64,000 nt of DNA from Kriegella aquimaris (GTDB lineage: Bacteria > Bacteroidota > Bacteroidia > Flavobacteriales > Flavobacteriaceae), in the NCBI RefSeq assembly GCF_900103215.1, contig NZ_FNGV01000001.1:1054001-1118000 (forward strand), in the 5' to 3' direction. Below the pieces are notes generated by a model that was not told the DNA's origin, did no database searches, and saw only the letters and a list, made by a program, of their open reading frames with translations. The translations under genes and the position numbers were made by a program. Positions within the stretch are counted from its first letter, which is position 1. Every line of letters starts with the position of its first letter. Positions 1 to 64,000 of this stretch are shown piece after piece.

Positions 1-492
1 TCGGCATCTTCAAGCGAACTGGTCATGAATGGCCTAGCACCATATATTGAAGTAATACATGTAGGCACCACTACAGTCGGAAAAAATCAGGGTTCGGCCA
101 CTTTTGTCGATGACCCCGAAAATGGTAATGTATATAACGAAGAACGAGAAAACTACATTAATCCCGATAACCAATGGGCCGTTCAACCGATAATTATGCT
201 CGCCGAAAACGCAGATGGCTTTTCAGATTATTACAATGGTTTGGTACCCGATATAGCACTTGAAGAAGATGTTGAAAATATGGGTGTTCTTGGAAACATA
301 GATGAACCGCTGCTCGCGAGGACAATTCAAGAAATTACAGGTGCAAGTGCCAAAAGAACTTTTGATGTCCAATTTCCTGTAAATTTGGTAACCAGCTCAA
401 AGATGTTCACTCCTATGAAAAACAACTTGATTATCCAAAAAGTGCCTTCATCTACAAAAGCTGAACTTTTAGCTCCTTCTAAAAAGGAATGA
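1..492 (+). CDS. S41-family peptidase, 5'-truncated by the window edge
   Basis: The reading frame is open from base 1, so only the C-terminal ~163 residues are present. The first codons read SASSSELV, the nucleophile-Ser segment of C-terminal-processing (S41) serine peptidases. A GKNQG segment about 20 residues later supplies the expected catalytic Lys. The rest matches the C-terminal part of the next gene closely in order and sequence (NGLAPY, DNQWA/DNRWA, NADGFSDY, SGLVPDI, EPLLA..IQEITG), so the two are tandem paralogues. The missing 5' part presumably carries the lipoprotein signal and PDZ-like region. The substrate is unknown. Confidence 0.9.
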   Translation, partial: SASSSELVMNGLAPYIEVIHVGTTTVGKNQGSATFVDDPENGNVYNEERENYINPDNQWAVQPIIMLAENADGFSDYYNGLVPDIALEEDVENMGVLGNIDEPLLARTIQEITGASAKRTFDVQFPVNLVTSSKMFTPMKNNLIIQKVPSSTKAELLAPSKKE

Positions 493-711
493 ATTTTTGT
501 ATTTTGAAATGACAATTACACAGAAATTTCGTCTCTTACAATACCATCATTATGCGTTGTTTACAACTTTTTTTCGAAATATGTAAATAAATTCGACAAC
601 CGTAGACTAAATATTTACGTAAGTACGTTATCCCTAAGGTAATGAACCTCAAATCGTTTGCAAAATAATGGAATGGTTATTGAAATGGTTTTTACCAGTT
701 AAAATAAACCT
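493..711. promoter_or_regulatory. intergenic region between the S41 paralogues
   Basis: AT-rich spacer of about 220 bp. It presumably carries the promoter of the downstream S41 gene. I see no convincing hairpin terminator or operator. Confidence 0.3.
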
Positions 712-2199
712 ATGAAAAAGTATGTAGTACTGTTCCTTTCTTTGGGACTTTTATCCCTCTCTTGCAGTAAAGATGATGACAGTTTAATAAAACTGACAGG
801 TCCGAATCCGGACCCAGATGCCAATGTTGATGTGCAAGATTTTATGTGGAAAGCCATGAATTCTTGGTATTTCTGGCAAGCCGAAGTCCCAAATTTGGCA
901 GATGATAAATTCCCCAACACTTCCGACGGCTCAAAAGCATATACCGAATTTTTGGAATCGGAAAGCGACCCTGCTGCTTTTTTTGATGATGCATTGCTTT
1001 ATTCTGAAGATCGATTCAGTTTTTATTCTGACGATTATGAGACATTAACAAAATCATTGTCAGGAATTTCAAAAAGCAACGGTCTTGAATTTGGTTTGGT
1101 GCGCTTTTCAGATAGTGACGATGTTTTCGGATATGTTCGTTACATTATCCCGAATTCCGATGCAGCATCTAAAGACATTAATCGTGGTGACCTTTTTACG
1201 GGCGTCAATGGAAGAACGCTTACCATTGATAATTATTCAAGCCTACTCTTTGGTGATGAAGACACCTACATCTTAAACATGGCCACCATAGAGGGCGAAA
1301 TAATTACGCCTTCCAATAGAGAAGTTTCCCTTACCAAAATGCCTGATTTGGCAGAAAACCCTATTTTTTTAGACGAGACTTTTGAAATAGGAGCCCAAAA
1401 GATAGGCTATTTAGTGTATAATGCATTCACCAACGAATATGATGAAGAATTAAATGAAGTGTTCGGCCGATTTGCCGATGCGAATATCACCGACCTGGTA
1501 TTAGATCTTCGCTATAACCCAGGAGGATCTGTTAATACCGCCCGTTTGCTGTCAAGTATGGTCTATGGTGCCAACACCAATGAATTGTTCCTTAGACAAC
1601 GTTGGAACGACAAAATACAGGAACAGCTGAGCAAAGAGCAGTTAGAAGATTATTTTGCCGATAAGACGAGTGGAAAAACGACATTAAGAACCTTGAACTT
1701 GAGTAAAGTCTATATTCTCGCTACAGGCAGTTCGGCATCCGCCAGTGAGCTAGTTATTAACGGACTAGCGCCATACGTAGATGTGGTGCATATCGGGGAA
1801 ACCACACGAGGTAAGAATGAATTTTCTATTACGATGGTCGATGACCCAGAAGGTAGTTACATTTATAATCCTGAAAGAGAAAACAAAATTAATTCCGATA
1901 ATCGATGGGCCATTCAACCCTTAGTGGGTAGAAATGAAAATGCAGACGGTTTCTCTGACTACACTAGTGGACTTGTTCCTGATATTGAATTACAAGAGGA
2001 TATTTCAAATCTTGGCGTATTGGGTGATTTACAAGAACCGCTCTTGGCCAAGGCTATACAGGAAATAACAGGGTCAACTACTGGTAAAAGAGATTTTACA
2101 GTGCATATGCCCGCTAATGTAATGACCAGTTCAAAAATGTTCGCGCCACTAAAAGATAATATGTTCATTGACAAACCGCTTAACATCAATTTGAATTGA
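712..2199 (+). CDS. S41-family C-terminal-processing peptidase, lipoprotein
   Basis: 495 aa. The signal peptide ends in a lipobox (LSLSC, Cys18) followed by SKDDD, an acidic stretch typical of surface-exposed Bacteroidota lipoproteins. Residues ~40-110 hold the N-terminal domain, ~120-220 a PDZ-like region (YIIPNSDAASKDINRGDLFTGV), and ~230-400 the protease core with DLVLDLRYNPGG. The catalytic Ser is S345 in SASASELV and the catalytic Lys is K368 in RGKNEF, the Ser/Lys dyad of the family. The enzyme should cleave proteins in the envelope or on the surface; its substrate is not known. It is followed by a strong terminator shared with the convergent gene. Confidence 0.93.
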   Translation: MKKYVVLFLSLGLLSLSCSKDDDSLIKLTGPNPDPDANVDVQDFMWKAMNSWYFWQAEVPNLADDKFPNTSDGSKAYTEFLESESDPAAFFDDALLYSEDRFSFYSDDYETLTKSLSGISKSNGLEFGLVRFSDSDDVFGYVRYIIPNSDAASKDINRGDLFTGVNGRTLTIDNYSSLLFGDEDTYILNMATIEGEIITPSNREVSLTKMPDLAENPIFLDETFEIGAQKIGYLVYNAFTNEYDEELNEVFGRFADANITDLVLDLRYNPGGSVNTARLLSSMVYGANTNELFLRQRWNDKIQEQLSKEQLEDYFADKTSGKTTLRTLNLSKVYILATGSSASASELVINGLAPYVDVVHIGETTRGKNEFSITMVDDPEGSYIYNPERENKINSDNRWAIQPLVGRNENADGFSDYTSGLVPDIELQEDISNLGVLGDLQEPLLAKAIQEITGSTTGKRDFTVHMPANVMTSSKMFAPLKDNMFIDKPLNINLN

Positions 2200-2221
2200 T
2201 GAAAAGAGGAAATACATGAAT

Positions 2222-2258
2222 AAAAAAACGGCTTGGTGTAAAACCAAGCCGTTTTTTT
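2222..2258. terminator. bidirectional rho-independent terminator
   Basis: Hairpin with arms AAACGGCTTGG and CCAAGCCGTTT, flanked by an A-run on the left and a T-run on the right. It lies between the convergent S41 and BtuG-like genes and can terminate both. Confidence 0.9.
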
Positions 2259-2279
2259 ATGTTCAGTTTTCTTTGGTCG

Positions 2280-3335
2280 CTATTCATTGAAATAAACGCC
2301 CCCAGGGATAATCCCCATTGTCAACGTAGTCATACTATCTTTGGTAGTAATGTCATAAATGCTCAACGTGCCATTACTAGCATAATCTTTGGCATCGGTA
2401 CCATATAATTTTCCTTCGTTCAAGGTCATATTGTAAAAACTCAGACCTGATATATATTCTTCTGTCGGAAGCGTGTCATCTGAAGGATCCATTTTATAGA
2501 CCGCACCGCCCATTTGGTAATAAAAGATACCTTCATCGATTCCCAGACTTCCCGGATGTTGGGTTGTTTCAAAATCGAAATTAACGACTTCATTGGTTGC
2601 CGTATTTATTTTAGAGAGTGCCCCACCTGTTTCCCCAAGGTAACCAGGGTTTCCACTAGCGAGCACCCAAAGGTTACCGGCATTATCAAATTGCATCGAA
2701 TTCGGCATATCACCCACGGTTATAGTCGTAGTTACTGAATTGGTTGAAGCATCGATTACCGAAATTTGATTGTTGGTACTGAAGGCGCCACTGTTGGTCA
2801 CGTAAAGCGTATTGCCATTGACTAACAAACGTTCTGGACCAAGTGGTACTGAAATGCTGCTTATTACCGTATTTGATGTTAAATCTACCACGGCAATAAA
2901 ATCATCGCTTTCATCTGCAGTATCGCCCCAATTGCTCACATAGCCTGTTCCATCAATGGCTACGAAATATCTAGGATTGTTCAACCCTTCCGTTATCTCA
3001 GCTTGTTTTTCAAAAGTATCTCGGTCTACAATATTGATTTTGTTCGATACATTGGCAACAATATAGGCTAAATCATTATCGAAGCTCATAGATTGCACAA
3101 TATTGCCTAAATCCTCATTGTTTACTTTGCTAAAGATAGCATGCTCGACATTGGTGAAATCTTCCGAAATAAAAGAAACTGTTCCGCTACCATTATTAAA
3201 AGGGCCCTCGTTCGTTACATAAATTCCTTTCTCATAATCTCCTTCGGGAAGGTCTATGACCTCATCATCATCGTTGTCACAGGAGGTCAAAATCCCAATG
3301 GCCAAAGCCCAAATACATACATTTCTCGTGTTCAT
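2280..3335 (-). CDS. YncE/DUF5074-type beta-propeller lipoprotein, probable BtuG-like surface corrinoid binder
   Basis: 351 aa. A signal peptide with lipobox ILTSC (Cys19) is followed by DNDDDE, as in surface lipoproteins. The remainder is a run of repeated beta-strand units typical of a seven-bladed propeller (YVTNEG, YIVANVSNKINIVD, YVTNSG..ISVIDASTN, YGTDAKDY). It lies 4 bp after the BtuB-like receptor gene and shares its cobalamin riboswitch. In Bacteroides, BtuG is a propeller lipoprotein that caps BtuB and binds B12 very tightly; architecture and context here fit that role. The functional assignment is inference. The fold and surface location are better supported. Confidence 0.72.
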   Translation of the reverse strand: MNTRNVCIWALAIGILTSCDNDDDEVIDLPEGDYEKGIYVTNEGPFNNGSGTVSFISEDFTNVEHAIFSKVNNEDLGNIVQSMSFDNDLAYIVANVSNKINIVDRDTFEKQAEITEGLNNPRYFVAIDGTGYVSNWGDTADESDDFIAVVDLTSNTVISSISVPLGPERLLVNGNTLYVTNSGAFSTNNQISVIDASTNSVTTTITVGDMPNSMQFDNAGNLWVLASGNPGYLGETGGALSKINTATNEVVNFDFETTQHPGSLGIDEGIFYYQMGGAVYKMDPSDDTLPTEEYISGLSFYNMTLNEGKLYGTDAKDYASNGTLSIYDITTKDSMTTLTMGIIPGGVYFNE

Positions 3336-3339
3336 AAAC

Positions 3340-5175
3340 TTAAAATTTAGCTATAATTTGAATTAAAAAATTTCTATTAGGCATGGGTCTGTACGCCACA
3401 CTCTGGTACTCTTCATTAAAAATATTGTTGATACGTAATCCCATTTTCAGGCTTAGTTTTTCCAATTTCAGCACATTATGGTGTCCCCCAAGATTGACCA
3501 CGGTATATCCTGGAAGTTCGTTGCTTTCATCAGTCGTAATGTAAACTGAATGGTTCAAGAGTGCTTGCGTATATAATTCATAGCGGCGGAAACTATAGTT
3601 CAGCGAACCATTTATTTTATGCAACGGCACGTATAGCAACTGCTTTTCGGTTGCTTTATCGACCGACCGAGTATAGGCCCAGCCTCCATCAAGCTCTAAA
3701 TGATGGGCTCCCCATGCTTTTTTATAGTTCAATACCGCTTCTAGACCGTACTGCCTCGCTTCTTGAATATTTTGTGGCACCCAAAGTCCGGAAGCATTGG
3801 GTCGCCATTGAATCATATTTTCTAAATCGATATAAAAGGCAGTGAGTTCTAAACTGGCATTGCCAACTTTGAATAATTGCCCCAATTCAACTTGGTAAGA
3901 AGTTTCAGGTACCAAATTTAAATTTCCGGCACCCAACCAATATAAATCGTTAAATGTGGGAAGTCGAAAGTTTTTTGAGGCACTTGTTTTGAGCAAATAG
4001 AAATCACTCAATTTATAACTACCATTTAGCGCCAACAAAAGCGGACTCTCGAAATCGTTCACCCAATCTTTTCGAATACTGAATCCGTAACGAAACTGCT
4101 CTGTTGCGTGATGGGTCGCCAATAAAGTACCCGACCATTGATTCCTTTTCGCATCTTCTAATGAAGACCCTTTGCCTTCTATCCGCTTATAATCTAATAG
4201 TCCGTTTAACGTAAAATCGCCCCAAGCTTGTTTGTGGTCATACCCTGCAATTATCGTATTTACACTTCCTAAAGAATAATCGGGTCTATTCTTATTGGCA
4301 TAATATTCATAGCGCTCGAACAAATGCGCCAGCTTGAATTTCATTAGTTTTTCGTTCCCGAAGCGAACCATTTCCAATAAAGATCTGGTATTGATATCTT
4401 TATACTTATCATCTGAGGGCGCCGTCAGCGTACCCGATAAATTTCGATCACCAAAAAATGTATTATGATGCAGTTTGAGCAACAGCTGCTTGCTAAAAAA
4501 ATATCCGGCATCAATATTGAAATTCAAATGATGGTATTCGCCGTTTTCATTCTTTTGTTCCCTACCTAAATACTCATAGTCGTTGTCGGAAGTCACATAA
4601 TTCATTCCGAAACCCAATGCTAAAGATTTGGACCCGTAAGACGATTTGAAGTTGAGATTTTGGGTATTGTAACTACCATACCCCATTTGTAAGACATTAT
4701 CGTAATGCTTTTCAAAAGCCAACAGATTATTCAAATGGATGCTTCCCCCTATCGCTCCACTACCATATTGCACGCTACCACCACCACTTCGAATGGCAAT
4801 TCGGTCGTAATTTTGGGGAATCAATGTGCCAAAGTCTGTTTGGCCGGTCAAGGGCGAGTTGATATTGATTCCATTCCAGACCACTGCCGTATGTTGGGCG
4901 TTGGTACCCCGAAAGGAAGGAGAAGAAACCATACCATAACCATTTTCTTTTAGGTAAATACTCGAATTAAAGCGGAGCATGTCGGTAAACGTCGGATTCG
5001 TTCGCTCGACCAATGAATCAGAAAGTGTTTTAATTTTAATGCCTGCGGCAAAACGATATAGCCTTGCATCACTTAGAACGACTTCTTCCAATTGTATAAT
5101 AGAATCGTTTTGGGCAATGGTCAAACCACTTCCGAAAAGCATAAGAAAGAGTAAAAAAAATGTTTTTTGTGCCAT
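3340..5175 (-). CDS. btuB: TonB-dependent corrinoid receptor, BtuB-like
   Basis: About 611 aa from the Met that opens the signal peptide (MAQKTFFLLFLMLFGSG..AQ). An upstream Met 11 codons earlier would precede the signal peptide and was not chosen. A plug domain follows (EEVVLSDARLYRF; SFRGTNAQHTAVVWNGI; GGGSVQYGSGAIGGSI), then a ~22-strand barrel ending in the aromatic LIQIIAKF. Length matches BtuB rather than the larger SusC-like receptors. It is directly downstream of a cobalamin riboswitch, which is the main evidence for its substrate. The product imports corrinoids across the outer membrane using TonB energy. Confidence 0.88.
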   Translation of the reverse strand: MAQKTFFLLFLMLFGSGLTIAQNDSIIQLEEVVLSDARLYRFAAGIKIKTLSDSLVERTNPTFTDMLRFNSSIYLKENGYGMVSSPSFRGTNAQHTAVVWNGININSPLTGQTDFGTLIPQNYDRIAIRSGGGSVQYGSGAIGGSIHLNNLLAFEKHYDNVLQMGYGSYNTQNLNFKSSYGSKSLALGFGMNYVTSDNDYEYLGREQKNENGEYHHLNFNIDAGYFFSKQLLLKLHHNTFFGDRNLSGTLTAPSDDKYKDINTRSLLEMVRFGNEKLMKFKLAHLFERYEYYANKNRPDYSLGSVNTIIAGYDHKQAWGDFTLNGLLDYKRIEGKGSSLEDAKRNQWSGTLLATHHATEQFRYGFSIRKDWVNDFESPLLLALNGSYKLSDFYLLKTSASKNFRLPTFNDLYWLGAGNLNLVPETSYQVELGQLFKVGNASLELTAFYIDLENMIQWRPNASGLWVPQNIQEARQYGLEAVLNYKKAWGAHHLELDGGWAYTRSVDKATEKQLLYVPLHKINGSLNYSFRRYELYTQALLNHSVYITTDESNELPGYTVVNLGGHHNVLKLEKLSLKMGLRINNIFNEEYQSVAYRPMPNRNFLIQIIAKF

Positions 5176-5221
5176 ATTTACAAAGACCCTTATCCCGAAG
5201 GCCAACATATTAATTATGAAT

Positions 5222-5432
5222 ATGGCAGGTCTCCTGACTTGCGTACTACCATCGACCTTCCCACCAGTACGAAATCAAATTCGGCCTGAGCAGTGGTACT
5301 TTGAAGAAAATGGTAGCCGTCCTCTTTATGCGGACAAAGCTTACAGTTGCGGGAACAGTTCCAGATTTTAACTGGATTCCCTTTTAATCGACCCGATTAA
5401 AAATAGCGGGCCAAACCAAAATTCGGGGCGAA
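5222..5432 (-). promoter_or_regulatory. cobalamin (B12) riboswitch
   Basis: Read on the minus strand, the segment contains the hallmark blocks in order: AAAGGGAATCC, then AATCTGGAACTG, then CCCGCAACTGTAA, then TACCACTG, then GGTGGGAAGG (B12 box), then GTCAGGAGACCTGCCA. It ends about 46 nt before the BtuB start. The element should repress the btuB-btuG operon when adenosylcobalamin is abundant. Confidence 0.96.
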
Positions 5433-5565
5433 AGTAAGTATTTTAAGGTTGATCACCTTTAAAATACATTGAAAAAGTACAATTACACATTTCAAAACAG
5501 TCCCTAAGATGCAAATTTCAATAAATTGCCTACTTATATACATCTTCTGCTTACTGAGTTTTTAA

Positions 5566-8094
5566 TCAATCTATAACCCTAAAGCTGTGCAACGCACTCA
5601 CGGGTCTGCCATCAGAAGTGATGCCTTCTATTCGAATCATATACTTCCCGGCAGTATCGCCAGTATAGAAATTCAATTTCGTTTTCTCCTTTTCCGTAAT
5701 GTTGATGTCTGGCACCCAGTCAAGAGTTGTGCGGTAGTCAGGTTTATCATGTTTAGGTGCGGGAGTAGCGTAGTTCGGCGCGTAGAACTCCCTAGTTTTA
5801 TAGAACCCTGGAATGGTAGCATTGGCGATACCGGGATACCTTTCTGGTGTTTCCTCAAAATTCTTGCCCGTTCTGGTATAGATAGCAATTACTCCACCCA
5901 TCGAACGTGAACCATACAGGGCGGCTTCCGAACTTTGAAGAACATCGATGAACAATACATCGGGAACGGGGAGGCTTTGAATGAAGTCTGAGCTCATAGG
6001 TATTCCGTCGAGTAAATAAAGTGGGCCAATAGGACCTCCAAAGTTCATTGCTCCCCTGATTAAAACACTTTGGTTTGGGAAAGACCCAAAAACCTGTACT
6101 CCGGGTATACGCCTTAAAAGGTCTAAAACGCTGCCCGTTTGTGCACTAGGTATAGAGTCTAGTAAGATTCTGTTCCTTGCTTCCCCATACAAAGTGCGCG
6201 AGCTCAGTTCGTCGTTAATAAGCTCTTTTCGCGTTTTTATTTTCGCTTTTACAACAACCTCTTTCAATTTTGTCACCTTGGGGTCGTATTTGAAATCGTT
6301 CAATTTTTTACGGTACGTTTCTTTAAGATATGGCTTCGCATATGTACTCGTTGCCTTATCAATTTGCCGCTTTAAGGGATTCTTTACCTGGACTACAGGG
6401 TAGGGCGAATCTAAATATATTGACACTTGGTCAGCGGCTCTTTTGCTTTTGACCGCACGCTCCGCATTTACAATAGCTTCGACACTATCTTTAAAAAAGA
6501 AAGGACCAAAACTAAACCTACCCTGTGCATTGGTCGGTTTTTTTTCCTGATAGACATCCCCGGCCAATATGTTCAAATTGGTAATTGCTTTTGTGGGTCG
6601 GTAACGATTGTTGAAGGCCGTAGTGCTTCCGCTTATCATAATACCCCTTTCTGGTTGAAAGGCCAATTCTTTACTTACACCTTCAGCTATAAACGATTTC
6701 CAAATGAACCTTCGCCATCCGTGTGTGAGCATAAGCATATCCAGTACATAATCACGTGCTCTTGAATCATCCACGAAAAAATAATTCGGATTTTCAACCA
6801 TTCCGCCTATATCGGAATTTAACAATAGCCAACTTTTGATAGTAGATGTTTCTTTTTCTAAACTGTTTTGTGTGACAACGCTCATTGAAAAATGTCCGCC
6901 AAGCGACGCTCCCTTGGTGTCTTGAACGGCAAGGGCTAAAGCTACCTGCTCACGAAATCCATACTTCGGTCTATCCGATTTCACGGAAAAGTTCACATTG
7001 TTTTTAGGGTTTTCAATGAAGGAAAGTCGCTCACTAACAGGTTCTCCGTTCGGATCGAACAAAGTGAAATGGGCCACGCCATCATCCAATTTAGAAGTCA
7101 AAATCTTTATAACATAAGTGTCTTCATTACTGTTTTTCTCGAAGCGTTTGAAAATTAGCTGACCACGAAGATGGCCCAATAATAATGTGCCCTTCAGTCC
7201 ATTATTAATATTTGTAGAAACCCGAACAACCACATATTCACCGTAATTACTGACCTGCAAAACATAACCTTTTGATAGGGGCCTAGGTACCGGATATTTT
7301 TCCGTAACACCGTTGATTTCAATTTGTGCGTAATAATCGGTATCGGGCTTTACTTCAAAATAAGTTGAGGCCAAACCGAATTCAAAGCTTCTAAACGGCA
7401 CTATTTGAGTACCATCTTCATTAACAATTTTACCCTGTAATGCGATGCCCGTTCCTGCCGCATCTGTTATTTTTAAACCCATAACGTTTGTAAGACCCGC
7501 CACCAAATTACCTCCTTCCGGAAAAAATTGAACGATAGGCTTCGTAGTGTTTAATAGGGCTATCTGATTTTTAGAAGTTTCTTCTCCCCTTTCATCTTTT
7601 TCGAACTTCTTTTCTGGTATATCGTTCGAATTCAATTGTTGCGACCATATCGTTATTTTCTTTTGAAAAAGAACAAGTTCACTATCGTTCAGCATGTATT
7701 TGGTGTAGGCCCGTAACACGTGCGGGCCCTCTTTGACATCTTGCGGCACGGTTATATCGCCGGCGGCCCAGCCGGAATTGGCATATAATTTCCGTTGCGC
7801 GATTATGCTGTCTTTCGAATTTAGTAATTCTACGTAAACGACCCGGCTTTTATCACTTTCCCAATGGGTAATACCGTTCAATACGTAAGCTTTGAACCAA
7901 ATTGTTTCACCGCTAGTATAGCAATCTTTATCTGTCTGCACATATACTTTTTCGGGTGGTGTAAGGTTGGCATAGGTAGCAAGTTGACCTTGAATCGTAT
8001 TAAATACCGGATTTTCTTGGGCATCTAAATCGTAAATCGAAAACAGTAAGACCAACACCAAACTATAAATGCAAAATGTATCTGCCGTTTTCAT
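5566..8094 (-). CDS. large exported protein with macroglobulin-like and TonB-plug domains, no barrel
   Basis: About 842 aa, starting at MKTADTF, which opens a plausible signal peptide; an alternative Met lies 5 codons upstream. The N-terminal third has alpha-2-macroglobulin MG2-like sequence (YVQTDKDCYTSGETIWFKAY). The middle is beta-rich, with FFPEGGNLVAGL and MLTHGWRRF. The C-terminal third is a plug domain of SusC/RagA type (GSVLDLLRRIPGVQVFG; LIRGAMNFG; LYLLDGIPM; EAALYGSRSMGGVIAIYT). The protein ends soon after the plug, so no TonB barrel is present. This architecture recurs in Bacteroidota, usually without a known function. It ends shortly before the riboswitch-controlled operon on the same strand and probably has its own promoter. 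Confidence 0.82.
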   Translation of the reverse strand: MKTADTFCIYSLVLVLLFSIYDLDAQENPVFNTIQGQLATYANLTPPEKVYVQTDKDCYTSGETIWFKAYVLNGITHWESDKSRVVYVELLNSKDSIIAQRKLYANSGWAAGDITVPQDVKEGPHVLRAYTKYMLNDSELVLFQKKITIWSQQLNSNDIPEKKFEKDERGEETSKNQIALLNTTKPIVQFFPEGGNLVAGLTNVMGLKITDAAGTGIALQGKIVNEDGTQIVPFRSFEFGLASTYFEVKPDTDYYAQIEINGVTEKYPVPRPLSKGYVLQVSNYGEYVVVRVSTNINNGLKGTLLLGHLRGQLIFKRFEKNSNEDTYVIKILTSKLDDGVAHFTLFDPNGEPVSERLSFIENPKNNVNFSVKSDRPKYGFREQVALALAVQDTKGASLGGHFSMSVVTQNSLEKETSTIKSWLLLNSDIGGMVENPNYFFVDDSRARDYVLDMLMLTHGWRRFIWKSFIAEGVSKELAFQPERGIMISGSTTAFNNRYRPTKAITNLNILAGDVYQEKKPTNAQGRFSFGPFFFKDSVEAIVNAERAVKSKRAADQVSIYLDSPYPVVQVKNPLKRQIDKATSTYAKPYLKETYRKKLNDFKYDPKVTKLKEVVVKAKIKTRKELINDELSSRTLYGEARNRILLDSIPSAQTGSVLDLLRRIPGVQVFGSFPNQSVLIRGAMNFGGPIGPLYLLDGIPMSSDFIQSLPVPDVLFIDVLQSSEAALYGSRSMGGVIAIYTRTGKNFEETPERYPGIANATIPGFYKTREFYAPNYATPAPKHDKPDYRTTLDWVPDINITEKEKTKLNFYTGDTAGKYMIRIEGITSDGRPVSALHSFRVID

Positions 8095-8593
8095 AGAGTC
8101 AACCAACAATTTATATAAAAAGTGACAACAAGTTAGTATTTTTTTAGATTAAGAAACTGTTTTGGAGGATTCCGATACGGGCAAGAAAGACAATCATTCA
8201 CCAAACTTCGTGATGAATGTAATCAGATCAAACAGATTATCGGAAATCTACCAAATGGTCCAGGCAAACTTCGACCAGAGCAAAAATAACATGACCATCA
8301 AGTGGAGCTGCGCACAATGGAAAATTTGGAAAAGTACAACCACGGTCACGACCATACAATACTAGGTCTAACCAAAATTCGGGGAAGGCAGTGAATCTAA
8401 AGGGATGTATTCTTTATTAACAGCCTTGTTTATGAAAGGTAGTCTTGTAGTCTTGTAACCTTTCCTCATTTCCAAAAATCCTTTCCAAAATTTTTACACA
8501 GGTCTATTACTTCAATAGAATCGACACCCTAGTCATTTGATTTGTCTTTATTGATAGGCCCTTTAACAGGAACGCTAATTAAAAATAAAACTA
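8095..8593. other. gene-free region, possible decayed coding remnant
   Basis: About 480 bp. Between ~8158 and 8395 the plus strand reads as two adjoining short open stretches. One includes GQERQSFTKLRDECNQIKQ and ends at a stop near 8290. The next, in another frame, includes YNHGHDHTILG. This could be a frameshifted remnant of a small His-rich protein, but there is no clear start and I recognise no family. The rest (8400-8590) shows nothing I can interpret. Confidence 0.3.
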
Positions 8594-9472
8594 CTATTCA
8601 ACACCTTGAAAAACCATCTTCATCAAGCTATCTCTTTCCATTTTTGAATTTTTTATATCCTCCCTAATTTTACTAATCTCGTTCTGAATCTTTTTTTCTA
8701 TTGCTTTTGTTTCCTCATCTACTTTTCCAACTATTTCAATTGTTACCCTTCTGTTTTTTGAACGAGATATTTCATTTCTATTTTCCACTAATTGATGGTC
8801 AGCCCCAAAACTAACTACCTTATTTATCCTGTTGTTTTGTTGATCTATAGACTTGATAAAATCGGCTACATTTTGGGCTCTTTCATCCGAAATATCCTTA
8901 TTGGATGGCGTATTTCCTATAGCATCCGTATATCCTTTAATATTTAATTTACAATTTTCCAAAGAGGAAATGAAGGCTTTAATCCTCAGCTTATTAAAGT
9001 CGGAGAGTTTAGCGCTACCGGAGGTAAAGAAAATAATTTCGTGGTTTTTAAAGGCAGGGCTTTTATGAGCTTGCTCCTCCAGACTCTCGATTTCTAATTG
9101 TGCAAAATCGTTTTCTAATTTTAATAGTATAGAATCAAAATGATCAATTTCCTTTTCTTTATCTATTAACAAAGTATAAGATTCGGAATTTAATGTGGGT
9201 TTCACCCCTAACCGCATCCCAAGAATGAAGAACGGGATTGTAAAAAACAGTAGGAAAAAATAGGCCATATTTTTTTCAATATCTATCTCACCCAAAATAA
9301 AAATTGAAATCAGTACAAAAATAAAGAGTAAAACGACCCACCAATTATTTATATAACCGAAATAGTTTATTTCAACAAATGTCCCTATCGTGTATAATAA
9401 ATATGGAATACCAATAAGGATTAGAATTGATATTAGAACTAGAAATAAATTATTGATTTTTTTATTCCCCAT
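8594..9472 (-). CDS. membrane-anchored OmpA-family domain protein
   Basis: 292 aa. Three hydrophobic segments (about residues 9-30, 43-61 and 68-88) precede a short coiled-coil stretch. An OmpA-like peptidoglycan-binding domain follows at residues ~140-245 (IIFFTSGSAKLS, LNIKGYTDAIG, ISDERAQNVADFI, RSKNRRVTIEI). A charged helical tail of ~45 residues closes the protein. Usual OmpA proteins have an outer-membrane barrel or a lipid anchor, so an inner-membrane, MotB-like topology is more likely here. It is a lone gene with structured spacers on both sides, and base composition is more AT-rich than the flanking metabolic genes. Role unknown. Confidence 0.85.
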   Translation of the reverse strand: MGNKKINNLFLVLISILILIGIPYLLYTIGTFVEINYFGYINNWWVVLLFIFVLISIFILGEIDIEKNMAYFFLLFFTIPFFILGMRLGVKPTLNSESYTLLIDKEKEIDHFDSILLKLENDFAQLEIESLEEQAHKSPAFKNHEIIFFTSGSAKLSDFNKLRIKAFISSLENCKLNIKGYTDAIGNTPSNKDISDERAQNVADFIKSIDQQNNRINKVVSFGADHQLVENRNEISRSKNRRVTIEIVGKVDEETKAIEKKIQNEISKIREDIKNSKMERDSLMKMVFQGVE

Positions 9473-9798
9473 TTTGCAATCGTCTTTTTATTGTTTGTCA
9501 ACCTCTCGGCAAAGGTTTGCTGCTGTGATTGGTCGCCTAGCCTAATTAGTCAGACTTTGGATTAAACAATAGTGATTTACTATTAGGAAACCCGAAAGCA
9601 ATGAACTTTAGGCATTCTGCTTGTTGCACAAGTTAGCGAAAAAATCGGGTGTAGGGCATTACCTATTCGGTGCCCCCTGAACTGCACCATAAACTGGCCT
9701 TGTATGGCCGAACCCAAAAGACAAAAACCCTTTATACCGGTTCTGTTTTTCAGGAACTATGTGCTTGTGCAACGGTTACTTTTGTTACCAAATGTTTT
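9473..9798. repeat. structured spacer with a long imperfect inverted repeat
   Basis: No gene seen. GTTGCACAAG at 9623-9632 is the exact inverse of CTTGTGCAAC at 9764-9773. The homology extends inward imperfectly (GAAAAAATCGGGT against ACCGGTTCTGTTTTTC), giving a ~150 bp foldable element. A small GGCC-ttgtat-GGCC hairpin lies inside. It separates two lone minus-strand genes, like a recombination-site spacer of a cassette array, but the classical attC core (GTTRRRY) is not matched. Confidence 0.5.
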
Positions 9799-10632
9799 TT
9801 ATTTCAAATCTTCATTAATTGCAATTAACATTAATCCTTCAAGAGTATACCTTCTATAAAATTTCATAAAAGCCATAAAGAAAATATATGCTATTACAGA
9901 CAGTAACGATAGAATAGTTATTATAGTCAAATTACCTAGTTCAGAAAAATGAGTGAATATTATATACCAAAATGAAATAGTTGTAATCAAAGTTAATGTT
10001 CTTAGAAATCCATAAAGAACCACATAATTGACCATTTTGAATTGATGGTTTTTTGAATGTTCAAATGTATAATGTGTAATTATTCGATGAAAGTCATAAT
10101 CTCTAACTTTTATATCGTCATATCCATTTAATTGTCCATCTGCTAATCGATTAAATAATTTTTGTCCCTTTAAAGTAATTAAGTCAATTAGAAATTTATC
10201 TAATTTTCTAGTGTAGAAATTTTTAAAGCCTAAAACCTCTCCAAGTACTAAATCAAGAACAGTAACTGGAAACATAATTAGGATTAAGCAAATACGCCAG
10301 GCGATACCTCGTTTGCTTTTGGTAGCCCAAAAACCAGAGTAGTCAAATCCAAGTAAATATTTTGAAGGATAATTGTATTTCCAATTTGCATAACGTTCAA
10401 TAGTAATAGAAGATATAAAGTTTAGTAAATGACCGAGGGAATAACTGATTATTATAAAAAATAGAACCTTATCTAATTGAAAGTCACTATTCTTAGCTAT
10501 AAAGTTTTTTAATTCAAAATTCTCCGATAGATTTTCAACGTAATCTATAAATAGAACTAAATAAAATAATAATGCACCTGGAATAAAATATCCAAGAAAA
10601 TCATAAAGAGAAAATGGATTTTGTCTTATCAT
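9799..10632 (-). CDS. multi-pass membrane protein of unknown function
   Basis: 277 aa. Five likely transmembrane segments: ~10-30 (FLGYFIPGALLFYLVLF), ~53-74, ~111-131, ~204-224 and ~232-255, with a ~70-residue basic/polar stretch between the third and fourth. I do not recognise the family with confidence. The opening pattern, a short polar stretch then YDFLGYFIPGALL, occurs in hypothetical proteins of variable genome regions, but this is only an impression. It is a lone gene flanked by structured spacers and is AT-rich. Confidence 0.8.
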   Translation of the reverse strand: MIRQNPFSLYDFLGYFIPGALLFYLVLFIDYVENLSENFELKNFIAKNSDFQLDKVLFFIIISYSLGHLLNFISSITIERYANWKYNYPSKYLLGFDYSGFWATKSKRGIAWRICLILIMFPVTVLDLVLGEVLGFKNFYTRKLDKFLIDLITLKGQKLFNRLADGQLNGYDDIKVRDYDFHRIITHYTFEHSKNHQFKMVNYVVLYGFLRTLTLITTISFWYIIFTHFSELGNLTIITILSLLSVIAYIFFMAFMKFYRRYTLEGLMLIAINEDLK

Positions 10633-10881
10633 ATTTTTATTTCAAATGGTTGGTAACGGGTCTAGGCTATGGCAAGTAGGGCAGGCAAGGAAACTTTTCG
10701 TTTCCGTCTGCGCTCATAGCCAGAGCTTTTTGTTTTGTAATTATTTTCATTTTTTTAATTGCCAAATCCAAAAGATTTGGTGGACTTAGCAAACACGCCC
10801 AAGGCATTAAATATAGGACTTTATGCTCTATTTGCTATAGTTATTATTGACCTTAGTACTTTTTGAGAAGGCTTTGTTAAT
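10633..10881. repeat. structured spacer with nested hairpins
   Basis: No gene seen. An outer stem pairs GGCTATG (10665-10671) with CATAGCC (10715-10721). Inside it GGAAAC-ttttc-GTTTCC (10689-10705) forms a perfect hairpin. A second hairpin, CCAAATC-caaaa-GATTTGG, lies at 10763-10781. The first element sits about 30 nt upstream of the minus-strand gene ending at 10632, so it abuts that gene's 5' side. Confidence 0.5.
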
Positions 10882-11421
10882 TCAAAAAATACGTTCTTCG
10901 ACGATAACATAATTTGATTGTAATTCAGAACCGTAATTATAACCTACCGCGATTTTGAAATCATTCAAATACCATTCTCTTAATTCTCCATTTAGTGCTT
11001 CGTTCATCTGCATTAAATCATATTTTGAGAATCCAGCACCGCATAAATGAGTTTCTCCAAATTCCGCAAAGTACTTGTCCACCAAAACTTTGATTGCTCG
11101 TTCTTCTCGATTATTTTGAGCTAAATAAAGAGATTTTGAACCATCATTAATATCACTCAAACTTATGTAATCAAATTCTCCGTCCGAATTTTCTGCGTTC
11201 CAATCCGACACTCTTATTGCTCCAGCCACTTCTTCATTTAGAGATATTTCAGAAGCTATCATATCATCGTGATTGAAATCATATGGGTTTATTCCCAATT
11301 TCGATAAAAGTTCTTTCTGTTGGTCTTTATTTAAAGATTTTATTTTTCGCTCCGTTATTCCGTCTGTATAAACGGTGTCAACTGGTTTGTTCTTCGGTTT
11401 AAGGAAATCAAATAATCCCAT
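10882..11421 (-). CDS. hypothetical soluble protein
   Basis: 179 aa with no signal peptide or membrane segment. It starts MGLFDFLKPKNKPV, a short hydrophobic-basic lead followed by acidic, mixed alpha/beta sequence. A single CGAGFSKYDL segment lies at about residue 132. I do not recognise the family and assign no function. It is the most upstream of three lone minus-strand genes in this region and has a long gene-free region upstream containing a near-perfect inverted repeat. Confidence 0.75.
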   Translation of the reverse strand: MGLFDFLKPKNKPVDTVYTDGITERKIKSLNKDQQKELLSKLGINPYDFNHDDMIASEISLNEEVAGAIRVSDWNAENSDGEFDYISLSDINDGSKSLYLAQNNREERAIKVLVDKYFAEFGETHLCGAGFSKYDLMQMNEALNGELREWYLNDFKIAVGYNYGSELQSNYVIVEERIF

Positions 11422-11882
11422 ATTATTTTAATTTTAGGTTTGGTAGAAAAATAGAAAATCGCGTTCGATTTTTGTTACGGATTTCCTTAATAGTTAAATT
11501 TTTCAGTACTTATGGCAACAATTCTATATAGTAACAAGTTACTATATTTCTCTTTGAGAAATACGAATCTTACGAGTTTTTGATGTCTTTAAAAGTGTCC
11601 GTGGCTATAAGAGGTACTAGACCTTACAAAACACATTGCCAAAAAATACGAGGGTAACTCTGAACCGCAACTTTGCTTTCTGGTAGCTGCTTTTTCGCAA
11701 TTTTAATACGCTAGCAACACTGCTATTTTGAGAATTGCTTTCGGATGATTTTCAGGTATTGGCTTCAGTTCGATTTACAGTTCCGCTTTATTCCCATATT
11801 TAAGCACCACACTAAAATAGAAACATGAATCGATACCCCTTTAGAGAAAAAGGGCTTTTGTAAATCTAAGAAACAGGGAGTT
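11422..11882. promoter_or_regulatory. gene-free region with a 22-bp inverted repeat
   Basis: At 11526-11547 the arms ATATAGTAAC and GTTACTATAT are separated by only AA, a perfect 10+10 bp inverted repeat about 105-125 nt upstream of the minus-strand hypothetical gene. This is a plausible operator. A weak hairpin (CCCTTT-agag-AAAAGGG, ~11838-11855) lies downstream of the FKBP gene and may help terminate it. Nothing else is evident. Confidence 0.45.
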
Positions 11883-12332
11883 TTAATTGACTTCGACCAA
11901 ATCAACCTCAAAAATAAGTACTGAACCCCCGGGGATACCGGCACGACTAGAACTACCATAACCCAAAGCCGATGGCACCAAAAGAATACCACTACCGCCC
12001 TCTTTGAAATAAGTGATTCCTTCCGTCCAACCTGCAATCACCTGCTGTAAGTTAAAAGAAATACCTTCTGCACCGCTTTGGTCGAACACTGAATTATCGG
12101 TAAAATAGCCTTTATAGGCCACAGTCACATTTGAAGCTGTTGTAGGTTGTTCACCTGTGCCTTCTTCGTTGACCACATAGTACAATCCTGTGGCACTCTT
12201 TTGGGCATTCAAATTATTGGCAGTTATATATTCTTGAATTTCCATTTCATTTTTTACGGCAAAATCCGTTTCTTCAGAATCGTTACAAGAAATGAAAAGA
12301 GTAAAAACAAAAATAACTAGGGTATACTTCAT
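11883..12332 (-). CDS. FKBP-type peptidyl-prolyl cis-trans isomerase, lipoprotein
   Basis: 149 aa. The lipobox LFISC (Cys16) is followed by NDSEE. A short helical lead precedes a complete FKBP domain at residues ~50-147: VTVAYKGYFTDNSVFDQS, VIAGWTEGI, KEGGSGILLVPSALGYG, IPGGSVLIFEVDLVEV. These carry the aromatic and Asp residues that line the FKBP pocket. It should catalyse proline isomerisation for folding of envelope proteins, anchored to a membrane. It is divergent from the ABC importer operon. Confidence 0.93.
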   Translation of the reverse strand: MKYTLVIFVFTLFISCNDSEETDFAVKNEMEIQEYITANNLNAQKSATGLYYVVNEEGTGEQPTTASNVTVAYKGYFTDNSVFDQSGAEGISFNLQQVIAGWTEGITYFKEGGSGILLVPSALGYGSSSRAGIPGGSVLIFEVDLVEVN

Positions 12333-12503
12333 AATGGTCTTTTTTAAAGGCGCAAATATAATAAAAACTGGTACTCGCTTCTTACGAACATGCGATTAAT
12401 CGTATCCGTTCCAAACAATAATTGAGAAGGCATCTTTCCGTTGGAAAATAAAGACTGTACCTTTATCCCGTAATATACATGTCAATCTGATCGATTAAAA
12501 TTA

Positions 12504-13670
12504 ATGGATAAGTCCAAATTCAATTTTCTTAATACCTCCGCCTTTATTTTGTTGCTATTCACTATGGGGTGCAAACAACAAAAGGAACAAGCATTGCCCT
12601 CACAAAATAACGCTAGCGAAAACACACTTAGCTACGCAAAGGGCTTTTCCATAGAAAGGGGAGCATCGGGAATTACAACAATCACGATAACCTCCCCATG
12701 GCCAAACGCAGAAGCGGAATTCACTTATGCTTTGATTCCGAGGGAAAAATTGGCGACCATCACCCTGAACAAAGAGGCTTATGATGCTATAGTTGCCGTT
12801 CCGGTCGAGCGCATCGTTGCCACCTCTACAACGCATATTCCGGCATTGGAAGCTTTGGGTGTGGAGAATCGATTGGTCGGGTTCCCCAATACGGCCTATA
12901 TTTCCTCTAAAGGCACACGAAAGCGTATCGAGACGGGAGCAATAAAGGAATTGGGCAATAACGAGGATATTAATACCGAAATGACTTTGGAACTACAGCC
13001 AGATTTGGTAGTCGGCTTTTCCATTAACAATCAAAACAAAGCCTACGAAACCCTGCAACGCTCCAATATTCCCGTTGTTTATAATGGTGATTGGACAGAG
13101 GAAACCCCTTTGGGCAAAGCGGAATGGATAAAATTCTTTGCTCCATTTTTCCAAATGGAAAGCAAAGCCGATAGTATTTTTAAAAGTATAGAGACTTCGT
13201 ATCTAGAAGCTAAAGAATTGGCCAAAAAAGCCACATCGAATCCATCTGTTTTAAGTGGTGCTCTTTACAAAGATGTTTGGTACCTCCCTGGAGGTAAAAG
13301 CTGGGCCGCCCAATTTTTAAAGGATGCCAATAGTGATTATTTATGGTCAACCACCCAGGAAACCGGAAGCCTCTCCTTAAGTATCGAAAGTGTTCTGGAA
13401 AAGGCCCAAAATGCCAAATTCTGGGTTTCACCATCGCAGTTCACCTCGTACGAGACTATGAAAGAGGCCAATCGCCATTACCTTCAGTTCGAGGCTTTTA
13501 AAAACAAGCGTATCTATACATTCGCTAAAACTACGGGAGATACGGGTGGATTATTGTATTATGAACTCGCACCACAACGTCCTGATTTGGTATTGAAAGA
13601 CCTAATCCATATTTTACATCCCGAATTGTTGCCCGAACACCAACTTTTCTTTTTTAAGCCTTTGGACTAA
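12504..13670 (+). CDS. BtuF/FepB-type ABC transporter substrate-binding lipoprotein
   Basis: 388 aa. The lipobox FTMGC (Cys23) anchors it to the membrane. The fold is that of cluster A-II binding proteins, two lobes joined by a long helix, with the family signatures VERIVATSTTHIPALEALG near residue 100 and LELQPDLVVGF near 165. It is the first gene of an importer operon whose permease begins at the base after its stop codon. Members bind corrinoids, haem or ferric siderophores. The BtuB/BtuG locus 7 kb away makes corrinoid the favoured guess, but no B12 riboswitch precedes this operon. Confidence 0.88.
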   Translation: MDKSKFNFLNTSAFILLLFTMGCKQQKEQALPSQNNASENTLSYAKGFSIERGASGITTITITSPWPNAEAEFTYALIPREKLATITLNKEAYDAIVAVPVERIVATSTTHIPALEALGVENRLVGFPNTAYISSKGTRKRIETGAIKELGNNEDINTEMTLELQPDLVVGFSINNQNKAYETLQRSNIPVVYNGDWTEETPLGKAEWIKFFAPFFQMESKADSIFKSIETSYLEAKELAKKATSNPSVLSGALYKDVWYLPGGKSWAAQFLKDANSDYLWSTTQETGSLSLSIESVLEKAQNAKFWVSPSQFTSYETMKEANRHYLQFEAFKNKRIYTFAKTTGDTGGLLYYELAPQRPDLVLKDLIHILHPELLPEHQLFFFKPLD

Positions 13671-14702
13671 TTGGGAAAGCCTAAATCATATCGCCTCAGT
13701 TTTATCTTTTTATTTTTGGTGCTGTTGCTCTGCTTGGCTGTCAATATTAGTTTTGGATCGGTCAACATCCCTTTAGCAGATACATTTACTTCCCTTTTTG
13801 GCGGGGCCATTGAAAATACATCTTGGGATTATATTCTGTGGAATTATAGAATTCCCAAAGCCTTTACGGCGGTACTTGTGGGAAGCGGATTGGCCTTAAG
13901 CGGACTACTGATGCAGACGCTGTTCCGAAACCCCCTCGCAGGGCCGTTTGTATTAGGCATCAGCTCCGGTGCCAGTTTAGGCGCCGCATTGCTCATCATG
14001 GGGTCATCATTATTCTCAGGCCTCTCGGTTTTCGGACTTATAAACGACATATCATTGGCTATTGCTGCTAGTATTGGAAGTTTTTTGGTGCTATTGGCGG
14101 TGATGATTGTCGCCTCACGTGTAAAAGATACCATGGCCCTGTTAATTATTGGCCTTATGTTCGGGAGTATTACCGCTGCTATTGTAAGCGTGCTTTCGTA
14201 TTTTACCGATGCTGAAAAACTACAGCAATATGTGTACTGGTCTTTCGGTAGTGTGGGCAATCTTTCTTGGTCACAACTCACTCTTTTGCTAACCATTATT
14301 GTCATCGGAACCTTACTGAGCGTTGTTTCGATAAAGTCGTTGAACGCGTTGTTATTAGGCGAAAACTATGCTCAGAGTTTGGGTGTAAACCTTAAAAAAT
14401 CACGTTATACGGTCATCATATCAACAGGCCTACTTGCTGGCGGAATAACTGCATTTGCAGGGCCTATCGCCTTTATCGGTTTGGCGGTGCCCCATTTGAC
14501 ACGACAGATATTCAATACTACGGAACATCGAATTCTATTGCCGGCAGTTTTAATATATGGAGCTATTCTAATGCTGCTTTGCGACACCGTAGCCCAACTG
14601 CCAGGATCGGCCAATGTTTTGCCCATTAATGCAATTACCAGTATTTTAGGAGCTCCGGTAGTCATATGGTTACTGGTGCGAAAACGTAAAATGGTATTTT
14701 AA
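13671..14702 (+). CDS. FecCD/BtuC-family ABC transporter permease
   Basis: 343 aa using a TTG start immediately after the TAA of the binding-protein gene. No in-frame ATG lies near the N-terminus, and TTG yields a full-length family member (MGKPKSYRLSFIFLFL). About nine to ten transmembrane helices are present. Family motifs include WNYRIPKAFTAVLVGSGLAL, LMQTLFRNPLAGPFVLG and AGPIAFIGLAVPHLTR, the last being the ATPase-coupling region. It is the inner-membrane channel for a corrinoid, haem or siderophore substrate, acting with its two neighbours. Confidence 0.92.
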   Translation: MGKPKSYRLSFIFLFLVLLLCLAVNISFGSVNIPLADTFTSLFGGAIENTSWDYILWNYRIPKAFTAVLVGSGLALSGLLMQTLFRNPLAGPFVLGISSGASLGAALLIMGSSLFSGLSVFGLINDISLAIAASIGSFLVLLAVMIVASRVKDTMALLIIGLMFGSITAAIVSVLSYFTDAEKLQQYVYWSFGSVGNLSWSQLTLLLTIIVIGTLLSVVSIKSLNALLLGENYAQSLGVNLKKSRYTVIISTGLLAGGITAFAGPIAFIGLAVPHLTRQIFNTTEHRILLPAVLIYGAILMLLCDTVAQLPGSANVLPINAITSILGAPVVIWLLVRKRKMVF

Positions 14703-14750
14703 TAAATTACGCTTTTATCGACGATATTTAACCTTATAAATTTTTAATCA

Positions 14751-15545
14751 ATTAACGACAAATCTCAAAATAACGTTTTAGAAGCCCGTCAACTGACGGT
14801 CGGGTACCAAACCAAAAAAGAGCGGACCAATGTTGCCTCCAACATTAACTTCTCTTTGGGTCAGGGTGAGCTTATGGGCATAGTGGGCATTAATGGTGCA
14901 GGAAAATCGACCTTGTTGCGGACTTTAGGAAAGGTTCAGCCTAAATTATCGGGTGAAGTATTTCTTAATGGAAAAAATATTGAAAACTATAACGCTATGG
15001 CCTTGGCTGCAGAAATCAGTCTGGTATTGACCGAGCCCATCGCTTCAAAGAACATGACCGTAGAAGAGTTAGTGGCTTTGGGAAGACAACCCTATACTAA
15101 TTGGATAGGTACCTTGACCGAAGACGATAAATCAAAAATAAAAACTGCTATTTGGATGTTGGAGTTGGAAACCCTTCAGCATAAAAAATGTTACGAACTA
15201 AGCGATGGCCAGTTGCAACGTGCCATGATCGCGAGGGCACTTGCCCAAGATACCGACATTATATTGCTAGACGAGCCCACAACCCACCTCGACCTTTACC
15301 ACAAAGTAAAGATTTTAAAAGTACTGAAATCCATAGCCTTCGAGACTAAAAAAACAGTTGTTTTTACCAGTCATGAAATTGAAATGGCCATACAGTTGTG
15401 TGATACCATGCTTTTACTTGACACTACGGCACATGCCTTTGGACAACCCTGTGAACTTATCGAGCAGCAGGCTTTTGAACGTTTATTTCCTGCTGACACG
15501 GTTTCGTTCGATGCCAAGACTGGTTCTTTTCGGATAGAAAAGTAG
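14751..15545 (+). CDS. ABC transporter ATP-binding protein (BtuD/FecE type), apparent ATT start
   Basis: 264 aa. Walker A is GINGAGKST (46-54), the signature is a variant LSDGQ, Walker B is IILLDEP with TTHLD following, and the switch His lies in TSHEIE. The frame is open back to a stop at 14745. No ATG, GTG or TTG occurs before 14856. Starting at TTG 14856 would delete the first beta-strand (VLEARQLTVGYQ), which matches the family N-terminus. ATT at 14751 therefore seems to be the start, with CTG at 14793 less likely. It powers the importer encoded just upstream. A mutated start or a sequence error cannot be excluded. Confidence 0.88.
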   Translation: MNDKSQNNVLEARQLTVGYQTKKERTNVASNINFSLGQGELMGIVGINGAGKSTLLRTLGKVQPKLSGEVFLNGKNIENYNAMALAAEISLVLTEPIASKNMTVEELVALGRQPYTNWIGTLTEDDKSKIKTAIWMLELETLQHKKCYELSDGQLQRAMIARALAQDTDIILLDEPTTHLDLYHKVKILKVLKSIAFETKKTVVFTSHEIEMAIQLCDTMLLLDTTAHAFGQPCELIEQQAFERLFPADTVSFDAKTGSFRIEK

Positions 15546-15610
15546 CCAAAGGCGATATCCCATTTTTAAAGTCAAACGCTTATCTTTACTCCAAACACTA
15601 TAGAAGCTAA

Positions 15611-16954
15611 ATGAACGAATATTTGATATATCTTTTAATTGGATTAGTCTGCCTCGTATTGGGCTATTTTCTTGGAAATTATATCCAAAATTTAAAAACC
15701 AAGTCAAGCCAAAGCGCACTTGAAGAACGGGAGCAACAATTACATAACAATCTTAATGTATTGGATGGAAGGTTGCGCGATGCGGAAGAGCATAAATTGC
15801 ACCTACAGACCGAAAAGGAACAATTGGGCAATCAAATTGTTCGGTATCAGGCCGATTTGGAAAATTTACAGTTAAAAAACAGGGAACAAAAAGAAGAAGT
15901 AGAAAAACTACAGGAAAAATTCACAAAAGAGTTTGAAAATTTGGCCAGTAAAATATTGGAAGAGAAGAGTTTAAAGTTTACCGAGCGCAATGAAAAGAAT
16001 ATCAAAGACATTCTTACTCCCCTAAACGAAAAAATTCAACTTTTCGAAAAGAAGGTCGAAGAAAGTCAAAAGGAAAATATAAGTATTCATTCCGCACTCA
16101 AAGAGCAGCTGTTAAATTTGCAGACCCAGAACTTAAAAATTACCCAAGAGGCAGAAAATTTGACCAAAGCCTTAAAAGGAGATAGCAAAATGCAAGGCAA
16201 CTGGGGCGAATTGGTATTGGAACGGGTTCTTGAAAAATCAGGACTTGAAAAAGATCGAGAATATTCCGTGCAACAGAGTTTCACACGTGAAGACGGCTCA
16301 CGGGTACTTCCCGATGTAATCATCAACTTGCCCGATGGCAAAAAAATGATTGTCGATTCTAAAGTTTCGCTTACGGATTACGAACGTTTTGTAAACGCCG
16401 AAGATGACTTAAGGGATAAATTCCTGAAAGATCATATCAATTCCTTGAGAAAACATGTGGACCAGCTATCCGCCAAAAAATATGAGGATTTGTACGAAAT
16501 GGAAAGTCCTGATTTTGTATTGATGTTCGTGCCCATAGAACCTGCCTTTGCAATTGCCATAAACAATGACAATACACTATATAACAAAGCTTTTGAGCAG
16601 AACATTATAATTGTCACCCCATCGACGCTTTTGGCCACGCTACGTACTATCGATAGTATGTGGAACAACGAAAAGCAACAGCGAAATGCGATTGAAATTG
16701 CACGTCAGGCCGGTGCTTTATATGATAAATTCGAGGGATTTGTATCTGACCTGACCAAGGTGGGCAAAAGGATGGATGAAGCAAAATCAGAATATAAGGG
16801 GGCGATGAATAAGTTGGTCGAAGGTCGCGGGAATATTGTTATAAGTATCGAAAAGCTGAAGAAAATGGGCGCTAAAGCTAAAAAATCCATTCCCGAATCT
16901 GTTTTAAAGCGTGCAAAGGAAGACGATTTTGAAGAAATCGAGGAAAACTCATAA
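15611..16954 (+). CDS. rmuC: DNA recombination protein RmuC
   Basis: 447 aa. One N-terminal membrane helix (residues 4-24) is followed by a long coiled coil (~30-185) and the RmuC nuclease-like domain (~190-420), with GNWGELVLERVLEKSGL, LPDVIINLPDGKKMIVDSKVSL and NIIIVTPSTLLATLRTI. The length is normal for the family. RmuC proteins limit recombination between inverted repeats. The gene is unconnected with the importer except by strand. Confidence 0.95.
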   Translation: MNEYLIYLLIGLVCLVLGYFLGNYIQNLKTKSSQSALEEREQQLHNNLNVLDGRLRDAEEHKLHLQTEKEQLGNQIVRYQADLENLQLKNREQKEEVEKLQEKFTKEFENLASKILEEKSLKFTERNEKNIKDILTPLNEKIQLFEKKVEESQKENISIHSALKEQLLNLQTQNLKITQEAENLTKALKGDSKMQGNWGELVLERVLEKSGLEKDREYSVQQSFTREDGSRVLPDVIINLPDGKKMIVDSKVSLTDYERFVNAEDDLRDKFLKDHINSLRKHVDQLSAKKYEDLYEMESPDFVLMFVPIEPAFAIAINNDNTLYNKAFEQNIIIVTPSTLLATLRTIDSMWNNEKQQRNAIEIARQAGALYDKFEGFVSDLTKVGKRMDEAKSEYKGAMNKLVEGRGNIVISIEKLKKMGAKAKKSIPESVLKRAKEDDFEEIEENS

Positions 16955-16998
16955 TTGGTTTTGAGGTTGGTTAGAAATAAAGTACTTATACTTTTTAT

Positions 16999-17364
16999 AT
17001 GAAAAAAATACTATTTATCGTAATTGGAAGTTTGATGGCACTGCTTGCACTATACTACGCCTTTATCTATTTCGTACCGTATAGCGAAGGGGTACGTTCG
17101 GGAGAATTGATCAAGGTAAGCAACAAGGGAGTAATTATTAAAACTTGGGAAGGAGAGATAAGCCAAGGCATCTCGGGAGCGCAAATATTCTCCTTTTCCG
17201 TATTGGATAAAGACCGAGATGTTATTGAAAAGCTAAAGGAGTATCAAGGGGAATACGTAAAGGTTGACTATACTGAACGTTTCGCTACATTCTTCTGGTT
17301 AGGAGATAGCAAATACTTTGTAACCGACGTACAAAAGGAAAGTTCACCACATTTTAGAAATTAA
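16999..17364 (+). CDS. small membrane-anchored protein of unknown function
   Basis: 121 aa. One N-terminal transmembrane helix (about 3-25) is followed by a small beta-rich extracytoplasmic domain (GVRSGELIKVSNKGVIIKTW, VLDKDRDVIEKL, VKVDYTERFATFFWLGDSKY). Homologues are widespread as hypothetical proteins in flavobacteria. It ends 3 bp before the thioesterase gene and is probably cotranscribed with it. Confidence 0.82.
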   Translation: MKKILFIVIGSLMALLALYYAFIYFVPYSEGVRSGELIKVSNKGVIIKTWEGEISQGISGAQIFSFSVLDKDRDVIEKLKEYQGEYVKVDYTERFATFFWLGDSKYFVTDVQKESSPHFRN

Positions 17365-17367
17365 AGC

Positions 17368-17913
17368 ATGGAAGAATTTAAAACAGCACATGAATCAAAG
17401 GTTTCGATTACACAACTGATGCTTCCCTCCCATTCCAATTTTGGGGGAAAGGTACATGGAGGTCATATTTTAAACCTTATGGATCAGATTGCCTTCGCCT
17501 GTGCTTCAAAACATTCGCAACGCTATTGCGTAACGGCTTCGGTAAATCGGGTCGATTTTCTACATCCTATCGAAGTGGGCGAACTGGTTACGCTGAAAGC
17601 TTCGATAAATTATACGGGAAGGACCTCAATGGTCGTAGGGGTACGCGTAGAATCTGAAAACATTACCACAGGTACCAAGCGCCATTGTAATTCTTCCTAT
17701 TTTACAATGGTCGCCAAAGACGAGCAAGGAAAAGGTATGACCATACCTGGTTTGTTGGTAGAGAATACAGAAGGCGCCAGACGCTTTGCACGAAGCAAAC
17801 GACGAAAAGAGGAAGCCTTTTCAAGAGATACCCAATTTGATTCTTCCAAATTTAAGATTGAAGAACACATGGAATTTTTAGAAGGAGAAAACATCAAACT
17901 TTCCCTGAGGTAA
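17368..17913 (+). CDS. acyl-CoA thioesterase, hotdog fold
   Basis: 181 aa. Hotdog-domain signatures of the YciA/BFIT type are present: GGKVHGGHILNLMDQIAFACA at ~26-46, VNRVDFLHPIEVGELVTLKA, and YTGRTSMVVGVRVESEN. The C-terminal ~45 residues are a charged helical extension. It should hydrolyse acyl-CoA thioesters in the cytoplasm; chain-length preference cannot be read from sequence. Its last 20 bp overlap the end of the convergent pgl gene. Confidence 0.9.
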   Translation: MEEFKTAHESKVSITQLMLPSHSNFGGKVHGGHILNLMDQIAFACASKHSQRYCVTASVNRVDFLHPIEVGELVTLKASINYTGRTSMVVGVRVESENITTGTKRHCNSSYFTMVAKDEQGKGMTIPGLLVENTEGARRFARSKRRKEEAFSRDTQFDSSKFKIEEHMEFLEGENIKLSLR

Positions 17914-18622
17914 TCCCTTTTGCAGCGGCGGCATCCAAAAACCAATGTAGATTTTCCGATTCAGGAGCAACCAAACTGGCGGGATATTGTTCAAAATCTC
18001 CCGTTTTGTTGATAATTTCTTGTACTTTTTCGGTCTTGCTTTCACCGGTCACTAAAAAGGCCACAGCTTCTGAATTGTTGATTATTTTTCCCGTTATCGA
18101 TACTCTTTTTTGTCCAGAATCGGGGTGAATGGCTACCGTACAATTGGCATCTGAGTGCCACAAGTCGATTTCATGGGGGAAAATTGAAGCCGTATGTCCA
18201 TCATCACCCATACCTAAGATGACCAAATCAAATTGAGGAATTTTGTTGGCTCCATTTGGCAATTTACTTTGCAATACCTTCCCATAACGTTGCGCTTCTT
18301 CTTGAGGGTCGCTTTCACCTTTAATCCGATGGATGTTCTCTTCGGGAATGTCAATTTTGGAAATCAAATGCTCAACCGTCATTTTATAATTGCTATCATC
18401 ATCCGTCGGCGCAACGCAACGTTCATCGCCCCAATACAAGTGCACCTTTTTCCAATCGATGGATGTTGCATAATCAGTGGCCAATTTGTCAAAAACAATT
18501 TTGGGGGTACTTCCTCCTGAAAGTGCCATATGCACTGCTGGTCGTGAAGCAATAAATTCTGTTAAATATTTTGAAAATGCTTCAGCTACCTGCTGCTTTG
18601 TATCGTAAATATGTAATTGCAT
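17894..18622 (-). CDS. pgl: 6-phosphogluconolactonase
   Basis: 242 aa from the Met of MQLHIYDTKQQ; an upstream in-frame Met would add 17 atypical residues. Family motifs: MALSGGSTPKIVFDKLA, HLYWGDERCV, IKGESDPQEEAQRY, VILGMGDDGHTASIFP. It hydrolyses 6-phosphogluconolactone in the oxidative pentose phosphate pathway. It lies downstream of zwf on the same strand with a ~140 bp gap, and gnd diverges beyond zwf, so all three oxidative-branch steps are encoded together. Confidence 0.95.
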   Translation of the reverse strand: MQLHIYDTKQQVAEAFSKYLTEFIASRPAVHMALSGGSTPKIVFDKLATDYATSIDWKKVHLYWGDERCVAPTDDDSNYKMTVEHLISKIDIPEENIHRIKGESDPQEEAQRYGKVLQSKLPNGANKIPQFDLVILGMGDDGHTASIFPHEIDLWHSDANCTVAIHPDSGQKRVSITGKIINNSEAVAFLVTGESKTEKVQEIINKTGDFEQYPASLVAPESENLHWFLDAAAAKGITSGKV

Positions 18623-18762
18623 TCTTTTTTTGGTGTTATCACGGGTTAACATTCCCGTTGTTTTTGGAGGCAACTAAATACTAAAGCCACCGAAGCGTAC
18701 ATCTATCATTGCAAGGACCGGCATTCAATCACAAAACCAGACCACCCAAATAATATTGATTA

Positions 18763-20295
18763 TCAACAAATTACGCAAAATCCAGGATCATCAGCCAATT
18801 GCTCTTCCGGATTTCTCCACATATGGTTTCCATCAATTAGGTCATCGGAGTTTTTCGGTCCCCAAACCCCGGCGGAATATCCGTATGTTTTTACATCTTT
18901 CCCGTTTTTCCAGTATTCTAAAATAGGATCGACAAACTCCCAAGCCGCCTCGACCTCATCGGCCCTGGCATACAGCGTAGCATCACCCTGCATAGCATCT
19001 AAGAGTAAACGTTCATAGGCTTCCATCACATGCTGTTCCACCAAACTGGAATAGTAAAAATCAAGATTGGCGCGCTCTACCTTAAAGCCCTGCCCGGGAA
19101 CTTTCACTCCAAACTTGATCAAAATTCCTTCATCTGGCTGAATACGTATGATCAATTTATTATCCTTACTATCCATTCCCGAATCTTTAAAAATTTGGTG
19201 ATGGGGCGATTTAAAATGGATGACAACCTCGGTCACCTTCGTAGGCATACGCTTTGCCGTACGCACATAAAATGGTACATCTGCCCAGCGCCAATTATCA
19301 ACGAAGAACTTAATGGCCGCATAAGTCTCGGTGGTCGAATTGGGGTCTACCCCCTCTTCTTCCCGATAACCCGGTACCTTTTCGCCGTCGATTACCGAGC
19401 TTACGTATTGGGCGCGAATAGTATTATCAAATAATGTTTTTTCATCGGTCATCTTGCGCAACGATTTCAAGGCTTTTACCTTTTCGTTACGAATTTCCTC
19501 TGCTCCAGGACCTATTGGTGGTTCCATGACCACTAATGATACGATTTGCAACAAATGATTTTGGAACATATCGCGCAGCGCTCCCGACTTGTCGTAATAA
19601 CCACCTCTTTTTTCAACCCCAACCCTTTCTGCATTGGTAATCTCTACGTGATGAATATAATTACGGTTCCATAATGGTTCGAAAATACTGTTGGCAAAAC
19701 GAGTCACCAATAAATTCTGTACTGTTTCTTTTCCCAAATAATGGTCAATGCGATAAATCTGCGTTTCTTGAAAATAATTATGTAACCCCTCATTCAACTT
19801 GCGGGCACTATCGAGGTTATATCCAAACGGTTTTTCTACAATCAAGCGTTTCCAACCTTTTTCTTCATTATTGAGCCCTTCCTCAGAAAGGTTTTTGGCT
19901 ATAACCTCATAAAGACTGGGAGGCGTCGACAAGTAGAAAATATAATTATCATCGGTGCCATATTTTGTATTTAAGTCTGAAATTCTCGTTTCTAGCCGAT
20001 GGTAATTGGTATCGTAATCGTCTCCTAAATCTTCGTAAAAAAGCTTGTTGGCAAAAGTTTCAATAAAACTGTTCGCTTCCTTACCTACACTTTCCTTTAA
20101 ATATTCACTTTCATGCACCACCTTTTTTCTGAACTCACCGTCGCTCAAATCGCTACGGCTTACGCCGAGTACCACAAATTTTTCCGGTAGGTGTCCGCCT
20201 TTATATAAATTAAAGAGTGCGGGAATCAATTTTCTGGCGGTCAAGTCACCCGATGCGCCGAAAATGATAAGCATTTGATTATTTGTTTTATTCAT
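18763..20295 (-). CDS. zwf: glucose-6-phosphate 1-dehydrogenase
   Basis: 510 aa, normal family length. The N-terminal Rossmann motif is IIFGASGDLTARKLIPALF and the active-site block is RIDHYLGKETVQN with catalytic His. EKPFGYNLDSARKLN and DMFQNHLLQIVSLVVMEPP are also typical. It oxidises glucose-6-phosphate with NAD(P)+ to the lactone, which the adjacent pgl product opens. Confidence 0.97.
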   Translation of the reverse strand: MNKTNNQMLIIFGASGDLTARKLIPALFNLYKGGHLPEKFVVLGVSRSDLSDGEFRKKVVHESEYLKESVGKEANSFIETFANKLFYEDLGDDYDTNYHRLETRISDLNTKYGTDDNYIFYLSTPPSLYEVIAKNLSEEGLNNEEKGWKRLIVEKPFGYNLDSARKLNEGLHNYFQETQIYRIDHYLGKETVQNLLVTRFANSIFEPLWNRNYIHHVEITNAERVGVEKRGGYYDKSGALRDMFQNHLLQIVSLVVMEPPIGPGAEEIRNEKVKALKSLRKMTDEKTLFDNTIRAQYVSSVIDGEKVPGYREEEGVDPNSTTETYAAIKFFVDNWRWADVPFYVRTAKRMPTKVTEVVIHFKSPHHQIFKDSGMDSKDNKLIIRIQPDEGILIKFGVKVPGQGFKVERANLDFYYSSLVEQHVMEAYERLLLDAMQGDATLYARADEVEAAWEFVDPILEYWKNGKDVKTYGYSAGVWGPKNSDDLIDGNHMWRNPEEQLADDPGFCVIC

Positions 20296-20756
20296 GTGTT
20301 CTTATAGGTCGTAAAATCCTGGCGTTTGTTTAGCAATGAATTGTTAAAATTTTTGCATCTTCCTTAGATAAAAATTGCGCAAAAATTTCAACGAAGTTAG
20401 TCGCTAAAACGGACAAAAAAAAATAATTGGACTATTTCAAAGCAGTTTCCAAATATCGTCAAGCTCGTGGAGTTTCATCAAAGAATGGGTGCAAAATTGA
20501 TTATTTACCATATTTTTGAACTTGAAACACTTTGGCTCGTTGATGATGGCACTTTTCTGAGCGAAGAATATCTCTTGTAGGTACTAATCATATCGAAATG
20601 ATAGTGCTGATTGTACTACTGTTGTAACTCTATAATTTCAAAAATTTAAACAACGGTACCGCTTATAACAATATTGAAAAGTCGTCGAGATGTTTCATGG
20701 CATAGCGACAAATGAATAATAGTTTTATTCAAGTAATAAATTAAGGATTAAAACGT
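20296..20756. promoter_or_regulatory. divergent promoter region between zwf and gnd
   Basis: A 461 bp AT-rich gene-free region between two divergently transcribed pentose-phosphate genes. It must carry promoters for both. I find no clear operator palindrome and no coding frame I trust. Confidence 0.45.
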
Positions 20757-22169
20757 ATGAAAAATAACAATTACGATTTTGGATTGGTCGGCCTCGGAGT
20801 AATGGGGCGTAACTTTATACTGAATGTCGCCGACAATGGTTTCAAGGCTTTTGGCTATGACCTTGACACTGAAAAAGTCGATGCCTTAAAAAAAGAAGGA
20901 GGTGATTTAGAGAAAGTCGATGCAACAACAGACCTGAATACTTTTGTGCAATCATTGGCTCGACCCAGAAAAATAATGCTTTTGGTACCTGCAGGTAAAA
21001 TTGTAGACTCCGTAATAGAAAGCTTATTACCGCATTTAGATACCGATGATCTGATTATCGATGGCGGCAACTCTTTCTTTACCGATACCGACCGACGGGA
21101 AACTTATTTACAAGAAAAAGGCATTCACTTTTTCGGTGCAGGAGTTTCGGGCGGTGCTAAAGGTGCTCGATTAGGCCCCAGTATTATGCCCGGCGGAAAC
21201 CGAGAAGCCTATAAAGAGGTGCAGCCCATTTTTGAAGCTGTTTCTGCTAAGTATAAAGGTGAACCATGTGTCGCATATTTAGGCCCAAAATCAGCCGGAA
21301 ACTATGTAAAAATGGTGCATAATGGCATCGAGTACGGACTGATGCAGTTGACATCTGAAATTTATGATATACTCAAAAAGGCCGGAAACTTGGACAATGA
21401 TGAATTACATCAAACTTTTGCGTCATGGAACAAAGGCCGCCTTCAGTCATTCTTAGTAGAGATAACCTCTGAAATATTCGAAGAAGAAGATGACAAAGGT
21501 GATGGTCGTCTGGTCGATAAAATTCTAGACAAGGCCAAACAAAAAGGCACAGGAAAATGGACGTCTCAAAATGCGATGGATTTGGGTATTCCGATACCTT
21601 CCATTGATATTGCGGTAAGCATGCGTGAAATCTCGGCATTGAAAGACGAACGGGTGCAAGCCGACGAGCTTTATGACCGTCCTACTCCTGAGGCCATTGA
21701 CAAATCTGAATTGGTTAAAATAGCAGAAGAGGCCCTGTACTTCTCGTTTATCGTCACCTATGCCCAAGGATTGCATCAATTGGGAGATGCTTCTAAAGAA
21801 TATGGTTATGAATTGGACATTGCTGTTATTGCCAAAATATGGCGTGCAGGCTGTATTATTCGTGCCGGTCTTTTGGCCGATATCACAGAAGCATTTCAAA
21901 AAGACAAAAATGTACCAAACCTTCTACTTTCACCTTCTTTTGTAGAAAAAGTCAAAAGTACGGTTGGCTCTGCTCGGCTGTTGGTGGCTTATGCGGCAAA
22001 AAATGGAATACCATTACCTGGCCTCTCCAACTCTCTTACCTATTTTGATGCATACACCTCAAGTCGGTTACCTCTAAATTTGATTCAGGCCCAACGTGAT
22101 TATTTTGGCTCGCACACCTATGAGCGTTTAGATCAAGAAGGTGTTTTTCATACGGAATGGGAAAAATAA
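20757..22169 (+). CDS. gnd: 6-phosphogluconate dehydrogenase (decarboxylating)
   Basis: 470 aa, full length. The NADP-binding motif GLGVMGRNFILNVADNGF is at ~11-28. The family signature SGGAKGARLGPSIMPGG and KMVHNGIEYGLMQL (substrate and catalytic residues) follow, with the dimer-type all-alpha C-terminal domain. It converts 6-phosphogluconate to ribulose-5-phosphate plus CO2, completing the oxidative branch with zwf and pgl. It is followed by a strong hairpin terminator. Confidence 0.97.
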   Translation: MKNNNYDFGLVGLGVMGRNFILNVADNGFKAFGYDLDTEKVDALKKEGGDLEKVDATTDLNTFVQSLARPRKIMLLVPAGKIVDSVIESLLPHLDTDDLIIDGGNSFFTDTDRRETYLQEKGIHFFGAGVSGGAKGARLGPSIMPGGNREAYKEVQPIFEAVSAKYKGEPCVAYLGPKSAGNYVKMVHNGIEYGLMQLTSEIYDILKKAGNLDNDELHQTFASWNKGRLQSFLVEITSEIFEEEDDKGDGRLVDKILDKAKQKGTGKWTSQNAMDLGIPIPSIDIAVSMREISALKDERVQADELYDRPTPEAIDKSELVKIAEEALYFSFIVTYAQGLHQLGDASKEYGYELDIAVIAKIWRAGCIIRAGLLADITEAFQKDKNVPNLLLSPSFVEKVKSTVGSARLLVAYAAKNGIPLPGLSNSLTYFDAYTSSRLPLNLIQAQRDYFGSHTYERLDQEGVFHTEWEK

Positions 22170-22188
22170 TTGGATATACTCACATAAC

Positions 22189-22216
22189 AAAAACGGCGCA
22201 TATATGCGCCGTTTTT
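22189..22216 (+). terminator. rho-independent terminator after gnd
   Basis: Perfect hairpin with arms AAAAACGGCGCA and TGCGCCGTTTTT around a TATA loop, ending in a T-run, 20 bp after the gnd stop codon. Confidence 0.92.
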
Positions 22217-22354
22217 GATTCTCTGAAATGTCATGTTCAGCCTTTAGAAAGGTTACTACATTCTAAGCTCTCATCAAATAGTAAAGCAATTACTATCTTA
22301 GCTGTTTCGAATTGTCGAATCATCGCTGTTTCATGAATGCCCAATCGCCCCCTA

Positions 22355-24583
22355 ATGAAAATCAAAGGATTCATAATTTTACTTTTTTTTGTTTTCAACA
22401 TACCGCTATTATCTGGGCAAAATATTCTTAATTACCAAAAAGACACGCTACGTGCACTTATAGATAAATCAAACCGTGCATACGAGGCGTACAATTACAA
22501 AGATGCCATTAAATACGCATCGACTCTCATTGATAAAAGTAAGGAGTACCACGATGATTACCATAGGTTTTTAGCATACGATATTTTAGGAGGAATCTAT
22601 TCTGAAACCGATGATAGCATACAAGGCAGAATATTCTCTGAAAAAGCGCTGGAAATAGCAAAGGCCACAAAATCGGATAGTCTTATTGCTTGGGGCTCTT
22701 TAAATCTGGCAATTCTATATTCTGACAACGTAAGAACCTATGATCAAGCAATACGGTTTTTCAAAGAAAGTATTGCCATCAATGAAAAACTAGAAGACTT
22801 AGACCAGCTTTATCTTATTTATATCAGTTTGGCTTGGACCTATATTGATAATAACCAGCTAGATGAAGCATATGACATATTAAATAAAGCGAAATCAATT
22901 TCTGAAAAGGAAAAAATTGACCCCCTAAATAAACTTTATATAGAACTACTATACGGGAAATATTACTACGCTAAAAAAAACTATGTTCGGGCAAAAAGGC
23001 AACTTGAATCCATTACAGAGGAAATAGACAAAGACTCCATTACTGACATAGCCATCGAAGTTTATAAAAACTTGGCAGATGTATATTACAAAACAAATGA
23101 ACCTAAAAATGCCTTTTTAAGTTTAAAGAAATACAACCGTTATAAACAAAAGGCATATACGTTAGAGAAAATAGAAGAAACGGAGAAAGCTAGGGCGAAA
23201 TTTGATGTGAAACAGGCTCAAAATGATTTGAAGACAGCGATAAAGGAAAAAGAATATTCTGACGAACTTATTTCAAAATCTAAATCCCTTACCACTATTC
23301 TGATTATAGCTACGGTAATTCTTCTAATCGCCTTGTTTGGTTTTTTCTTATTTTTCAGAACAAGAAGAAAATATATCGATCATCTGAAAAACTATAACGA
23401 AGAGCTCATCGTTGCCAAGGAGAAAGCCGAAAAACTTTCAAAAGTGCAGACCAAGTTTCTTTCAACGGTTAGTCATGAACTGCGTACCCCATTATATGGA
23501 GTAATAGGCATTTCGACACTTCTAAAAGAAGACCCCGAGCTCAAAGCTTATGAAGAAGATCTCGAGTCACTTAAATTCTCGGCAGATTATTTATTGGCTC
23601 TGATAAACGAAGTTTTGCTTATCAGTAAAATGGATGCCGAAGCAATAAAATTATCAAAAACTCCCTATAAATTAGACACATTAATCCACAGCATTACACG
23701 TTCATTTGAATATGGATTGAAGCAAAGCAAAAACAAATTGCACATTCAAATAGATAGAAACATACCTAATTCATTAATTGGCGACCCCGTAAGGCTTTCT
23801 CAAATATTAATGAATTTGGTCGGAAATGCCCTGAAATTTACGAAAGAAGGAAATGTATGGATAGCCTTGAACCTGATATCGGTTTCAAAGAAAGGTTTCT
23901 ATAAAACCAGTTTCACAATCAAGGATGATGGTCCGGGCATTCCTATTGATAAGCAAGAAGTAATATTTCATGAATTTACACAGGTCGAAAATGCAAATCA
24001 TAGCTATAAAGGAACCGGACTCGGTTTGGCCATAGTAAAAAAGTTATTGAAACTTTACAACAGTAAAATTCATCTCAAAAGTGCCCCAGAACACGGTTCT
24101 GAGTTCAACTTTTCAATAAATCTGAAGAAAAACAACCAGAAGACCAAAGAAAGTGACGATCAAAATAATAAGTCAGATGATGTCGACCAAACTAAATTAA
24201 GCGGCAATAAACATATTTTGATAGTAGACGACAACAAAATAAATCAAAAAATAACTCAAAAGATATTAGAAAAGTACAACGTAAAATCAAGTCTCGCCAA
24301 TGATGGAAAGCAGGCGGTAGAAATGAGCAGAAAATATAAATATGACTTAATTTTGATGGACATCAATATGCCCGAAATAAACGGGATGGAGGCTGCAATT
24401 ATGATACGGAAATTTGATAAAAACATTCCTATAATAGCGCTAACGGCTGTTGAACTAGATGAAATGAGAGCGGAAATAAAGAATTCGGGTATAAATGATA
24501 TCATACACAAACCCTATGATAGATCTGAATTTATAAAAATTATTGCTAAAAATCTTCCGACCGAAAAGAGTAAAACCCTTTGA
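22355..24583 (+). CDS. hybrid sensor histidine kinase / response regulator with N-terminal TPR domain
   Basis: 742 aa from MKIKGFIILLF, which opens a signal peptide; a Met 6 codons upstream is possible. Residues ~25-290 are tetratricopeptide-like repeats, presumably periplasmic. A membrane helix lies at ~312-333 and a coiled coil follows. HisKA has the phospho-His H374 in VSHELRTPLYG. The ATPase domain has N box NLVGNALKFTKEG, DDGPGIP and GTGLGLAIVKKL. The C-terminal receiver (~620-735) has phospho-acceptor D669 in LMDINMPEING. No DNA-binding output is attached, so phosphate probably passes onward to another protein. The ligand is unknown. Confidence 0.93.
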   Translation: MKIKGFIILLFFVFNIPLLSGQNILNYQKDTLRALIDKSNRAYEAYNYKDAIKYASTLIDKSKEYHDDYHRFLAYDILGGIYSETDDSIQGRIFSEKALEIAKATKSDSLIAWGSLNLAILYSDNVRTYDQAIRFFKESIAINEKLEDLDQLYLIYISLAWTYIDNNQLDEAYDILNKAKSISEKEKIDPLNKLYIELLYGKYYYAKKNYVRAKRQLESITEEIDKDSITDIAIEVYKNLADVYYKTNEPKNAFLSLKKYNRYKQKAYTLEKIEETEKARAKFDVKQAQNDLKTAIKEKEYSDELISKSKSLTTILIIATVILLIALFGFFLFFRTRRKYIDHLKNYNEELIVAKEKAEKLSKVQTKFLSTVSHELRTPLYGVIGISTLLKEDPELKAYEEDLESLKFSADYLLALINEVLLISKMDAEAIKLSKTPYKLDTLIHSITRSFEYGLKQSKNKLHIQIDRNIPNSLIGDPVRLSQILMNLVGNALKFTKEGNVWIALNLISVSKKGFYKTSFTIKDDGPGIPIDKQEVIFHEFTQVENANHSYKGTGLGLAIVKKLLKLYNSKIHLKSAPEHGSEFNFSINLKKNNQKTKESDDQNNKSDDVDQTKLSGNKHILIVDDNKINQKITQKILEKYNVKSSLANDGKQAVEMSRKYKYDLILMDINMPEINGMEAAIMIRKFDKNIPIIALTAVELDEMRAEIKNSGINDIIHKPYDRSEFIKIIAKNLPTEKSKTL

Positions 24584-24650
24584 AGTCAAATTAATCCCTT
24601 TCAATTGAAAAATCGCTTACTCATATCCTTCAAACTTATTTGATAACGTA

Positions 24651-25001
24651 ATGTCTAAGACTCAATATCATATTTATGTCATAGAACTATCTAAAAAGGT
24701 ATTTACAGAGCACAGGCGATTTCGTGAAGCAAATCCACAATTTAACGGAGTACTTGAATGTTTATATGTAGGCATGACCAGTAAAACACCCAAAGAACGA
24801 TTCGAACAGCATAAATCAGGTTACATCAATAAAAAAGGTTACAATCTATCTTCGGCTATTGTCAAAAAATATGGGTCATATCTACGTCCTAGTCTTTATA
24901 ATCATATCAAGCCTCTAAACACATGGGCCGAGGCCCTTGAAATGGAAAAAACCTTGGCACTCGAATTACGTCGAAAACGGTATGCCGTCTGGTTTAATTG
25001 A
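24651..25001 (+). CDS. stand-alone GIY-YIG-like nuclease domain protein
   Basis: 116 aa. The pattern HIYVIEL then, ~30 residues on, LYVGMTSKTPKERFEQHKSGY resembles the GIY...YIG core, with the expected Arg and His; a later Glu in EALEMEKTLA sits where the catalytic Glu would be. The gap between the two core strands is longer than in UvrC or the YhbQ family. A DNase-like fold is likely; activity is not proven. The gene sits alone between a histidine kinase and guanine deaminase. Confidence 0.65.
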   Translation: MSKTQYHIYVIELSKKVFTEHRRFREANPQFNGVLECLYVGMTSKTPKERFEQHKSGYINKKGYNLSSAIVKKYGSYLRPSLYNHIKPLNTWAEALEMEKTLALELRRKRYAVWFN

Positions 25002-25119
25002 ATCTATTTAGCGCCATAATGTCTTCGAAAGAATAGCTTCTTTATTTTTGTAAATTATTACTTTAAGTGTCAATCAAGATAATCAAGGAAAAAATTTAAT
25101 AAAACATAAAATTAATCAG

Positions 25120-25596
25120 ATGACATCAGATGACGAAAAATTTATGAGACGGGCTATACAGTTAGCAAAGGAGGGAATGAACAATGATTTAGGAGGTCCG
25201 TTCGGAGCGGTCATCGTGAAAAACAATTCGATTATTGCCGAGGGCAACAATAATGTTACCTCTAAGAACGACCCCACCGCACACGCCGAAGTGGTAGCCA
25301 TTCGAAAGGCATGCGAAAAACTGAACTCCTTCCAGCTTGACGGCTGTACCATCTATACCTCTTGTGAGCCCTGCCCCATGTGTTTGGGAGCCATCTATTG
25401 GGCACGACCCGCCCGTGTCGTTTATGGCTGTAATCGGCAAGATGCCGCCAATATTAACTTTGATGATCAATTTATTTACGACGAACTTAAGGTCGGTATG
25501 GCTGATCGAAAAATTCCTTTCCAACAAATCTCACAAAAGGAAGCTCTTACTGTTTTCAAAGCTTGGGACGCTAAAAATGACCGAACCCTGTATTAA
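25120..25596 (+). CDS. guanine deaminase / nucleoside deaminase, CDA superfamily
   Basis: 158 aa. Zinc site: H55 and E57 in HAEVV, and C85 and C88 in SCEPCPMC. The N-terminus (FMRRAIQLAKEGM..GGPFGAVIV) and the C-terminal FDD...TVFKAWDAKNDRTLY resemble the GuaD type rather than tRNA-specific TadA. It should deaminate guanine to xanthine in purine salvage. It converges with the TonB receptor gene 20 bp away. Confidence 0.88.
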   Translation: MTSDDEKFMRRAIQLAKEGMNNDLGGPFGAVIVKNNSIIAEGNNNVTSKNDPTAHAEVVAIRKACEKLNSFQLDGCTIYTSCEPCPMCLGAIYWARPARVVYGCNRQDAANINFDDQFIYDELKVGMADRKIPFQQISQKEALTVFKAWDAKNDRTLY

Positions 25597-25616
25597 AAAA
25601 ATGTCATCCAAATAAT

Positions 25617-28430
25617 CTAAAAGCGATATCCTAATTTCAAAATAGCTCCTCTCGGTAATACCGGAACCACTACAAAACTGGCATCCGGGTTATCTTGGAT
25701 AAACTCATGTGTTGCCCCATTGGCACTTGCACCAAAGCTGTTGGCGCCAAAAAAGTTTGCCAAACCTTCGGAATTAAAAAGGTTAGTTACCAATACATCT
25801 GCTGAAAGATGTTTATTAATGGCATAACCCATTCCTAAATTAAAAATACTGTAGGCCGGTAATTGAAATGCATTGGCGACATTGCCTTCCCGTTCTCCCA
25901 TAAACTGCCATTTTAGAAAGGTGTTAAATCTATCTTTACGGTATTCCGCACTAAGATTGAACATCAATTTTGGATTAAAAGGAAGTAGATTATCAGAGAA
26001 GTCAGTGGTACTATCATCGGCTGTAGCTACCGTACCTCCAGCATCATAGACGGTCCATTTCGTAGCGATGGGATTTTGTAGGGTTCCGTTAAAACGAAAA
26101 GTCAGTGCTGAAATGGGCGAATAGGCACTCTCCCACTCCAAGCCCAAAGTTCTTGAATTATTGAATTGCACCGGAGTGTAAAAAACACTGCCATCATCTG
26201 AATCAAATTCAAAACTGGCGATTCCGATATCTTTTAATTGACTCCAAAAGGCCGTAGTGGTAAAGGAAAAATCTTTTTGGTTCCATTTCAAACCAATTTC
26301 GGCTTGTTTAATTTTTTGAACCTCTCCTTTTTGATTGATCGGAACATTTGAAAAGTTATTAAAATAATAATTCAGTTCAGGAGCCTTGTTTCCCGAAGAA
26401 AAACGGGCAAAAATAGCCGCTTCTTCCCGCAAGCGATAATTAAGTCCGGCTGAATAAGAAAGGTATCCGTAGGTATAATCAAACGTATCTTGCTCCCCTG
26501 TAGAAGTGAGTATGCTATTATCATAGGCTGTGGTTGGATCTCCATCATATCCCCCGTCCTTTTGAAAAGGCGCTGACCGATCCTTAGATCCTTTGTGTCC
26601 GATGGTTTCATAGCGTAGGCCCATATCAAGGTGCAACCCATCTTGAATTTCCCATCGGTCGTTGAGAAAGGCCGCCATTTGTCTCACATCGGCTTGGGAA
26701 ACATCGTAAAACAATCCCCCATAATTACTTAAACCATGTGTGTCGGACAAGGTAAGAACCGGTTCCCCCGGGTTTTCAAGTGTCACTTGCAACATTCGGG
26801 GATTCGGTTCATACGTAACATAACCGAAACTACCCTGGGTAAACAATGATGTATCGGCAAAACCAGAGGCCAGACCCATGGTCAAATCGTGGTTTTCGGC
26901 TTTTTTTCGCACAGTCAATTGATTGACAAGCTCATCTGTGCTATTCTGTTTTAACCAAGAAGCAGTACCCATAATTGCGTCATTGGACAAAGTGCCTTGC
27001 CCCAGGTATTCTATCGATTCACCTGCCAAAATTCCACTATTATCCAAACGGGCGAGTTCGACTCCTGATCGTGCATCGTTGAAAACTACTTGCCCAATAG
27101 GAAACTGTGCCCCACTTATAAAGTAAGCCAAGGGATCGTTCAAAGAAACAAAAGCATTGCTAATGGAAGTCTGCCAGTTTGCATTTTTATGTGCATATTT
27201 TATTGCAAACCTTAACGACCATTGATTGCCTAGGTCTTGTAATATATCAACTCCAAAGGCCCTATCTTGGGCATGTAGCCCTTGAGACGGGTCAAATCTA
27301 TTTGTGGCTCCTTTATCGAGTCGTCGGCCATCGGGAACATTAGCCTCGAAACTGGGCATCAATAAAGCCGTTGTATTAAAATCTTGTCCAAATGCGGCTT
27401 TAGGGTCATTCCAATCCGTTGCTGCAACGCCTGTCCAGCGGTTGGTGAAATCATCCAACACCTTGGCATAGAATTTAAAATAGCCGCTTTTAGTTTTTTT
27501 AATAACATTTGCCCTAAACTGTCCTCCTTTGCTAAAAGTGAAATCAACGTTTCGAGCACCATCATCATGTCGATAATGACCACCCGCATTAAAGAACCAG
27601 TTGTTGCCCAATGGCCCTCCAACATTGCCATCAATTCGGTACAGTGGATTACCCTCCCCCTGTACACCTCCTTGAAGCTGTATTTCACCACCGAATTGAT
27701 CCTGAGGACCACGTGAAATAAAATTATAGATTCCTCCAGGGCCGTTAAGAGCAGTAATAGCTGCGCTTCCACCCCTAATTGCCTCTACCCTTTCTGTTGT
27801 CAGGTCGACGCGTTGAAAGATTTCAGGGGAATAATAGGAATGTTGCACCAAGCTCACCGGAAGACCGTCTTCCTGCAAAGAAACATAATACCATCCCGTA
27901 TCGTCTTCGGCGGAAGCGGATATGCCCCGAGCATATACCTTAGTAAAGACTTCGCCGGCGGAAGGATCGGTAAAGGTTCCGGGAATAGCTTGTAACAGGT
28001 CTGCCGTACCTCGGGGAAATGTTTCCTGCAGGGCTTCAGACTCTAAAGTGGTGATTGCCGTACTCGATTCTAGTTGCGTTCGTGGATCAAAAGTTCCCGT
28101 TACCACAATATTTTGCAGATTTAGCAAATCGTCCTCCAAAGTAAACGAAAGATTCAATTCTTCCTTTCCCACTATAACGTTATCACGGTAAGTTTTGGCG
28201 CCGAGGTAGGTTATTGTCAAAACATAGTTGCCAGCGGCAACATTGGGTATCTCAAAAATTCCTTGTAAATCAGTAATGCTAAAATGACTCGAAGGTTGTA
28301 ACGATACATGGGCTCCCGATAAAGGCTCTCCCCTTAAATCTTTAACGTCCCCTTTCACAGATACTTGGGCCACAAGTGTATTTTGCAACCCATAAATTAT
28401 CACAAACAAAAAAATAATCTTCCGACTCAT
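25617..28430 (-). CDS. TonB-dependent outer-membrane receptor
   Basis: 937 aa. A signal peptide (MSRKIIFLFVIIYGLQNTL..AQ) leads to a carboxypeptidase-like regulatory domain (VSVKGDVKDLRGEPLSGAHV) at ~22-105. The plug (NIVVTGTFDPRTQLESS; VYARGISASAED; VEAIRGGSAAITALNGPGG) and a large beta-barrel follow, ending GAILKLGYRF. It is divergent from the oxidoreductase/DUF1080/NagA operon, so it may import a related carbohydrate or aromatic glycoside, but the substrate cannot be read from sequence. No partner SusD gene is present. Confidence 0.92.
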   Translation of the reverse strand: MSRKIIFLFVIIYGLQNTLVAQVSVKGDVKDLRGEPLSGAHVSLQPSSHFSITDLQGIFEIPNVAAGNYVLTITYLGAKTYRDNVIVGKEELNLSFTLEDDLLNLQNIVVTGTFDPRTQLESSTAITTLESEALQETFPRGTADLLQAIPGTFTDPSAGEVFTKVYARGISASAEDDTGWYYVSLQEDGLPVSLVQHSYYSPEIFQRVDLTTERVEAIRGGSAAITALNGPGGIYNFISRGPQDQFGGEIQLQGGVQGEGNPLYRIDGNVGGPLGNNWFFNAGGHYRHDDGARNVDFTFSKGGQFRANVIKKTKSGYFKFYAKVLDDFTNRWTGVAATDWNDPKAAFGQDFNTTALLMPSFEANVPDGRRLDKGATNRFDPSQGLHAQDRAFGVDILQDLGNQWSLRFAIKYAHKNANWQTSISNAFVSLNDPLAYFISGAQFPIGQVVFNDARSGVELARLDNSGILAGESIEYLGQGTLSNDAIMGTASWLKQNSTDELVNQLTVRKKAENHDLTMGLASGFADTSLFTQGSFGYVTYEPNPRMLQVTLENPGEPVLTLSDTHGLSNYGGLFYDVSQADVRQMAAFLNDRWEIQDGLHLDMGLRYETIGHKGSKDRSAPFQKDGGYDGDPTTAYDNSILTSTGEQDTFDYTYGYLSYSAGLNYRLREEAAIFARFSSGNKAPELNYYFNNFSNVPINQKGEVQKIKQAEIGLKWNQKDFSFTTTAFWSQLKDIGIASFEFDSDDGSVFYTPVQFNNSRTLGLEWESAYSPISALTFRFNGTLQNPIATKWTVYDAGGTVATADDSTTDFSDNLLPFNPKLMFNLSAEYRKDRFNTFLKWQFMGEREGNVANAFQLPAYSIFNLGMGYAINKHLSADVLVTNLFNSEGLANFFGANSFGASANGATHEFIQDNPDASFVVVPVLPRGAILKLGYRF

Positions 28431-28797
28431 CTTAATTCCTATTGAGAAAGCAAATATATTAAGCCTAATCCTTTTAGCCTTGCCCGAGTAGCTATTAATT
28501 CTATCTGTTCGTACTAAAGCACGATAATGTCATATAAAAATTTTACTAAGGGCATTTCCTTCATAATTTTAAAAGAACCATGATAAATATTTGGGTTACA
28601 ACTTCATACACTTCCAACTACCGTTTTTAAAAATTGTAATCGATAACATTAATTGAATATTCCGCAAAAAACACACAAAACTAATTGAGTATATTTATAG
28701 CTTAAAGCCAAAAAAATACATAAATTTCAAGCTAATTTATTAGATATTTAATAGGTTACTCACCAATTTCATTAGAATAAATATAAAAAGTAAAGGG
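28431..28797. promoter_or_regulatory. divergent promoter region, TonB receptor versus oxidoreductase operon
   Basis: A 367 bp very AT-rich region without a credible gene. It must hold promoters for both flanking transcripts. No distinct operator or riboswitch was recognised. Confidence 0.4.
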
Positions 28798-30153
28798 ATG
28801 GGCAAAAATGAGAATTCACGACGCAAGTTTATAAAGAAAACCGCTGCCAGTTCGGCACTATTCGTCGCTGGTGGCGTATTGCCCGGGTTCACGGCCAAAA
28901 GCTATGGTCAGATTATCGGAGCCAACAAAAAAATCAATGTTTCTATGATGGGTGTAAACAGTCGTGGAAATGCGCTGGCCCAAAACTTTGCGAGTCAAGA
29001 GAACTGTAATGTTATTCATATTTGTGACGTAGATAGCAGGGCCATAACGAAATGTTTGACCGCAGTCAACGAACGCCAGGACAATAAGGTAAAAACATTT
29101 GAAGATTTCCGAAAATCATTGGAAAGTAAAGATGTTGATGCTATGGTGATTGCCGCTCCTGACCATTGGCACGCCCCTGCTTCTTTGTTAGCCTTAGAAG
29201 CCGGAAAACACGTATATGTCGAAAAACCATGTAGTCATAACCCCAACGAAGGTGAAATTTTGGTCAGCGCTGCCTCGAGGTACGGCAAAGTCATACAGAT
29301 GGGAAACCAGCGTCGCTCTTGGCCCAATGTGGTCGCCGGTATCGAAGCTTTAAAAAGTGGCGCTATAGGCCGGGTATATTTTGGCAAATCTTGGTACACC
29401 AACAACCGCGCCTCGATCGGGGTCGGCAAAGAAATAGATGCTCCCGATTGGCTGAATTGGGACCTTTGGCAAGGACCCGCTCCCCGAAAAAACTATAAAG
29501 ACAACATCGTACACTATAATTGGCACTGGCTTTGGCACTGGGGAACCGGGGAGGCCTTGAACAACGGCACCCATATGATCGATCTTTTACGTTGGGGCAT
29601 GAACGTTGACTACCCTACGAAAGTTAGCTCGAATGGCGGACGATATCGGTATAAAGATGATTGGGAAGCGCCCGATACCCAAGTAATCAATCTCGATTTC
29701 GGCGATGATTTATCAATGACTTGGGAAGGTAGAAGCTGTAATGGCAAAAAAATTGAAGGAAGCTCCGTAGGAGTAATCTTTTATGGTGAAAATGGAAGTC
29801 TATTCATTCCCAGCGGTGACAGTCATACTATTTTTGATTTAGATGGTGCGGTCGTAAAAGATGTAAAACCAAGTGAAGAAATCGATGCCAGAAATAAAAG
29901 TAATCCTGCAAAAAATTTGGATGCCTATCACATTCAAAACATGTTCGATGCCATTAAAAATGGAACCAAATTACACGCCGATATTGATTCGGGTCACAAA
30001 AGTACCTTGTTAGTTCAGCTAGGAAACATTTCACAGCGCGTCGGGCGCTCATTGGAAATCAACCCTGAAAACGGGCATATCATTGATGATGCCGATGCAC
30101 AGAAACTATGGAGCCGTTCATACGAACCTGGCTGGGAAATGAAACTTTCTTAA
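28798..30153 (+). CDS. Gfo/Idh/MocA-family oxidoreductase with Tat signal
   Basis: 451 aa. A twin-arginine leader (NSRRKFIKKTAASSALFVAGG) predicts export of the folded, cofactor-loaded enzyme. A Rossmann fold (~45-170) contains the VEKPCSHNPNEGE motif with the EKP lysine. The C-terminal domain has WHWLWHWGTGEALNNGTHMID, with candidate catalytic His. Members oxidise or epimerise sugars and cyclitols with NAD(P). It opens an operon with a second oxidoreductase, a DUF1080 lipoprotein and a NagA-like enzyme. Substrate not determinable. Confidence 0.92.
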   Translation: MGKNENSRRKFIKKTAASSALFVAGGVLPGFTAKSYGQIIGANKKINVSMMGVNSRGNALAQNFASQENCNVIHICDVDSRAITKCLTAVNERQDNKVKTFEDFRKSLESKDVDAMVIAAPDHWHAPASLLALEAGKHVYVEKPCSHNPNEGEILVSAASRYGKVIQMGNQRRSWPNVVAGIEALKSGAIGRVYFGKSWYTNNRASIGVGKEIDAPDWLNWDLWQGPAPRKNYKDNIVHYNWHWLWHWGTGEALNNGTHMIDLLRWGMNVDYPTKVSSNGGRYRYKDDWEAPDTQVINLDFGDDLSMTWEGRSCNGKKIEGSSVGVIFYGENGSLFIPSGDSHTIFDLDGAVVKDVKPSEEIDARNKSNPAKNLDAYHIQNMFDAIKNGTKLHADIDSGHKSTLLVQLGNISQRVGRSLEINPENGHIIDDADAQKLWSRSYEPGWEMKLS

Positions 30154-30180
30154 AGACATTCTAACAACACATCAATATAT

Positions 30181-31173
30181 ATGAAATCAAGAAGATCATT
30201 CGTTAAAAAAATCGGCAAGGCCAGTGCATTGTCTACTTTGGCATTGTCACTACCTGTACCGATATTTTCACAACTAAAGCGAAAAAATACTACAATGGCA
30301 AAACCTAAAATCATAGGCATAATTGGGGCAGAAAACTCGCATTCGATACATTTTGGAAAAATGTTCAATGTGGATAAGGCATTTCCAGGATTCGAAGTCA
30401 AATATATTTGGGGGGAAAAAGATGAATTTGCCCAAGTAACCAAAGAAAAGGGAGCTATCCCCATTATTGTAAAGGACCAAAAAGATATGATGGGCAAGAT
30501 AGATGCCCTGATTGTAGATCATCGACGTGGTGATATGCATCTCGCAGCCGCGACTCCTTTTGTCAAGGCGGGCATCCCTACTTTTATCGACAAGCCATTT
30601 TGTTTTAGCAGCAAAGAAGCGAAAGAATTTCTTAAAATGGCAAGAGACGTTGGAACACCTGTCACCTCTTACAGTTCTATTGCACATAGCTATGCTACCG
30701 AAGACATGAGAAAACAAGTCGACGAAATAAAAGACATTAACCAAGTAACCTGCTACGGCAAAGCAGACCTCAACTCCATCTACGGAGGATTCTATTTTTA
30801 TGGCGTGCACATGGTCGAACCTCTTATTTATCTATTCGACGAAAAAGTAGTTTCGGCCAGAATAAATAAAAATGAGAAAGATAACTTGAATAGTTCTGCC
30901 AGCTTAGTTTTTGAAAATGGAATGATGGCTACACTGATAATTACTTCTAAAAAATACGGTTGGCAGACCTTTATCGAGACCGATGAAGGCATTGTCGAAT
31001 TAAAACCTCGTGTAGAGAAAGTGGACCCGGACAAAACCTATATCGATATGGTAAAAATGTTTGAAACCGGAGTCGAGCCGAGAAGTCATGAAAGTATTGT
31101 ACATGGCATAGCGGTACTTGAGGCACTTTATAATTCCTCAAACTCAGGAAAATGGGAAACTGTAATGGCTTAA
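30181..31173 (+). CDS. second Gfo/Idh/MocA-family oxidoreductase, exported
   Basis: 330 aa. The N-terminal SRRSFVKKIGKASALSTLAL is a Tat-type leader. The domain core starts KPKIIGIIGAENSHSIHFGK; TFIDKPF is the family's EKP-equivalent, and FYFYGVHMVEPLIYLF lies in the C-terminal domain. It is shorter than its neighbour and only distantly related to it. It starts 27 bp after that gene and its stop codon abuts the next start, so these are cotranscribed. Probably a periplasmic sugar dehydrogenase partner of the first enzyme. Confidence 0.9.
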   Translation: MKSRRSFVKKIGKASALSTLALSLPVPIFSQLKRKNTTMAKPKIIGIIGAENSHSIHFGKMFNVDKAFPGFEVKYIWGEKDEFAQVTKEKGAIPIIVKDQKDMMGKIDALIVDHRRGDMHLAAATPFVKAGIPTFIDKPFCFSSKEAKEFLKMARDVGTPVTSYSSIAHSYATEDMRKQVDEIKDINQVTCYGKADLNSIYGGFYFYGVHMVEPLIYLFDEKVVSARINKNEKDNLNSSASLVFENGMMATLIITSKKYGWQTFIETDEGIVELKPRVEKVDPDKTYIDMVKMFETGVEPRSHESIVHGIAVLEALYNSSNSGKWETVMA

Positions 31174-31174
31174 T

Positions 31175-32008
31175 ATGATTTCGAACATACGGAAAACGAC
31201 CTTTTCTCATTTTTTAATGTTATCCATAACCCTAGTATTGTTCGGATGTCAAGAAAAACGCGAAAAAAAGTCAAAGGACATAGCACATAAAACATCCCAC
31301 AGCGAAGACAATACCCTTTCGGATAAAGAGGTAAATGAAGGTTGGAAGTTGTTATTTGATGGAAAAACTTTCGACGGTTGGCGTGGTATGGGGCGCGATC
31401 ATGTTCAAAATGAACTTTGGAAAATCGAGGAAGGTACCATACGAAAGTTGAATAGTGAAGAAGTACTACCATTACCAGACGGAAAGGCTGTTGAAGGTGG
31501 TGATTTGATGACTATTCAAACATTTGAGAACTACGAACTGTATTTTGAGTGGAAAATATTGAAGGCGGGAAATACAGGACTTAAGTATAATGTCTCTGAA
31601 GACCTCTCTCAAAAGTACGGTTCAGGACACTCCGCTTTAGGATTTGAATATCAACTACTCGATGATACCGACACTATTTATGCAGGTAAGTTGAAATCGT
31701 CGCAATATTCTGGTAGTCTTTACGATATGATTCCTCCTCAAAACGCCAAGACCAATCCCGTAGGAACGTTTAATTCTAGCCGTATTCTTATTGACGGAAA
31801 TCATGCGGAACATTGGTTGAATGGCTTAAAAGTATTGGAATACGAATTCGGCTCGAAACAGCTAGATTCATTATTCCGGTTAAGTAAATACGTCGATTAT
31901 CAGAATTTTATAGATAAACGTAGCGGACATATCATCTTACAAAATCATAAAGACGATGCTTGGTTTAAAAACATAAAAATCCGTGAGATAACACCAAGTT
32001 CAAAATAA
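31175..32008 (+). CDS. DUF1080 (3-keto-disaccharide hydrolase-type) lipoprotein
   Basis: 277 aa. A signal peptide with lipobox VLFGC (Cys25) is followed by QEKREKKS. The concanavalin-like DUF1080 domain fills ~45-270: EGWKLLFDGKTFDGWRG, FENYELYFEWKI, GNTGLKYNV, GFEYQLLDD, NGLKVLEYEF, HIILQNHKDDAWFKNIKIRE. Some DUF1080 enzymes cleave 3-keto glycosides made by Gfo/Idh/MocA oxidoreductases, which fits the two genes just upstream. The reaction here is inferred from this pairing. Confidence 0.9.
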   Translation: MISNIRKTTFSHFLMLSITLVLFGCQEKREKKSKDIAHKTSHSEDNTLSDKEVNEGWKLLFDGKTFDGWRGMGRDHVQNELWKIEEGTIRKLNSEEVLPLPDGKAVEGGDLMTIQTFENYELYFEWKILKAGNTGLKYNVSEDLSQKYGSGHSALGFEYQLLDDTDTIYAGKLKSSQYSGSLYDMIPPQNAKTNPVGTFNSSRILIDGNHAEHWLNGLKVLEYEFGSKQLDSLFRLSKYVDYQNFIDKRSGHIILQNHKDDAWFKNIKIREITPSSK

Positions 32009-32033
32009 TCAGGTATAAATCAAAACCCTAAAA

Positions 32034-33245
32034 ATGAAAATTTTTGCTACACTACTCTTTGCCGGCACGGTGCTTCTGACACCTTTTGAATCTAAAGATA
32101 ATACTATGGTAAAAGGCATACTTTATTCAGATGGCGGTGCGGTCTCCGTTACGCTCTCCGGGGATAGGATTATCGGTATCGAACGGACCGTGGACAACGA
32201 ATCCGATTCCAAATCGTATGTCGCCCCAGGCTTGATCGACGTACAGATTAATGGCTATATGGGCGTCGACTTTTCAGGCCCCGACCTTACCGTCGAAGGA
32301 GTCAAAAAGGCGACCAAGGCACTTTGGAAGGCCGGGGTGACTTCCTATTTCCCGACGATTATAACCAGTGACATTGCCCTAATAAAGAAAAATTTTGCCA
32401 TTTTGGCCGAGGCCAGAAAAGATCCTGAGATCGGAATGTCGATTCCCGGATTCCATCTCGAGGGTCCCTATATATCCCCGATAAAGGGCTTCCGTGGAGC
32501 GCATTTGGAAAAATACATCAAGAATCCCGATTGGAAAGAATTCCAGGCCATGCAAAAAGCGGCCGATAACGGTATCATACTGATTACCTTGGCCCCGGAG
32601 CTCGAGGGCGCCATCCCATTTATCAGAAAATGTGTCGATAGCGGTGTCGTCGTATCCCTTGGCCACCATAACGGTTCGGCCTCCGATATTCAAGAAGCAG
32701 TCGATGCAGGAGCGAAAATGGCCACGCATCTGGGCAACGGTTGCGCCAACGAGATAAACCGGCATCATAATCCCTTATGGCCGCAGCTCTCCAACGATGC
32801 GATAACGACCAGTATCATTGCCGACGGTTTCCACCTGACCAAGGAAGAGGTTCGTAGTTTTTATAAGGCCAAGGGCGTCGAGAACACCGTACTGGTATCC
32901 GATGCACTCGATTTGGCAGGCCTGCCCCCCGGTGAGTACACCCGTGGTGAGCGCACCTTGTTGTTGACACCCAACGTGGTGAAACTGCCCAAGGAGAATG
33001 TATTGGCCGGCGCAGCCTCGCCCATCAGCAAATGTGTCGGCGTCATAATGGACTATACCCAATGTACTCTGGAAGAAGGCATCCGGATGGCAAGCACCAA
33101 CCCCGCCGAACTTTTTGCACTAGAGGATATCGGGAGCATAGCACAGGGAAAACGCGCCGACCTTATCGTTTTTACGATGGAAAACAACCAAATGACAATA
33201 AAAAAGACCTATGTCGCAGGGCAACTGGTATACTCCCAAGATTAA
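32034..33245 (+). CDS. N-acetylglucosamine-6-phosphate deacetylase-like amidohydrolase with N-terminal leader
   Basis: 403 aa. The NagA core begins at about residue 25 (MVKGILYSDGG): YVAPGLIDVQINGYMGVDF, PGFHLEGPYISP with the metal-binding Glu, SLGHHNG, MATHLGNGC, IIADGFHLT and VLVSDALDL with catalytic Asp. Before it is a hydrophobic stretch, MKIFATLLFAGTVLL, resembling a signal sequence, which is unusual because NagA is cytosolic. Translation could instead start at the internal ATG near 32106. It is followed 3 bp later by the transporter gene. Base composition from here to ~34.9 kb is visibly GC-richer. Confidence 0.85.
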   Translation: MKIFATLLFAGTVLLTPFESKDNTMVKGILYSDGGAVSVTLSGDRIIGIERTVDNESDSKSYVAPGLIDVQINGYMGVDFSGPDLTVEGVKKATKALWKAGVTSYFPTIITSDIALIKKNFAILAEARKDPEIGMSIPGFHLEGPYISPIKGFRGAHLEKYIKNPDWKEFQAMQKAADNGIILITLAPELEGAIPFIRKCVDSGVVVSLGHHNGSASDIQEAVDAGAKMATHLGNGCANEINRHHNPLWPQLSNDAITTSIIADGFHLTKEEVRSFYKAKGVENTVLVSDALDLAGLPPGEYTRGERTLLLTPNVVKLPKENVLAGAASPISKCVGVIMDYTQCTLEEGIRMASTNPAELFALEDIGSIAQGKRADLIVFTMENNQMTIKKTYVAGQLVYSQD

Positions 33246-33248
33246 CTT

Positions 33249-34490
33249 ATGAAAAATAAATCCGTACGTAAAAAAATTATCCTAGCACTAAGTGCTATCG
33301 GACCTGGCCTTTTCTTGATCGGCTATAATATCGGCACCGGAAGTGTGACCACCATGGCGAAAACGGGAGCTGAACACGGTATGGGCCTTTTTTGGGCACT
33401 TATACTCTCTTGTATATTCACCTATGTACTTATGGTTACCTACGGGAAGGTCACCTTAGTCACCGGAAGGACCGCCCTGTTTAATTTTAAGAGCGAGTTC
33501 AAATACGGTTGGATGCTTTCCCTATATATTATCATTGCCTTGATTATTGGCGAATTGCTCGCATTGATGGGGGTCATGGGCATTGTTGCCGACCTGGTGC
33601 AAGAAGGCATAAGACTGGCCTTCGACGGACTCGTTGTCAGTACTTTTTGGATCATCCTCTTTTTCTCGATCATCCTTTATTTTTTATTATGGTTCGGCCG
33701 TTACCAGCTCTTTGAAAAAATATTGACGGTATTGGTGGTACTTATGGGCATTTCTTTCATTGTGGTTTTTATCATGGTGAAGCCAGACTTGATGACGATT
33801 GCCCAAGGGGCCATCCCCAGCATACCGAATACGCCCGGAGCCATGGGACTTATAGCCGCCATAACAGGTACGACCTGTTCCGCTGCGGTCTTTATTATGC
33901 GAAGTACCGTGGTCGCCGAAAAGGGATGGGGCATCGACGACCTGAAAAAGGAGAAAAAAGATTCGTTGGTATCGGCCTCAATGATGCTGCTCTTGAGCGG
34001 GGTAATCATGGCCGTTGCCGCCGGTACACTTTATGTATCAGGGCTAAAACTCGACAATACCGTCGAGATGATCGAGCTGTTCGAACCGATCGGTGGCAAG
34101 GCCGCGGCATTTATGTTGATCATCGGTATCGCCGGGGCAGGTCTTTCGACCATCTTCCCCATAGTATTGATAGCGCCATGGTTATTGGCGGATTATAGGG
34201 GAACGCCCAGGGACATACACTCGCCACTGTCGCGATGGCTTATTTTTATCGCGCTACTTTTCACCTTCGGTACCGTTTTCCTAGAGGAAAGGCCCCCGGC
34301 CCTTATGGTATTTTCACAGGCATTTCAGGCGTGCATACTCCCGGCAGTAGCGATTCCGATTTTTATACTGATCAATAGGAAAAAGCTGATGCACCAATAT
34401 ACCGCCAGTACGAAGTTGAACGTTGGCATCGTCGCCGTCATTTTATTCTCATTGATTACAACCTATTTCGCACTTACCGATTCTTTTTAA
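33249..34490 (+). CDS. Nramp-related transporter lacking the canonical metal-binding motif
   Basis: 413 aa with about 11 transmembrane helices. The overall layout matches Nramp (SLC11): ALSAIGPGLFLIGY in helix 1, and helix 6 around ITGTTCSAAVFIMRSTVV. Where metal-transporting Nramps have DPGN in helix 1, this protein reads YNIGTGS, so the metal-ligating Asp is absent. The helix 6 Met-Pro-His is not seen either. The substrate may therefore not be Mn/Fe. It is downstream of nagA-like and upstream of a nagB-like pseudogene, so an amino-sugar or small organic substrate is conceivable. Confidence 0.82.
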   Translation: MKNKSVRKKIILALSAIGPGLFLIGYNIGTGSVTTMAKTGAEHGMGLFWALILSCIFTYVLMVTYGKVTLVTGRTALFNFKSEFKYGWMLSLYIIIALIIGELLALMGVMGIVADLVQEGIRLAFDGLVVSTFWIILFFSIILYFLLWFGRYQLFEKILTVLVVLMGISFIVVFIMVKPDLMTIAQGAIPSIPNTPGAMGLIAAITGTTCSAAVFIMRSTVVAEKGWGIDDLKKEKKDSLVSASMMLLLSGVIMAVAAGTLYVSGLKLDNTVEMIELFEPIGGKAAAFMLIIGIAGAGLSTIFPIVLIAPWLLADYRGTPRDIHSPLSRWLIFIALLFTFGTVFLEERPPALMVFSQAFQACILPAVAIPIFILINRKKLMHQYTASTKLNVGIVAVILFSLITTYFALTDSF

Positions 34491-34522
34491 CGGATACTCT
34501 ATGAGGATAAAGAATAAAAAAC

Positions 34523-34893
34523 ATGTTGACCGTTGATAAACTAAAAGTATCTGTTTACGGTGAACCCTCCTAAATGGGTGTGGCGGCCGCCGATTTCGTA
34601 CAGTATAAATTGAACGAGGCCATGCAGAGAAAGGTTCGGTGAACCTTATCTTGACCATACCGGCGATTGTGGGCGGCATGGCCATTAGCTGTGCGGTTAC
34701 CGATGAAAGAAAGGCAGCTGTAGTGCGCGTGCCACCCTCTATGATGAAATCGGCACCCAATACCCTAAAACGATTTTGCGACGGCACCAGGAAACCGTAT
34801 TATTTCTTGAAAAGGGATCGGCTTCGAAGATTTATAATTGATTGGGAAAAAGGGAGTAATCGTTTTCTAAGGAAACTAGAAAGTATCAGGTAA
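34523..34893 (+). pseudogene. decayed glucosamine-6-phosphate deaminase (NagB-type) pseudogene
   Basis: From ATG 34523 the frame reads MLTVDKLKVSVYGEPS, then a TAA at 34571, then MGVAAADFVQYKLNEAMQRK: the typical NagB-like N-terminus. The frame then shifts near 34630 and continues GSVNLILT before jumping directly to IPAIVGGMAISCAVTDERKA, which is the C-terminal NagB block (usual form IPAI...C.VPDERKAEAV). The middle ~150-170 codons, including the active site, are missing. A stop, a frameshift and an internal deletion make it non-functional. It follows the NagA-like and transporter genes, so the cluster once carried a deaminase. Confidence 0.75.
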
Positions 34894-34966
34894 ATTAAAG
34901 GAAGAAAATACAGGGCCACTTTTCAGCCTGTCATTTACATAGCCAGATTTAAATAACTCTAATAGA

Positions 34967-35374
34967 TTACTTTGATTCTTTCTTTTCCATTATTTTAACC
35001 AACAAACTTTCCATTCTATCCCTATTCATGGGCTTTTCAATGTAGTCCACCACACTTGAAAAACCCAAAGCCTTTGTCCTATCACGTGTAAGAACCGAGG
35101 AGGTCAGCATGACTATCGATGATTCGAGAATAAAATCATTCTCTTCAATAAAGCTCAAAAATTCAAATCCGTTCATCTCAGGCATATTAATATCCAAAAA
35201 AATAAGGTCGGGCTTATTACTGTCAAGAAACTCCAACGCCTCCAATCCGTTTTCCACAGCATTCACATCTATTACACCCAATTGTCTGAGGGCAATGGTG
35301 ACTAACGAATTAGCAATGGGGTCATCTTCTATTAAAAGCACATCTATGCCCTTATAATCTTCAATTTTACTCAT
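34967..35374 (-). CDS. single-domain response regulator (receiver only)
   Basis: 135 aa. A complete CheY-like fold: acidic pair in LLIEDDP, phospho-acceptor D61 in FLDINMPEMNG, conserved Ser in MLTSS, and Lys in YIEKPMN. No output domain. It may shuttle phosphate in a relay or act by protein contacts. It lies on the same strand as the small-protein cluster and LytTR/HPt genes upstream, though separated by ~330 bp. Confidence 0.93.
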   Translation of the reverse strand: MSKIEDYKGIDVLLIEDDPIANSLVTIALRQLGVIDVNAVENGLEALEFLDSNKPDLIFLDINMPEMNGFEFLSFIEENDFILESSIVMLTSSVLTRDRTKALGFSSVVDYIEKPMNRDRMESLLVKIMEKKESK

Positions 35375-35649
35375 ATTGTCAAATCATCGATTGAGGCTAT
35401 TTTAGTTCTTCTTCTTAAAGGCCTCGATTTAATTAAAATACAATAATGCATATTCTTGTTATACCATACATTAGGATATACGAAGATACTTGAACTTTTG
35501 GTTGTAGTTACCTACATTCATAAAGAAAAATCCTAATTAATTTAAGATTGCGAAATAAACGATTAAATATAATATTATCTAATAACTTTCAAAGTTAGAT
35601 ATTCAAAATATTGATTACTAAATCTACTTTCCACAATTAGTTAAACCAG
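35375..35649. promoter_or_regulatory. AT-rich gene-free region upstream of the receiver gene
   Basis: About 275 bp up to the terminator hairpin of the small membrane-protein gene. Presumably the promoter of the receiver gene on the minus strand. I see nothing more specific. Confidence 0.35.
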
Positions 35650-35678
35650 AACTCCCCGAGGTTGTACCTCAGGGAGTT
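35650..35678 (-). terminator. hairpin downstream of small membrane-protein copy A1
   Basis: Stem arms AACTCCCCGAGG and CCTCAGGGAGTT around TTGTA, with one mismatch. It is homologous to the two terminators after copies A2 and A3, but here the T-run on the minus-strand side is lost, so it may be leaky. Confidence 0.7.
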
Positions 35679-35708
35679 CTATAGAAATGAAACAAAAAGT
35701 ATGAAATC

Positions 35709-35879
35709 TTAGTCAAAAGAAAAACCGGTCGCTACTCGAAATACGAAAGCATAAAGTACCACGGCATACATAGCGAAACCGAACCAAGCGAATACCTTGA
35801 AATAGTTTTTAACAATCATACTACCCAAGTTTTTAAAACCATCATTATAAATCGTTCTTATGTTTTGTAGTGTTTCCAT
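35709..35879 (-). CDS. small single-pass membrane protein, family A copy 1
   Basis: 56 aa: starts METLQNIRTIYNDGF, has a basic N-terminal region with NLGSMIVKNYFKVF, one hydrophobic helix at ~29-48 (AWFGFAMYAVVLYAFVF) and ends RVATGFSFD. Copies at 36631-36798 and 37228-37395 differ by conservative substitutions and many third-position changes, which is good evidence that all are translated. I do not know a function; it resembles short uncharacterised flavobacterial proteins. The upstream leader differs from those of copies A2 and B1/B2. Confidence 0.85.
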   Translation of the reverse strand: METLQNIRTIYNDGFKNLGSMIVKNYFKVFAWFGFAMYAVVLYAFVFRVATGFSFD

Positions 35880-35995
35880 AGTATTGATATTTTAAAGGTT
35901 AAGTGTTGGTATTATCTAAATTTTTATTTTTTATAATGTCAGCTATTTAACTGACGAAAGGAATGTTATAAATATGTGATTAGCCCATTTCTTTG

Positions 35996-36077
35996 TGACC
36001 TAATATTGCTGTTTAAACCTTCGTTTACTGTATAACTACAATAAATTACTGCGAATAGAATAACCATTATTAGGTCA
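35996..36077 (-). repeat. inverted repeat downstream of the 39-aa gene B1
   Basis: TGACCTAATA (35996-36005) and TATTAGGTCA (36068-36077) are perfect 10-bp inverse copies 62 bp apart, just past the B1 stop codon on the minus strand. The other 39-aa gene also has an inverted repeat near its stop. Possible RNA stem, terminator or processing site. Confidence 0.45.
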
Positions 36078-36098
36078 TAAAAACTCGCAACATATTTC

Positions 36099-36218
36099 TT
36101 ATAAGAATTGCCCAGTAGTCGAATACACTGTGTCAAAGGCAAAATATAGGTAACTAACACTGCAAATTAGCGCTGCTAAAAAGGAAATCGAGGGAATTAT
36201 TATTTCAAAATTTTTCAT
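36099..36218 (-). CDS. very small single-pass membrane protein, family B copy 1
   Basis: 39 aa: starts MKNFEIIIPSISFLAA, hydrophobic throughout residues ~5-29 and ends STTGQFL. A homologue of the same length lies at 37570-37689; the pair shares IIIPSISFLAA, ICSVSYL and STTGQF with substitutions spread in between, which supports translation. It begins just downstream of a conserved ~300 bp leader. It could be a membrane peptide or a toxin-like peptide; nothing in sequence decides this. Confidence 0.7.
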   Translation of the reverse strand: MKNFEIIIPSISFLAALICSVSYLYFAFDTVYSTTGQFL

Positions 36219-36230
36219 GATAAATAGATT

Positions 36231-36530
36231 TGGGGTCTAACAATACTGTAAAATTACGGCGGATATCGAGATAGTTCGGGAGTTTTTCGACAGATTACAA
36301 CTTACTGTAGTCGAATAGGATTTTTCTTACTTTAAAATGAAATCAAAGAATCACCCTACGGCTATACCATCTTACGCTACGCTCATTTTTTACTTAAAAA
36401 GAATTCCACAAAGAGATCCGTATATCGCAAAAGACTACGCTCGGTCGATTCCTTTCTCCATCATCAATTGATCTTTGATGGATCGGGGAATGGAATCCCC
36501 GTACCAAGTAATCAAACTAAACACTTTCGG
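36231..36530 (-). promoter_or_regulatory. conserved leader copy L1, upstream of small gene B1
   Basis: Near-identical to 36821-37118 and recognisable in diverged form at 37701-37960. Shared blocks include GGGGTCTA, TAGTTCGGGAGTTTTTCGA, CCTACGGCTATACCATC, GATCCGTATATCGCAAAAGA and a hairpin CGGGGA-atggaa... closed by TCCCCG at 36484-36501. Conservation outside any open frame suggests a promoter with a long structured 5' leader, or a small RNA. Confidence 0.6.
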
Positions 36531-36575
36531 CAGTTATCTTCTTTTATAGGTTAGTAACCCCTAAGGTGTAGAATC

Positions 36576-36602
36576 AAAAAACCCCGAGGTTGTGCCTCGG
36601 GG
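36576..36602 (-). terminator. rho-independent terminator after copy A2
   Basis: On the minus strand a perfect stem CCCCGAGG-cacaa-CCTCGGGG is followed by TTTTTT. It begins about 30 nt past the A2 stop codon. Confidence 0.92.
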
Positions 36603-36630
36603 AGATTTATTGAAATAAAATTATAGTACC

Positions 36631-36798
36631 TTAAAAGGCAAAACCGGTGGATACCCTAAAGACGAACGCGTAAAGAACCACGGCGTACATTGCGAAACCG
36701 AACCAGGCGAATGCCTTGAAATAGTTTTTAACAATCATACTGCCCAAGTTTCTAAAACCATCATTGTAAATCGTTCTTATATTTTGTAAGGTATCCAT
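36631..36798 (-). CDS. small single-pass membrane protein, family A copy 2
   Basis: 55 aa: starts MDTLQNIRTIYNDGF, has NLGSMIVKNYFKAF, a membrane helix at ~29-48 and ends RVSTGFAF. It differs from copy 3 at only two residues (Q5, T9 here) and from copy 1 at about six. It has its own leader and its own perfect terminator, so it is probably a monocistronic unit. Function unknown. Confidence 0.87.
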   Translation of the reverse strand: MDTLQNIRTIYNDGFRNLGSMIVKNYFKAFAWFGFAMYAVVLYAFVFRVSTGFAF

Positions 36799-36820
36799 AG
36801 TATTTATTTTTTAAAGATTA

Positions 36821-37118
36821 GGGGTCTATTAATACTGTAAATTTACGGCTGATATCAAGATAGTTCGGGAGTTTTTCGATAGACCGCAGCTTACTATGGA
36901 TGAATAGGAATTTTCCTACTTTAAAATGATATAAACGAATCACCCTACGGCTATACCATCTTACGCTACGCTCATTTTTTACTTAAAAAGAATTCCACAA
37001 AGAGATCCGTATATCGCAAAAGACTAGAGTTGGTCGAGTCCTTTCTCCATCAACAATTGATCATTGATAGATCGGGGAATGGAATCCCCGTACCAAGTAA
37101 TCAACCTAAACCTCTTCG
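36821..37118 (-). promoter_or_regulatory. conserved leader copy L2, upstream of small gene A2
   Basis: Second copy of the leader described for 36231-36530, with the same ordered blocks and the CGGGGA/TCCCCG hairpin at 37073-37090. It lies between the A3 terminator and the A2 start codon, so it drives copy A2. No convincing open frame crosses it. Confidence 0.6.
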
Positions 37119-37165
37119 GCAGTTGTTTTCCTTTATAGATAAGTAATTTGTATCGGGATTAGAAT

Positions 37166-37193
37166 CAAAAAACCCCGAGGTTGTGCCTCGGGG
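37166..37193 (-). terminator. rho-independent terminator after copy A3
   Basis: Perfect stem CCCCGAGG-cacaa-CCTCGGGG with a T-run on the minus strand, essentially identical to the terminator after copy A2. Confidence 0.92.
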
Positions 37194-37227
37194 AGTTTCA
37201 TTGAAATGAAATAAAATGTATGATACC

Positions 37228-37395
37228 TTAGAAGGCAAAACCGGTAGATACCCTAAAGACGAACGCATAAAGCACCACGGCGTACATTGCGAAACCGAAC
37301 CAGGCGAATGCCTTGAAATAGTTTTTAACAATCATACTGCCCAAGTTTCTAAAACCATCGTTGTAAATCTCTCTTATGTTATGTAAAGTATCCAT
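37228..37395 (-). CDS. small single-pass membrane protein, family A copy 3
   Basis: 55 aa: starts MDTLHNIREIYNDGF and is otherwise identical in protein to copy 2, while the DNA differs at several synonymous positions. It lies downstream of the 39-aa gene B2 on the same strand with a ~175 bp gap, and is followed by its own terminator. The B2-A3 order is mirrored by B1-A1. Confidence 0.87.
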   Translation of the reverse strand: MDTLHNIREIYNDGFRNLGSMIVKNYFKAFAWFGFAMYAVVLYAFVFRVSTGFAF

Positions 37396-37569
37396 AGTAT
37401 TTATTTTTTAAAAGTTGGTATCGGTAAAATTTTATAGTGCAAAATATTTTTTCGTAGAAAGCAATGTGATGTCCTATAATTCTGTTTCAAACTCTTGTTG
37501 CCGTGCCATTGCACGAAACTACTGCCGGCCAAAACCCGAATATGGGTATTGTACTCAACATATGTTTGA

Positions 37570-37689
37570 TTATGAGAATTGGCCGGTAGTCGAATTAATC
37601 GCGTTGAAAACTAACAGCAGGTAGCTAACGCTACAAATAACGGCTGCCAAAAAGGAAATCGAGGGAATTATTATATCAATATTTTTCAT
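37570..37689 (-). CDS. very small single-pass membrane protein, family B copy 2
   Basis: 39 aa: starts MKNIDIIIPSISFLAA, contains VICSVSYLLLVFNAI and ends STTGQFS. It is a paralogue of the gene at 36099-36218. Its last codons form one arm of an inverted repeat (TTGGCCGGTAGT against ACTAC-t-GCCGGCCAA near 37519-37533), which could stall or terminate transcription before copy A3. Function unknown. Confidence 0.7.
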   Translation of the reverse strand: MKNIDIIIPSISFLAAVICSVSYLLLVFNAINSTTGQFS

Positions 37690-37700
37690 GTTTATAAGAT

Positions 37701-38057
37701 TTGGGGTCTAACAATGCTGTAAAATTACGGCGGATACCAAGACAGTTCGGGAGTTTTTCGATGGATGGACGATTAGTGCAGTCGAATAGGATTTTTCCTA
37801 CTTTAAAGCGGAATAAATGTATTGCCCTACACCCGAACGATACTCCGATTATTACCTTATGGGGCTTCCTCTAGGAAATCGGTATATCGTGAAAGGCTCG
37901 GAAAAGTCTACTCGGCCACCATCAACAAATTAATTATTGGTAGATAGATATTGACATTCCAGTGTAAAGATTCACCAACCATGAATCACGACCTTATATT
38001 ACATATAAAATTTGGACCAAAAGAAATAATAAAGAGCGTGGTACGGTCCAAACCTTA
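37701..38057 (-). promoter_or_regulatory. diverged leader copy L3, upstream of small gene B2
   Basis: Contains GGGGTCTAACAATGCTGTA, ACAGTTCGGGAGTTTTTCGA and GTCGAATAGGATTTTTCCTA, matching the leaders L1 and L2, then a weaker match up to ~37960. ACAGTTCGG fits the published LytTR half-site pattern, but no second half-site at the usual spacing is clear and the other leaders have ATAGTTCGG. The remainder up to the LytTR gene shows nothing else. Confidence 0.5.
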
Positions 38058-38765
38058 CTAAAGCCGGTTCAAACTGCGCATTAGTTCAGATCTATTAGAT
38101 CGGCTCACCGGCACAATATCTTTACCGATTAGAACGCTGTTGTCTTGAATGTCAATAATCTTCTTTGTATTTATGACAAAAGAACGATGAACTTTTAAAA
38201 AGACCTCTTTAGGAAGTTTATCTTCTATCTTTTTTAGGGTGGAATGAACCGTATAGTTCTTAGTATCGGTTTTCAATAGAATATAATCGCCCCTAGCCTC
38301 AACAATCGTTATAGACGGTATATTAACTTTGATAAGCCTACGGTCAATATTAATATAGAGATCATTTACAGACTCATCGGGAACCGGGTTCTTATAGGTT
38401 ACTACCGATTCTTTGTGCAAAGACATAGCTTTCTTCAAACCCTTGTCAAAACGTTCTTGGGTAACGGGTTTAACAAAATAATCAATAATGCATTCATATT
38501 CGAAGGCTTCGAGCGCAAAGTTCTTATCCCCAGTTGTTAATATAATATTCGGAGGATTTTTTAAAGTTCTAACAAAATCAAAACCATTGAAATCGGGCAT
38601 ATGAATGTCTAGAAAAATTAAGTCGACCGAATTGAAATTCAGATACTTGATAGCTTCGATCGCACTAGGGAAACTACCTTGTAAGTTCACGTTCGAGTTA
38701 TTATCCGCCAACTGTTCAATAATAGCCCTGAACGTCTCATCATCATCAATGACAATACAATTCAT
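38058..38765 (-). CDS. LytTR-family DNA-binding response regulator
   Basis: 235 aa. Receiver at ~1-120 with phospho-acceptor D53 in FLDIHMPDFNG and Lys in YFVKPV. LytTR DNA-binding domain at ~135-235 (IDRRLIKVNIPSITIVEARGDYILLKT; VHRSFVINTKKI; VPVSRSNRSEL). Its start overlaps the stop of the upstream HPt gene (ATGA). No histidine kinase gene is on this transcript, so phosphate probably arrives through the HPt protein. The small membrane-protein genes immediately downstream on the same strand are attractive targets. Confidence 0.95.
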   Translation of the reverse strand: MNCIVIDDDETFRAIIEQLADNNSNVNLQGSFPSAIEAIKYLNFNSVDLIFLDIHMPDFNGFDFVRTLKNPPNIILTTGDKNFALEAFEYECIIDYFVKPVTQERFDKGLKKAMSLHKESVVTYKNPVPDESVNDLYINIDRRLIKVNIPSITIVEARGDYILLKTDTKNYTVHSTLKKIEDKLPKEVFLKVHRSFVINTKKIIDIQDNSVLIGKDIVPVSRSNRSELMRSLNRL

Positions 38766-39094
38766 ATTTCTTGATTTTTTTGGTTGGTAAAAAGCAAAAT
38801 GGTCTCTAAAATTTGTTCAAAATCTGCCTCTAAACTTAGATTCTCTTCCCTTAAATTCTGCTCATGATCCGCTGCTAAAAGATAACTTTTTTCAAGGCCG
38901 AAAATACGTATCTTGTGCTTCAGCTTATGAACACCATCAGCAGATTTTTGATATTCTTTCTCCTTAAGATGCAGTTTATAAGATGCTATTTCAGTGGGAA
39001 GTTCACGCGCTACGATTCCCAAAATCTTCTTTACAAATAATATATCTCCCTTAGAAATATTTGTAATATAATCTAGATTCGGGGTTTCGTTCAT
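38762..39094 (-). CDS. HPt (histidine phosphotransfer) domain protein
   Basis: 110 aa, all helical. The HPt motif H-x-L-K-x6-G is satisfied by H56 in VHKLKHKIRIFGL, with G66 at the expected distance. It overlaps the LytTR regulator gene by 4 bp. It should pass phosphate between a hybrid kinase receiver and this regulator. The hybrid kinase could be encoded elsewhere, such as the one at 22.4-24.6 kb, but nothing here proves that pairing. Confidence 0.85.
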   Translation of the reverse strand: MNETPNLDYITNISKGDILFVKKILGIVARELPTEIASYKLHLKEKEYQKSADGVHKLKHKIRIFGLEKSYLLAADHEQNLREENLSLEADFEQILETILLFTNQKNQEI

Positions 39095-39804
39095 ATGTAC
39101 ATATTATTGTTTATTATACAAATTGTAGAGAACAGCCCAGAACTAAATGTTATATTTTCTGAATCTATTCCGATCATATTCTTACGATACATAATATAAG
39201 ATAAAAATAACTACATATAACCTAGAATATCCAAAAAACGGTAAAACTTACTAACTAATTATTTAATAATCTGCTTTCTATACTTACGTTAGAATACAAA
39301 CAACTTTAGACCAATGACATTATAGTGTCGATGAATGGTTTTTACTCCGTAAAAAAGTATAGTAAAATGAATCATTTTCCAAGTTGTTTTTTTAATCAAA
39401 AAAACCGCAAAAAAATGGGCAATATATTCCTTACAAATAAATGCAATGACACTAAAATATGACATAATATTCTAATTATCAATATCTTACAAATAACAAT
39501 TAAAAACATTCACAATATCGGATTTTGGTGATTTTTCTTTAATCATACACAATAAAATTGAAGAATTTTCTTTATTACTAAGTCACCGCTGTACTATAAG
39601 TAGTACATGATTAAAAACCTAGACAAATTAATTATCCGCCAAGTATCAAACTACCAACTTATTCATAACAGATAGAGATGAAAAAATCAAAAGACGCCTT
39701 TTGGTCAAAAAGGTTTAATAATACAATGATAATGGAAGAAATTCTTCTCCTTGTATTAACCGAATCGGACAAGGTTGTATAAAAAACTTCGTGAAACTAT
39801 AAAT
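39095..39804. promoter_or_regulatory. long AT-rich divergent intergenic region
   Basis: About 700 bp between the HPt gene and the beta-barrel gene. It must carry promoters for two divergent signalling transcripts. Except for a possible 34-codon frame near its right end, I see no gene. It is notably AT-rich around 39150-39600. Confidence 0.45.
39678..39782 (+). CDS. possible 34-aa leader peptide
   Basis: Reads MKKSKDAFWSKRFNNTMIME then a hydrophobic stretch ILLLVL and a short polar end. It stops 22 bp before the ATG of the beta-barrel gene. No homologue inside the window supports it, so it may be chance; alternatively it is an upstream leader peptide or part of the 5' leader. Confidence 0.25.
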   Translation: MKKSKDAFWSKRFNNTMIMEEILLLVLTESDKVV

Positions 39805-40539
39805 ATGAGAAGTTTTTCAAATGGTATTCTTTTTCTTTTTCTTTTTTGTCTGTCCCCCTCAACGGTAACTTCTCAATCAGATAAAAAAGCATCATCCCGT
39901 ATTTCTGGCTTTGTTGATTTCAACTTTTATTATGACACTCGAGATTTCAGTGTATTGACCTATAATATCTTGGCCAACCTACCCAAACGATTCCAATATT
40001 TTTCGTTAACTAACTATCAGAGTACAAATAGCTCCTTTGATTTAAACTCGTTTTATGCCGAACACAACTTGCGTTGGGCGCTTCATAAAAATAAACCCGT
40101 CGACCTTACCTTACAATATGTTATGCGCGGAGGTGAAGATAACGATGATTTTCGCCTAGGGATTCGTTGGAGGGCCAATGCATCTAAAAAGCTATCTTCG
40201 TTTTTCAAGAAGCTGAATGCATCATATTCTATCAACCCTATGTTTATTCAGTTCAGAAGAAATACAGCTATAAAATATATGAGCATTATAGAACATGTAT
40301 ACAGAATAAACATTGCCCCTAAAAAATTGGACAGACGCATTTATATCGGGGGCTTTGTAGATCAAAATTTTGTATATGACGGTAATGGTGGACTTTCCTT
40401 TAAATGGGTCACCGAACATCAGCTTGGTCTAAGGATAATTGACGAATTATATGCAATTTTAGAGTATAGAATCAATGACTTCTATGCCAAAGATAATTAC
40501 GGATTTGGGTATGGATTGGAATATAAAATAATTTTCTAA
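39805..40539 (+). CDS. putative outer-membrane beta-barrel protein
   Basis: 244 aa from MRSFSNGILFLFLFCLS, a clear signal peptide ending near SQS; an earlier Met 10 codons upstream lacks the signal layout. The mature part is made of alternating hydrophobic/polar strands with aromatic girdles (GFVDFNFYYDTRDF, YIGGFVDQNFVYD, YAILEYRINDFY) and ends in the aromatic GLEYKIIF, as barrels do. No specific family recognised. It heads an operon with a periplasmic-binding lipoprotein, a kinase and a receiver, so it may channel the sensed ligand. Confidence 0.72.
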   Translation: MRSFSNGILFLFLFCLSPSTVTSQSDKKASSRISGFVDFNFYYDTRDFSVLTYNILANLPKRFQYFSLTNYQSTNSSFDLNSFYAEHNLRWALHKNKPVDLTLQYVMRGGEDNDDFRLGIRWRANASKKLSSFFKKLNASYSINPMFIQFRRNTAIKYMSIIEHVYRINIAPKKLDRRIYIGGFVDQNFVYDGNGGLSFKWVTEHQLGLRIIDELYAILEYRINDFYAKDNYGFGYGLEYKIIF

Positions 40540-40617
40540 AAGAAGTTTTGTCCCCCGAGCTATAATTATAAAACCTATAAATAAAGTACATTGAATATCA
40601 TAATCAGAAGTATCGGA

Positions 40618-41757
40618 ATGGAGCATATCGGTCTAAAGATGTTTGTTATATTGACCTTGTTAGTTTCTCTCATAGGTTGCAAAGAATCTAAATCCGAGGA
40701 AATAAACATTGGTTATATCGGTCCGTTATCTAAGCGTGCCACCGATTTGGGTATTGGCCCATCAAATGCATTGCAACTGGCCGTTGACCAATACAATGCC
40801 TCGCGAAGCGACGATGCCCTCAAAGTAAACCTTTTTATAGAAGATGACCAATGGGAAAAAGACAATGCGCTGCCAGCATACCATAAATTGCGAAAAGAAC
40901 ATGACATTGACATTGTATACATCAGCAACACAGATGGCACTATTGCCTTACAAGATGCAATTCTAAAAGATCAAGTTATTTTGATAAACCCTCTCAATAG
41001 CGACGCCCTCCTTTCAAGTTTGAATCAAAATACATTCAAAATCGCTAAAGCTACGGAGGAAGCCAACGGGCTAATTGCTATACGAATAATAGAACTTGGG
41101 CTTAAAAAAGTTCTGGTACTGACCTATCCTAATGACTATATGAGCCGCGCAGCAACCTCTTGCAAAAGCTTATTAGATAATGTAGGTGTAGAAAATAAGG
41201 TAACTTTAGTCGGCAAAGACGAAACCGATTTTAAAGATGAACTACAAACGGCTAAGGACGCTGGGGTCGACGCTTATGTATTTTTCGGTTATAAAGAATT
41301 CGGCTTTGCTATGAAACAGGCTCGTGACTTAGGTATTGAAGCCCCTTTCTTTGGTTCTACAGTATTATTAGACCCCGAGTTTTTTTCCAATTCCGAGGGT
41401 ACAATTATCGGAACCGAGTGTAGCTTTTTCACCCCTGCCGATGGTAATTACGTGCTTGCCGACGAATTTATGGACAGTTACAAAAATAAATTTGGCTCCT
41501 CTCCCGTTTCAGTATGGCCGGCAATGCAGGCTTACGACGCCATGAATATGGTTTTACAGGAGATAGCAAACATCACCGAAACAAAAAATAGAAATGAAGC
41601 TTTTGATGATTGGCTTCGAAACCGATTATTCGATATCAGCTATTATCAGGGTGTTTGCGGTAATATTTCAATAGCTGAAGATGGTGCTTCAAGGGGTATT
41701 TACTTCTCATTGTACCAATACGCATCCGAAGGAAAGCTTTCTAAAGTTAGAAGATAA
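40618..41757 (+). CDS. type-1 periplasmic-binding (Leu/Ile/Val or amide-binding type) lipoprotein
   Basis: 379 aa from MEHIGLKMF; a TTG 9 codons upstream is possible. The lipobox VSLIGC is followed by KESKSEE. The mature part is a type-1 periplasmic-binding fold: INIGYIGPLSKRATDLGIGP, ALQLAVDQYNA, LKDQVILINPLNSDALL, VLVLTYPNDYMSRAAT, VDAYVFFGYKEFGFAMKQA. No ABC permease or ATPase gene is near. The next gene, 7 bp on, is a histidine kinase, so this is probably the ligand-sensing arm of a two-component system. Confidence 0.88.
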   Translation: MEHIGLKMFVILTLLVSLIGCKESKSEEINIGYIGPLSKRATDLGIGPSNALQLAVDQYNASRSDDALKVNLFIEDDQWEKDNALPAYHKLRKEHDIDIVYISNTDGTIALQDAILKDQVILINPLNSDALLSSLNQNTFKIAKATEEANGLIAIRIIELGLKKVLVLTYPNDYMSRAATSCKSLLDNVGVENKVTLVGKDETDFKDELQTAKDAGVDAYVFFGYKEFGFAMKQARDLGIEAPFFGSTVLLDPEFFSNSEGTIIGTECSFFTPADGNYVLADEFMDSYKNKFGSSPVSVWPAMQAYDAMNMVLQEIANITETKNRNEAFDDWLRNRLFDISYYQGVCGNISIAEDGASRGIYFSLYQYASEGKLSKVRR

Positions 41758-41764
41758 ATAAAAT

Positions 41765-43267
41765 ATGGTTATAGGATCGATTAGAAATAGATTGCTTTTA
41801 GGGTTCGGAACGCTGATATTCGTTTTGTTGATCAATATTGTACTGACACAAATAGCCTCAAGAGAGTCTACGGCAACTTACGAAGAGTTAAGGACGGAAA
41901 TCGTACCGACAATAACCATGCTAGACGAGTATCGTGAGGTCAATAAAGAATTGTTCTTACTTTCGTTAAACAAAGTCTTCGGTCGCCAATCCGATGAGCA
42001 ATATACCAATCGTATGAAAGCGATTACCGAGGTGGTTTTGCCCCATTTTAAAACCAAAGTCTTTTTATTGACTCAAAGCCTCCCCCCAAATGACAAAAAA
42101 ATAAAGATTTCAGAGAATATCATTAAACTTTCGAACCGTTCTATCACTATTGTCAAAGAGATAAATAACCTTTTATTGACCAGAGTAGATTATGATAATA
42201 CACAGAGAATAGGTCAGGTTACCCAAAAAGCAAATCTAGATCTGTCGGATTTAACACAACAAATCGATAACAATCTTTCACTTTTACAAAAAGAATACAA
42301 TACCCGATATGATGCGCATCAAACAGCCCTATCTAAAGAGCTGCACAATCTTTCCGGTATCATTTTTTTAATTGGAATAATAGGTATTCTTCTTGGTTTG
42401 GGCATTGCCTCAGGCATCATAAATTCAATCGTCAGACCAATTAATGCCTTGCAAACATCTGCTCTACAATTGAGTAATGGAAACTTCGATGTGATGGTCA
42501 AAACTAAGGGGAAGGATGAATTGTCCTTGCTTGGTCATTCATTTAACAACATGGCTGAATCTCTTCAGAAAAATTTTGAAGAAATTAAACGAAAGAATAA
42601 AGAACTTGAACAATTCGTATACATTGCATCACACGATTTACAAGAACCGCTGCGAACTCTAAGTAGTTTTACGTCACTTCTCGAAAAAGAATATCCAATA
42701 GAAAAAGATGAGAATTCGAGCACCTATGTAAGATTCATTAATGAGGCTACTAAAAGAATGAGCAGGCTTGTAAAAGGCCTGCTAGACTATAGTCGGATCG
42801 GGTCTACAAAAGAATTATCAGAAGTAGATTGTAATACCTTAATAATGGGAGTTGAAGATGACTTGGCACTCACGATTGGCGATACCGAAACTATATTGAC
42901 TATAGGCAATCTGCCCACCATCAAAGGATATACTACCGAACTTAGACTTCTTTTTCAAAATTTGATAAGCAATGCCATCAAATTTCGAGCAAAAAACAGA
43001 TCACCTCATATCTCAATTTCGGCAGAAATAATACCAGGCTTTTGGAAGTTTTCAGTGAAAGATAATGGCATTGGAATAGAAAATCAATTCCACGAAAGAA
43101 TTTTTGCCATTTTTCAACGTTTACATAACCAAAGTGAGTATAAAGGTACTGGTATAGGCCTCGCCCATTGCCGCAAAGTTGTTGAAATGCACGGTGGTAA
43201 AATTTGGGTAGAATCTATACCAACAGTGGGAAGTACATTTTATTTTACAATTTCAAACAAACAATGA
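41765..43267 (+). CDS. membrane sensor histidine kinase with HAMP domain
   Basis: 500 aa. Membrane helix at ~8-29; periplasmic helical bundle ~30-195 (four-helix or CHASE3-like); second helix ~198-220; HAMP to ~275. HisKA has phospho-His H290 in IASHDLQEPLRTLSSF, of the phytochrome/cyanobacterial type. ATPase motifs are NLISNAIKFRA, DNGIGIE, IFAIFQRLH and GTGIGLAHCRKV. Its stop overlaps the ATG of the receiver gene. It likely reads the upstream binding lipoprotein and passes phosphate to the downstream receiver. Confidence 0.95.
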   Translation: MVIGSIRNRLLLGFGTLIFVLLINIVLTQIASRESTATYEELRTEIVPTITMLDEYREVNKELFLLSLNKVFGRQSDEQYTNRMKAITEVVLPHFKTKVFLLTQSLPPNDKKIKISENIIKLSNRSITIVKEINNLLLTRVDYDNTQRIGQVTQKANLDLSDLTQQIDNNLSLLQKEYNTRYDAHQTALSKELHNLSGIIFLIGIIGILLGLGIASGIINSIVRPINALQTSALQLSNGNFDVMVKTKGKDELSLLGHSFNNMAESLQKNFEEIKRKNKELEQFVYIASHDLQEPLRTLSSFTSLLEKEYPIEKDENSSTYVRFINEATKRMSRLVKGLLDYSRIGSTKELSEVDCNTLIMGVEDDLALTIGDTETILTIGNLPTIKGYTTELRLLFQNLISNAIKFRAKNRSPHISISAEIIPGFWKFSVKDNGIGIENQFHERIFAIFQRLHNQSEYKGTGIGLAHCRKVVEMHGGKIWVESIPTVGSTFYFTISNKQ

Positions 43268-43674
43268 TGACAAAAAAATTCAACTGTATTTTATTAATTG
43301 ACGATGATGAAGCGACAAACTATATCCACAGAAAGGTAATTGAAGAAGTCGATTGCGCCGAGAAAGTAGTTATCGCTCAAAGTGGGCAAGAAGCCCTCGA
43401 TTTTCTTAACGGAAAAGAGAATGACCCCAATTCGCCCATAGATTTGATTTTCTTGGATATTAATATGCCTGCAATGAATGGATGGGAGTTCTTAGAACAT
43501 TACAAAAATTTGGATTCTTCTAAGAAAGCAAAAGGAGTGCTTATTATGTTATCAACCTCGCTCAACCCAGATGACCATGGAAATGCCTCAAAAATTGATG
43601 TTGTAGACGGTTTCCAGACCAAACCTTTAACCGAAGAAAAAATGATTCGTATTCATAAGAACCACTTTTCATAA
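43264..43674 (+). CDS. single-domain response regulator, Rcp1-like
   Basis: 136 aa from the ATG overlapping the kinase stop (ATGA); a longer in-frame start inside the kinase gene is ignored. Receiver residues: LIDDDEATNY, phospho-acceptor D65 in IFLDINMPAMNG, Ser/Thr in MLSTS and Lys in FQTKPL. No output domain. Translationally coupled to the kinase. Confidence 0.94.
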   Translation: MMTKKFNCILLIDDDEATNYIHRKVIEEVDCAEKVVIAQSGQEALDFLNGKENDPNSPIDLIFLDINMPAMNGWEFLEHYKNLDSSKKAKGVLIMLSTSLNPDDHGNASKIDVVDGFQTKPLTEEKMIRIHKNHFS

Positions 43675-44046
43675 AAACTGAAAAAGAAGTTTCTTGTGAC
43701 CTAAAGGGTTGCGTTTATCAAAATCACAGACGTTGTGGCCAAAACCTGACGTTAATTAATTCTTCAACTAGAAATCACACTGTATGAAGAATAGAATAAC
43801 AGCTAAATAAACCGCATAAAGCACTAATGAAATTAGATGTTTTCTGCGGTTTTTCATTTCTAAAATTTAGAATATTTGAATATCCCCATATTAGTGTGTA
43901 ATGCCTAGATTAACCGTAGTCTCTGCCGTATGTCCCAAGTTTGAGGTTATCACCCCCAAATTTAAATTACAACCGAGTAATAGTTCTTAATCATTTAAGA
44001 CCAGTTTGCAATCTCTTGCTGCGGAAATCAGTAATTATATCAATTT
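43675..44046. other. intergenic region between convergent genes
   Basis: 372 bp with no credible gene. Apart from the terminator-like hairpin at 43809-43852 nothing stands out. Confidence 0.4.
43809..43852 (+). terminator. possible terminator, nested hairpin
   Basis: Outer arms AAACCGCA and TGCGGTTT enclose an inner CTAAT-gaa-ATTAG hairpin, and a short T-run follows. It lies 135 bp after the receiver gene and before the convergent receptor gene. Confidence 0.5.
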
Positions 44047-46440
44047 TCATCTCCTACGTTGCCCCGAAAACTCCATAGCTTCGCCTTTTCCAAAGCCATA
44101 ACTGAAGCCCAAGGCTAAAAATCTGCCACGTTGACGACGATTGTATATTTCATAGTTTGCCTGGGTAATCTGGCTTTCGCTTACTCTTGAGGCCAGCGCA
44201 TCCCTAACACTCAAATTCAAAACAGCTTTCCCTTTAAAAAGTTTCTTTCGCAAACCCATATCAAGAAAAAGGTTTTCACTAACCTCGCTTTGAACTGTTT
44301 GGTAACTTGATTGAAAATTACCGGTAGTTTCGAAATCAATATCTGCAGGTAGTTTGAACTTTGCCATCAATTTGCTGGACCACTGGTCGGCACTAAAATC
44401 AAAAGTCGTCTCATCGAAAGAACCATTACGCGTAAACTGGCTATAATTAAGGTCTCCGTTGAGGGTGAGCCAATTGGTGGGGCTGTATTTCGAATTAAAT
44501 TCAAGTCCCGTCGATCGATTCGTTCCAATGTTTAAGGGCTTAACCGTATTTACATTATTTTCAAAAGAAGACACCCGTTCGATCACATCTGTTGTATATC
44601 GCTGGTACACACCTAAATTCATCGAGGTCTTGCCTACGAAAAAGATGCTCGTTATTTCATAAGAATCAGTGAATTCTGGTAATAGATTAGGGTTACCTTG
44701 ACGAATGCTAAAATTATTCCTGATATTGAAAAATGGGTTAAGGTCCCACAATCGCGGTCTATAAATACGTTTTGAATACCCCGCTTGCAATGACAATGTC
44801 TCGCTGACCTTATACGAAGAATGCACACTAGGGAATAAATTGAAATAATTTTGATTATTGTTCTCGTTCGTATTGGTCAGCAGGGTGTTCAAGTCTGTAT
44901 CTTCTAAGCGGGCACCTGCCTTTATACCCCATTTTTCGCCTTCATAAGCCGCGGTGGTGTACAGCCCGAGTACTTTCTGGTTATATTCAAAAATATTGGT
45001 AAGCCCCGGATCGTTGACAAAATTACCACTGACCAAGTTATTCACCTCATAATCGTTACTAACATCATTGAGCACATATTGTGCCCCGGTTTCCATGGAC
45101 CATTTTTTAGAAAAGGGTCGCGTATAATCCAGTTTAAACGTAAATACAGACTCCTTGAAATCGGTCCGGGTCTTTTGAGCTGAATTCTTATCTTCCCCTG
45201 AAATGGTCGAATCTACAAAATCTGAAGATTGGTCTTTTCCAAAAAAGTTGCCCAAGGCACTGAACAGAAGCGTATGATCCTCATTACCTTGAAAATCTTT
45301 TTTGTATTGCAGTTCGTATTGTAATTTGGGGTTGGTCGCTTCGGTAACCTCATTACGGTCCCACTGCGAAGTCGTTGTGTTCGTTCCATCAAGTGCAGTA
45401 AAATTTGTCGTCGAGGGCTGGTCTTCCAGCTCTAGGGCAAAATTTCCTGAAAGTGTTAACACATTGGTCGGATTGATATAATAATCGGTTCCAAGAACAA
45501 AATTGTAATAGTTTTCATTTCGGTATTCCGTACCATTGGTAAGTATTGTGGTATTATTAATGAGGTCAACGTTTCGGTTCTCTATGTCATCTGGATATTC
45601 TCGAATTCCAACCCCGATTTGACTGAAAAGATTAAATTTTTCAGTACGTCGATTAAGGCTAATACCGACACTATGGTTTTCCGGGGCTCCAGTATTCACC
45701 GATATGGAACCATTCAACCCTTTGCGTTCTTCCTTTTTAATAACGATATTGATGATACCTGAGGTTCCCTCTGCATCATATTTTGCCGAAGGATTTGTAA
45801 TGACTTCAACTCTATCGATCATATCGGCCGTAATCGTTCCTAAGGCATTGCCCCCATCACTAGCGATTACAGAAGGTTTTCCATTAATCAGTACTTGAAC
45901 CCCTTGGCTACCGCGAAGGCTTATTTGTCCTTCGATATTCACATTGACGGAAGGCACGTTATTCAATACTTCCAAGGCACTTGCCCCGGTACTGCTGAGA
46001 TCCTTCCCGACATTGAACACCCGTTTATCTAGTTTAAATTCTGTTCTTGACTCCTCGCCCTGAACTACCACCTCTTGTAATTGCTCGGCATCTTCGGCAA
46101 GGGCAACCTTTCCCAAGTCAATAGTACTGGTTTTGGCAACGGGTTGTCCAAAGGTTCTTTTCTGAAATCCAATAAAACTAATTTCAATGTAAAAATTTGT
46201 AGCATCGGTTTCAAGGCTAAAACTACCATCATCCAAAGTGGTCGTACCCGAAATGGGCTTTTTGGTATCGTTATCAGCCACCATAACCGTAGCAAAAGCC
46301 ACGGGCTGCCCGCTAATTTCCTCTATCACAGTTCCCTTAATAGTGATACTAGACGCATTTGCATCCTGGGCCAAAATCATTTCTGTATTAAATAAAACAC
46401 AGGCAACAATAAGCGCGTAAAATGTAATTTTAGAAATCAT
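44047..46440 (-). CDS. TonB-dependent receptor family protein (outer-membrane beta-barrel type)
   Basis: 797 aa. Signal peptide (MISKITFYALIVACVLFNT..AQ), carboxypeptidase-like regulatory domain at ~33-115 (ITIKGTVIEEISGQPVAFATVMV), plug domain (FKLDKRVFNVGKDLSSTGAS; ISLRGSQGVQVLINGKPSV; VEVITNPSAKYDAEGTSGII), then a barrel. It resembles the family of receptors without a SusD partner, whose substrates are mostly unknown; some take up metals, peptides or siderophores. The C-terminal end is basic (AMEFSGQRRR) rather than aromatic, also seen in this family. Confidence 0.9.
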   Translation of the reverse strand: MISKITFYALIVACVLFNTEMILAQDANASSITIKGTVIEEISGQPVAFATVMVADNDTKKPISGTTTLDDGSFSLETDATNFYIEISFIGFQKRTFGQPVAKTSTIDLGKVALAEDAEQLQEVVVQGEESRTEFKLDKRVFNVGKDLSSTGASALEVLNNVPSVNVNIEGQISLRGSQGVQVLINGKPSVIASDGGNALGTITADMIDRVEVITNPSAKYDAEGTSGIINIVIKKEERKGLNGSISVNTGAPENHSVGISLNRRTEKFNLFSQIGVGIREYPDDIENRNVDLINNTTILTNGTEYRNENYYNFVLGTDYYINPTNVLTLSGNFALELEDQPSTTNFTALDGTNTTTSQWDRNEVTEATNPKLQYELQYKKDFQGNEDHTLLFSALGNFFGKDQSSDFVDSTISGEDKNSAQKTRTDFKESVFTFKLDYTRPFSKKWSMETGAQYVLNDVSNDYEVNNLVSGNFVNDPGLTNIFEYNQKVLGLYTTAAYEGEKWGIKAGARLEDTDLNTLLTNTNENNNQNYFNLFPSVHSSYKVSETLSLQAGYSKRIYRPRLWDLNPFFNIRNNFSIRQGNPNLLPEFTDSYEITSIFFVGKTSMNLGVYQRYTTDVIERVSSFENNVNTVKPLNIGTNRSTGLEFNSKYSPTNWLTLNGDLNYSQFTRNGSFDETTFDFSADQWSSKLMAKFKLPADIDFETTGNFQSSYQTVQSEVSENLFLDMGLRKKLFKGKAVLNLSVRDALASRVSESQITQANYEIYNRRQRGRFLALGFSYGFGKGEAMEFSGQRRR

Positions 46441-46703
46441 AGGTTTTAAATAATTTTCATATCAAATATTTACCTTTCAAATAAAAGAGGGCTTCAATTT
46501 TCTGTCAACGACAAAAATAATGTTGTGAACGGCAAGTATTCAAAAAATGTTGCACACTACCTGTCCGTTCCATAGAAATTCAGGTAACCCTATTTGTTTA
46601 AAATCATAGAATTCTAGACAAATAAAATGGTTTTTCAAGAATTAATGGTCGGTAGTTATTCGAAGAATATGGTATTGTTAAATGTATTGTACCAAATTTA
46701 AGA

Positions 46704-47579
46704 TCAGCTTAGATTTTTCTTGAAAAAATCAATGGTACGTTGCCACGCCAATTCTGCTGCTTCTTTATCATAACGAGGCGTAGTATCATTATGAAAACCA
46801 TGATTTACGTCGGGGTAAATAAAAGCCTCGTATTCTTTATTATTCGCCTTTAAAGCGGCCTCATAATCTGGCCAGCCTTCATTGACCCTTTTATCCAATC
46901 CCGCAAAATGAAGCATCAATGGCGCGTTTATTTTCTCAATATGCTCGGTTGGTTGCCCTCCATAAAATGGAACGGCTGCAGATAAATCAGAAACTTTGAC
47001 CGCCATCATATTAGAAATCCAACCTCCAAAACAGAACCCGACAACGCCCACTTTACCACTACATTCCGGATGTTTCTTGAGGTATTCAAAAGCGGTAATA
47101 AAATCTTCCAACATTTCATCACGATCCCGCTCCTTTTGCAAGGATCTACCATCATCATCGTTTCCCGGATAACCTCCCAACGGAGAAAGCGCATCTGGAG
47201 CCAAGGAAATAAATTCGGCTAAACCAGCTCTTCGCCCAACATCTTCGATATAGGGGTTTAGTCCGCGGTTTTCATGTACCACAACAATACCGGGCAATTT
47301 GCCTTTGGCATCTATTGGTCGCGAAAGTAACCCCTTGATTTCTCCACCGCCTTTCGATGAATTATACGTAATGAATTCTGATTTCAGTCGTGGATCTTCC
47401 CTTTCAATTTGAATATGTCCTTGATAATCCGGCGAAATAAAGCTAAGCAATGACGCCACGGTCAGTCCTCCAATAGCATAGACTGACAACTTATCGAGAA
47501 ACTGCCTTCGATTGATCCGACTATGGGCATAATCATCGTAAAGATCAAATACTTCCTGTTTGATATCTTCCTTTTTCAT
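46704..47579 (-). CDS. dienelactone hydrolase-family alpha/beta hydrolase, probably Tat-exported
   Basis: 291 aa. Residues 23-45 (NRRQFLDKLSVYAIGGLTV) form a twin-arginine-type leader after a short cytoplasmic helix. The hydrolase domain has the dienelactone-hydrolase triad: C183 in VGFCFGGW, D229 in GLDKRV and H260 in NHGFHND. HENRGLNPYIEDVGRR is another family block. The Cys nucleophile supports this family over ordinary esterases. Natural substrate unknown; no aromatic-degradation genes lie near. Confidence 0.9.
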   Translation of the reverse strand: MKKEDIKQEVFDLYDDYAHSRINRRQFLDKLSVYAIGGLTVASLLSFISPDYQGHIQIEREDPRLKSEFITYNSSKGGGEIKGLLSRPIDAKGKLPGIVVVHENRGLNPYIEDVGRRAGLAEFISLAPDALSPLGGYPGNDDDGRSLQKERDRDEMLEDFITAFEYLKKHPECSGKVGVVGFCFGGWISNMMAVKVSDLSAAVPFYGGQPTEHIEKINAPLMLHFAGLDKRVNEGWPDYEAALKANNKEYEAFIYPDVNHGFHNDTTPRYDKEAAELAWQRTIDFFKKNLS

Positions 47580-47910
47580 AATGTATCGTAGCGTATAGGG
47601 TTCGTAATTTATTAAGACGGAGACTCGTTTAAAATCAAATGTTCACCACCACTAAAGTTATATCTATATTAATGAAAAATTCATAAGTGATAGAAATTAA
47701 TCCCTAAACGACCATTATGACTACCTCAACGACAAGGGTTTACATCTTTTTTTCCGCATACTGCAAACTACCTACAACTATACGGAAGATAGCGTTCGTA
47801 TTCCTATAAATCACTCACTATAAATATATTAAAAATGTCGTTTGCCCTTAGAAATGTGTCGATTAGGGGTTTTGGGGATTCTACTCGAATCAAAAGTGTA
47901 ATTTTGGATT
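47580..47910. promoter_or_regulatory. divergent promoter region
   Basis: 331 bp between the hydrolase and the LytS-type kinase genes, AT-rich. It must hold both promoters. Nothing specific identified. Confidence 0.35.
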
Positions 47911-48939
47911 ATGTTTCAATATTTCAAAGACCTAAGCAGTGTTTCAAAAGAGGTATTCTTTCAGGTACTTCTTCATGTGGTCTTGTTTCTTTTTTTTTCA
48001 TTTGACAAGCATAGTCCAGCGATTGAATTCCATCAGGTGATTTTCTTCGCTAATTATGCACTAGGCGCCTTTATCATCAACTATTTTCTTTTGCCCCGCT
48101 TCTACTACCGAAAAAAATATGCTTCCTTTTTTATAGGCTTGGCCATTGTTATCGCAGGTATTATTTGTATTGAGGAATTTATACTCGAAAAAATTTATTT
48201 CCCTGACACTAGAGGCAAATATTTTCATGGGGTCTTTTATAGTGTTTTGGATGTCATGCCAATCATTACGATTCTTTGTGGATTCAAATTTGCTTGGGAC
48301 GCTTCAAAAAAACAGCATGAGGTAGACGAGTTGAGGGCCTCGGTAAAAGATAGTGAGCTGCAGTTTTTAAAATCACAGATCAATCCGCATTTCTTGTTCA
48401 ACAACTTGAACAACCTCTATTCCTATGCCATCGACAATTCGCCAAAGACACCCTCCATTATTTTAGAACTTTCTTCGGTCTTACGCTATATGCTGTACGA
48501 TTGTAAGGAAGATTTTGTACCGTTAACCAAAGAAGTGGAACATTTAAAAAACTTTACCCAATTAAGCGAATTACAGATTGAAGATCGAGGTCAAGTAACT
48601 TTTAAAACAGAGAATATTGGAAGCGAACATCAAATTGCCCCCCTTATTTTGATGGTATTCATCGAAAATGCATTTAAACATAGTACCGCAAGTCAATCAG
48701 AAGACATTGAGATTGCTATCGCCATTCACGTTAATGAGGAAGGAAAGCTTCATTTTAGCTGTCGCAATTCTTTTCGACCTGCAACCAATACCGATGATTT
48801 GTCGCATGGTATTGGACTACTTAATGTAAAAAAACGATTGGAAATTATTTACCCCGAAGCCCACGAACTTGTAATTCAAGAAACTGATACGTTGTTTATG
48901 GTGCAACTTGAAATACAATTAAAATCAGGAATGGAATGA
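47911..48939 (+). CDS. LytS-type sensor histidine kinase
   Basis: 342 aa. Four predicted membrane helices fill residues ~15-130. A coiled coil leads to the His_kinase domain with phospho-His H160 in SQINPHFLFNNLNNLYSY. The ATPase region carries LILMVFIENAFKHS and SHGIGLLNVKKRLEI. No extracellular sensor domain, so the signal is probably perceived in the membrane. The stop overlaps the start of the LytTR regulator (ATGA). Confidence 0.95.
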   Translation: MFQYFKDLSSVSKEVFFQVLLHVVLFLFFSFDKHSPAIEFHQVIFFANYALGAFIINYFLLPRFYYRKKYASFFIGLAIVIAGIICIEEFILEKIYFPDTRGKYFHGVFYSVLDVMPIITILCGFKFAWDASKKQHEVDELRASVKDSELQFLKSQINPHFLFNNLNNLYSYAIDNSPKTPSIILELSSVLRYMLYDCKEDFVPLTKEVEHLKNFTQLSELQIEDRGQVTFKTENIGSEHQIAPLILMVFIENAFKHSTASQSEDIEIAIAIHVNEEGKLHFSCRNSFRPATNTDDLSHGIGLLNVKKRLEIIYPEAHELVIQETDTLFMVQLEIQLKSGME

Positions 48940-49625
48940 TACAATGCATCATTATCGAAGACCAACCCCCTGCACAGCGTGTATTACAAAAATTCATTGG
49001 AGATATAGGCAATATGGAGCTAAAAGGTGTTTTTGCAGATGCTCTGAAGGCCATGGATTTTTTGAAGACGGAAACTGTTGACCTGATTTTCCTCGACATC
49101 CACCTACCTAAAATATCAGGTATTGAATTTTTGAAGGCATTACCGGTTAAACGTCATGTAATCTTAACCACTGCTTTTTCCGATTATGCACTGGAAAGTT
49201 ATGAATACCAAGTGGTCGACTATCTACTGAAGCCCTTCTCATTCGAGCGTTTTGTAAAAGCCGTAGGCAAGGTGCCTATCGACCAAAATCAAACCTTGAC
49301 ATCAGAGGCAAACCCTGAGATACTTTTCGTCAAATCTGGGTACGAGCACTTAAAAATCAACGTGCACGATATTCGGTTTATACAATCGGAAGCGGATTAC
49401 ACTGAAATTTATACGAAAGACAAAAAGCACCTGACCTCACATTCATTACGTCATTGGCTACAAACTTTGAACGAGAGCCAATTTGTACAGATTCATAAAT
49501 CGTTCATCGTAAATACACATAGCATCGTTAAAGTATCGGGCAACCGTATTTATTTCGATCAAGAAATGCACGTACCTATCGGAAGGGCTTACAAAGAGGC
49601 CTTTGCTTCTCGATATTTGAAATAA
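48936..49625 (+). CDS. LytTR-family response regulator, partner of the LytS-type kinase
   Basis: 229 aa. Receiver ~1-118 with phospho-acceptor D54 in FLDIHLPKISG, and LytTR domain ~130-229 (ILFVKSGYEHLKINVHDIRF; VQIHKSFIVNTHSI; VPIGRAYKEAF). The 4-bp overlap with the kinase gene shows translational coupling. This is a second LytTR system in the window, organised differently from the HPt-linked one. Confidence 0.95.
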   Translation: MIQCIIIEDQPPAQRVLQKFIGDIGNMELKGVFADALKAMDFLKTETVDLIFLDIHLPKISGIEFLKALPVKRHVILTTAFSDYALESYEYQVVDYLLKPFSFERFVKAVGKVPIDQNQTLTSEANPEILFVKSGYEHLKINVHDIRFIQSEADYTEIYTKDKKHLTSHSLRHWLQTLNESQFVQIHKSFIVNTHSIVKVSGNRIYFDQEMHVPIGRAYKEAFASRYLK

Positions 49626-49774
49626 CCTTTTCTATGGTTTATTCTCCAAATTATGAATTTGTATCTCAAAAACCTGATTGTATCGCACCATCCCTTACCC
49701 AAATAATACCTGTTCCGCACCTTGCCGGGCATCAATTGTAAAACCAAAAAAGTTTTAATAACTTTAAAATAAAA

Positions 49775-50002
49775 ATGAAAAATACTGCTATGTTTTGGGT
49801 GATGGCCACCACTTTAGTATTGGTAACCGTAACAATAATGGCTCTAATGAATCTTCCTTTTAACTGGGTGTTCTATGTTACCATATTGGGGCAACTAATG
49901 ATTGTTTATATGGTCTATAAAGTTTTGACAGATAATTACAAGACCAGCAAAACCTTTGAGCACTTTTACAATGATTACCCGATACAATCAAGAATCAATT
50001 AA
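49775..50002 (+). CDS. small two-helix membrane protein
   Basis: 75 aa. Two hydrophobic helices at ~5-26 and ~30-50 (MFWVMATTLVLVTVTIMALM; VFYVTILGQLMIVYMVYKVL) and a polar tail ending YPIQSRIN. Unknown function. It overlaps the 3' end of the convergent Usp gene by 15 bp. Confidence 0.7.
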   Translation: MKNTAMFWVMATTLVLVTVTIMALMNLPFNWVFYVTILGQLMIVYMVYKVLTDNYKTSKTFEHFYNDYPIQSRIN

Positions 50003-50893
50003 AAACTGATCTTCTTTTCTATTCTTTTTTCTTGATGGAGCTTCCATGCCCAATTCGGGAATGACCAAAAATGGAATCTGCGTATGAAAGGCCACCCGCT
50101 TTATGACCAGTTCACGGGTCATAAGCTCGACATAACTATGTTGATAGTTCAGCATTGCCAAGAGATGTATGTCCAGTTCTTTAGAAAATACCTCTAACGT
50201 TTTTGATACCGAGCTCAATTCCGAAACCGTATGCACATAATGCTCTATATCTTTCAAATACTTCCGCAACATATTCAAATTAAAAAGTTGAAGCTCTGTC
50301 AGGGCCTTTATTTCGTATTGTACATGAACAATACGTATAACGGCGTTAAAAGTTTTCGCCATTTCAATCAAAGGTTCAAGTTCTGACGCGGTATAGAAGC
50401 GATTAAAATCGGTGGCAAATGCAATTTCCGAAGGTCTTTCAAACTCATAATGCTGCGGTATTGCCAAAACGGGGCAATTTTTAATTGACTTAATTATTCG
50501 TACGGTATTACTACCCATAAAAACCTCGTCAAAGCTCGAAGCACCTTTGGTACCGGTTATAACCAAATCGATGTTTTCTGCGGCCACTATCTCTTTTACT
50601 TGGTCCACCAAAAGACTAAAAGAAGAAATATTCTTGAAGCTATGGTTCGGATTGTCATGCGCTTCTTTGATGCGTTTCACTATCGCTTGCAACCCATTGA
50701 TTGAATTGTTGTGCGTTGCATCTACCACACCATTCTGAATAGATGATGCCATAAATCGACTATTTGCAATACTTGGGGTATACGTGTTGAGTAAATGAAA
50801 AACACATTTCTCATCTTTAAACAAGGCGAGTGCGTAGTTAATAGCATTCCATGCATTTTCAGAAAAATCGGTGGGAATCAAGATATTTTTCAT
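49988..50893 (-). CDS. universal stress protein, two Usp domains
   Basis: 301 aa from MKNILIPTDFSENAW; the 12 upstream in-frame residues are not family-like. First Usp domain ~1-147, with VITGTKGASSFDEVFMGSNTVRI close to the ATP-binding motif. The second domain (~150-290) lacks a clear GxxGxxxxS. A Crp/Fnr-type palindrome lies 56 nt upstream of the start with the same spacing to a -7-like box as at ccoI and ccoS, suggesting low-oxygen induction. Confidence 0.9.
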   Translation of the reverse strand: MKNILIPTDFSENAWNAINYALALFKDEKCVFHLLNTYTPSIANSRFMASSIQNGVVDATHNNSINGLQAIVKRIKEAHDNPNHSFKNISSFSLLVDQVKEIVAAENIDLVITGTKGASSFDEVFMGSNTVRIIKSIKNCPVLAIPQHYEFERPSEIAFATDFNRFYTASELEPLIEMAKTFNAVIRIVHVQYEIKALTELQLFNLNMLRKYLKDIEHYVHTVSELSSVSKTLEVFSKELDIHLLAMLNYQHSYVELMTRELVIKRVAFHTQIPFLVIPELGMEAPSRKKNRKEDQFLIDS

Positions 50894-50917
50894 AAACGGT
50901 AATTCAGACTTAAAATG

Positions 50918-50960
50918 TAAAACTATCAAATGCCATTCTCTGAAACTATGACATATATCA
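50918..50960 (-). promoter_or_regulatory. Crp/Fnr-type operator and -7-like element upstream of usp
   Basis: On the minus strand TGATATATGTCA (50949-50960) fits TGA-N6-TCA. It is followed after exactly 23 nt by TAGTTTTA (50918-50925), one mismatch from TAnnTTTG. The same spacing occurs upstream of ccoI and ccoS. Confidence 0.7.
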
Positions 50961-51105
50961 GCTTTTCAAAGCGGCTATTGAACCTTACCAAAAGGTTAAA
51001 ACGGTTTTTGATTGTTGATATTTATACCGTTCAGTTTTTGAAAAGAAGACCATAAAAGCAAGATTTCCAAGAGTGTGCGAACCATCATGATTTAAATTAT
51101 TTCTT

Positions 51106-51807
51106 CTAGTATCCTTCCGCTAAATCTCGAAGTCCCTTTTCATTGACAATACCCATTTTCTTGCCATAATTTTTCAACAATCCCTTCTTTTTGAACTCCG
51201 AAATTATTCGAATACACGATTCCGTAGCCGTGCCGACAACATTGGCAATATCATCACGGGAGAGTGTTAAAAGCAAAAATCCATTTTCATCTTCCCCAAA
51301 ATTATTTTTCAAATACAAAAATGCGGCCGCAACCCGCTGTTTTACAGTTTTTTGTGACATATTCACAATAACATCATCAGCTTCCTTAAGGTCGTGTGCC
51401 ATGTGTCGCAGCACCTCCATCGTAAAGTTCGGATTTGTATTTAAGGTGCTAACAATAATTTCTTTAGGTATAAAGCACACCTCCATATCATTCAAGGCCG
51501 TGGCACTCAAATTTGACAACTCTTCAGCGATTACCGAACGCTGCCCGATAACCATGCCTTTTGCTGCTAATTTTACCGTTTGGTCCTTTCCGTTCGCACT
51601 CAGTTTTGAAAGTTTTGAAACGCCGTTACGCACGCAAAAAACACCTTTAAGGGTTTCTCCTTCTTCAAAAATCGTTTCTCCTTTTTTTACCGTTTTGGAA
51701 GTTTTACTCTGAGAGACCTTTTTTAATTCTTCTTTGCTCATCGCACGTAGCGAATTGAATTGCCTAACTATACATTGCTCACATTGCGATTCAATTCCAT
51801 TTTCCAT
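51106..51807 (-). CDS. Crp/Fnr-family transcriptional regulator
   Basis: 233 aa from MENGIESQCEQC; an earlier Met adds 8 residues. Cyclic-nucleotide-like domain ~25-150 (FEEGETLKGVFCVRNGVSKLSK), dimer helix, and helix-turn-helix at ~185-215 (LSRDDIANVVGTATESCIRII). The N-terminal Cys pair (CEQC) recalls FNR, but a full four-Cys Fe-S set is not evident. It is divergent from ccoI and next to three sites with its expected palindrome, so it is the probable regulator of this respiratory cluster. Confidence 0.92.
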   Translation of the reverse strand: MENGIESQCEQCIVRQFNSLRAMSKEELKKVSQSKTSKTVKKGETIFEEGETLKGVFCVRNGVSKLSKLSANGKDQTVKLAAKGMVIGQRSVIAEELSNLSATALNDMEVCFIPKEIIVSTLNTNPNFTMEVLRHMAHDLKEADDVIVNMSQKTVKQRVAAAFLYLKNNFGEDENGFLLLTLSRDDIANVVGTATESCIRIISEFKKKGLLKNYGKKMGIVNEKGLRDLAEGY

Positions 51808-51856
51808 ATATTCAGCTTTTACCTGGAGCACAAAGTTAAGGGCTCACTAAATATTC

Positions 51857-51904
51857 TAATATGATATAAGTCATATTATAAGAGCCACTACTATACGAAC
51901 TTTG
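51857..51904 (+). promoter_or_regulatory. Crp/Fnr-type operator and -7-like element upstream of ccoI
   Basis: TAATATGA-tataag-TCATATTA (51857-51878) is a perfect 8+8 bp palindrome with the TGA-N6-TCA core. After exactly 23 nt comes GAACTTTG (51897-51904), matching the TTTG of the -7 consensus. It sits between the regulator gene and ccoI and could serve both. Confidence 0.8.
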
Positions 51905-51927
51905 CAATAGGTATAGGTAAATGTTTT

Positions 51928-54324
51928 ATGGATAGGATCAACTGTTATCATTGTGGTGATGATTGTGGCAATGCTGCCATTTCTTTCGATTCGAAAAATT
52001 TCTGTTGTAACGGTTGTAAGACCGTCTATGAAATATTTTCAAGCAATGACCTGTCTTATTATTATGACTTACAATCGGCAGCAGGCACTACCCCTAAAGT
52101 CGTTGAAAGCAAATACGATTTTCTTGATACCTCAACCATAGTTCAAAGGTTGACCGAATTCAACGACGGCAATCTGCAAATTGTCAACCTTTATATTCCG
52201 AGTATTCATTGCAGTTCCTGTATTTGGGTATTAGAGAACTTGAACAAACTTAACCCCGCGATTACCAGCTCACAAGTCGATTTTCCTAAGAAAACAGTAC
52301 GAATCACTTATGCATCCGATACCATTTCTTTAAAGGCATTGGTTGTTCTTCTGGCTCGTATAGGCTATGAACCCAATATCTCGTTAGCCGATTATGACAA
52401 TAAAGAAAAGAAAACGGACCGTAGCCTTATTTACAAATTGGGAGTTGCCGGTTTTGCCTTTGGCAATGTTATGTTTCTTTCTTTTCCCGAATATTTTGAC
52501 TTGGCCACTAGCAAGTCAGACGGAGGAGAATTCTGGCTGAACCAGTATCAGAATGTGTTCCGTTGGTTGATGTTTATCTTTTCGTTACCCGTAGTTTTTT
52601 ATGCGGGGCGTGATTATTTTATTTCAGCCGTCAAAGGTTTACGCAGTAAATTTTTAAATATAGATGTACCGATCGCCCTGGGGATTTCAGTATTATTTTT
52701 AAGAAGTACCATTGAAATCATCTTCGACTGGGGACCGGGATTCTTCGATTCTTTGACCGGGCTGGTGTTTTTTCTACTACTTGGAAAATTCTTTCAGCAG
52801 AAAACATATTCTTTTCTGTCTTTTGAAAGAGATTACAAATCGTATTTTCCCATTGCCGTTACCCGAGTTTTATCTGGAGGAAAGGAAGAAAGTATTCAAG
52901 TACACAATCTGAAAAAAGGCGACCGATTATTGATTAGAAATGAAGAACTCATCCCCGTGGATGGAATTCTTATTCGCGGTAATGCACGAATCGACTATAG
53001 TTTCGTGACCGGGGAATCTGAGCCCGTACATAAGCAATCTGGGGATAAGATTTTCGCAGGTGGCAAGCAATTGAACGACGCGATCGAAATCGAGACCTTA
53101 AAATCGGTTTCCCAGTCATATCTCACCCAATTATGGAGTAATGCTATTTTTCAAGACGACAAATCTACCAAGTTTCAATCGCTCACCGATAGTATCGGAA
53201 AACGTTTTACCATTTCAGTTTTGTCAATCGCTTTTGCAGCAGCCGCATATTGGCTCTTTTATGATAGCAGCAAAGCGTTGAATGTTTTTACCGCAGTTTT
53301 GATTATCGCCTGTCCGTGTGCTATTGCACTGGCATCTCCCTTTACTTTGGGAAATATGCTCCGTATTTTCGGAAGAAAGAAATTCTACCTAAAAAATACG
53401 CAGACCATTGAACAACTCGCACAAGTCGATACCGCCATTTTTGATAAAACCGGCACCATTACAACAGCTCAAAAAAGTACGGCAAGCTACGAGGGGATGC
53501 CCCTAACATCAGACGAGGAGTCTCTTTTGAAAAATACCCTAAGGGCGTCGAACCATCCTCTGAGCCGAACGTTGTACAATATGTTGGCGGAGCAAGATAT
53601 AATTACTTTAGACGAGTACGAAGAACATTTGGGCAAAGGTGTTGAAGGCAGTATCGACGGCGAACATATTAAAATAGGCTCCGCCGATTTCACGGGTTAT
53701 CATCAAGATTCCGCAGCCTTGAATACATCCGTTCATATCAACAGCAACAATACCTATAAGGGCAAATATGTGTTTCATAACGAGTATCGGGATGGAATTT
53801 CTGAAGTCTTCAAAAATATGTCGGAAACCCTGCAACTTGCCATTCTTTCAGGCGATAATGAAGGGGAAAAACCACGTTTAGAGCAGTTGTTACCAAAACT
53901 TACTCCTTTGTTTTTCAATCAAAAACCCGAAAACAAGCTTGAATTTATCAAAGAGTTACAAAATCAGGGCAAAAAAGTTATGATGGTCGGCGACGGTTTG
54001 AACGATGCGGGAGCATTGGCCCAAAGCGATGTGGGTATAGCCATTTCAGAAAACGTAAATGTGTTCTCCCCAGCCTGTGATGGAATCTTAGATGCCACAA
54101 AATTCAAATGGTTGTATCAATATATCTTGGCCTCAAAAAAAGCAATCAAAATTGTAAAGTTGAGTTTTATGCTATCGCTTTTATATAACGTAGTCGGGCT
54201 CTATTTTGCCGTAACAGGACAGTTGCAACCGGTAATTGCCGCAATCTTGATGCCATTGAGTTCTATTAGCATTGTCATCTTTACAACGGTGATGACAAAT
54301 ATTTTAGGAAGAAAGTTGAAATAA
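51928..54324 (+). CDS. ccoI: copper-translocating P-type ATPase for cbb3 oxidase assembly
   Basis: 798 aa. The N-terminal Cys-rich metal-binding segment (CYHCGDDCG; FCCNGCKTVYEIF) is typical of the CcoI/FixI group, followed by a heavy-metal-associated domain with CSSC. Eight membrane helices; the ion motif is CPC in IIACPCAIAL. Phosphorylation Asp is in FDKTGTIT, actuator in VTGESEPV, and hinge in MMVGDGLNDAGAL. It exports copper used in maturing the CcoN active site. First gene of the oxidase cluster. Confidence 0.96.
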   Translation: MDRINCYHCGDDCGNAAISFDSKNFCCNGCKTVYEIFSSNDLSYYYDLQSAAGTTPKVVESKYDFLDTSTIVQRLTEFNDGNLQIVNLYIPSIHCSSCIWVLENLNKLNPAITSSQVDFPKKTVRITYASDTISLKALVVLLARIGYEPNISLADYDNKEKKTDRSLIYKLGVAGFAFGNVMFLSFPEYFDLATSKSDGGEFWLNQYQNVFRWLMFIFSLPVVFYAGRDYFISAVKGLRSKFLNIDVPIALGISVLFLRSTIEIIFDWGPGFFDSLTGLVFFLLLGKFFQQKTYSFLSFERDYKSYFPIAVTRVLSGGKEESIQVHNLKKGDRLLIRNEELIPVDGILIRGNARIDYSFVTGESEPVHKQSGDKIFAGGKQLNDAIEIETLKSVSQSYLTQLWSNAIFQDDKSTKFQSLTDSIGKRFTISVLSIAFAAAAYWLFYDSSKALNVFTAVLIIACPCAIALASPFTLGNMLRIFGRKKFYLKNTQTIEQLAQVDTAIFDKTGTITTAQKSTASYEGMPLTSDEESLLKNTLRASNHPLSRTLYNMLAEQDIITLDEYEEHLGKGVEGSIDGEHIKIGSADFTGYHQDSAALNTSVHINSNNTYKGKYVFHNEYRDGISEVFKNMSETLQLAILSGDNEGEKPRLEQLLPKLTPLFFNQKPENKLEFIKELQNQGKKVMMVGDGLNDAGALAQSDVGIAISENVNVFSPACDGILDATKFKWLYQYILASKKAIKIVKLSFMLSLLYNVVGLYFAVTGQLQPVIAAILMPLSSISIVIFTTVMTNILGRKLK

Positions 54325-54335
54325 AAAAAAGAAAC

Positions 54336-54379
54336 ATGACAAATGTCATTTTATAGGGATTGGTGCGGACGTAGTTTTA
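54336..54379 (+). promoter_or_regulatory. Crp/Fnr-type operator and -7-like element upstream of ccoS
   Basis: ATGACA-AA-TGTCAT (54336-54349) contains TGA-N6-TCA. It is followed after exactly 23 nt by TAGTTTTA (54372-54379), the same sequence as at usp. It lies just after the ccoI stop codon, so ccoS and the oxidase genes can be expressed independently of ccoI. Confidence 0.78.
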
Positions 54380-54398
54380 CACCAGAATTCAGGTAGGT

Positions 54399-54593
54399 AT
54401 GAGTGTTATTTATGTGCTATTGGCCATCAGCCTCGTCGTTGCGGTCATCTTTTTCACTGCATTTATTGTATCCGTCAAGAGCGGTCAGTATGATGATTCA
54501 TACACACCCTCTGTGCGCATGCTGTTCGAAGATGAACTGGTCAAGGATAAACCTTCCGAAGAAAAAGAAAAACAAAAAAAGAGTAACAAATAG
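54399..54593 (+). CDS. ccoS: cbb3 oxidase maturation protein CcoS
   Basis: 64 aa. One membrane helix (MSVIYVLLAISLVVAVIFF..), then GQYDD and a short charged tail, exactly as in CcoS/FixS proteins, which are needed for cofactor insertion into cbb3 oxidase. Position between ccoI and ccoN is canonical. Confidence 0.92.
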   Translation: MSVIYVLLAISLVVAVIFFTAFIVSVKSGQYDDSYTPSVRMLFEDELVKDKPSEEKEKQKKSNK

Positions 54594-54755
54594 ACCAACT
54601 AAATGATGGGAAATTAGAATGGAAAGCTAAGAGGTAATTGATTGTGGTATCTGAACTCCATTTAGGTTCTAGCCCCAAACAGCTACTCTTTAGCTTTAAA
54701 AAAATAGCATAGACATATGTTACATTCTCTATCCTTAGATTAAAAAACAATACTT

Positions 54756-56936
54756 ATGGAGGTACAGCAGTTTTATTACGACAACAAAATTGTTAAAAAG
54801 TTTCTTTACGCTACAATGTTTTGGGGAATTGTCGGAATGTCGGTCGGTCTAATGTTGGCCTTCCTTTTTATTTTCCCTAATTATATGGAAGGTATTTCAT
54901 GGCTTAGTTTTGGTCGATTACGTCCATTGCATACCAATGCCGTTATCTTTGCCTTCGTAGGTAATGCGATTTTCGCAGGTGTTTACTATTCGACGCAACG
55001 TCTTCTGAAAGCACGAATGTTCAATGATTTTCTGAGTAATTTTAACTTTTGGGGCTGGCAGGCGATAATTGTCGCAGCGGCAATAACACTCCCATTAGGG
55101 TATTCCTCCTCAAAAGAATATGCAGAGCTAGAATGGCCTATCGATATTGCAATCGCTATTGTCTGGGTCGCTTTTGGCGCTAACCTGATTGGCACAATGA
55201 TCAAAAGAAGGCAGCGCCATTTATACGTTGCCATTTGGTTCTATCTGGCAACTTTTGTCACTGTAGCCGTACTCCATATTTTCAACAGTTTAGCACTTCC
55301 TGTTAGTGCCTTTAAAAGTTATTCTGTTTATGCCGGCGTTCAAGATGCATTGGTTCAATGGTGGTACGGTCACAATGCCGTGGCATTTTTCTTGACGACC
55401 CCGTTTTTGGGGCTGATGTACTATTTTGTTCCTAAAGCGGCGAATAGACCCGTTTATTCCTATAAACTTTCAATCGTTCACTTCTGGTCATTGATTTTCA
55501 TATATATCTGGGCCGGACCCCACCACTTGCTCTATTCTGCACTACCCGATTGGGCACAGAATTTGGGCGTCGCTTTTTCCATTATGCTACTTGCGCCTTC
55601 CTGGGGGGGTATGATCAACGGACTCTTAACGCTACGCGGGGCTTGGGATAAAGTACGTACCGATCCGACCCTGAAGTTTATGGTAGTGGCAATTACAGGC
55701 TATGGAATGGCCACCTTTGAAGGTCCCATGTTATCGCTTAAAAATGTAAACGCAATTGCCCATTTTAGCGACTGGATTATTGCCCACGTACACGTTGGTG
55801 CTTTGGCATGGAACGGATTTTTAACATTCGGAATGATTTATTGGTTAGTACCCAAAATGACGAAAACAAGATTGTATTCAGTAGGTCTCGCGAACGTTCA
55901 TTTTTGGATCGGCACCTTGGGTATCATCTTATATGCCCTACCCATGTACGTCGCCGGGTTCACCCAAGCTTTAATGTGGAAGGATTTCAACCCTGACGGT
56001 ACTTTGGTATATGGTAACTTTCTTGAGACCGTCACCGAGATTATGCCCATGTATTGGATGCGTGCCATCGGAGGAACGATGTATATTATCGGGGCCTGCG
56101 TAATGATTTATAACGTTGTGGCAACTATCAGATCAGGAAGCAAAGTGGAAGACGAATTGGCCGAAGCTGCTGCCTTGACCCGTGTTTCAAAAAGAAGAAC
56201 AGCTGGCGAAACCTTTCATACCTGGTTGGAGCGCAAGCCGATACAATTGACCATTTTGGCTACGATAGCTATTTTAATTGGAGGAATTATTCAAATTGTA
56301 CCTACGATATTGGTCAAATCGAACATCCCTACAATTACTAGTGTGAAACCTTACACGCCCCTGGAATTGGAAGGACGCGATCTTTATATTCGAGAAGGTT
56401 GTGTAGGTTGTCACTCGCAAATGGTACGGCCGTTCCGTAGTGAAGTCGAGCGTTACGGTGAATATGCGAAGGCTGGGGAGTTTGTATACGATCACCCTTT
56501 CCTTTGGGGAAGTAAACGTACGGGTCCAGATTTATTAAGAGTTGGCGGTAAATATTCCGATAACTGGCACCTCAATCACATGTATGACCCCCAAACCACA
56601 TCAGCTGGTTCAATTATGCCGTCTTATTCGTGGTTGGTTCGCGATGCGCACGACAGAAGCAATATTAAGACAAAAATGGAGACCATGGTGACATTGGGAG
56701 TACCCTATACCGAAGAAGATATCGCAAATGCCGAGACGAGTATGGATCAACAAGCTGCCCAAATAGAGAAAAATCTTTACAGTGATCCCGATTTTGCAAA
56801 TAGTTATGAAGCCGATAAAAAGTATGCCGCTGAGAACGGTGAAGAATTCATAGCCATGAAAGACCGTGAAATTGTAGCACTCATTGCATATTTACAGCGT
56901 TTGGGTACCGATATCAAAATTAAGGATACCGAATAA
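54756..56936 (+). CDS. ccoNO: cbb3-type cytochrome c oxidase, fused subunits I and II
   Basis: 726 aa. Residues ~1-470 are CcoN: twelve membrane helices with haem/CuB histidines (RLRPLHTNAVIFAF; WWYGHNAVAFFLTTPFLG; GPHHLLY; AHVHVGALAWNGF). A linker leads to CcoO (~510-720), a membrane-anchored monohaem cytochrome c with CVGCHSQMVRPF and distal Met in GSIMPSYSWL. The N-O fusion is usual in Bacteroidota. It reduces O2 to water at low oxygen and pumps protons. Confidence 0.97.
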   Translation: MEVQQFYYDNKIVKKFLYATMFWGIVGMSVGLMLAFLFIFPNYMEGISWLSFGRLRPLHTNAVIFAFVGNAIFAGVYYSTQRLLKARMFNDFLSNFNFWGWQAIIVAAAITLPLGYSSSKEYAELEWPIDIAIAIVWVAFGANLIGTMIKRRQRHLYVAIWFYLATFVTVAVLHIFNSLALPVSAFKSYSVYAGVQDALVQWWYGHNAVAFFLTTPFLGLMYYFVPKAANRPVYSYKLSIVHFWSLIFIYIWAGPHHLLYSALPDWAQNLGVAFSIMLLAPSWGGMINGLLTLRGAWDKVRTDPTLKFMVVAITGYGMATFEGPMLSLKNVNAIAHFSDWIIAHVHVGALAWNGFLTFGMIYWLVPKMTKTRLYSVGLANVHFWIGTLGIILYALPMYVAGFTQALMWKDFNPDGTLVYGNFLETVTEIMPMYWMRAIGGTMYIIGACVMIYNVVATIRSGSKVEDELAEAAALTRVSKRRTAGETFHTWLERKPIQLTILATIAILIGGIIQIVPTILVKSNIPTITSVKPYTPLELEGRDLYIREGCVGCHSQMVRPFRSEVERYGEYAKAGEFVYDHPFLWGSKRTGPDLLRVGGKYSDNWHLNHMYDPQTTSAGSIMPSYSWLVRDAHDRSNIKTKMETMVTLGVPYTEEDIANAETSMDQQAAQIEKNLYSDPDFANSYEADKKYAAENGEEFIAMKDREIVALIAYLQRLGTDIKIKDTE

Positions 56937-57026
56937 TAAATCTTATAAAGAAATAAGTTAGCGACAGTATAAAATATTAAGGGTTCAGTGTCATTGCGCT
57001 AGGTTCTAACTTCTAAAAATAAAGAC

Positions 57027-57212
57027 ATGTTTAAATTTGTAAAGGGGTATATGGAGAGTATTGAAGGAGTAGCCACCTATCCCATGATATCATTATTAAT
57101 CTTCTTCATATTTTTTGTAGTGCTTTTCTTGTGGGTAGTTACCGCTTCAAAAGCACATGTCAAAGAAATGAGCGAATTGCCCTTAGAAGATGATAACGAC
57201 ATCGCAAACTAA
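57027..57212 (+). CDS. ccoQ: cbb3 oxidase small subunit CcoQ-like
   Basis: 61 aa. One membrane helix (SLLIFFIFFVVLFLWVV) followed by an acidic tail (PLEDDNDIAN). Size and position between ccoNO and ccoP are those of CcoQ. Sequence conservation in this family is low, so context carries much of the call. Confidence 0.82.
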   Translation: MFKFVKGYMESIEGVATYPMISLLIFFIFFVVLFLWVVTASKAHVKEMSELPLEDDNDIAN

Positions 57213-57303
57213 GGAGCCAATAGCGACAGTCAACTGAATTTTTCTTCCAACTAAAGAAAAATTAAAAGAATGAATACCAACTATCAATATAAAATTAAAT
57301 AAT

Positions 57304-58191
57304 ATGAAAAATGGATCAGCTTGGTGGATTAAGATCCCTTTAGCGTTCTTTCTAATCCTAGGATTGATGGAACTTTTAATCGACTCCGGAGACAAACCGG
57401 CAATCATCGAATACCCTCTTCTCCAGATTTTTATGGTATTCATCCTATTCTTAATGATCATTATACAGATTATTTTGAATGCCATCGAGAATGTGATGTT
57501 CCAGACGCTTTCAGAAGAAGCTAAAGCGCGTTATCTGGAAGATAAGAGCAATACTTGGGAATGGAAATGGGGCAAAAGAACATATGAAAAATTATTGGGC
57601 TCTAAACCCATGGAGGCAGAGCAAGAAATTATTCTTGATCATAATTATGACGGTATACGCGAATTGAACAATAAGTTACCGCCTTGGTGGGTGTACATGT
57701 TCTACGCATCAATAGTCTTTGCTATTATATACATGTTACGTTTTCATGTTTTTGGAGGCTATGACCAAGATTTAGAATACGAACAAGACGTCGCAGCGGC
57801 TCAACTTGAAATAGAAGCATACAAGAAAACCGCAAAAGATTTGGTCGATGCAAATACGGTAGAACTTATGACCGATGCTTCCGATCTTAAAGCCGGCAAG
57901 ACCATTTTCGAAAGTAACTGCGTAGCCTGTCATATGGCCGATGGAGGTGGTGGAATCGGTCCAAATTTGACCGATGAACATTGGATTTTAGGCGGTGGTA
58001 TCAAAAATGTATTCCATACCATATCGGAAGGTGGACGTGACGGCAAAGGTATGATTGCCTGGAAACAGACACTCAAACCATTAGAGATCGCTCAAGTTTC
58101 CAGCTATGTATTGACCAATATAAATGGTACTCCTCCTGCAAATCCGAAAGCTCCGGAAGGAGATATTTGGGTAGCTGAAGAAACGCCCTGA
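57304..58191 (+). CDS. ccoP: cbb3 oxidase subunit III, monohaem CcoP
   Basis: 295 aa. Two N-terminal membrane helices (~9-25 and ~37-60), a cytoplasmic stretch, a third helix (~118-140; WVYMFYASIVFAIIYMLRF) and one cytochrome c domain at ~195-280 with CVACH and GPNLTDEHWI; axial Met likely in GMIAW. Only one CxxCH motif occurs, while proteobacterial CcoP has two. It delivers electrons to CcoNO. Confidence 0.93.
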   Translation: MKNGSAWWIKIPLAFFLILGLMELLIDSGDKPAIIEYPLLQIFMVFILFLMIIIQIILNAIENVMFQTLSEEAKARYLEDKSNTWEWKWGKRTYEKLLGSKPMEAEQEIILDHNYDGIRELNNKLPPWWVYMFYASIVFAIIYMLRFHVFGGYDQDLEYEQDVAAAQLEIEAYKKTAKDLVDANTVELMTDASDLKAGKTIFESNCVACHMADGGGGIGPNLTDEHWILGGGIKNVFHTISEGGRDGKGMIAWKQTLKPLEIAQVSSYVLTNINGTPPANPKAPEGDIWVAEETP

Positions 58192-58328
58192 AAAAAAAAT
58201 CAAGCAGCACTAGTTTTTATAATTGACAAAAACCAAGGAAAAAGGAACCGTGTACTAAATTTTAGTACTCCAAATCCCTACTCGCTATTTTAGAAAAACG
58301 AAAAGGGTACAACGTATAGCAATTCAAG

Positions 58329-59747
58329 ATGTCACAGGAAAAAGAGCAGTTTAGGGATTCAATAGGTACCATCAACGAAGATGGTAAGAGGGCCTGGCTC
58401 TATCCTAAAAAGCCGAGCGGCCGATTTTATCAGTACCGAAAGTATGTAAGCTATCTTTTACTGGCCCTTTTATTTGCAGCTCCATTTGTAAAAATCAATG
58501 GCAATCAGTTCTTGATGTTCAATGTTCTGGAACGTCGCTTTAATATCTTCGGACTCCCTTTCTGGCCTCAAGACTTCTATCTATTTGTTATTTTAATGAT
58601 TATCGGAGTTGTTTTCATCTCTCTTTTTACCGTTGCCTTCGGACGTATTTTTTGTGGATGGATGTGCCCGCAAACCATTTTTATGGAAATGGTTTTCCGT
58701 AGGATCGAATATTGGATAGATGGGGATAGAGGTGCACAGATAAAATTAGACCGGCAAGAATGGAATGGTGAAAAAATTAGAAAGCGTGTGCTAAAATGGT
58801 TTATCTTTTTTATCATTTCGTTTCTGATTGCCAACATCTTCCTCGCGTACCTAATCGGCAGTGACCGACTGATCCAATACATAATGGATGGACCAATGCG
58901 TCACGTAAGCATCATGGTTTCATTATTGATTTTTACGGCTGTATTCTACTTTATATTTGCTTGGTTCAGGGAACAGGTATGTATTATCGCTTGCCCCTAC
59001 GGGCGTATGCAAAGTGTACTTCTTGACAACAAATCTATTGTTGTTGCCTATGATTACAAAAGAGGTGAGGCGGAAAACGGCAGAAAGAAATGGCGAAAAA
59101 ACGAAGACAGAAAAGAATTGGGCTTTGGTGATTGTATCGATTGCTTTCAATGTGTCAATGTGTGCCCCACAGGAATTGATATACGTAACGGTACACAACT
59201 AGAGTGCGTCAATTGTACCGCCTGCATCGATGAATGCGATACAATTATGGAAAAAGTTAACCTTCCTAAAGGATTGATTCGCTATGCCAGTGAAGATGAA
59301 ATCGTAAAAAAAGAAAAGTTCAAATTTACGCCCCGCTTAAAGGGGTATACCGCTGTCTTAACCATTTTGACGGGAATTTTAATCGGCATGCTTTTTCTTA
59401 GAAACGACTTGGAAGCCAATATTTTAAGGCTTCCCGGACAACTCTATGAGCACAAAGAAGATAATATTATCAGCAACGTGTACACATTTAAACTGGTCAA
59501 TAAGACCACAAAAGATGTCGAAGATGTTAACTTTAAACTTTTATCTCATAAAGGAACCATAAAATTGGTCAGCCATCAAGATTTTATAGTGCCCGCAAAA
59601 GAACTTGCCGAAGGCACCCTCTTTGTTGAAATCAACAATTCTGCCTTAACCGGTGATAAGAACAAAATAAAGATTGGAGTCTATAGTGGTGAAGAATTAA
59701 TAGAAACGACCACCACCGCATTTATGGGACCAAGAAGCTATAAATAG
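58329..59747 (+). CDS. ccoG: cbb3 oxidase accessory protein CcoG, polyferredoxin
   Basis: 472 aa. Membrane helices with CGWMCPQTIFMEM and CIIACPYGRMQ, then a double [4Fe-4S] ferredoxin region (CIDCFQCVNVCPTGIDI; CVNCTACIDECD) at ~275-310, another helix, and a C-terminal immunoglobulin-like domain. CcoG/RdxA reduces Cu(II) for oxidase assembly. Canonical position after ccoP. Confidence 0.95.
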   Translation: MSQEKEQFRDSIGTINEDGKRAWLYPKKPSGRFYQYRKYVSYLLLALLFAAPFVKINGNQFLMFNVLERRFNIFGLPFWPQDFYLFVILMIIGVVFISLFTVAFGRIFCGWMCPQTIFMEMVFRRIEYWIDGDRGAQIKLDRQEWNGEKIRKRVLKWFIFFIISFLIANIFLAYLIGSDRLIQYIMDGPMRHVSIMVSLLIFTAVFYFIFAWFREQVCIIACPYGRMQSVLLDNKSIVVAYDYKRGEAENGRKKWRKNEDRKELGFGDCIDCFQCVNVCPTGIDIRNGTQLECVNCTACIDECDTIMEKVNLPKGLIRYASEDEIVKKEKFKFTPRLKGYTAVLTILTGILIGMLFLRNDLEANILRLPGQLYEHKEDNIISNVYTFKLVNKTTKDVEDVNFKLLSHKGTIKLVSHQDFIVPAKELAEGTLFVEINNSALTGDKNKIKIGVYSGEELIETTTTAFMGPRSYK

Positions 59748-59852
59748 GCAAGCTTGACTAAATGGTAGCGATAAGTGAAACGGGCATGCGCTCTATCGTT
59801 TCTATAAAAAGGGAAGTTCCTTTCAACAGCATTCAATATAAAAGTATTCGTT

Positions 59853-60296
59853 ATGAAAATAAATTGGGGAACAGGAATCGTTTTGGCATTAGTAGGATTC
59901 ATAAGCTTTATTCTATACTTTGTTGTACGCATGGGGCTAGACGATCGGGCGAATCATGATTTGGTAACGGAAGAATATTACAAGGCCGAATTGGGGTATC
60001 AGAAAGAAATCGATGCCGAAAAGAACGCTAATAAGAATGCAAGAATCACAATGGACAGAACACCCGATGGTCTCGTGCTCAACTTTCCAGAAAAATTAGA
60101 CCCAAAAAAAATAAAAGGTACAGTGTCCCTTTACAGACCATCTAATAAACACTTGGATTTTGACTTACCCGTAAGCCTATCCAATACACATTTGCTCATA
60201 CCTGACAAACGTTTGTTAGATGGTCGCTGGGACATTAAAGTTTCTTGGCAATATGGTGATGAACTGTATATGCATAAAGAAAGTTTGACCTATTAA
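59853..60296 (+). CDS. fixH: FixH-family protein
   Basis: 147 aa. An N-terminal membrane helix (GTGIVLALVGFISFILYFVV) and a periplasmic domain with DLVTEEYYKAELGYQKEID, the usual FixH/CcoH block. It assists cbb3 oxidase assembly or copper ATPase function. It lies 106 bp after ccoG. Confidence 0.9.
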   Translation: MKINWGTGIVLALVGFISFILYFVVRMGLDDRANHDLVTEEYYKAELGYQKEIDAEKNANKNARITMDRTPDGLVLNFPEKLDPKKIKGTVSLYRPSNKHLDFDLPVSLSNTHLLIPDKRLLDGRWDIKVSWQYGDELYMHKESLTY

Positions 60297-60434
60297 AAAT
60301 GGTCCGAAACATCACCCCATTGAACAATGCATTTGTGAAGCACAAAAAACAGCAGTTTAAACAATAGCGATTCCGGTGAATTTGTATTAAAAAGAGAATT
60401 ACCTATTGTAACACAATGTCGAATTAGACAAACT

Positions 60435-61139
60435 ATGTTAGTATCAGCCATCATCATGGGATTATTAGGTAGCCTCCACTGTGTGGGGATGTGCGGCCCG
60501 ATAGCCTTTATGTTGCCTGTGGATAGGAACAATGAACTGAAGAAGTTTACACAGATTTTTATTTACCATTTCGGGAGGCTATTGGCCTACGGTATCATCG
60601 GACTCGTATTCGGGATGCTTGGAAAAGGTCTCTATGTATTCGGAATGCAACAAAAGCTGTCTATCATTATTGGTGTTTTAATGATTGTAGTCGTACTGAT
60701 TCCACATAAGACCTTTAGTAAATACAACCTCTCACAACCTTTTTACAAACTAATAGCGAAAGTCAAAGATCGATTGGGGCAACAACTCAAAAAGAAAACG
60801 CCCGATACATTTCTTACTATCGGCTTTTTAAACGGGTTCTTACCCTGTGGCCTCGTTTATATGGCGCTATTTGGTGCCATTGCAATGGGGAATGCCGCAC
60901 AAGGAGGATTTTATATGGTGCTGTTCGGGCTGGGCACCATTCCATTAATGACAACGGCTATTTATTTTAGTTCACTTTTAAAAGGCGTGGCACGAAAGAA
61001 CGTACGAAAGTTGATTCCGGTTTTTGTAATCATTATAGGAGCACTTTTTATATTACGCGGTTTAGGGTTGGGTATTCCCTATGTATCTCCTAAACCTGTA
61101 GTCGAAATAGTCTCGAGTACCATGGAATGTAACGACTGA
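60435..61139 (+). CDS. SafE/TauE-type membrane protein of the cbb3 cluster
   Basis: 234 aa, six membrane helices. The first contains GLLGSLHCVGMCGP, a Cys-x3-Cys pair typical of the subgroup found next to cbb3 genes and thought to handle copper or other soft metals; NGFLPCGLVYMALFGAIAMG is the second family block. Annotated elsewhere as sulphite exporter TauE/SafE family, but a role in oxidase metallation fits the context better. Confidence 0.88.
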   Translation: MLVSAIIMGLLGSLHCVGMCGPIAFMLPVDRNNELKKFTQIFIYHFGRLLAYGIIGLVFGMLGKGLYVFGMQQKLSIIIGVLMIVVVLIPHKTFSKYNLSQPFYKLIAKVKDRLGQQLKKKTPDTFLTIGFLNGFLPCGLVYMALFGAIAMGNAAQGGFYMVLFGLGTIPLMTTAIYFSSLLKGVARKNVRKLIPVFVIIIGALFILRGLGLGIPYVSPKPVVEIVSSTMECND

Positions 61140-61151
61140 TATATAAAATTC

Positions 61152-61655
61152 ATGAAACCGCTACCAAACGAAATCGTACTTAGGCCCAGGTTTCAATTCG
61201 AATTACCTACGACCCAAGAAACGATTCTTGGCAAGTTTGAAAATGCGGAATGCAAACCCTTTCTGATTAAATGCATCGACGAGCACATTTTTATCAAATT
61301 TGATGAGAAAGAAAATCATTTATGGTCACCACAACTTCATCTTGAAATTTTTAAAGTAGATGAAAAAACCTGTAAATTATACGGCATTTTCGGCCCCAAC
61401 CCTACCCTGTGGACTTTTTTTATGTTCCTACATTTTGGTGTAGCAATAGTTTTCGTGATTCTAGGTGTATGGGCATATTCTAGTGCCTCGTTGAACCGCC
61501 CCTACGGTCTTCAGCTAGGTTTAATGGTGTTCATGACAGTTCTTTGGTTTGTACTTTATGCTTTCGGCAGGATAGGAAAACGAAAAGGAAAACCTCAAAT
61601 GCATCAATTACATCAATTTGTAACCCAAACATTGACTATTGAACTAGGTATATAA
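61152..61655 (+). CDS. membrane protein of unknown function at the end of the oxidase cluster
   Basis: 167 aa. A soluble N-terminal ~85 residues (beta-rich, RPRFQFELPTTQETILGKF), then two helices at ~88-110 (WTFFMFLHFGVAIVFVILGVW) and ~120-140, and a His-containing tail (QMHQLHQFVTQTL). It starts 12 bp after the SafE-like gene. No known family recognised; an assembly or envelope role is only a contextual guess. Confidence 0.75.
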   Translation: MKPLPNEIVLRPRFQFELPTTQETILGKFENAECKPFLIKCIDEHIFIKFDEKENHLWSPQLHLEIFKVDEKTCKLYGIFGPNPTLWTFFMFLHFGVAIVFVILGVWAYSSASLNRPYGLQLGLMVFMTVLWFVLYAFGRIGKRKGKPQMHQLHQFVTQTLTIELGI

Positions 61656-61761
61656 AAGTCGCTTCGATTACTGAAATTATTTTTTTGATAAAACCTGAAA
61701 CCAGTAACTTGCCTGAGTTTAGGCTCGAAAATTTATGTATTGATTGCATAATTTAATCTTT

Positions 61762-62151
61762 ATGGATAGAAAAGATATTCAAAATAGAAGCGACGTAAAA
61801 CTTTTGGTAGAAACGTTCTATGAGAAAATTCGCGTAGATAAAGTTCTTGGCCCCATATTCAATGGCATTATTACCGATTGGGATAGCCATTTGACCCTGT
61901 TGACCGATTTCTGGGAAACTCAACTTTTTCTAAAACGCAAATACTACGGCAACCCCGTAACCGCCCATCAAGAAGTTGACGATAAAATGAATCACACCAT
62001 AACTTCAGAACATTTTGGCTTGTGGCTGAACCTTTGGTTTGCTACAATAGACCAGCTTTTTGAGGGTGAAACCGCATGGATTGCCAAGAACAGGGCACAA
62101 AAAATGTCTACAATGCTATTTATGCAGATTTTTCAGCATAGAACAAAATAA
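61762..62151 (+). CDS. group III truncated haemoglobin
   Basis: 129 aa from MDRKDIQNRSD; a TTG 6 codons earlier is not needed. The 2-on-2 globin helices are recognisable: VETFYEKIRVDKVLGPIF, the LTDFWETQLF helix, and EHFGLWLNLWFATID with the proximal His. These proteins bind O2 or NO. Neighbouring Rrf2, ScdA and haemerythrin genes suggest a role in NO or low-oxygen handling. Confidence 0.9.
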   Translation: MDRKDIQNRSDVKLLVETFYEKIRVDKVLGPIFNGIITDWDSHLTLLTDFWETQLFLKRKYYGNPVTAHQEVDDKMNHTITSEHFGLWLNLWFATIDQLFEGETAWIAKNRAQKMSTMLFMQIFQHRTK

Positions 62152-62177
62152 TATTTCTTCAAAATTAGCAAAATTTT

Positions 62178-62220
62178 AATTCGGATAATTTTGTCCGAAT
62201 TATAACTTCCCTTATATTTG
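62178..62220 (+). promoter_or_regulatory. Rrf2-type operator overlapping the rrf2 promoter
   Basis: AATTCGGA (62178-62185) and TCCGAATT (62194-62201) form a perfect palindrome around TAATTTTG. The TTG (62191-62193) is followed after 19 nt by TATATTTG (62213-62220), a perfect Bacteroidota -33/-7 promoter. Binding here would block the -33 element, consistent with autorepression. The core GGATAATTTTGTCC recurs before the scdA-like gene. Confidence 0.82.
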
Positions 62221-62243
62221 TCTTGAATTAGAAACAAAACTTT

Positions 62244-62678
62244 ATGTTTTCAAAAGCCTGTGAATATGGTATAAAAGCCTCTACCTATATTGCACTGCAA
62301 TCAATCGAAGGAAAACGGACGAGCCTTCGTGATATTGCTAAAAAAATTGATTCGCCAGAGGCATTTACGGCCAAAATTTTACAGCTGTTAGCAAGAAATC
62401 AGATTATTGATTCGGTAAAAGGTCCATCGGGCGGTTTCCAAATCGAAAAAGATCAAATAGATAAAATTAAACTTAGCGAGATCGTCTATGCCATCGACGG
62501 CGATAATATTTATGTGGGATGTGGTCTAGGGTTAAAAGAATGTAATGCCCTTAAACCCTGCCCTGTACATGAAAAGTTCGTTGCTATACGCGATAATCTG
62601 AAAAAAATGCTTGAAAATACTAGTCTCTATGAAATGACCGCTGGCCTCGAAGTTGGCCTGACCTACTTGAAGCGCTAA
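62244..62678 (+). CDS. Rrf2-family transcriptional regulator, NsrR/IscR-like
   Basis: 144 aa. Winged helix at ~1-80 (FSKACEYGIKASTYIALQS; TSLRDIAKKIDSPEAFTAKIL; VKGPSGGFQIEKD). Three Cys in the effector loop (C93, C100, C106) could ligate an Fe-S cluster; the spacing x6/x5 is close to that of IscR and NsrR. Two palindromes of matching sequence lie upstream of this gene and of the next, making an NO- or Fe-S-responsive repressor of this module likely. Confidence 0.93.
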   Translation: MFSKACEYGIKASTYIALQSIEGKRTSLRDIAKKIDSPEAFTAKILQLLARNQIIDSVKGPSGGFQIEKDQIDKIKLSEIVYAIDGDNIYVGCGLGLKECNALKPCPVHEKFVAIRDNLKKMLENTSLYEMTAGLEVGLTYLKR

Positions 62679-62698
62679 AAAAAATTTATTTTAAAAAA

Positions 62699-62725
62699 GG
62701 ACAATTTTGTCCGTTATTATCTTTA
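62699..62725 (+). promoter_or_regulatory. second Rrf2-type operator, upstream of the scdA-like gene
   Basis: GGACAATTTTGTCC (62699-62712) is a perfect palindrome sharing the GGAyAATTTTGTCC core with the site before rrf2. A -7-like TATCTTTA follows at 62718-62725, so binding would occupy the region between the -33 and -7 positions. Confidence 0.78.
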
Positions 62726-62752
62726 AACAACTATCATATAAAATTTAAGATT

Positions 62753-63484
62753 ATGGAAAAGATACTCGAAAAGAACATAGGGCAAATAGTAGCTGAAGAT
62801 TATAGAACAGCCCAAGTTTTTAATAACCACAAGATAGATTTTTGTTGTAAAGGAAACCGAAGCATTTATGAAGTGGCAGAAAAAAGTAATGTAAGCACCG
62901 ATCAATTACTAAAAGAAATCGAAGCCATCTTGAATCAGGATACGACCGAATCAATAGATTTCAAATCTTGGCCACTAGACTTACTGGCCGATTATATAGA
63001 AAAAAAGCACCATCGTTACGTTGAAGAACGCATTCCCGTTTTAAAACAATACCTCAACAAATTATGTCGTGTACATGGTGAACGCCACCCCGAACTATTA
63101 GAGATTACCGACCATTTCGAAAAATCAGCGGGGGAATTGGCCATGCATATGAAAAAAGAAGAACTCATTCTTTTTCCGGCAGTACGTAAAATGATCAAGG
63201 CCAAGCAAACAGGTGCCAATTTCGATCGACCACATTTTGGTACGGTTCAAAACCCGATTGCCATGATGATGCAAGAGCATGAGACGGAAGGAGACCGATT
63301 TCGAAAAATAGATGAACTGAGCAACAATTACACTCCTCCTGCCGATGCCTGTAATACTTATAAAGTAGCGTTTTCATTGCTTCAAGAATTTGAACAAGAC
63401 CTTCACAGGCACATCCATTTAGAAAACAACATTCTGTTTCCTAAAGCGGAATTATTGGAAAGAGAATTGTCGGTATTGGTATAA
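62753..63484 (+). CDS. ric: iron-sulfur cluster repair di-iron protein, ScdA/RIC
   Basis: 243 aa. N-terminal ScdA_N/DUF542 domain at ~1-60 (IGQIVAEDYRTAQVFNNHKI; DFCCKGNRSIYEVA with the Cys pair), then a haemerythrin-like domain ~80-235 with the di-iron ligands in EKKHHRYV, HGERHPEL, MHMKKEELILFP, MMQEHETEGDRF and HIHLENNILFP. It repairs Fe-S clusters damaged by NO or oxidants. Preceded by an Rrf2 operator. Confidence 0.95.
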   Translation: MEKILEKNIGQIVAEDYRTAQVFNNHKIDFCCKGNRSIYEVAEKSNVSTDQLLKEIEAILNQDTTESIDFKSWPLDLLADYIEKKHHRYVEERIPVLKQYLNKLCRVHGERHPELLEITDHFEKSAGELAMHMKKEELILFPAVRKMIKAKQTGANFDRPHFGTVQNPIAMMMQEHETEGDRFRKIDELSNNYTPPADACNTYKVAFSLLQEFEQDLHRHIHLENNILFPKAELLERELSVLV

Positions 63485-63492
63485 AACCCGCT

Positions 63493-63957
63493 ATGATGGA
63501 AAAAACCGCACCACTTAAAAGAAAAAAAGAATTACAAGGCATAAGCCATGATCACCACCAAGGCCTGCTCCTTTGTTGGAAGATACGTACGGGGTTTTCA
63601 AAAGGCATTGAGTTAACAAGAATTAAACGCTATGCGGATTGGTTCTTTAAAATCCATCTAATGCCTCATTTCGAATTAGAGGAGCACTATATGTTTCCTA
63701 TTCTGGGCAAGGATAATAAACTGGTTAAAAAAGCCCTTGCCGAGCACCGAAGATTGATACGGTTATTTAAGGATCAAGAGATTCATAAGTCACTCGCCAA
63801 TATTGAAGAAGAACTTGAAAAACATATACGTTTTGAGGAACGCATACTCTTTAATGAAATTCAAAAAATAGCTACACCGGAACAATTAAATATAATTTCA
63901 AAACTACATAACGATGAGAAATTCAGAGACAATTCAAATGACCCATTCTGGACATAA
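63493..63957 (+). CDS. haemerythrin domain-containing protein
   Basis: 154 aa. Four-helix haemerythrin-like fold with ligands in GISHDHHQGLLL, HLMPHFELEEHYMFP, EHRRLIRLF and HIRFEERILF. It starts 8 bp after the scdA-like gene, so is cotranscribed. Probably binds O2 or NO, or stores iron for cluster repair. Confidence 0.92.
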   Translation: MMEKTAPLKRKKELQGISHDHHQGLLLCWKIRTGFSKGIELTRIKRYADWFFKIHLMPHFELEEHYMFPILGKDNKLVKKALAEHRRLIRLFKDQEIHKSLANIEEELEKHIRFEERILFNEIQKIATPEQLNIISKLHNDEKFRDNSNDPFWT

Positions 63958-64000
63958 AAGTGTATTCAATTCTAAAAAATTGAAACCATTTAAAATCTAC

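Follow-up and report, generated by a model that had tools for sequence, protein, structure and literature searches.

About 35 promoters of Kriegella aquimaris form one set, in which a Crp/Fnr-type site lies exactly 23 bases before a TAnnTTT box. As judged from sequence comparisons, these sites are quite likely the operators of class II promoters activated by Crp/Fnr-type proteins, and they would constitute an Fnr-driven low-oxygen switch built on the Bacteroidota promoter box. The analysis was anchored on one window (the whole stretch of 64,000 nucleotides, G000:C36:1054001-1118000, in a genome of 6.06 Mb), for which the original prediction had described TGA-N6-TCA cores ahead of usp, ccoI and ccoS, each followed after 23 nt by a -7-like box. 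The relevant features, in window coordinates, are:

49988-50893, minus strand: usp, universal stress protein gene (Pfam PF00582)
50925-50918, minus strand: usp -7-like box TAGTTTTA, 23 nt from the Crp/Fnr-type site
50949-50960, minus strand: usp Crp/Fnr-type site TGATATATGTCA
51106-51807, minus strand: fnr, gene for an Fnr-type regulator of 233 aa with invariant CxxC, position-70 and C122-position cysteines
51838-51831, minus strand: fnr-facing -7 box TAACTTTG, 23 nt from the ccoI/fnr palindrome
51862-51873, both strands: palindrome TGATATAAGTCA, common to ccoI (plus) and fnr (minus)
51897-51904, plus strand: ccoI -7-like box GAACTTTG, 23 nt from the palindrome
51928-54324, plus strand: ccoI, metal-transporting P-type ATPase for cbb3 oxidase assembly (Pfam PF12156, PF00122)
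54337-54348, plus strand: ccoS Crp/Fnr-type site TGACAAATGTCA
54372-54379, plus strand: ccoS -7-like box TAGTTTTA, 23 nt from the Crp/Fnr-type site
54399-54593, plus strand: ccoS (FixS; Pfam PF03597)
54756-59747, plus strand: remaining cbb3 oxidase cluster, named by reading the sequence, without family search: fused ccoN/O (54756-56936), ccoQ-like gene (57027-57212), ccoP (57304-58191) and ccoG (58329-59747)

All coordinates of the three predicted cores and their 23-nt gaps (N23) check out, and all three sites are real; the count was too low in that the fnr-facing promoter had been overlooked. With this perfect TAACTTTG box, reached after 23 nt when the ccoI palindrome is read on the minus strand, the window contains four promoters of the same design (usp, fnr, ccoI and ccoS). 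The predicted transcription starts of usp (50913) and ccoS (54384) are followed by the ATG 20 and 15 nt further on, respectively. The ccoS gene is probably the first of a ccoSNOQPG unit, and ccoP and ccoG have no N23 site of their own in the window. Further along the window (61744-63957), genes for an Rrf2 regulator, a ScdA-like di-iron repair protein and a hemerythrin-like protein are preceded by a small ORF that is globin-like but does not match Pfam; there is no N23 site ahead of these genes.

The bare TGA-N6-TCA core is found 24 times in the window, near the chance expectation of 18.4 +/- 4.3 and in line with the predicted 15 to 20 chance occurrences. Together with TANNTTT at N23, it yields three strict matches, compared to a mean of 0.12 in shuffled sequences (1 of 300 shuffles reached three). 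For the form with Y and R at the inner positions (TGAY-N4-RTCA), the same comparison gives 3 versus 0.047, and 0 of 300 shuffles. The three strict matches are the usp, ccoS and fnr-facing sites, as the ccoI box GAACTTTG lacks the first T.

Genome-wide, the loose pattern TGA-N6-TCA-N23-TANNTTT has 47 matches versus 7 for the reversed control, and the form with Y and R has 37 versus 0. When the gap was left free between 11 and 41 nt, 33 of 67 matches fell on 23 nt, 5 on 24 nt and at most 3 on any other spacing. In 31 of the 35 promoters for which the surroundings were fetched, the predicted start lies between -1 and 79 nt from the ATG (median about 20 nt); leaders in Flavobacterium psychrophilum have been measured at a median of 24 nt (PMC9723704). 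One palindrome elsewhere in the genome (G000:C35:160604) is flanked on each side by a TAxxTTTG box at N23, with a close start codon on one side only (universal stress protein). A scan for -33/-7 promoters (TTTG-N12-28-TANNTTTG) was dropped, since among the matches listed there were at least 964 versus 766 in the control.

Conservation was analyzed in 100 relatives (20 stretches picked from a phylum-wide search and 80 loci), which include Maribacter, Pricia, Muricauda/Allomuricauda and Arenibacter. The site with its N23 box is present ahead of ccoI in 94 of 97, ccoS in 90 of 92, usp in 79 of 81 and fnr in 58 of 100 relatives. As negative controls, ccoP and ccoG have an N23 site in 1 of 82 and 1 of 62 relatives; the 14 of 92 relatives with such a site at ccoN probably owe it to the ccoS site close by. 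At 23 nt, the spacing histogram of the orthologous promoters contains 92 (ccoI), 89 (ccoS), 79 (usp) and 56 (fnr) cases, with 0 to 7 at each other spacing from 10 to 40 nt. Deviations from the box consensus are promoter-specific. The ccoS and usp boxes mostly end in A instead of the G of TAnnTTTG, and the ccoI box begins with T in only 2 of about 95 relatives. In the window (51897-51904) and the relatives, the first base of this box is nearly always C, G or A. The box is thus weakened in a conserved way, which may make the promoter depend on its activator. Among 296 sampled Bacteroidota genomes, the strongest enrichment was seen within the same family (for example 51 versus 1, 43 versus 2 and 36 versus 1), and one genome from another family was clearly enriched (G270, 28 versus 0).

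Inspection of the gene list, as the original prediction had proposed, identifies the cbb3 oxidase genes, the nos operon with nosZ, hemN and many universal stress proteins (by similarity to the Pfam-confirmed usp of the window) as targets of N23 sites. Others are a pyridoxamine-oxidase-like protein, a cation ATPase, MlaE, YtxH and DUF308 proteins, and a carboxymuconolactone-decarboxylase-like gene upstream of FtsH; Hsp20 has a site, and its box is a near-miss. Sec-type nosZ with neighboring nos genes, and hemN, are located just downstream of the window (L040:10936-16139, G000:C36 at about 1128.9-1134.2 kb), with an N23 site ahead of each of the two units. Most sites are concentrated in two islands (C19:29.9-65.4 kb and C36:609-657 kb). 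The islands also contain genes for PEP synthase, fructose-bisphosphate aldolase, acetate kinase and phosphotransacetylase, without a strict N23 match directly before any of them. The islands encode, in addition, look-alike proteins of about 135-152 aa with a motif like WKSxLxFYxDDLKFLxxL (L032:3097-3534, L032:5063-5488, L032:14270-14707, L034:5359-5817 and L035:4331-4738); two have their own N23 site, and none of the three that were scanned matched Pfam. A 186-aa protein with its own N23 promoter (L034:6271-6831) matches only the first 173 positions of an alternate F1F0 ATPase beta subunit and is possibly the product of a truncated or repurposed gene.

The Fnr-type regulator combines a cNMP-binding-type roll with a Crp-type HTH (Pfam PF00027, PF13545 and PF00325), and its best PDB relatives are the A. 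fischeri FNR structures (5cvr/5e44). Position numbers refer to the E. coli FNR sequence; the A. fischeri alignment gives the same positions. Equivalents of C20 and C23 (the CxxC motif) and of C122 are present in all 100 relatives of the regulator. The C29 equivalent, which would complete the C20/C23/C29/C122 ligand set of FNR, is missing in all 100 and replaced by N, S or T. Instead, all 100 have a cysteine at E. coli position 70, so that the cysteines of the regulator, numbered without the initiator Met, are C8, C11, C57 and C110. The position-70 cysteine is probably the fourth ligand of a predicted cluster, in place of the C29 equivalent. Among 69 CxxC proteins (from Bacteroidota, and E. coli FNR), 55 have the position-70 cysteine without a third N-terminal cysteine (+3 to +6), 13 have the third cysteine without the position-70 cysteine, none has both and one has neither. 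This split could be taken for strong mutual exclusion, but the tree requires only two or three changes rather than 69 events, and it is therefore suggestive only; the phylum-wide invariance of the position-70 cysteine is the stronger point. The recognition helix reads ExxIR in 100 of 100 relatives, with invariant Glu and Arg and without the Ser of the FNR motif ExxSR, and the regulator scores 105 bits with the NCBIfam Fnr model, below the cut-off of 228. An AlphaFold2 model (pLDDT 62.6, probably from an alignment of close relatives only) was not used. Descriptions of the regulon or of the cysteine arrangement were not found in the open-access papers searched.

The original prediction had assigned the sites to the adjacent Crp/Fnr protein. 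Of the proteins that could bind the window sites, this one is the likeliest, but there are other candidates. Two receiver-Crp hybrid response regulators (G000:C19:30058-31107, L031:4055-5107; and G000:C36:631300-632328, L035:7361-8428) have recognition helices near-identical to that of Fnr (ATES/T-x-IR) and may share the motif with it. Each adjoins an apparent PAS-type histidine kinase, within an island where N23 promoters and genes for universal stress proteins are densely packed. The motif also occurs (10/1, 11/1 and 16/0) in three family members that lack a close Fnr (none at E 1e-20), so that another regulator can use it, and a hybrid-sized Crp protein is present in them. It is thus conceivable, if somewhat doubtful, that the promoters are class II with one or both hybrids, driven by the neighboring kinases, as the principal binder, in the usp islands if not elsewhere, and with Fnr confined to the respiratory genes. 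Island sites would fit in having G or C at positions 5 or 8 more often than other sites (11 of 21 versus 0 of 11, Fisher p 0.0045), a difference that comes from small numbers, holds in this genome, fails across genomes and stays a suggestion. Against this reading, the sites at cco, usp and fnr belong to the A/T type and have been retained next to fnr itself, and G117 has A/T-type sites in spite of having a hybrid. Fnr and the hybrids may plausibly divide the labor, with respiration falling to Fnr and the stress islands to the hybrids.

The class II assignment is based on promoter geometry. E. coli CRP and FNR bind class II promoters with the site centered at -41.5. In F. psychrophilum, the TAnnTTTG box has been mapped to -12 to -5 (PMC9723704); if this position is applied here, the spacer of 23 nt extends from -35 to -13, and the palindrome is consequently centered at -41.5, with one fixed spacing to the -7 box. 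The prediction of activation near -40 is thus matched in position, with the geometry conserved before the same genes in dozens of genera, and activation itself appears likely on these grounds. As to the -33 element, in place of which the site would stand, TTG is nearly absent at -34 to -32 in the orthologous promoters, but a T-rich tract is present at about -33 to -30.

For Fnr-driven activation, we propose that an Fnr-type dimer would bind TGAY-N4-RTCA over the position of the -33 element and contact RNA polymerase with the Bacteroidota primary sigma factor on the TAnnTTT(G/A) box. The bound dimer would replace the -33 contact and so recruit the polymerase. At low oxygen, Fnr would carry a [4Fe-4S] cluster, held by the CxxC motif and the cysteines at positions 70 and 122, and would dimerize, thereby turning on the cbb3 oxidase genes, fnr itself and usp, and also a wider set with the nos operon, hemN and stress proteins. 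According to this model, fnr is probably autoregulated from the ccoI/fnr palindrome; the presence of the fnr-facing box in only 58 of 100 relatives is a point against the model. The missing C29 equivalent and helix Ser, the low NCBIfam score and the motif in the three family members that lack a close Fnr also speak against it, while the short predicted leaders, the A. fischeri FNR structures as best PDB relatives, the invariant Glu and Arg, and nosZ and hemN as targets speak for it. In F. psychrophilum, oxygen limitation strongly raises cbb3 oxidase and heme-synthesis genes, in keeping with the model; iron scarcity also raises some hypoxia genes (PMC9723704), which runs counter to the prediction for a plain Fe-S activator.

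A Crp/Fnr-type protein over the -33 region could also block RNA polymerase, as the sites overlap the position of that element and some Crp/Fnr proteins are repressors. Pure blocking needs no single spacing, yet N23 is fixed over dozens of genera; together with the scarcity of TTG at -34 to -32 and the conserved weak form of the ccoI box, which fits an activator-dependent promoter, this makes repressor operators very improbable. A purely accidental pairing of a short motif with an AT-rich box, to which the near-expected number of bare cores in the window might point, is contradicted by the counts (37 matches versus an empty control, the peak at 23 nt) and by the conservation in about 90 relatives, and is practically negligible, as the original prediction had anticipated.

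Promoters of Bacteroidota are unlike those of the E. coli type, and the action of activators on them is poorly understood. The single fixed spacing, found in about 35 promoters and many genera, provides a simple testable rule for finding the low-oxygen genes of a major marine bacterial group, nitrous oxide reductase among them. With slightly less than even confidence, we suggest that in Bacteroidota FNR-type regulators the fourth ligand has moved from C29 to the beta roll (position 70), and that in marine Flavobacteriaceae one -41.5 code is read by an Fe-S sensor as well as by receiver-Crp hybrids. If true, oxygen sensing and two-component signaling would be joined on one regulon, and the moved cysteine would add to the ligand arrangements of FNR-type sensors.

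In gene content, the set resembles, by analogy, the DosR dormancy regulon of mycobacteria and the Anr regulon of Pseudomonas, with many universal stress proteins, Hsp20, a pyridoxamine-oxidase-like protein and anaerobic metabolism. DosR is a different kind of regulator, and no homology is implied. The promoters share with E. coli class II CRP/FNR promoters the dimer site at -41.5, the 23 nt from TCA to the first T of the -10/-7 element and, perhaps, the lack of a proper -35/-33 element. They differ in using the Bacteroidota TAnnTTT(G/A) box with, presumably, the primary sigma factor, and in the half-site, which is TGAY rather than TTGAT or TGTGA. The regulator itself is like FNR of E. coli and A. 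fischeri (5cvr/5e44) in its cNMP-type beta roll, Crp HTH, CxxC motif, C122 equivalent and the Glu and Arg of the helix, and unlike FNR in the cysteine at position 70 instead of a C29 equivalent, in ExxIR instead of ExxSR, and in its score under the NCBIfam Fnr cut-off. BT4338, the Crp-like master regulator of Bacteroides, has a different consensus (wwwTATGTTnTAnAACATAwww) and a carbon-limitation regulon, and the BT4338/MalR site TATGTTnTAnAACATA does not correspond to the TGAY-N4-RTCA sites (PMC6989115). It is similar in being a Bacteroidota activator of the Crp/Fnr superfamily, and at fusA2 a palindrome is likewise combined with a putative -7 box (PMC6989115). Compared to these systems, the K. 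aquimaris set would be a regulon of a known kind, namely a conserved one of the class II Crp/Fnr type that operates on Bacteroidota promoters, and its likely sensor has its cysteines arranged in an unusual way.
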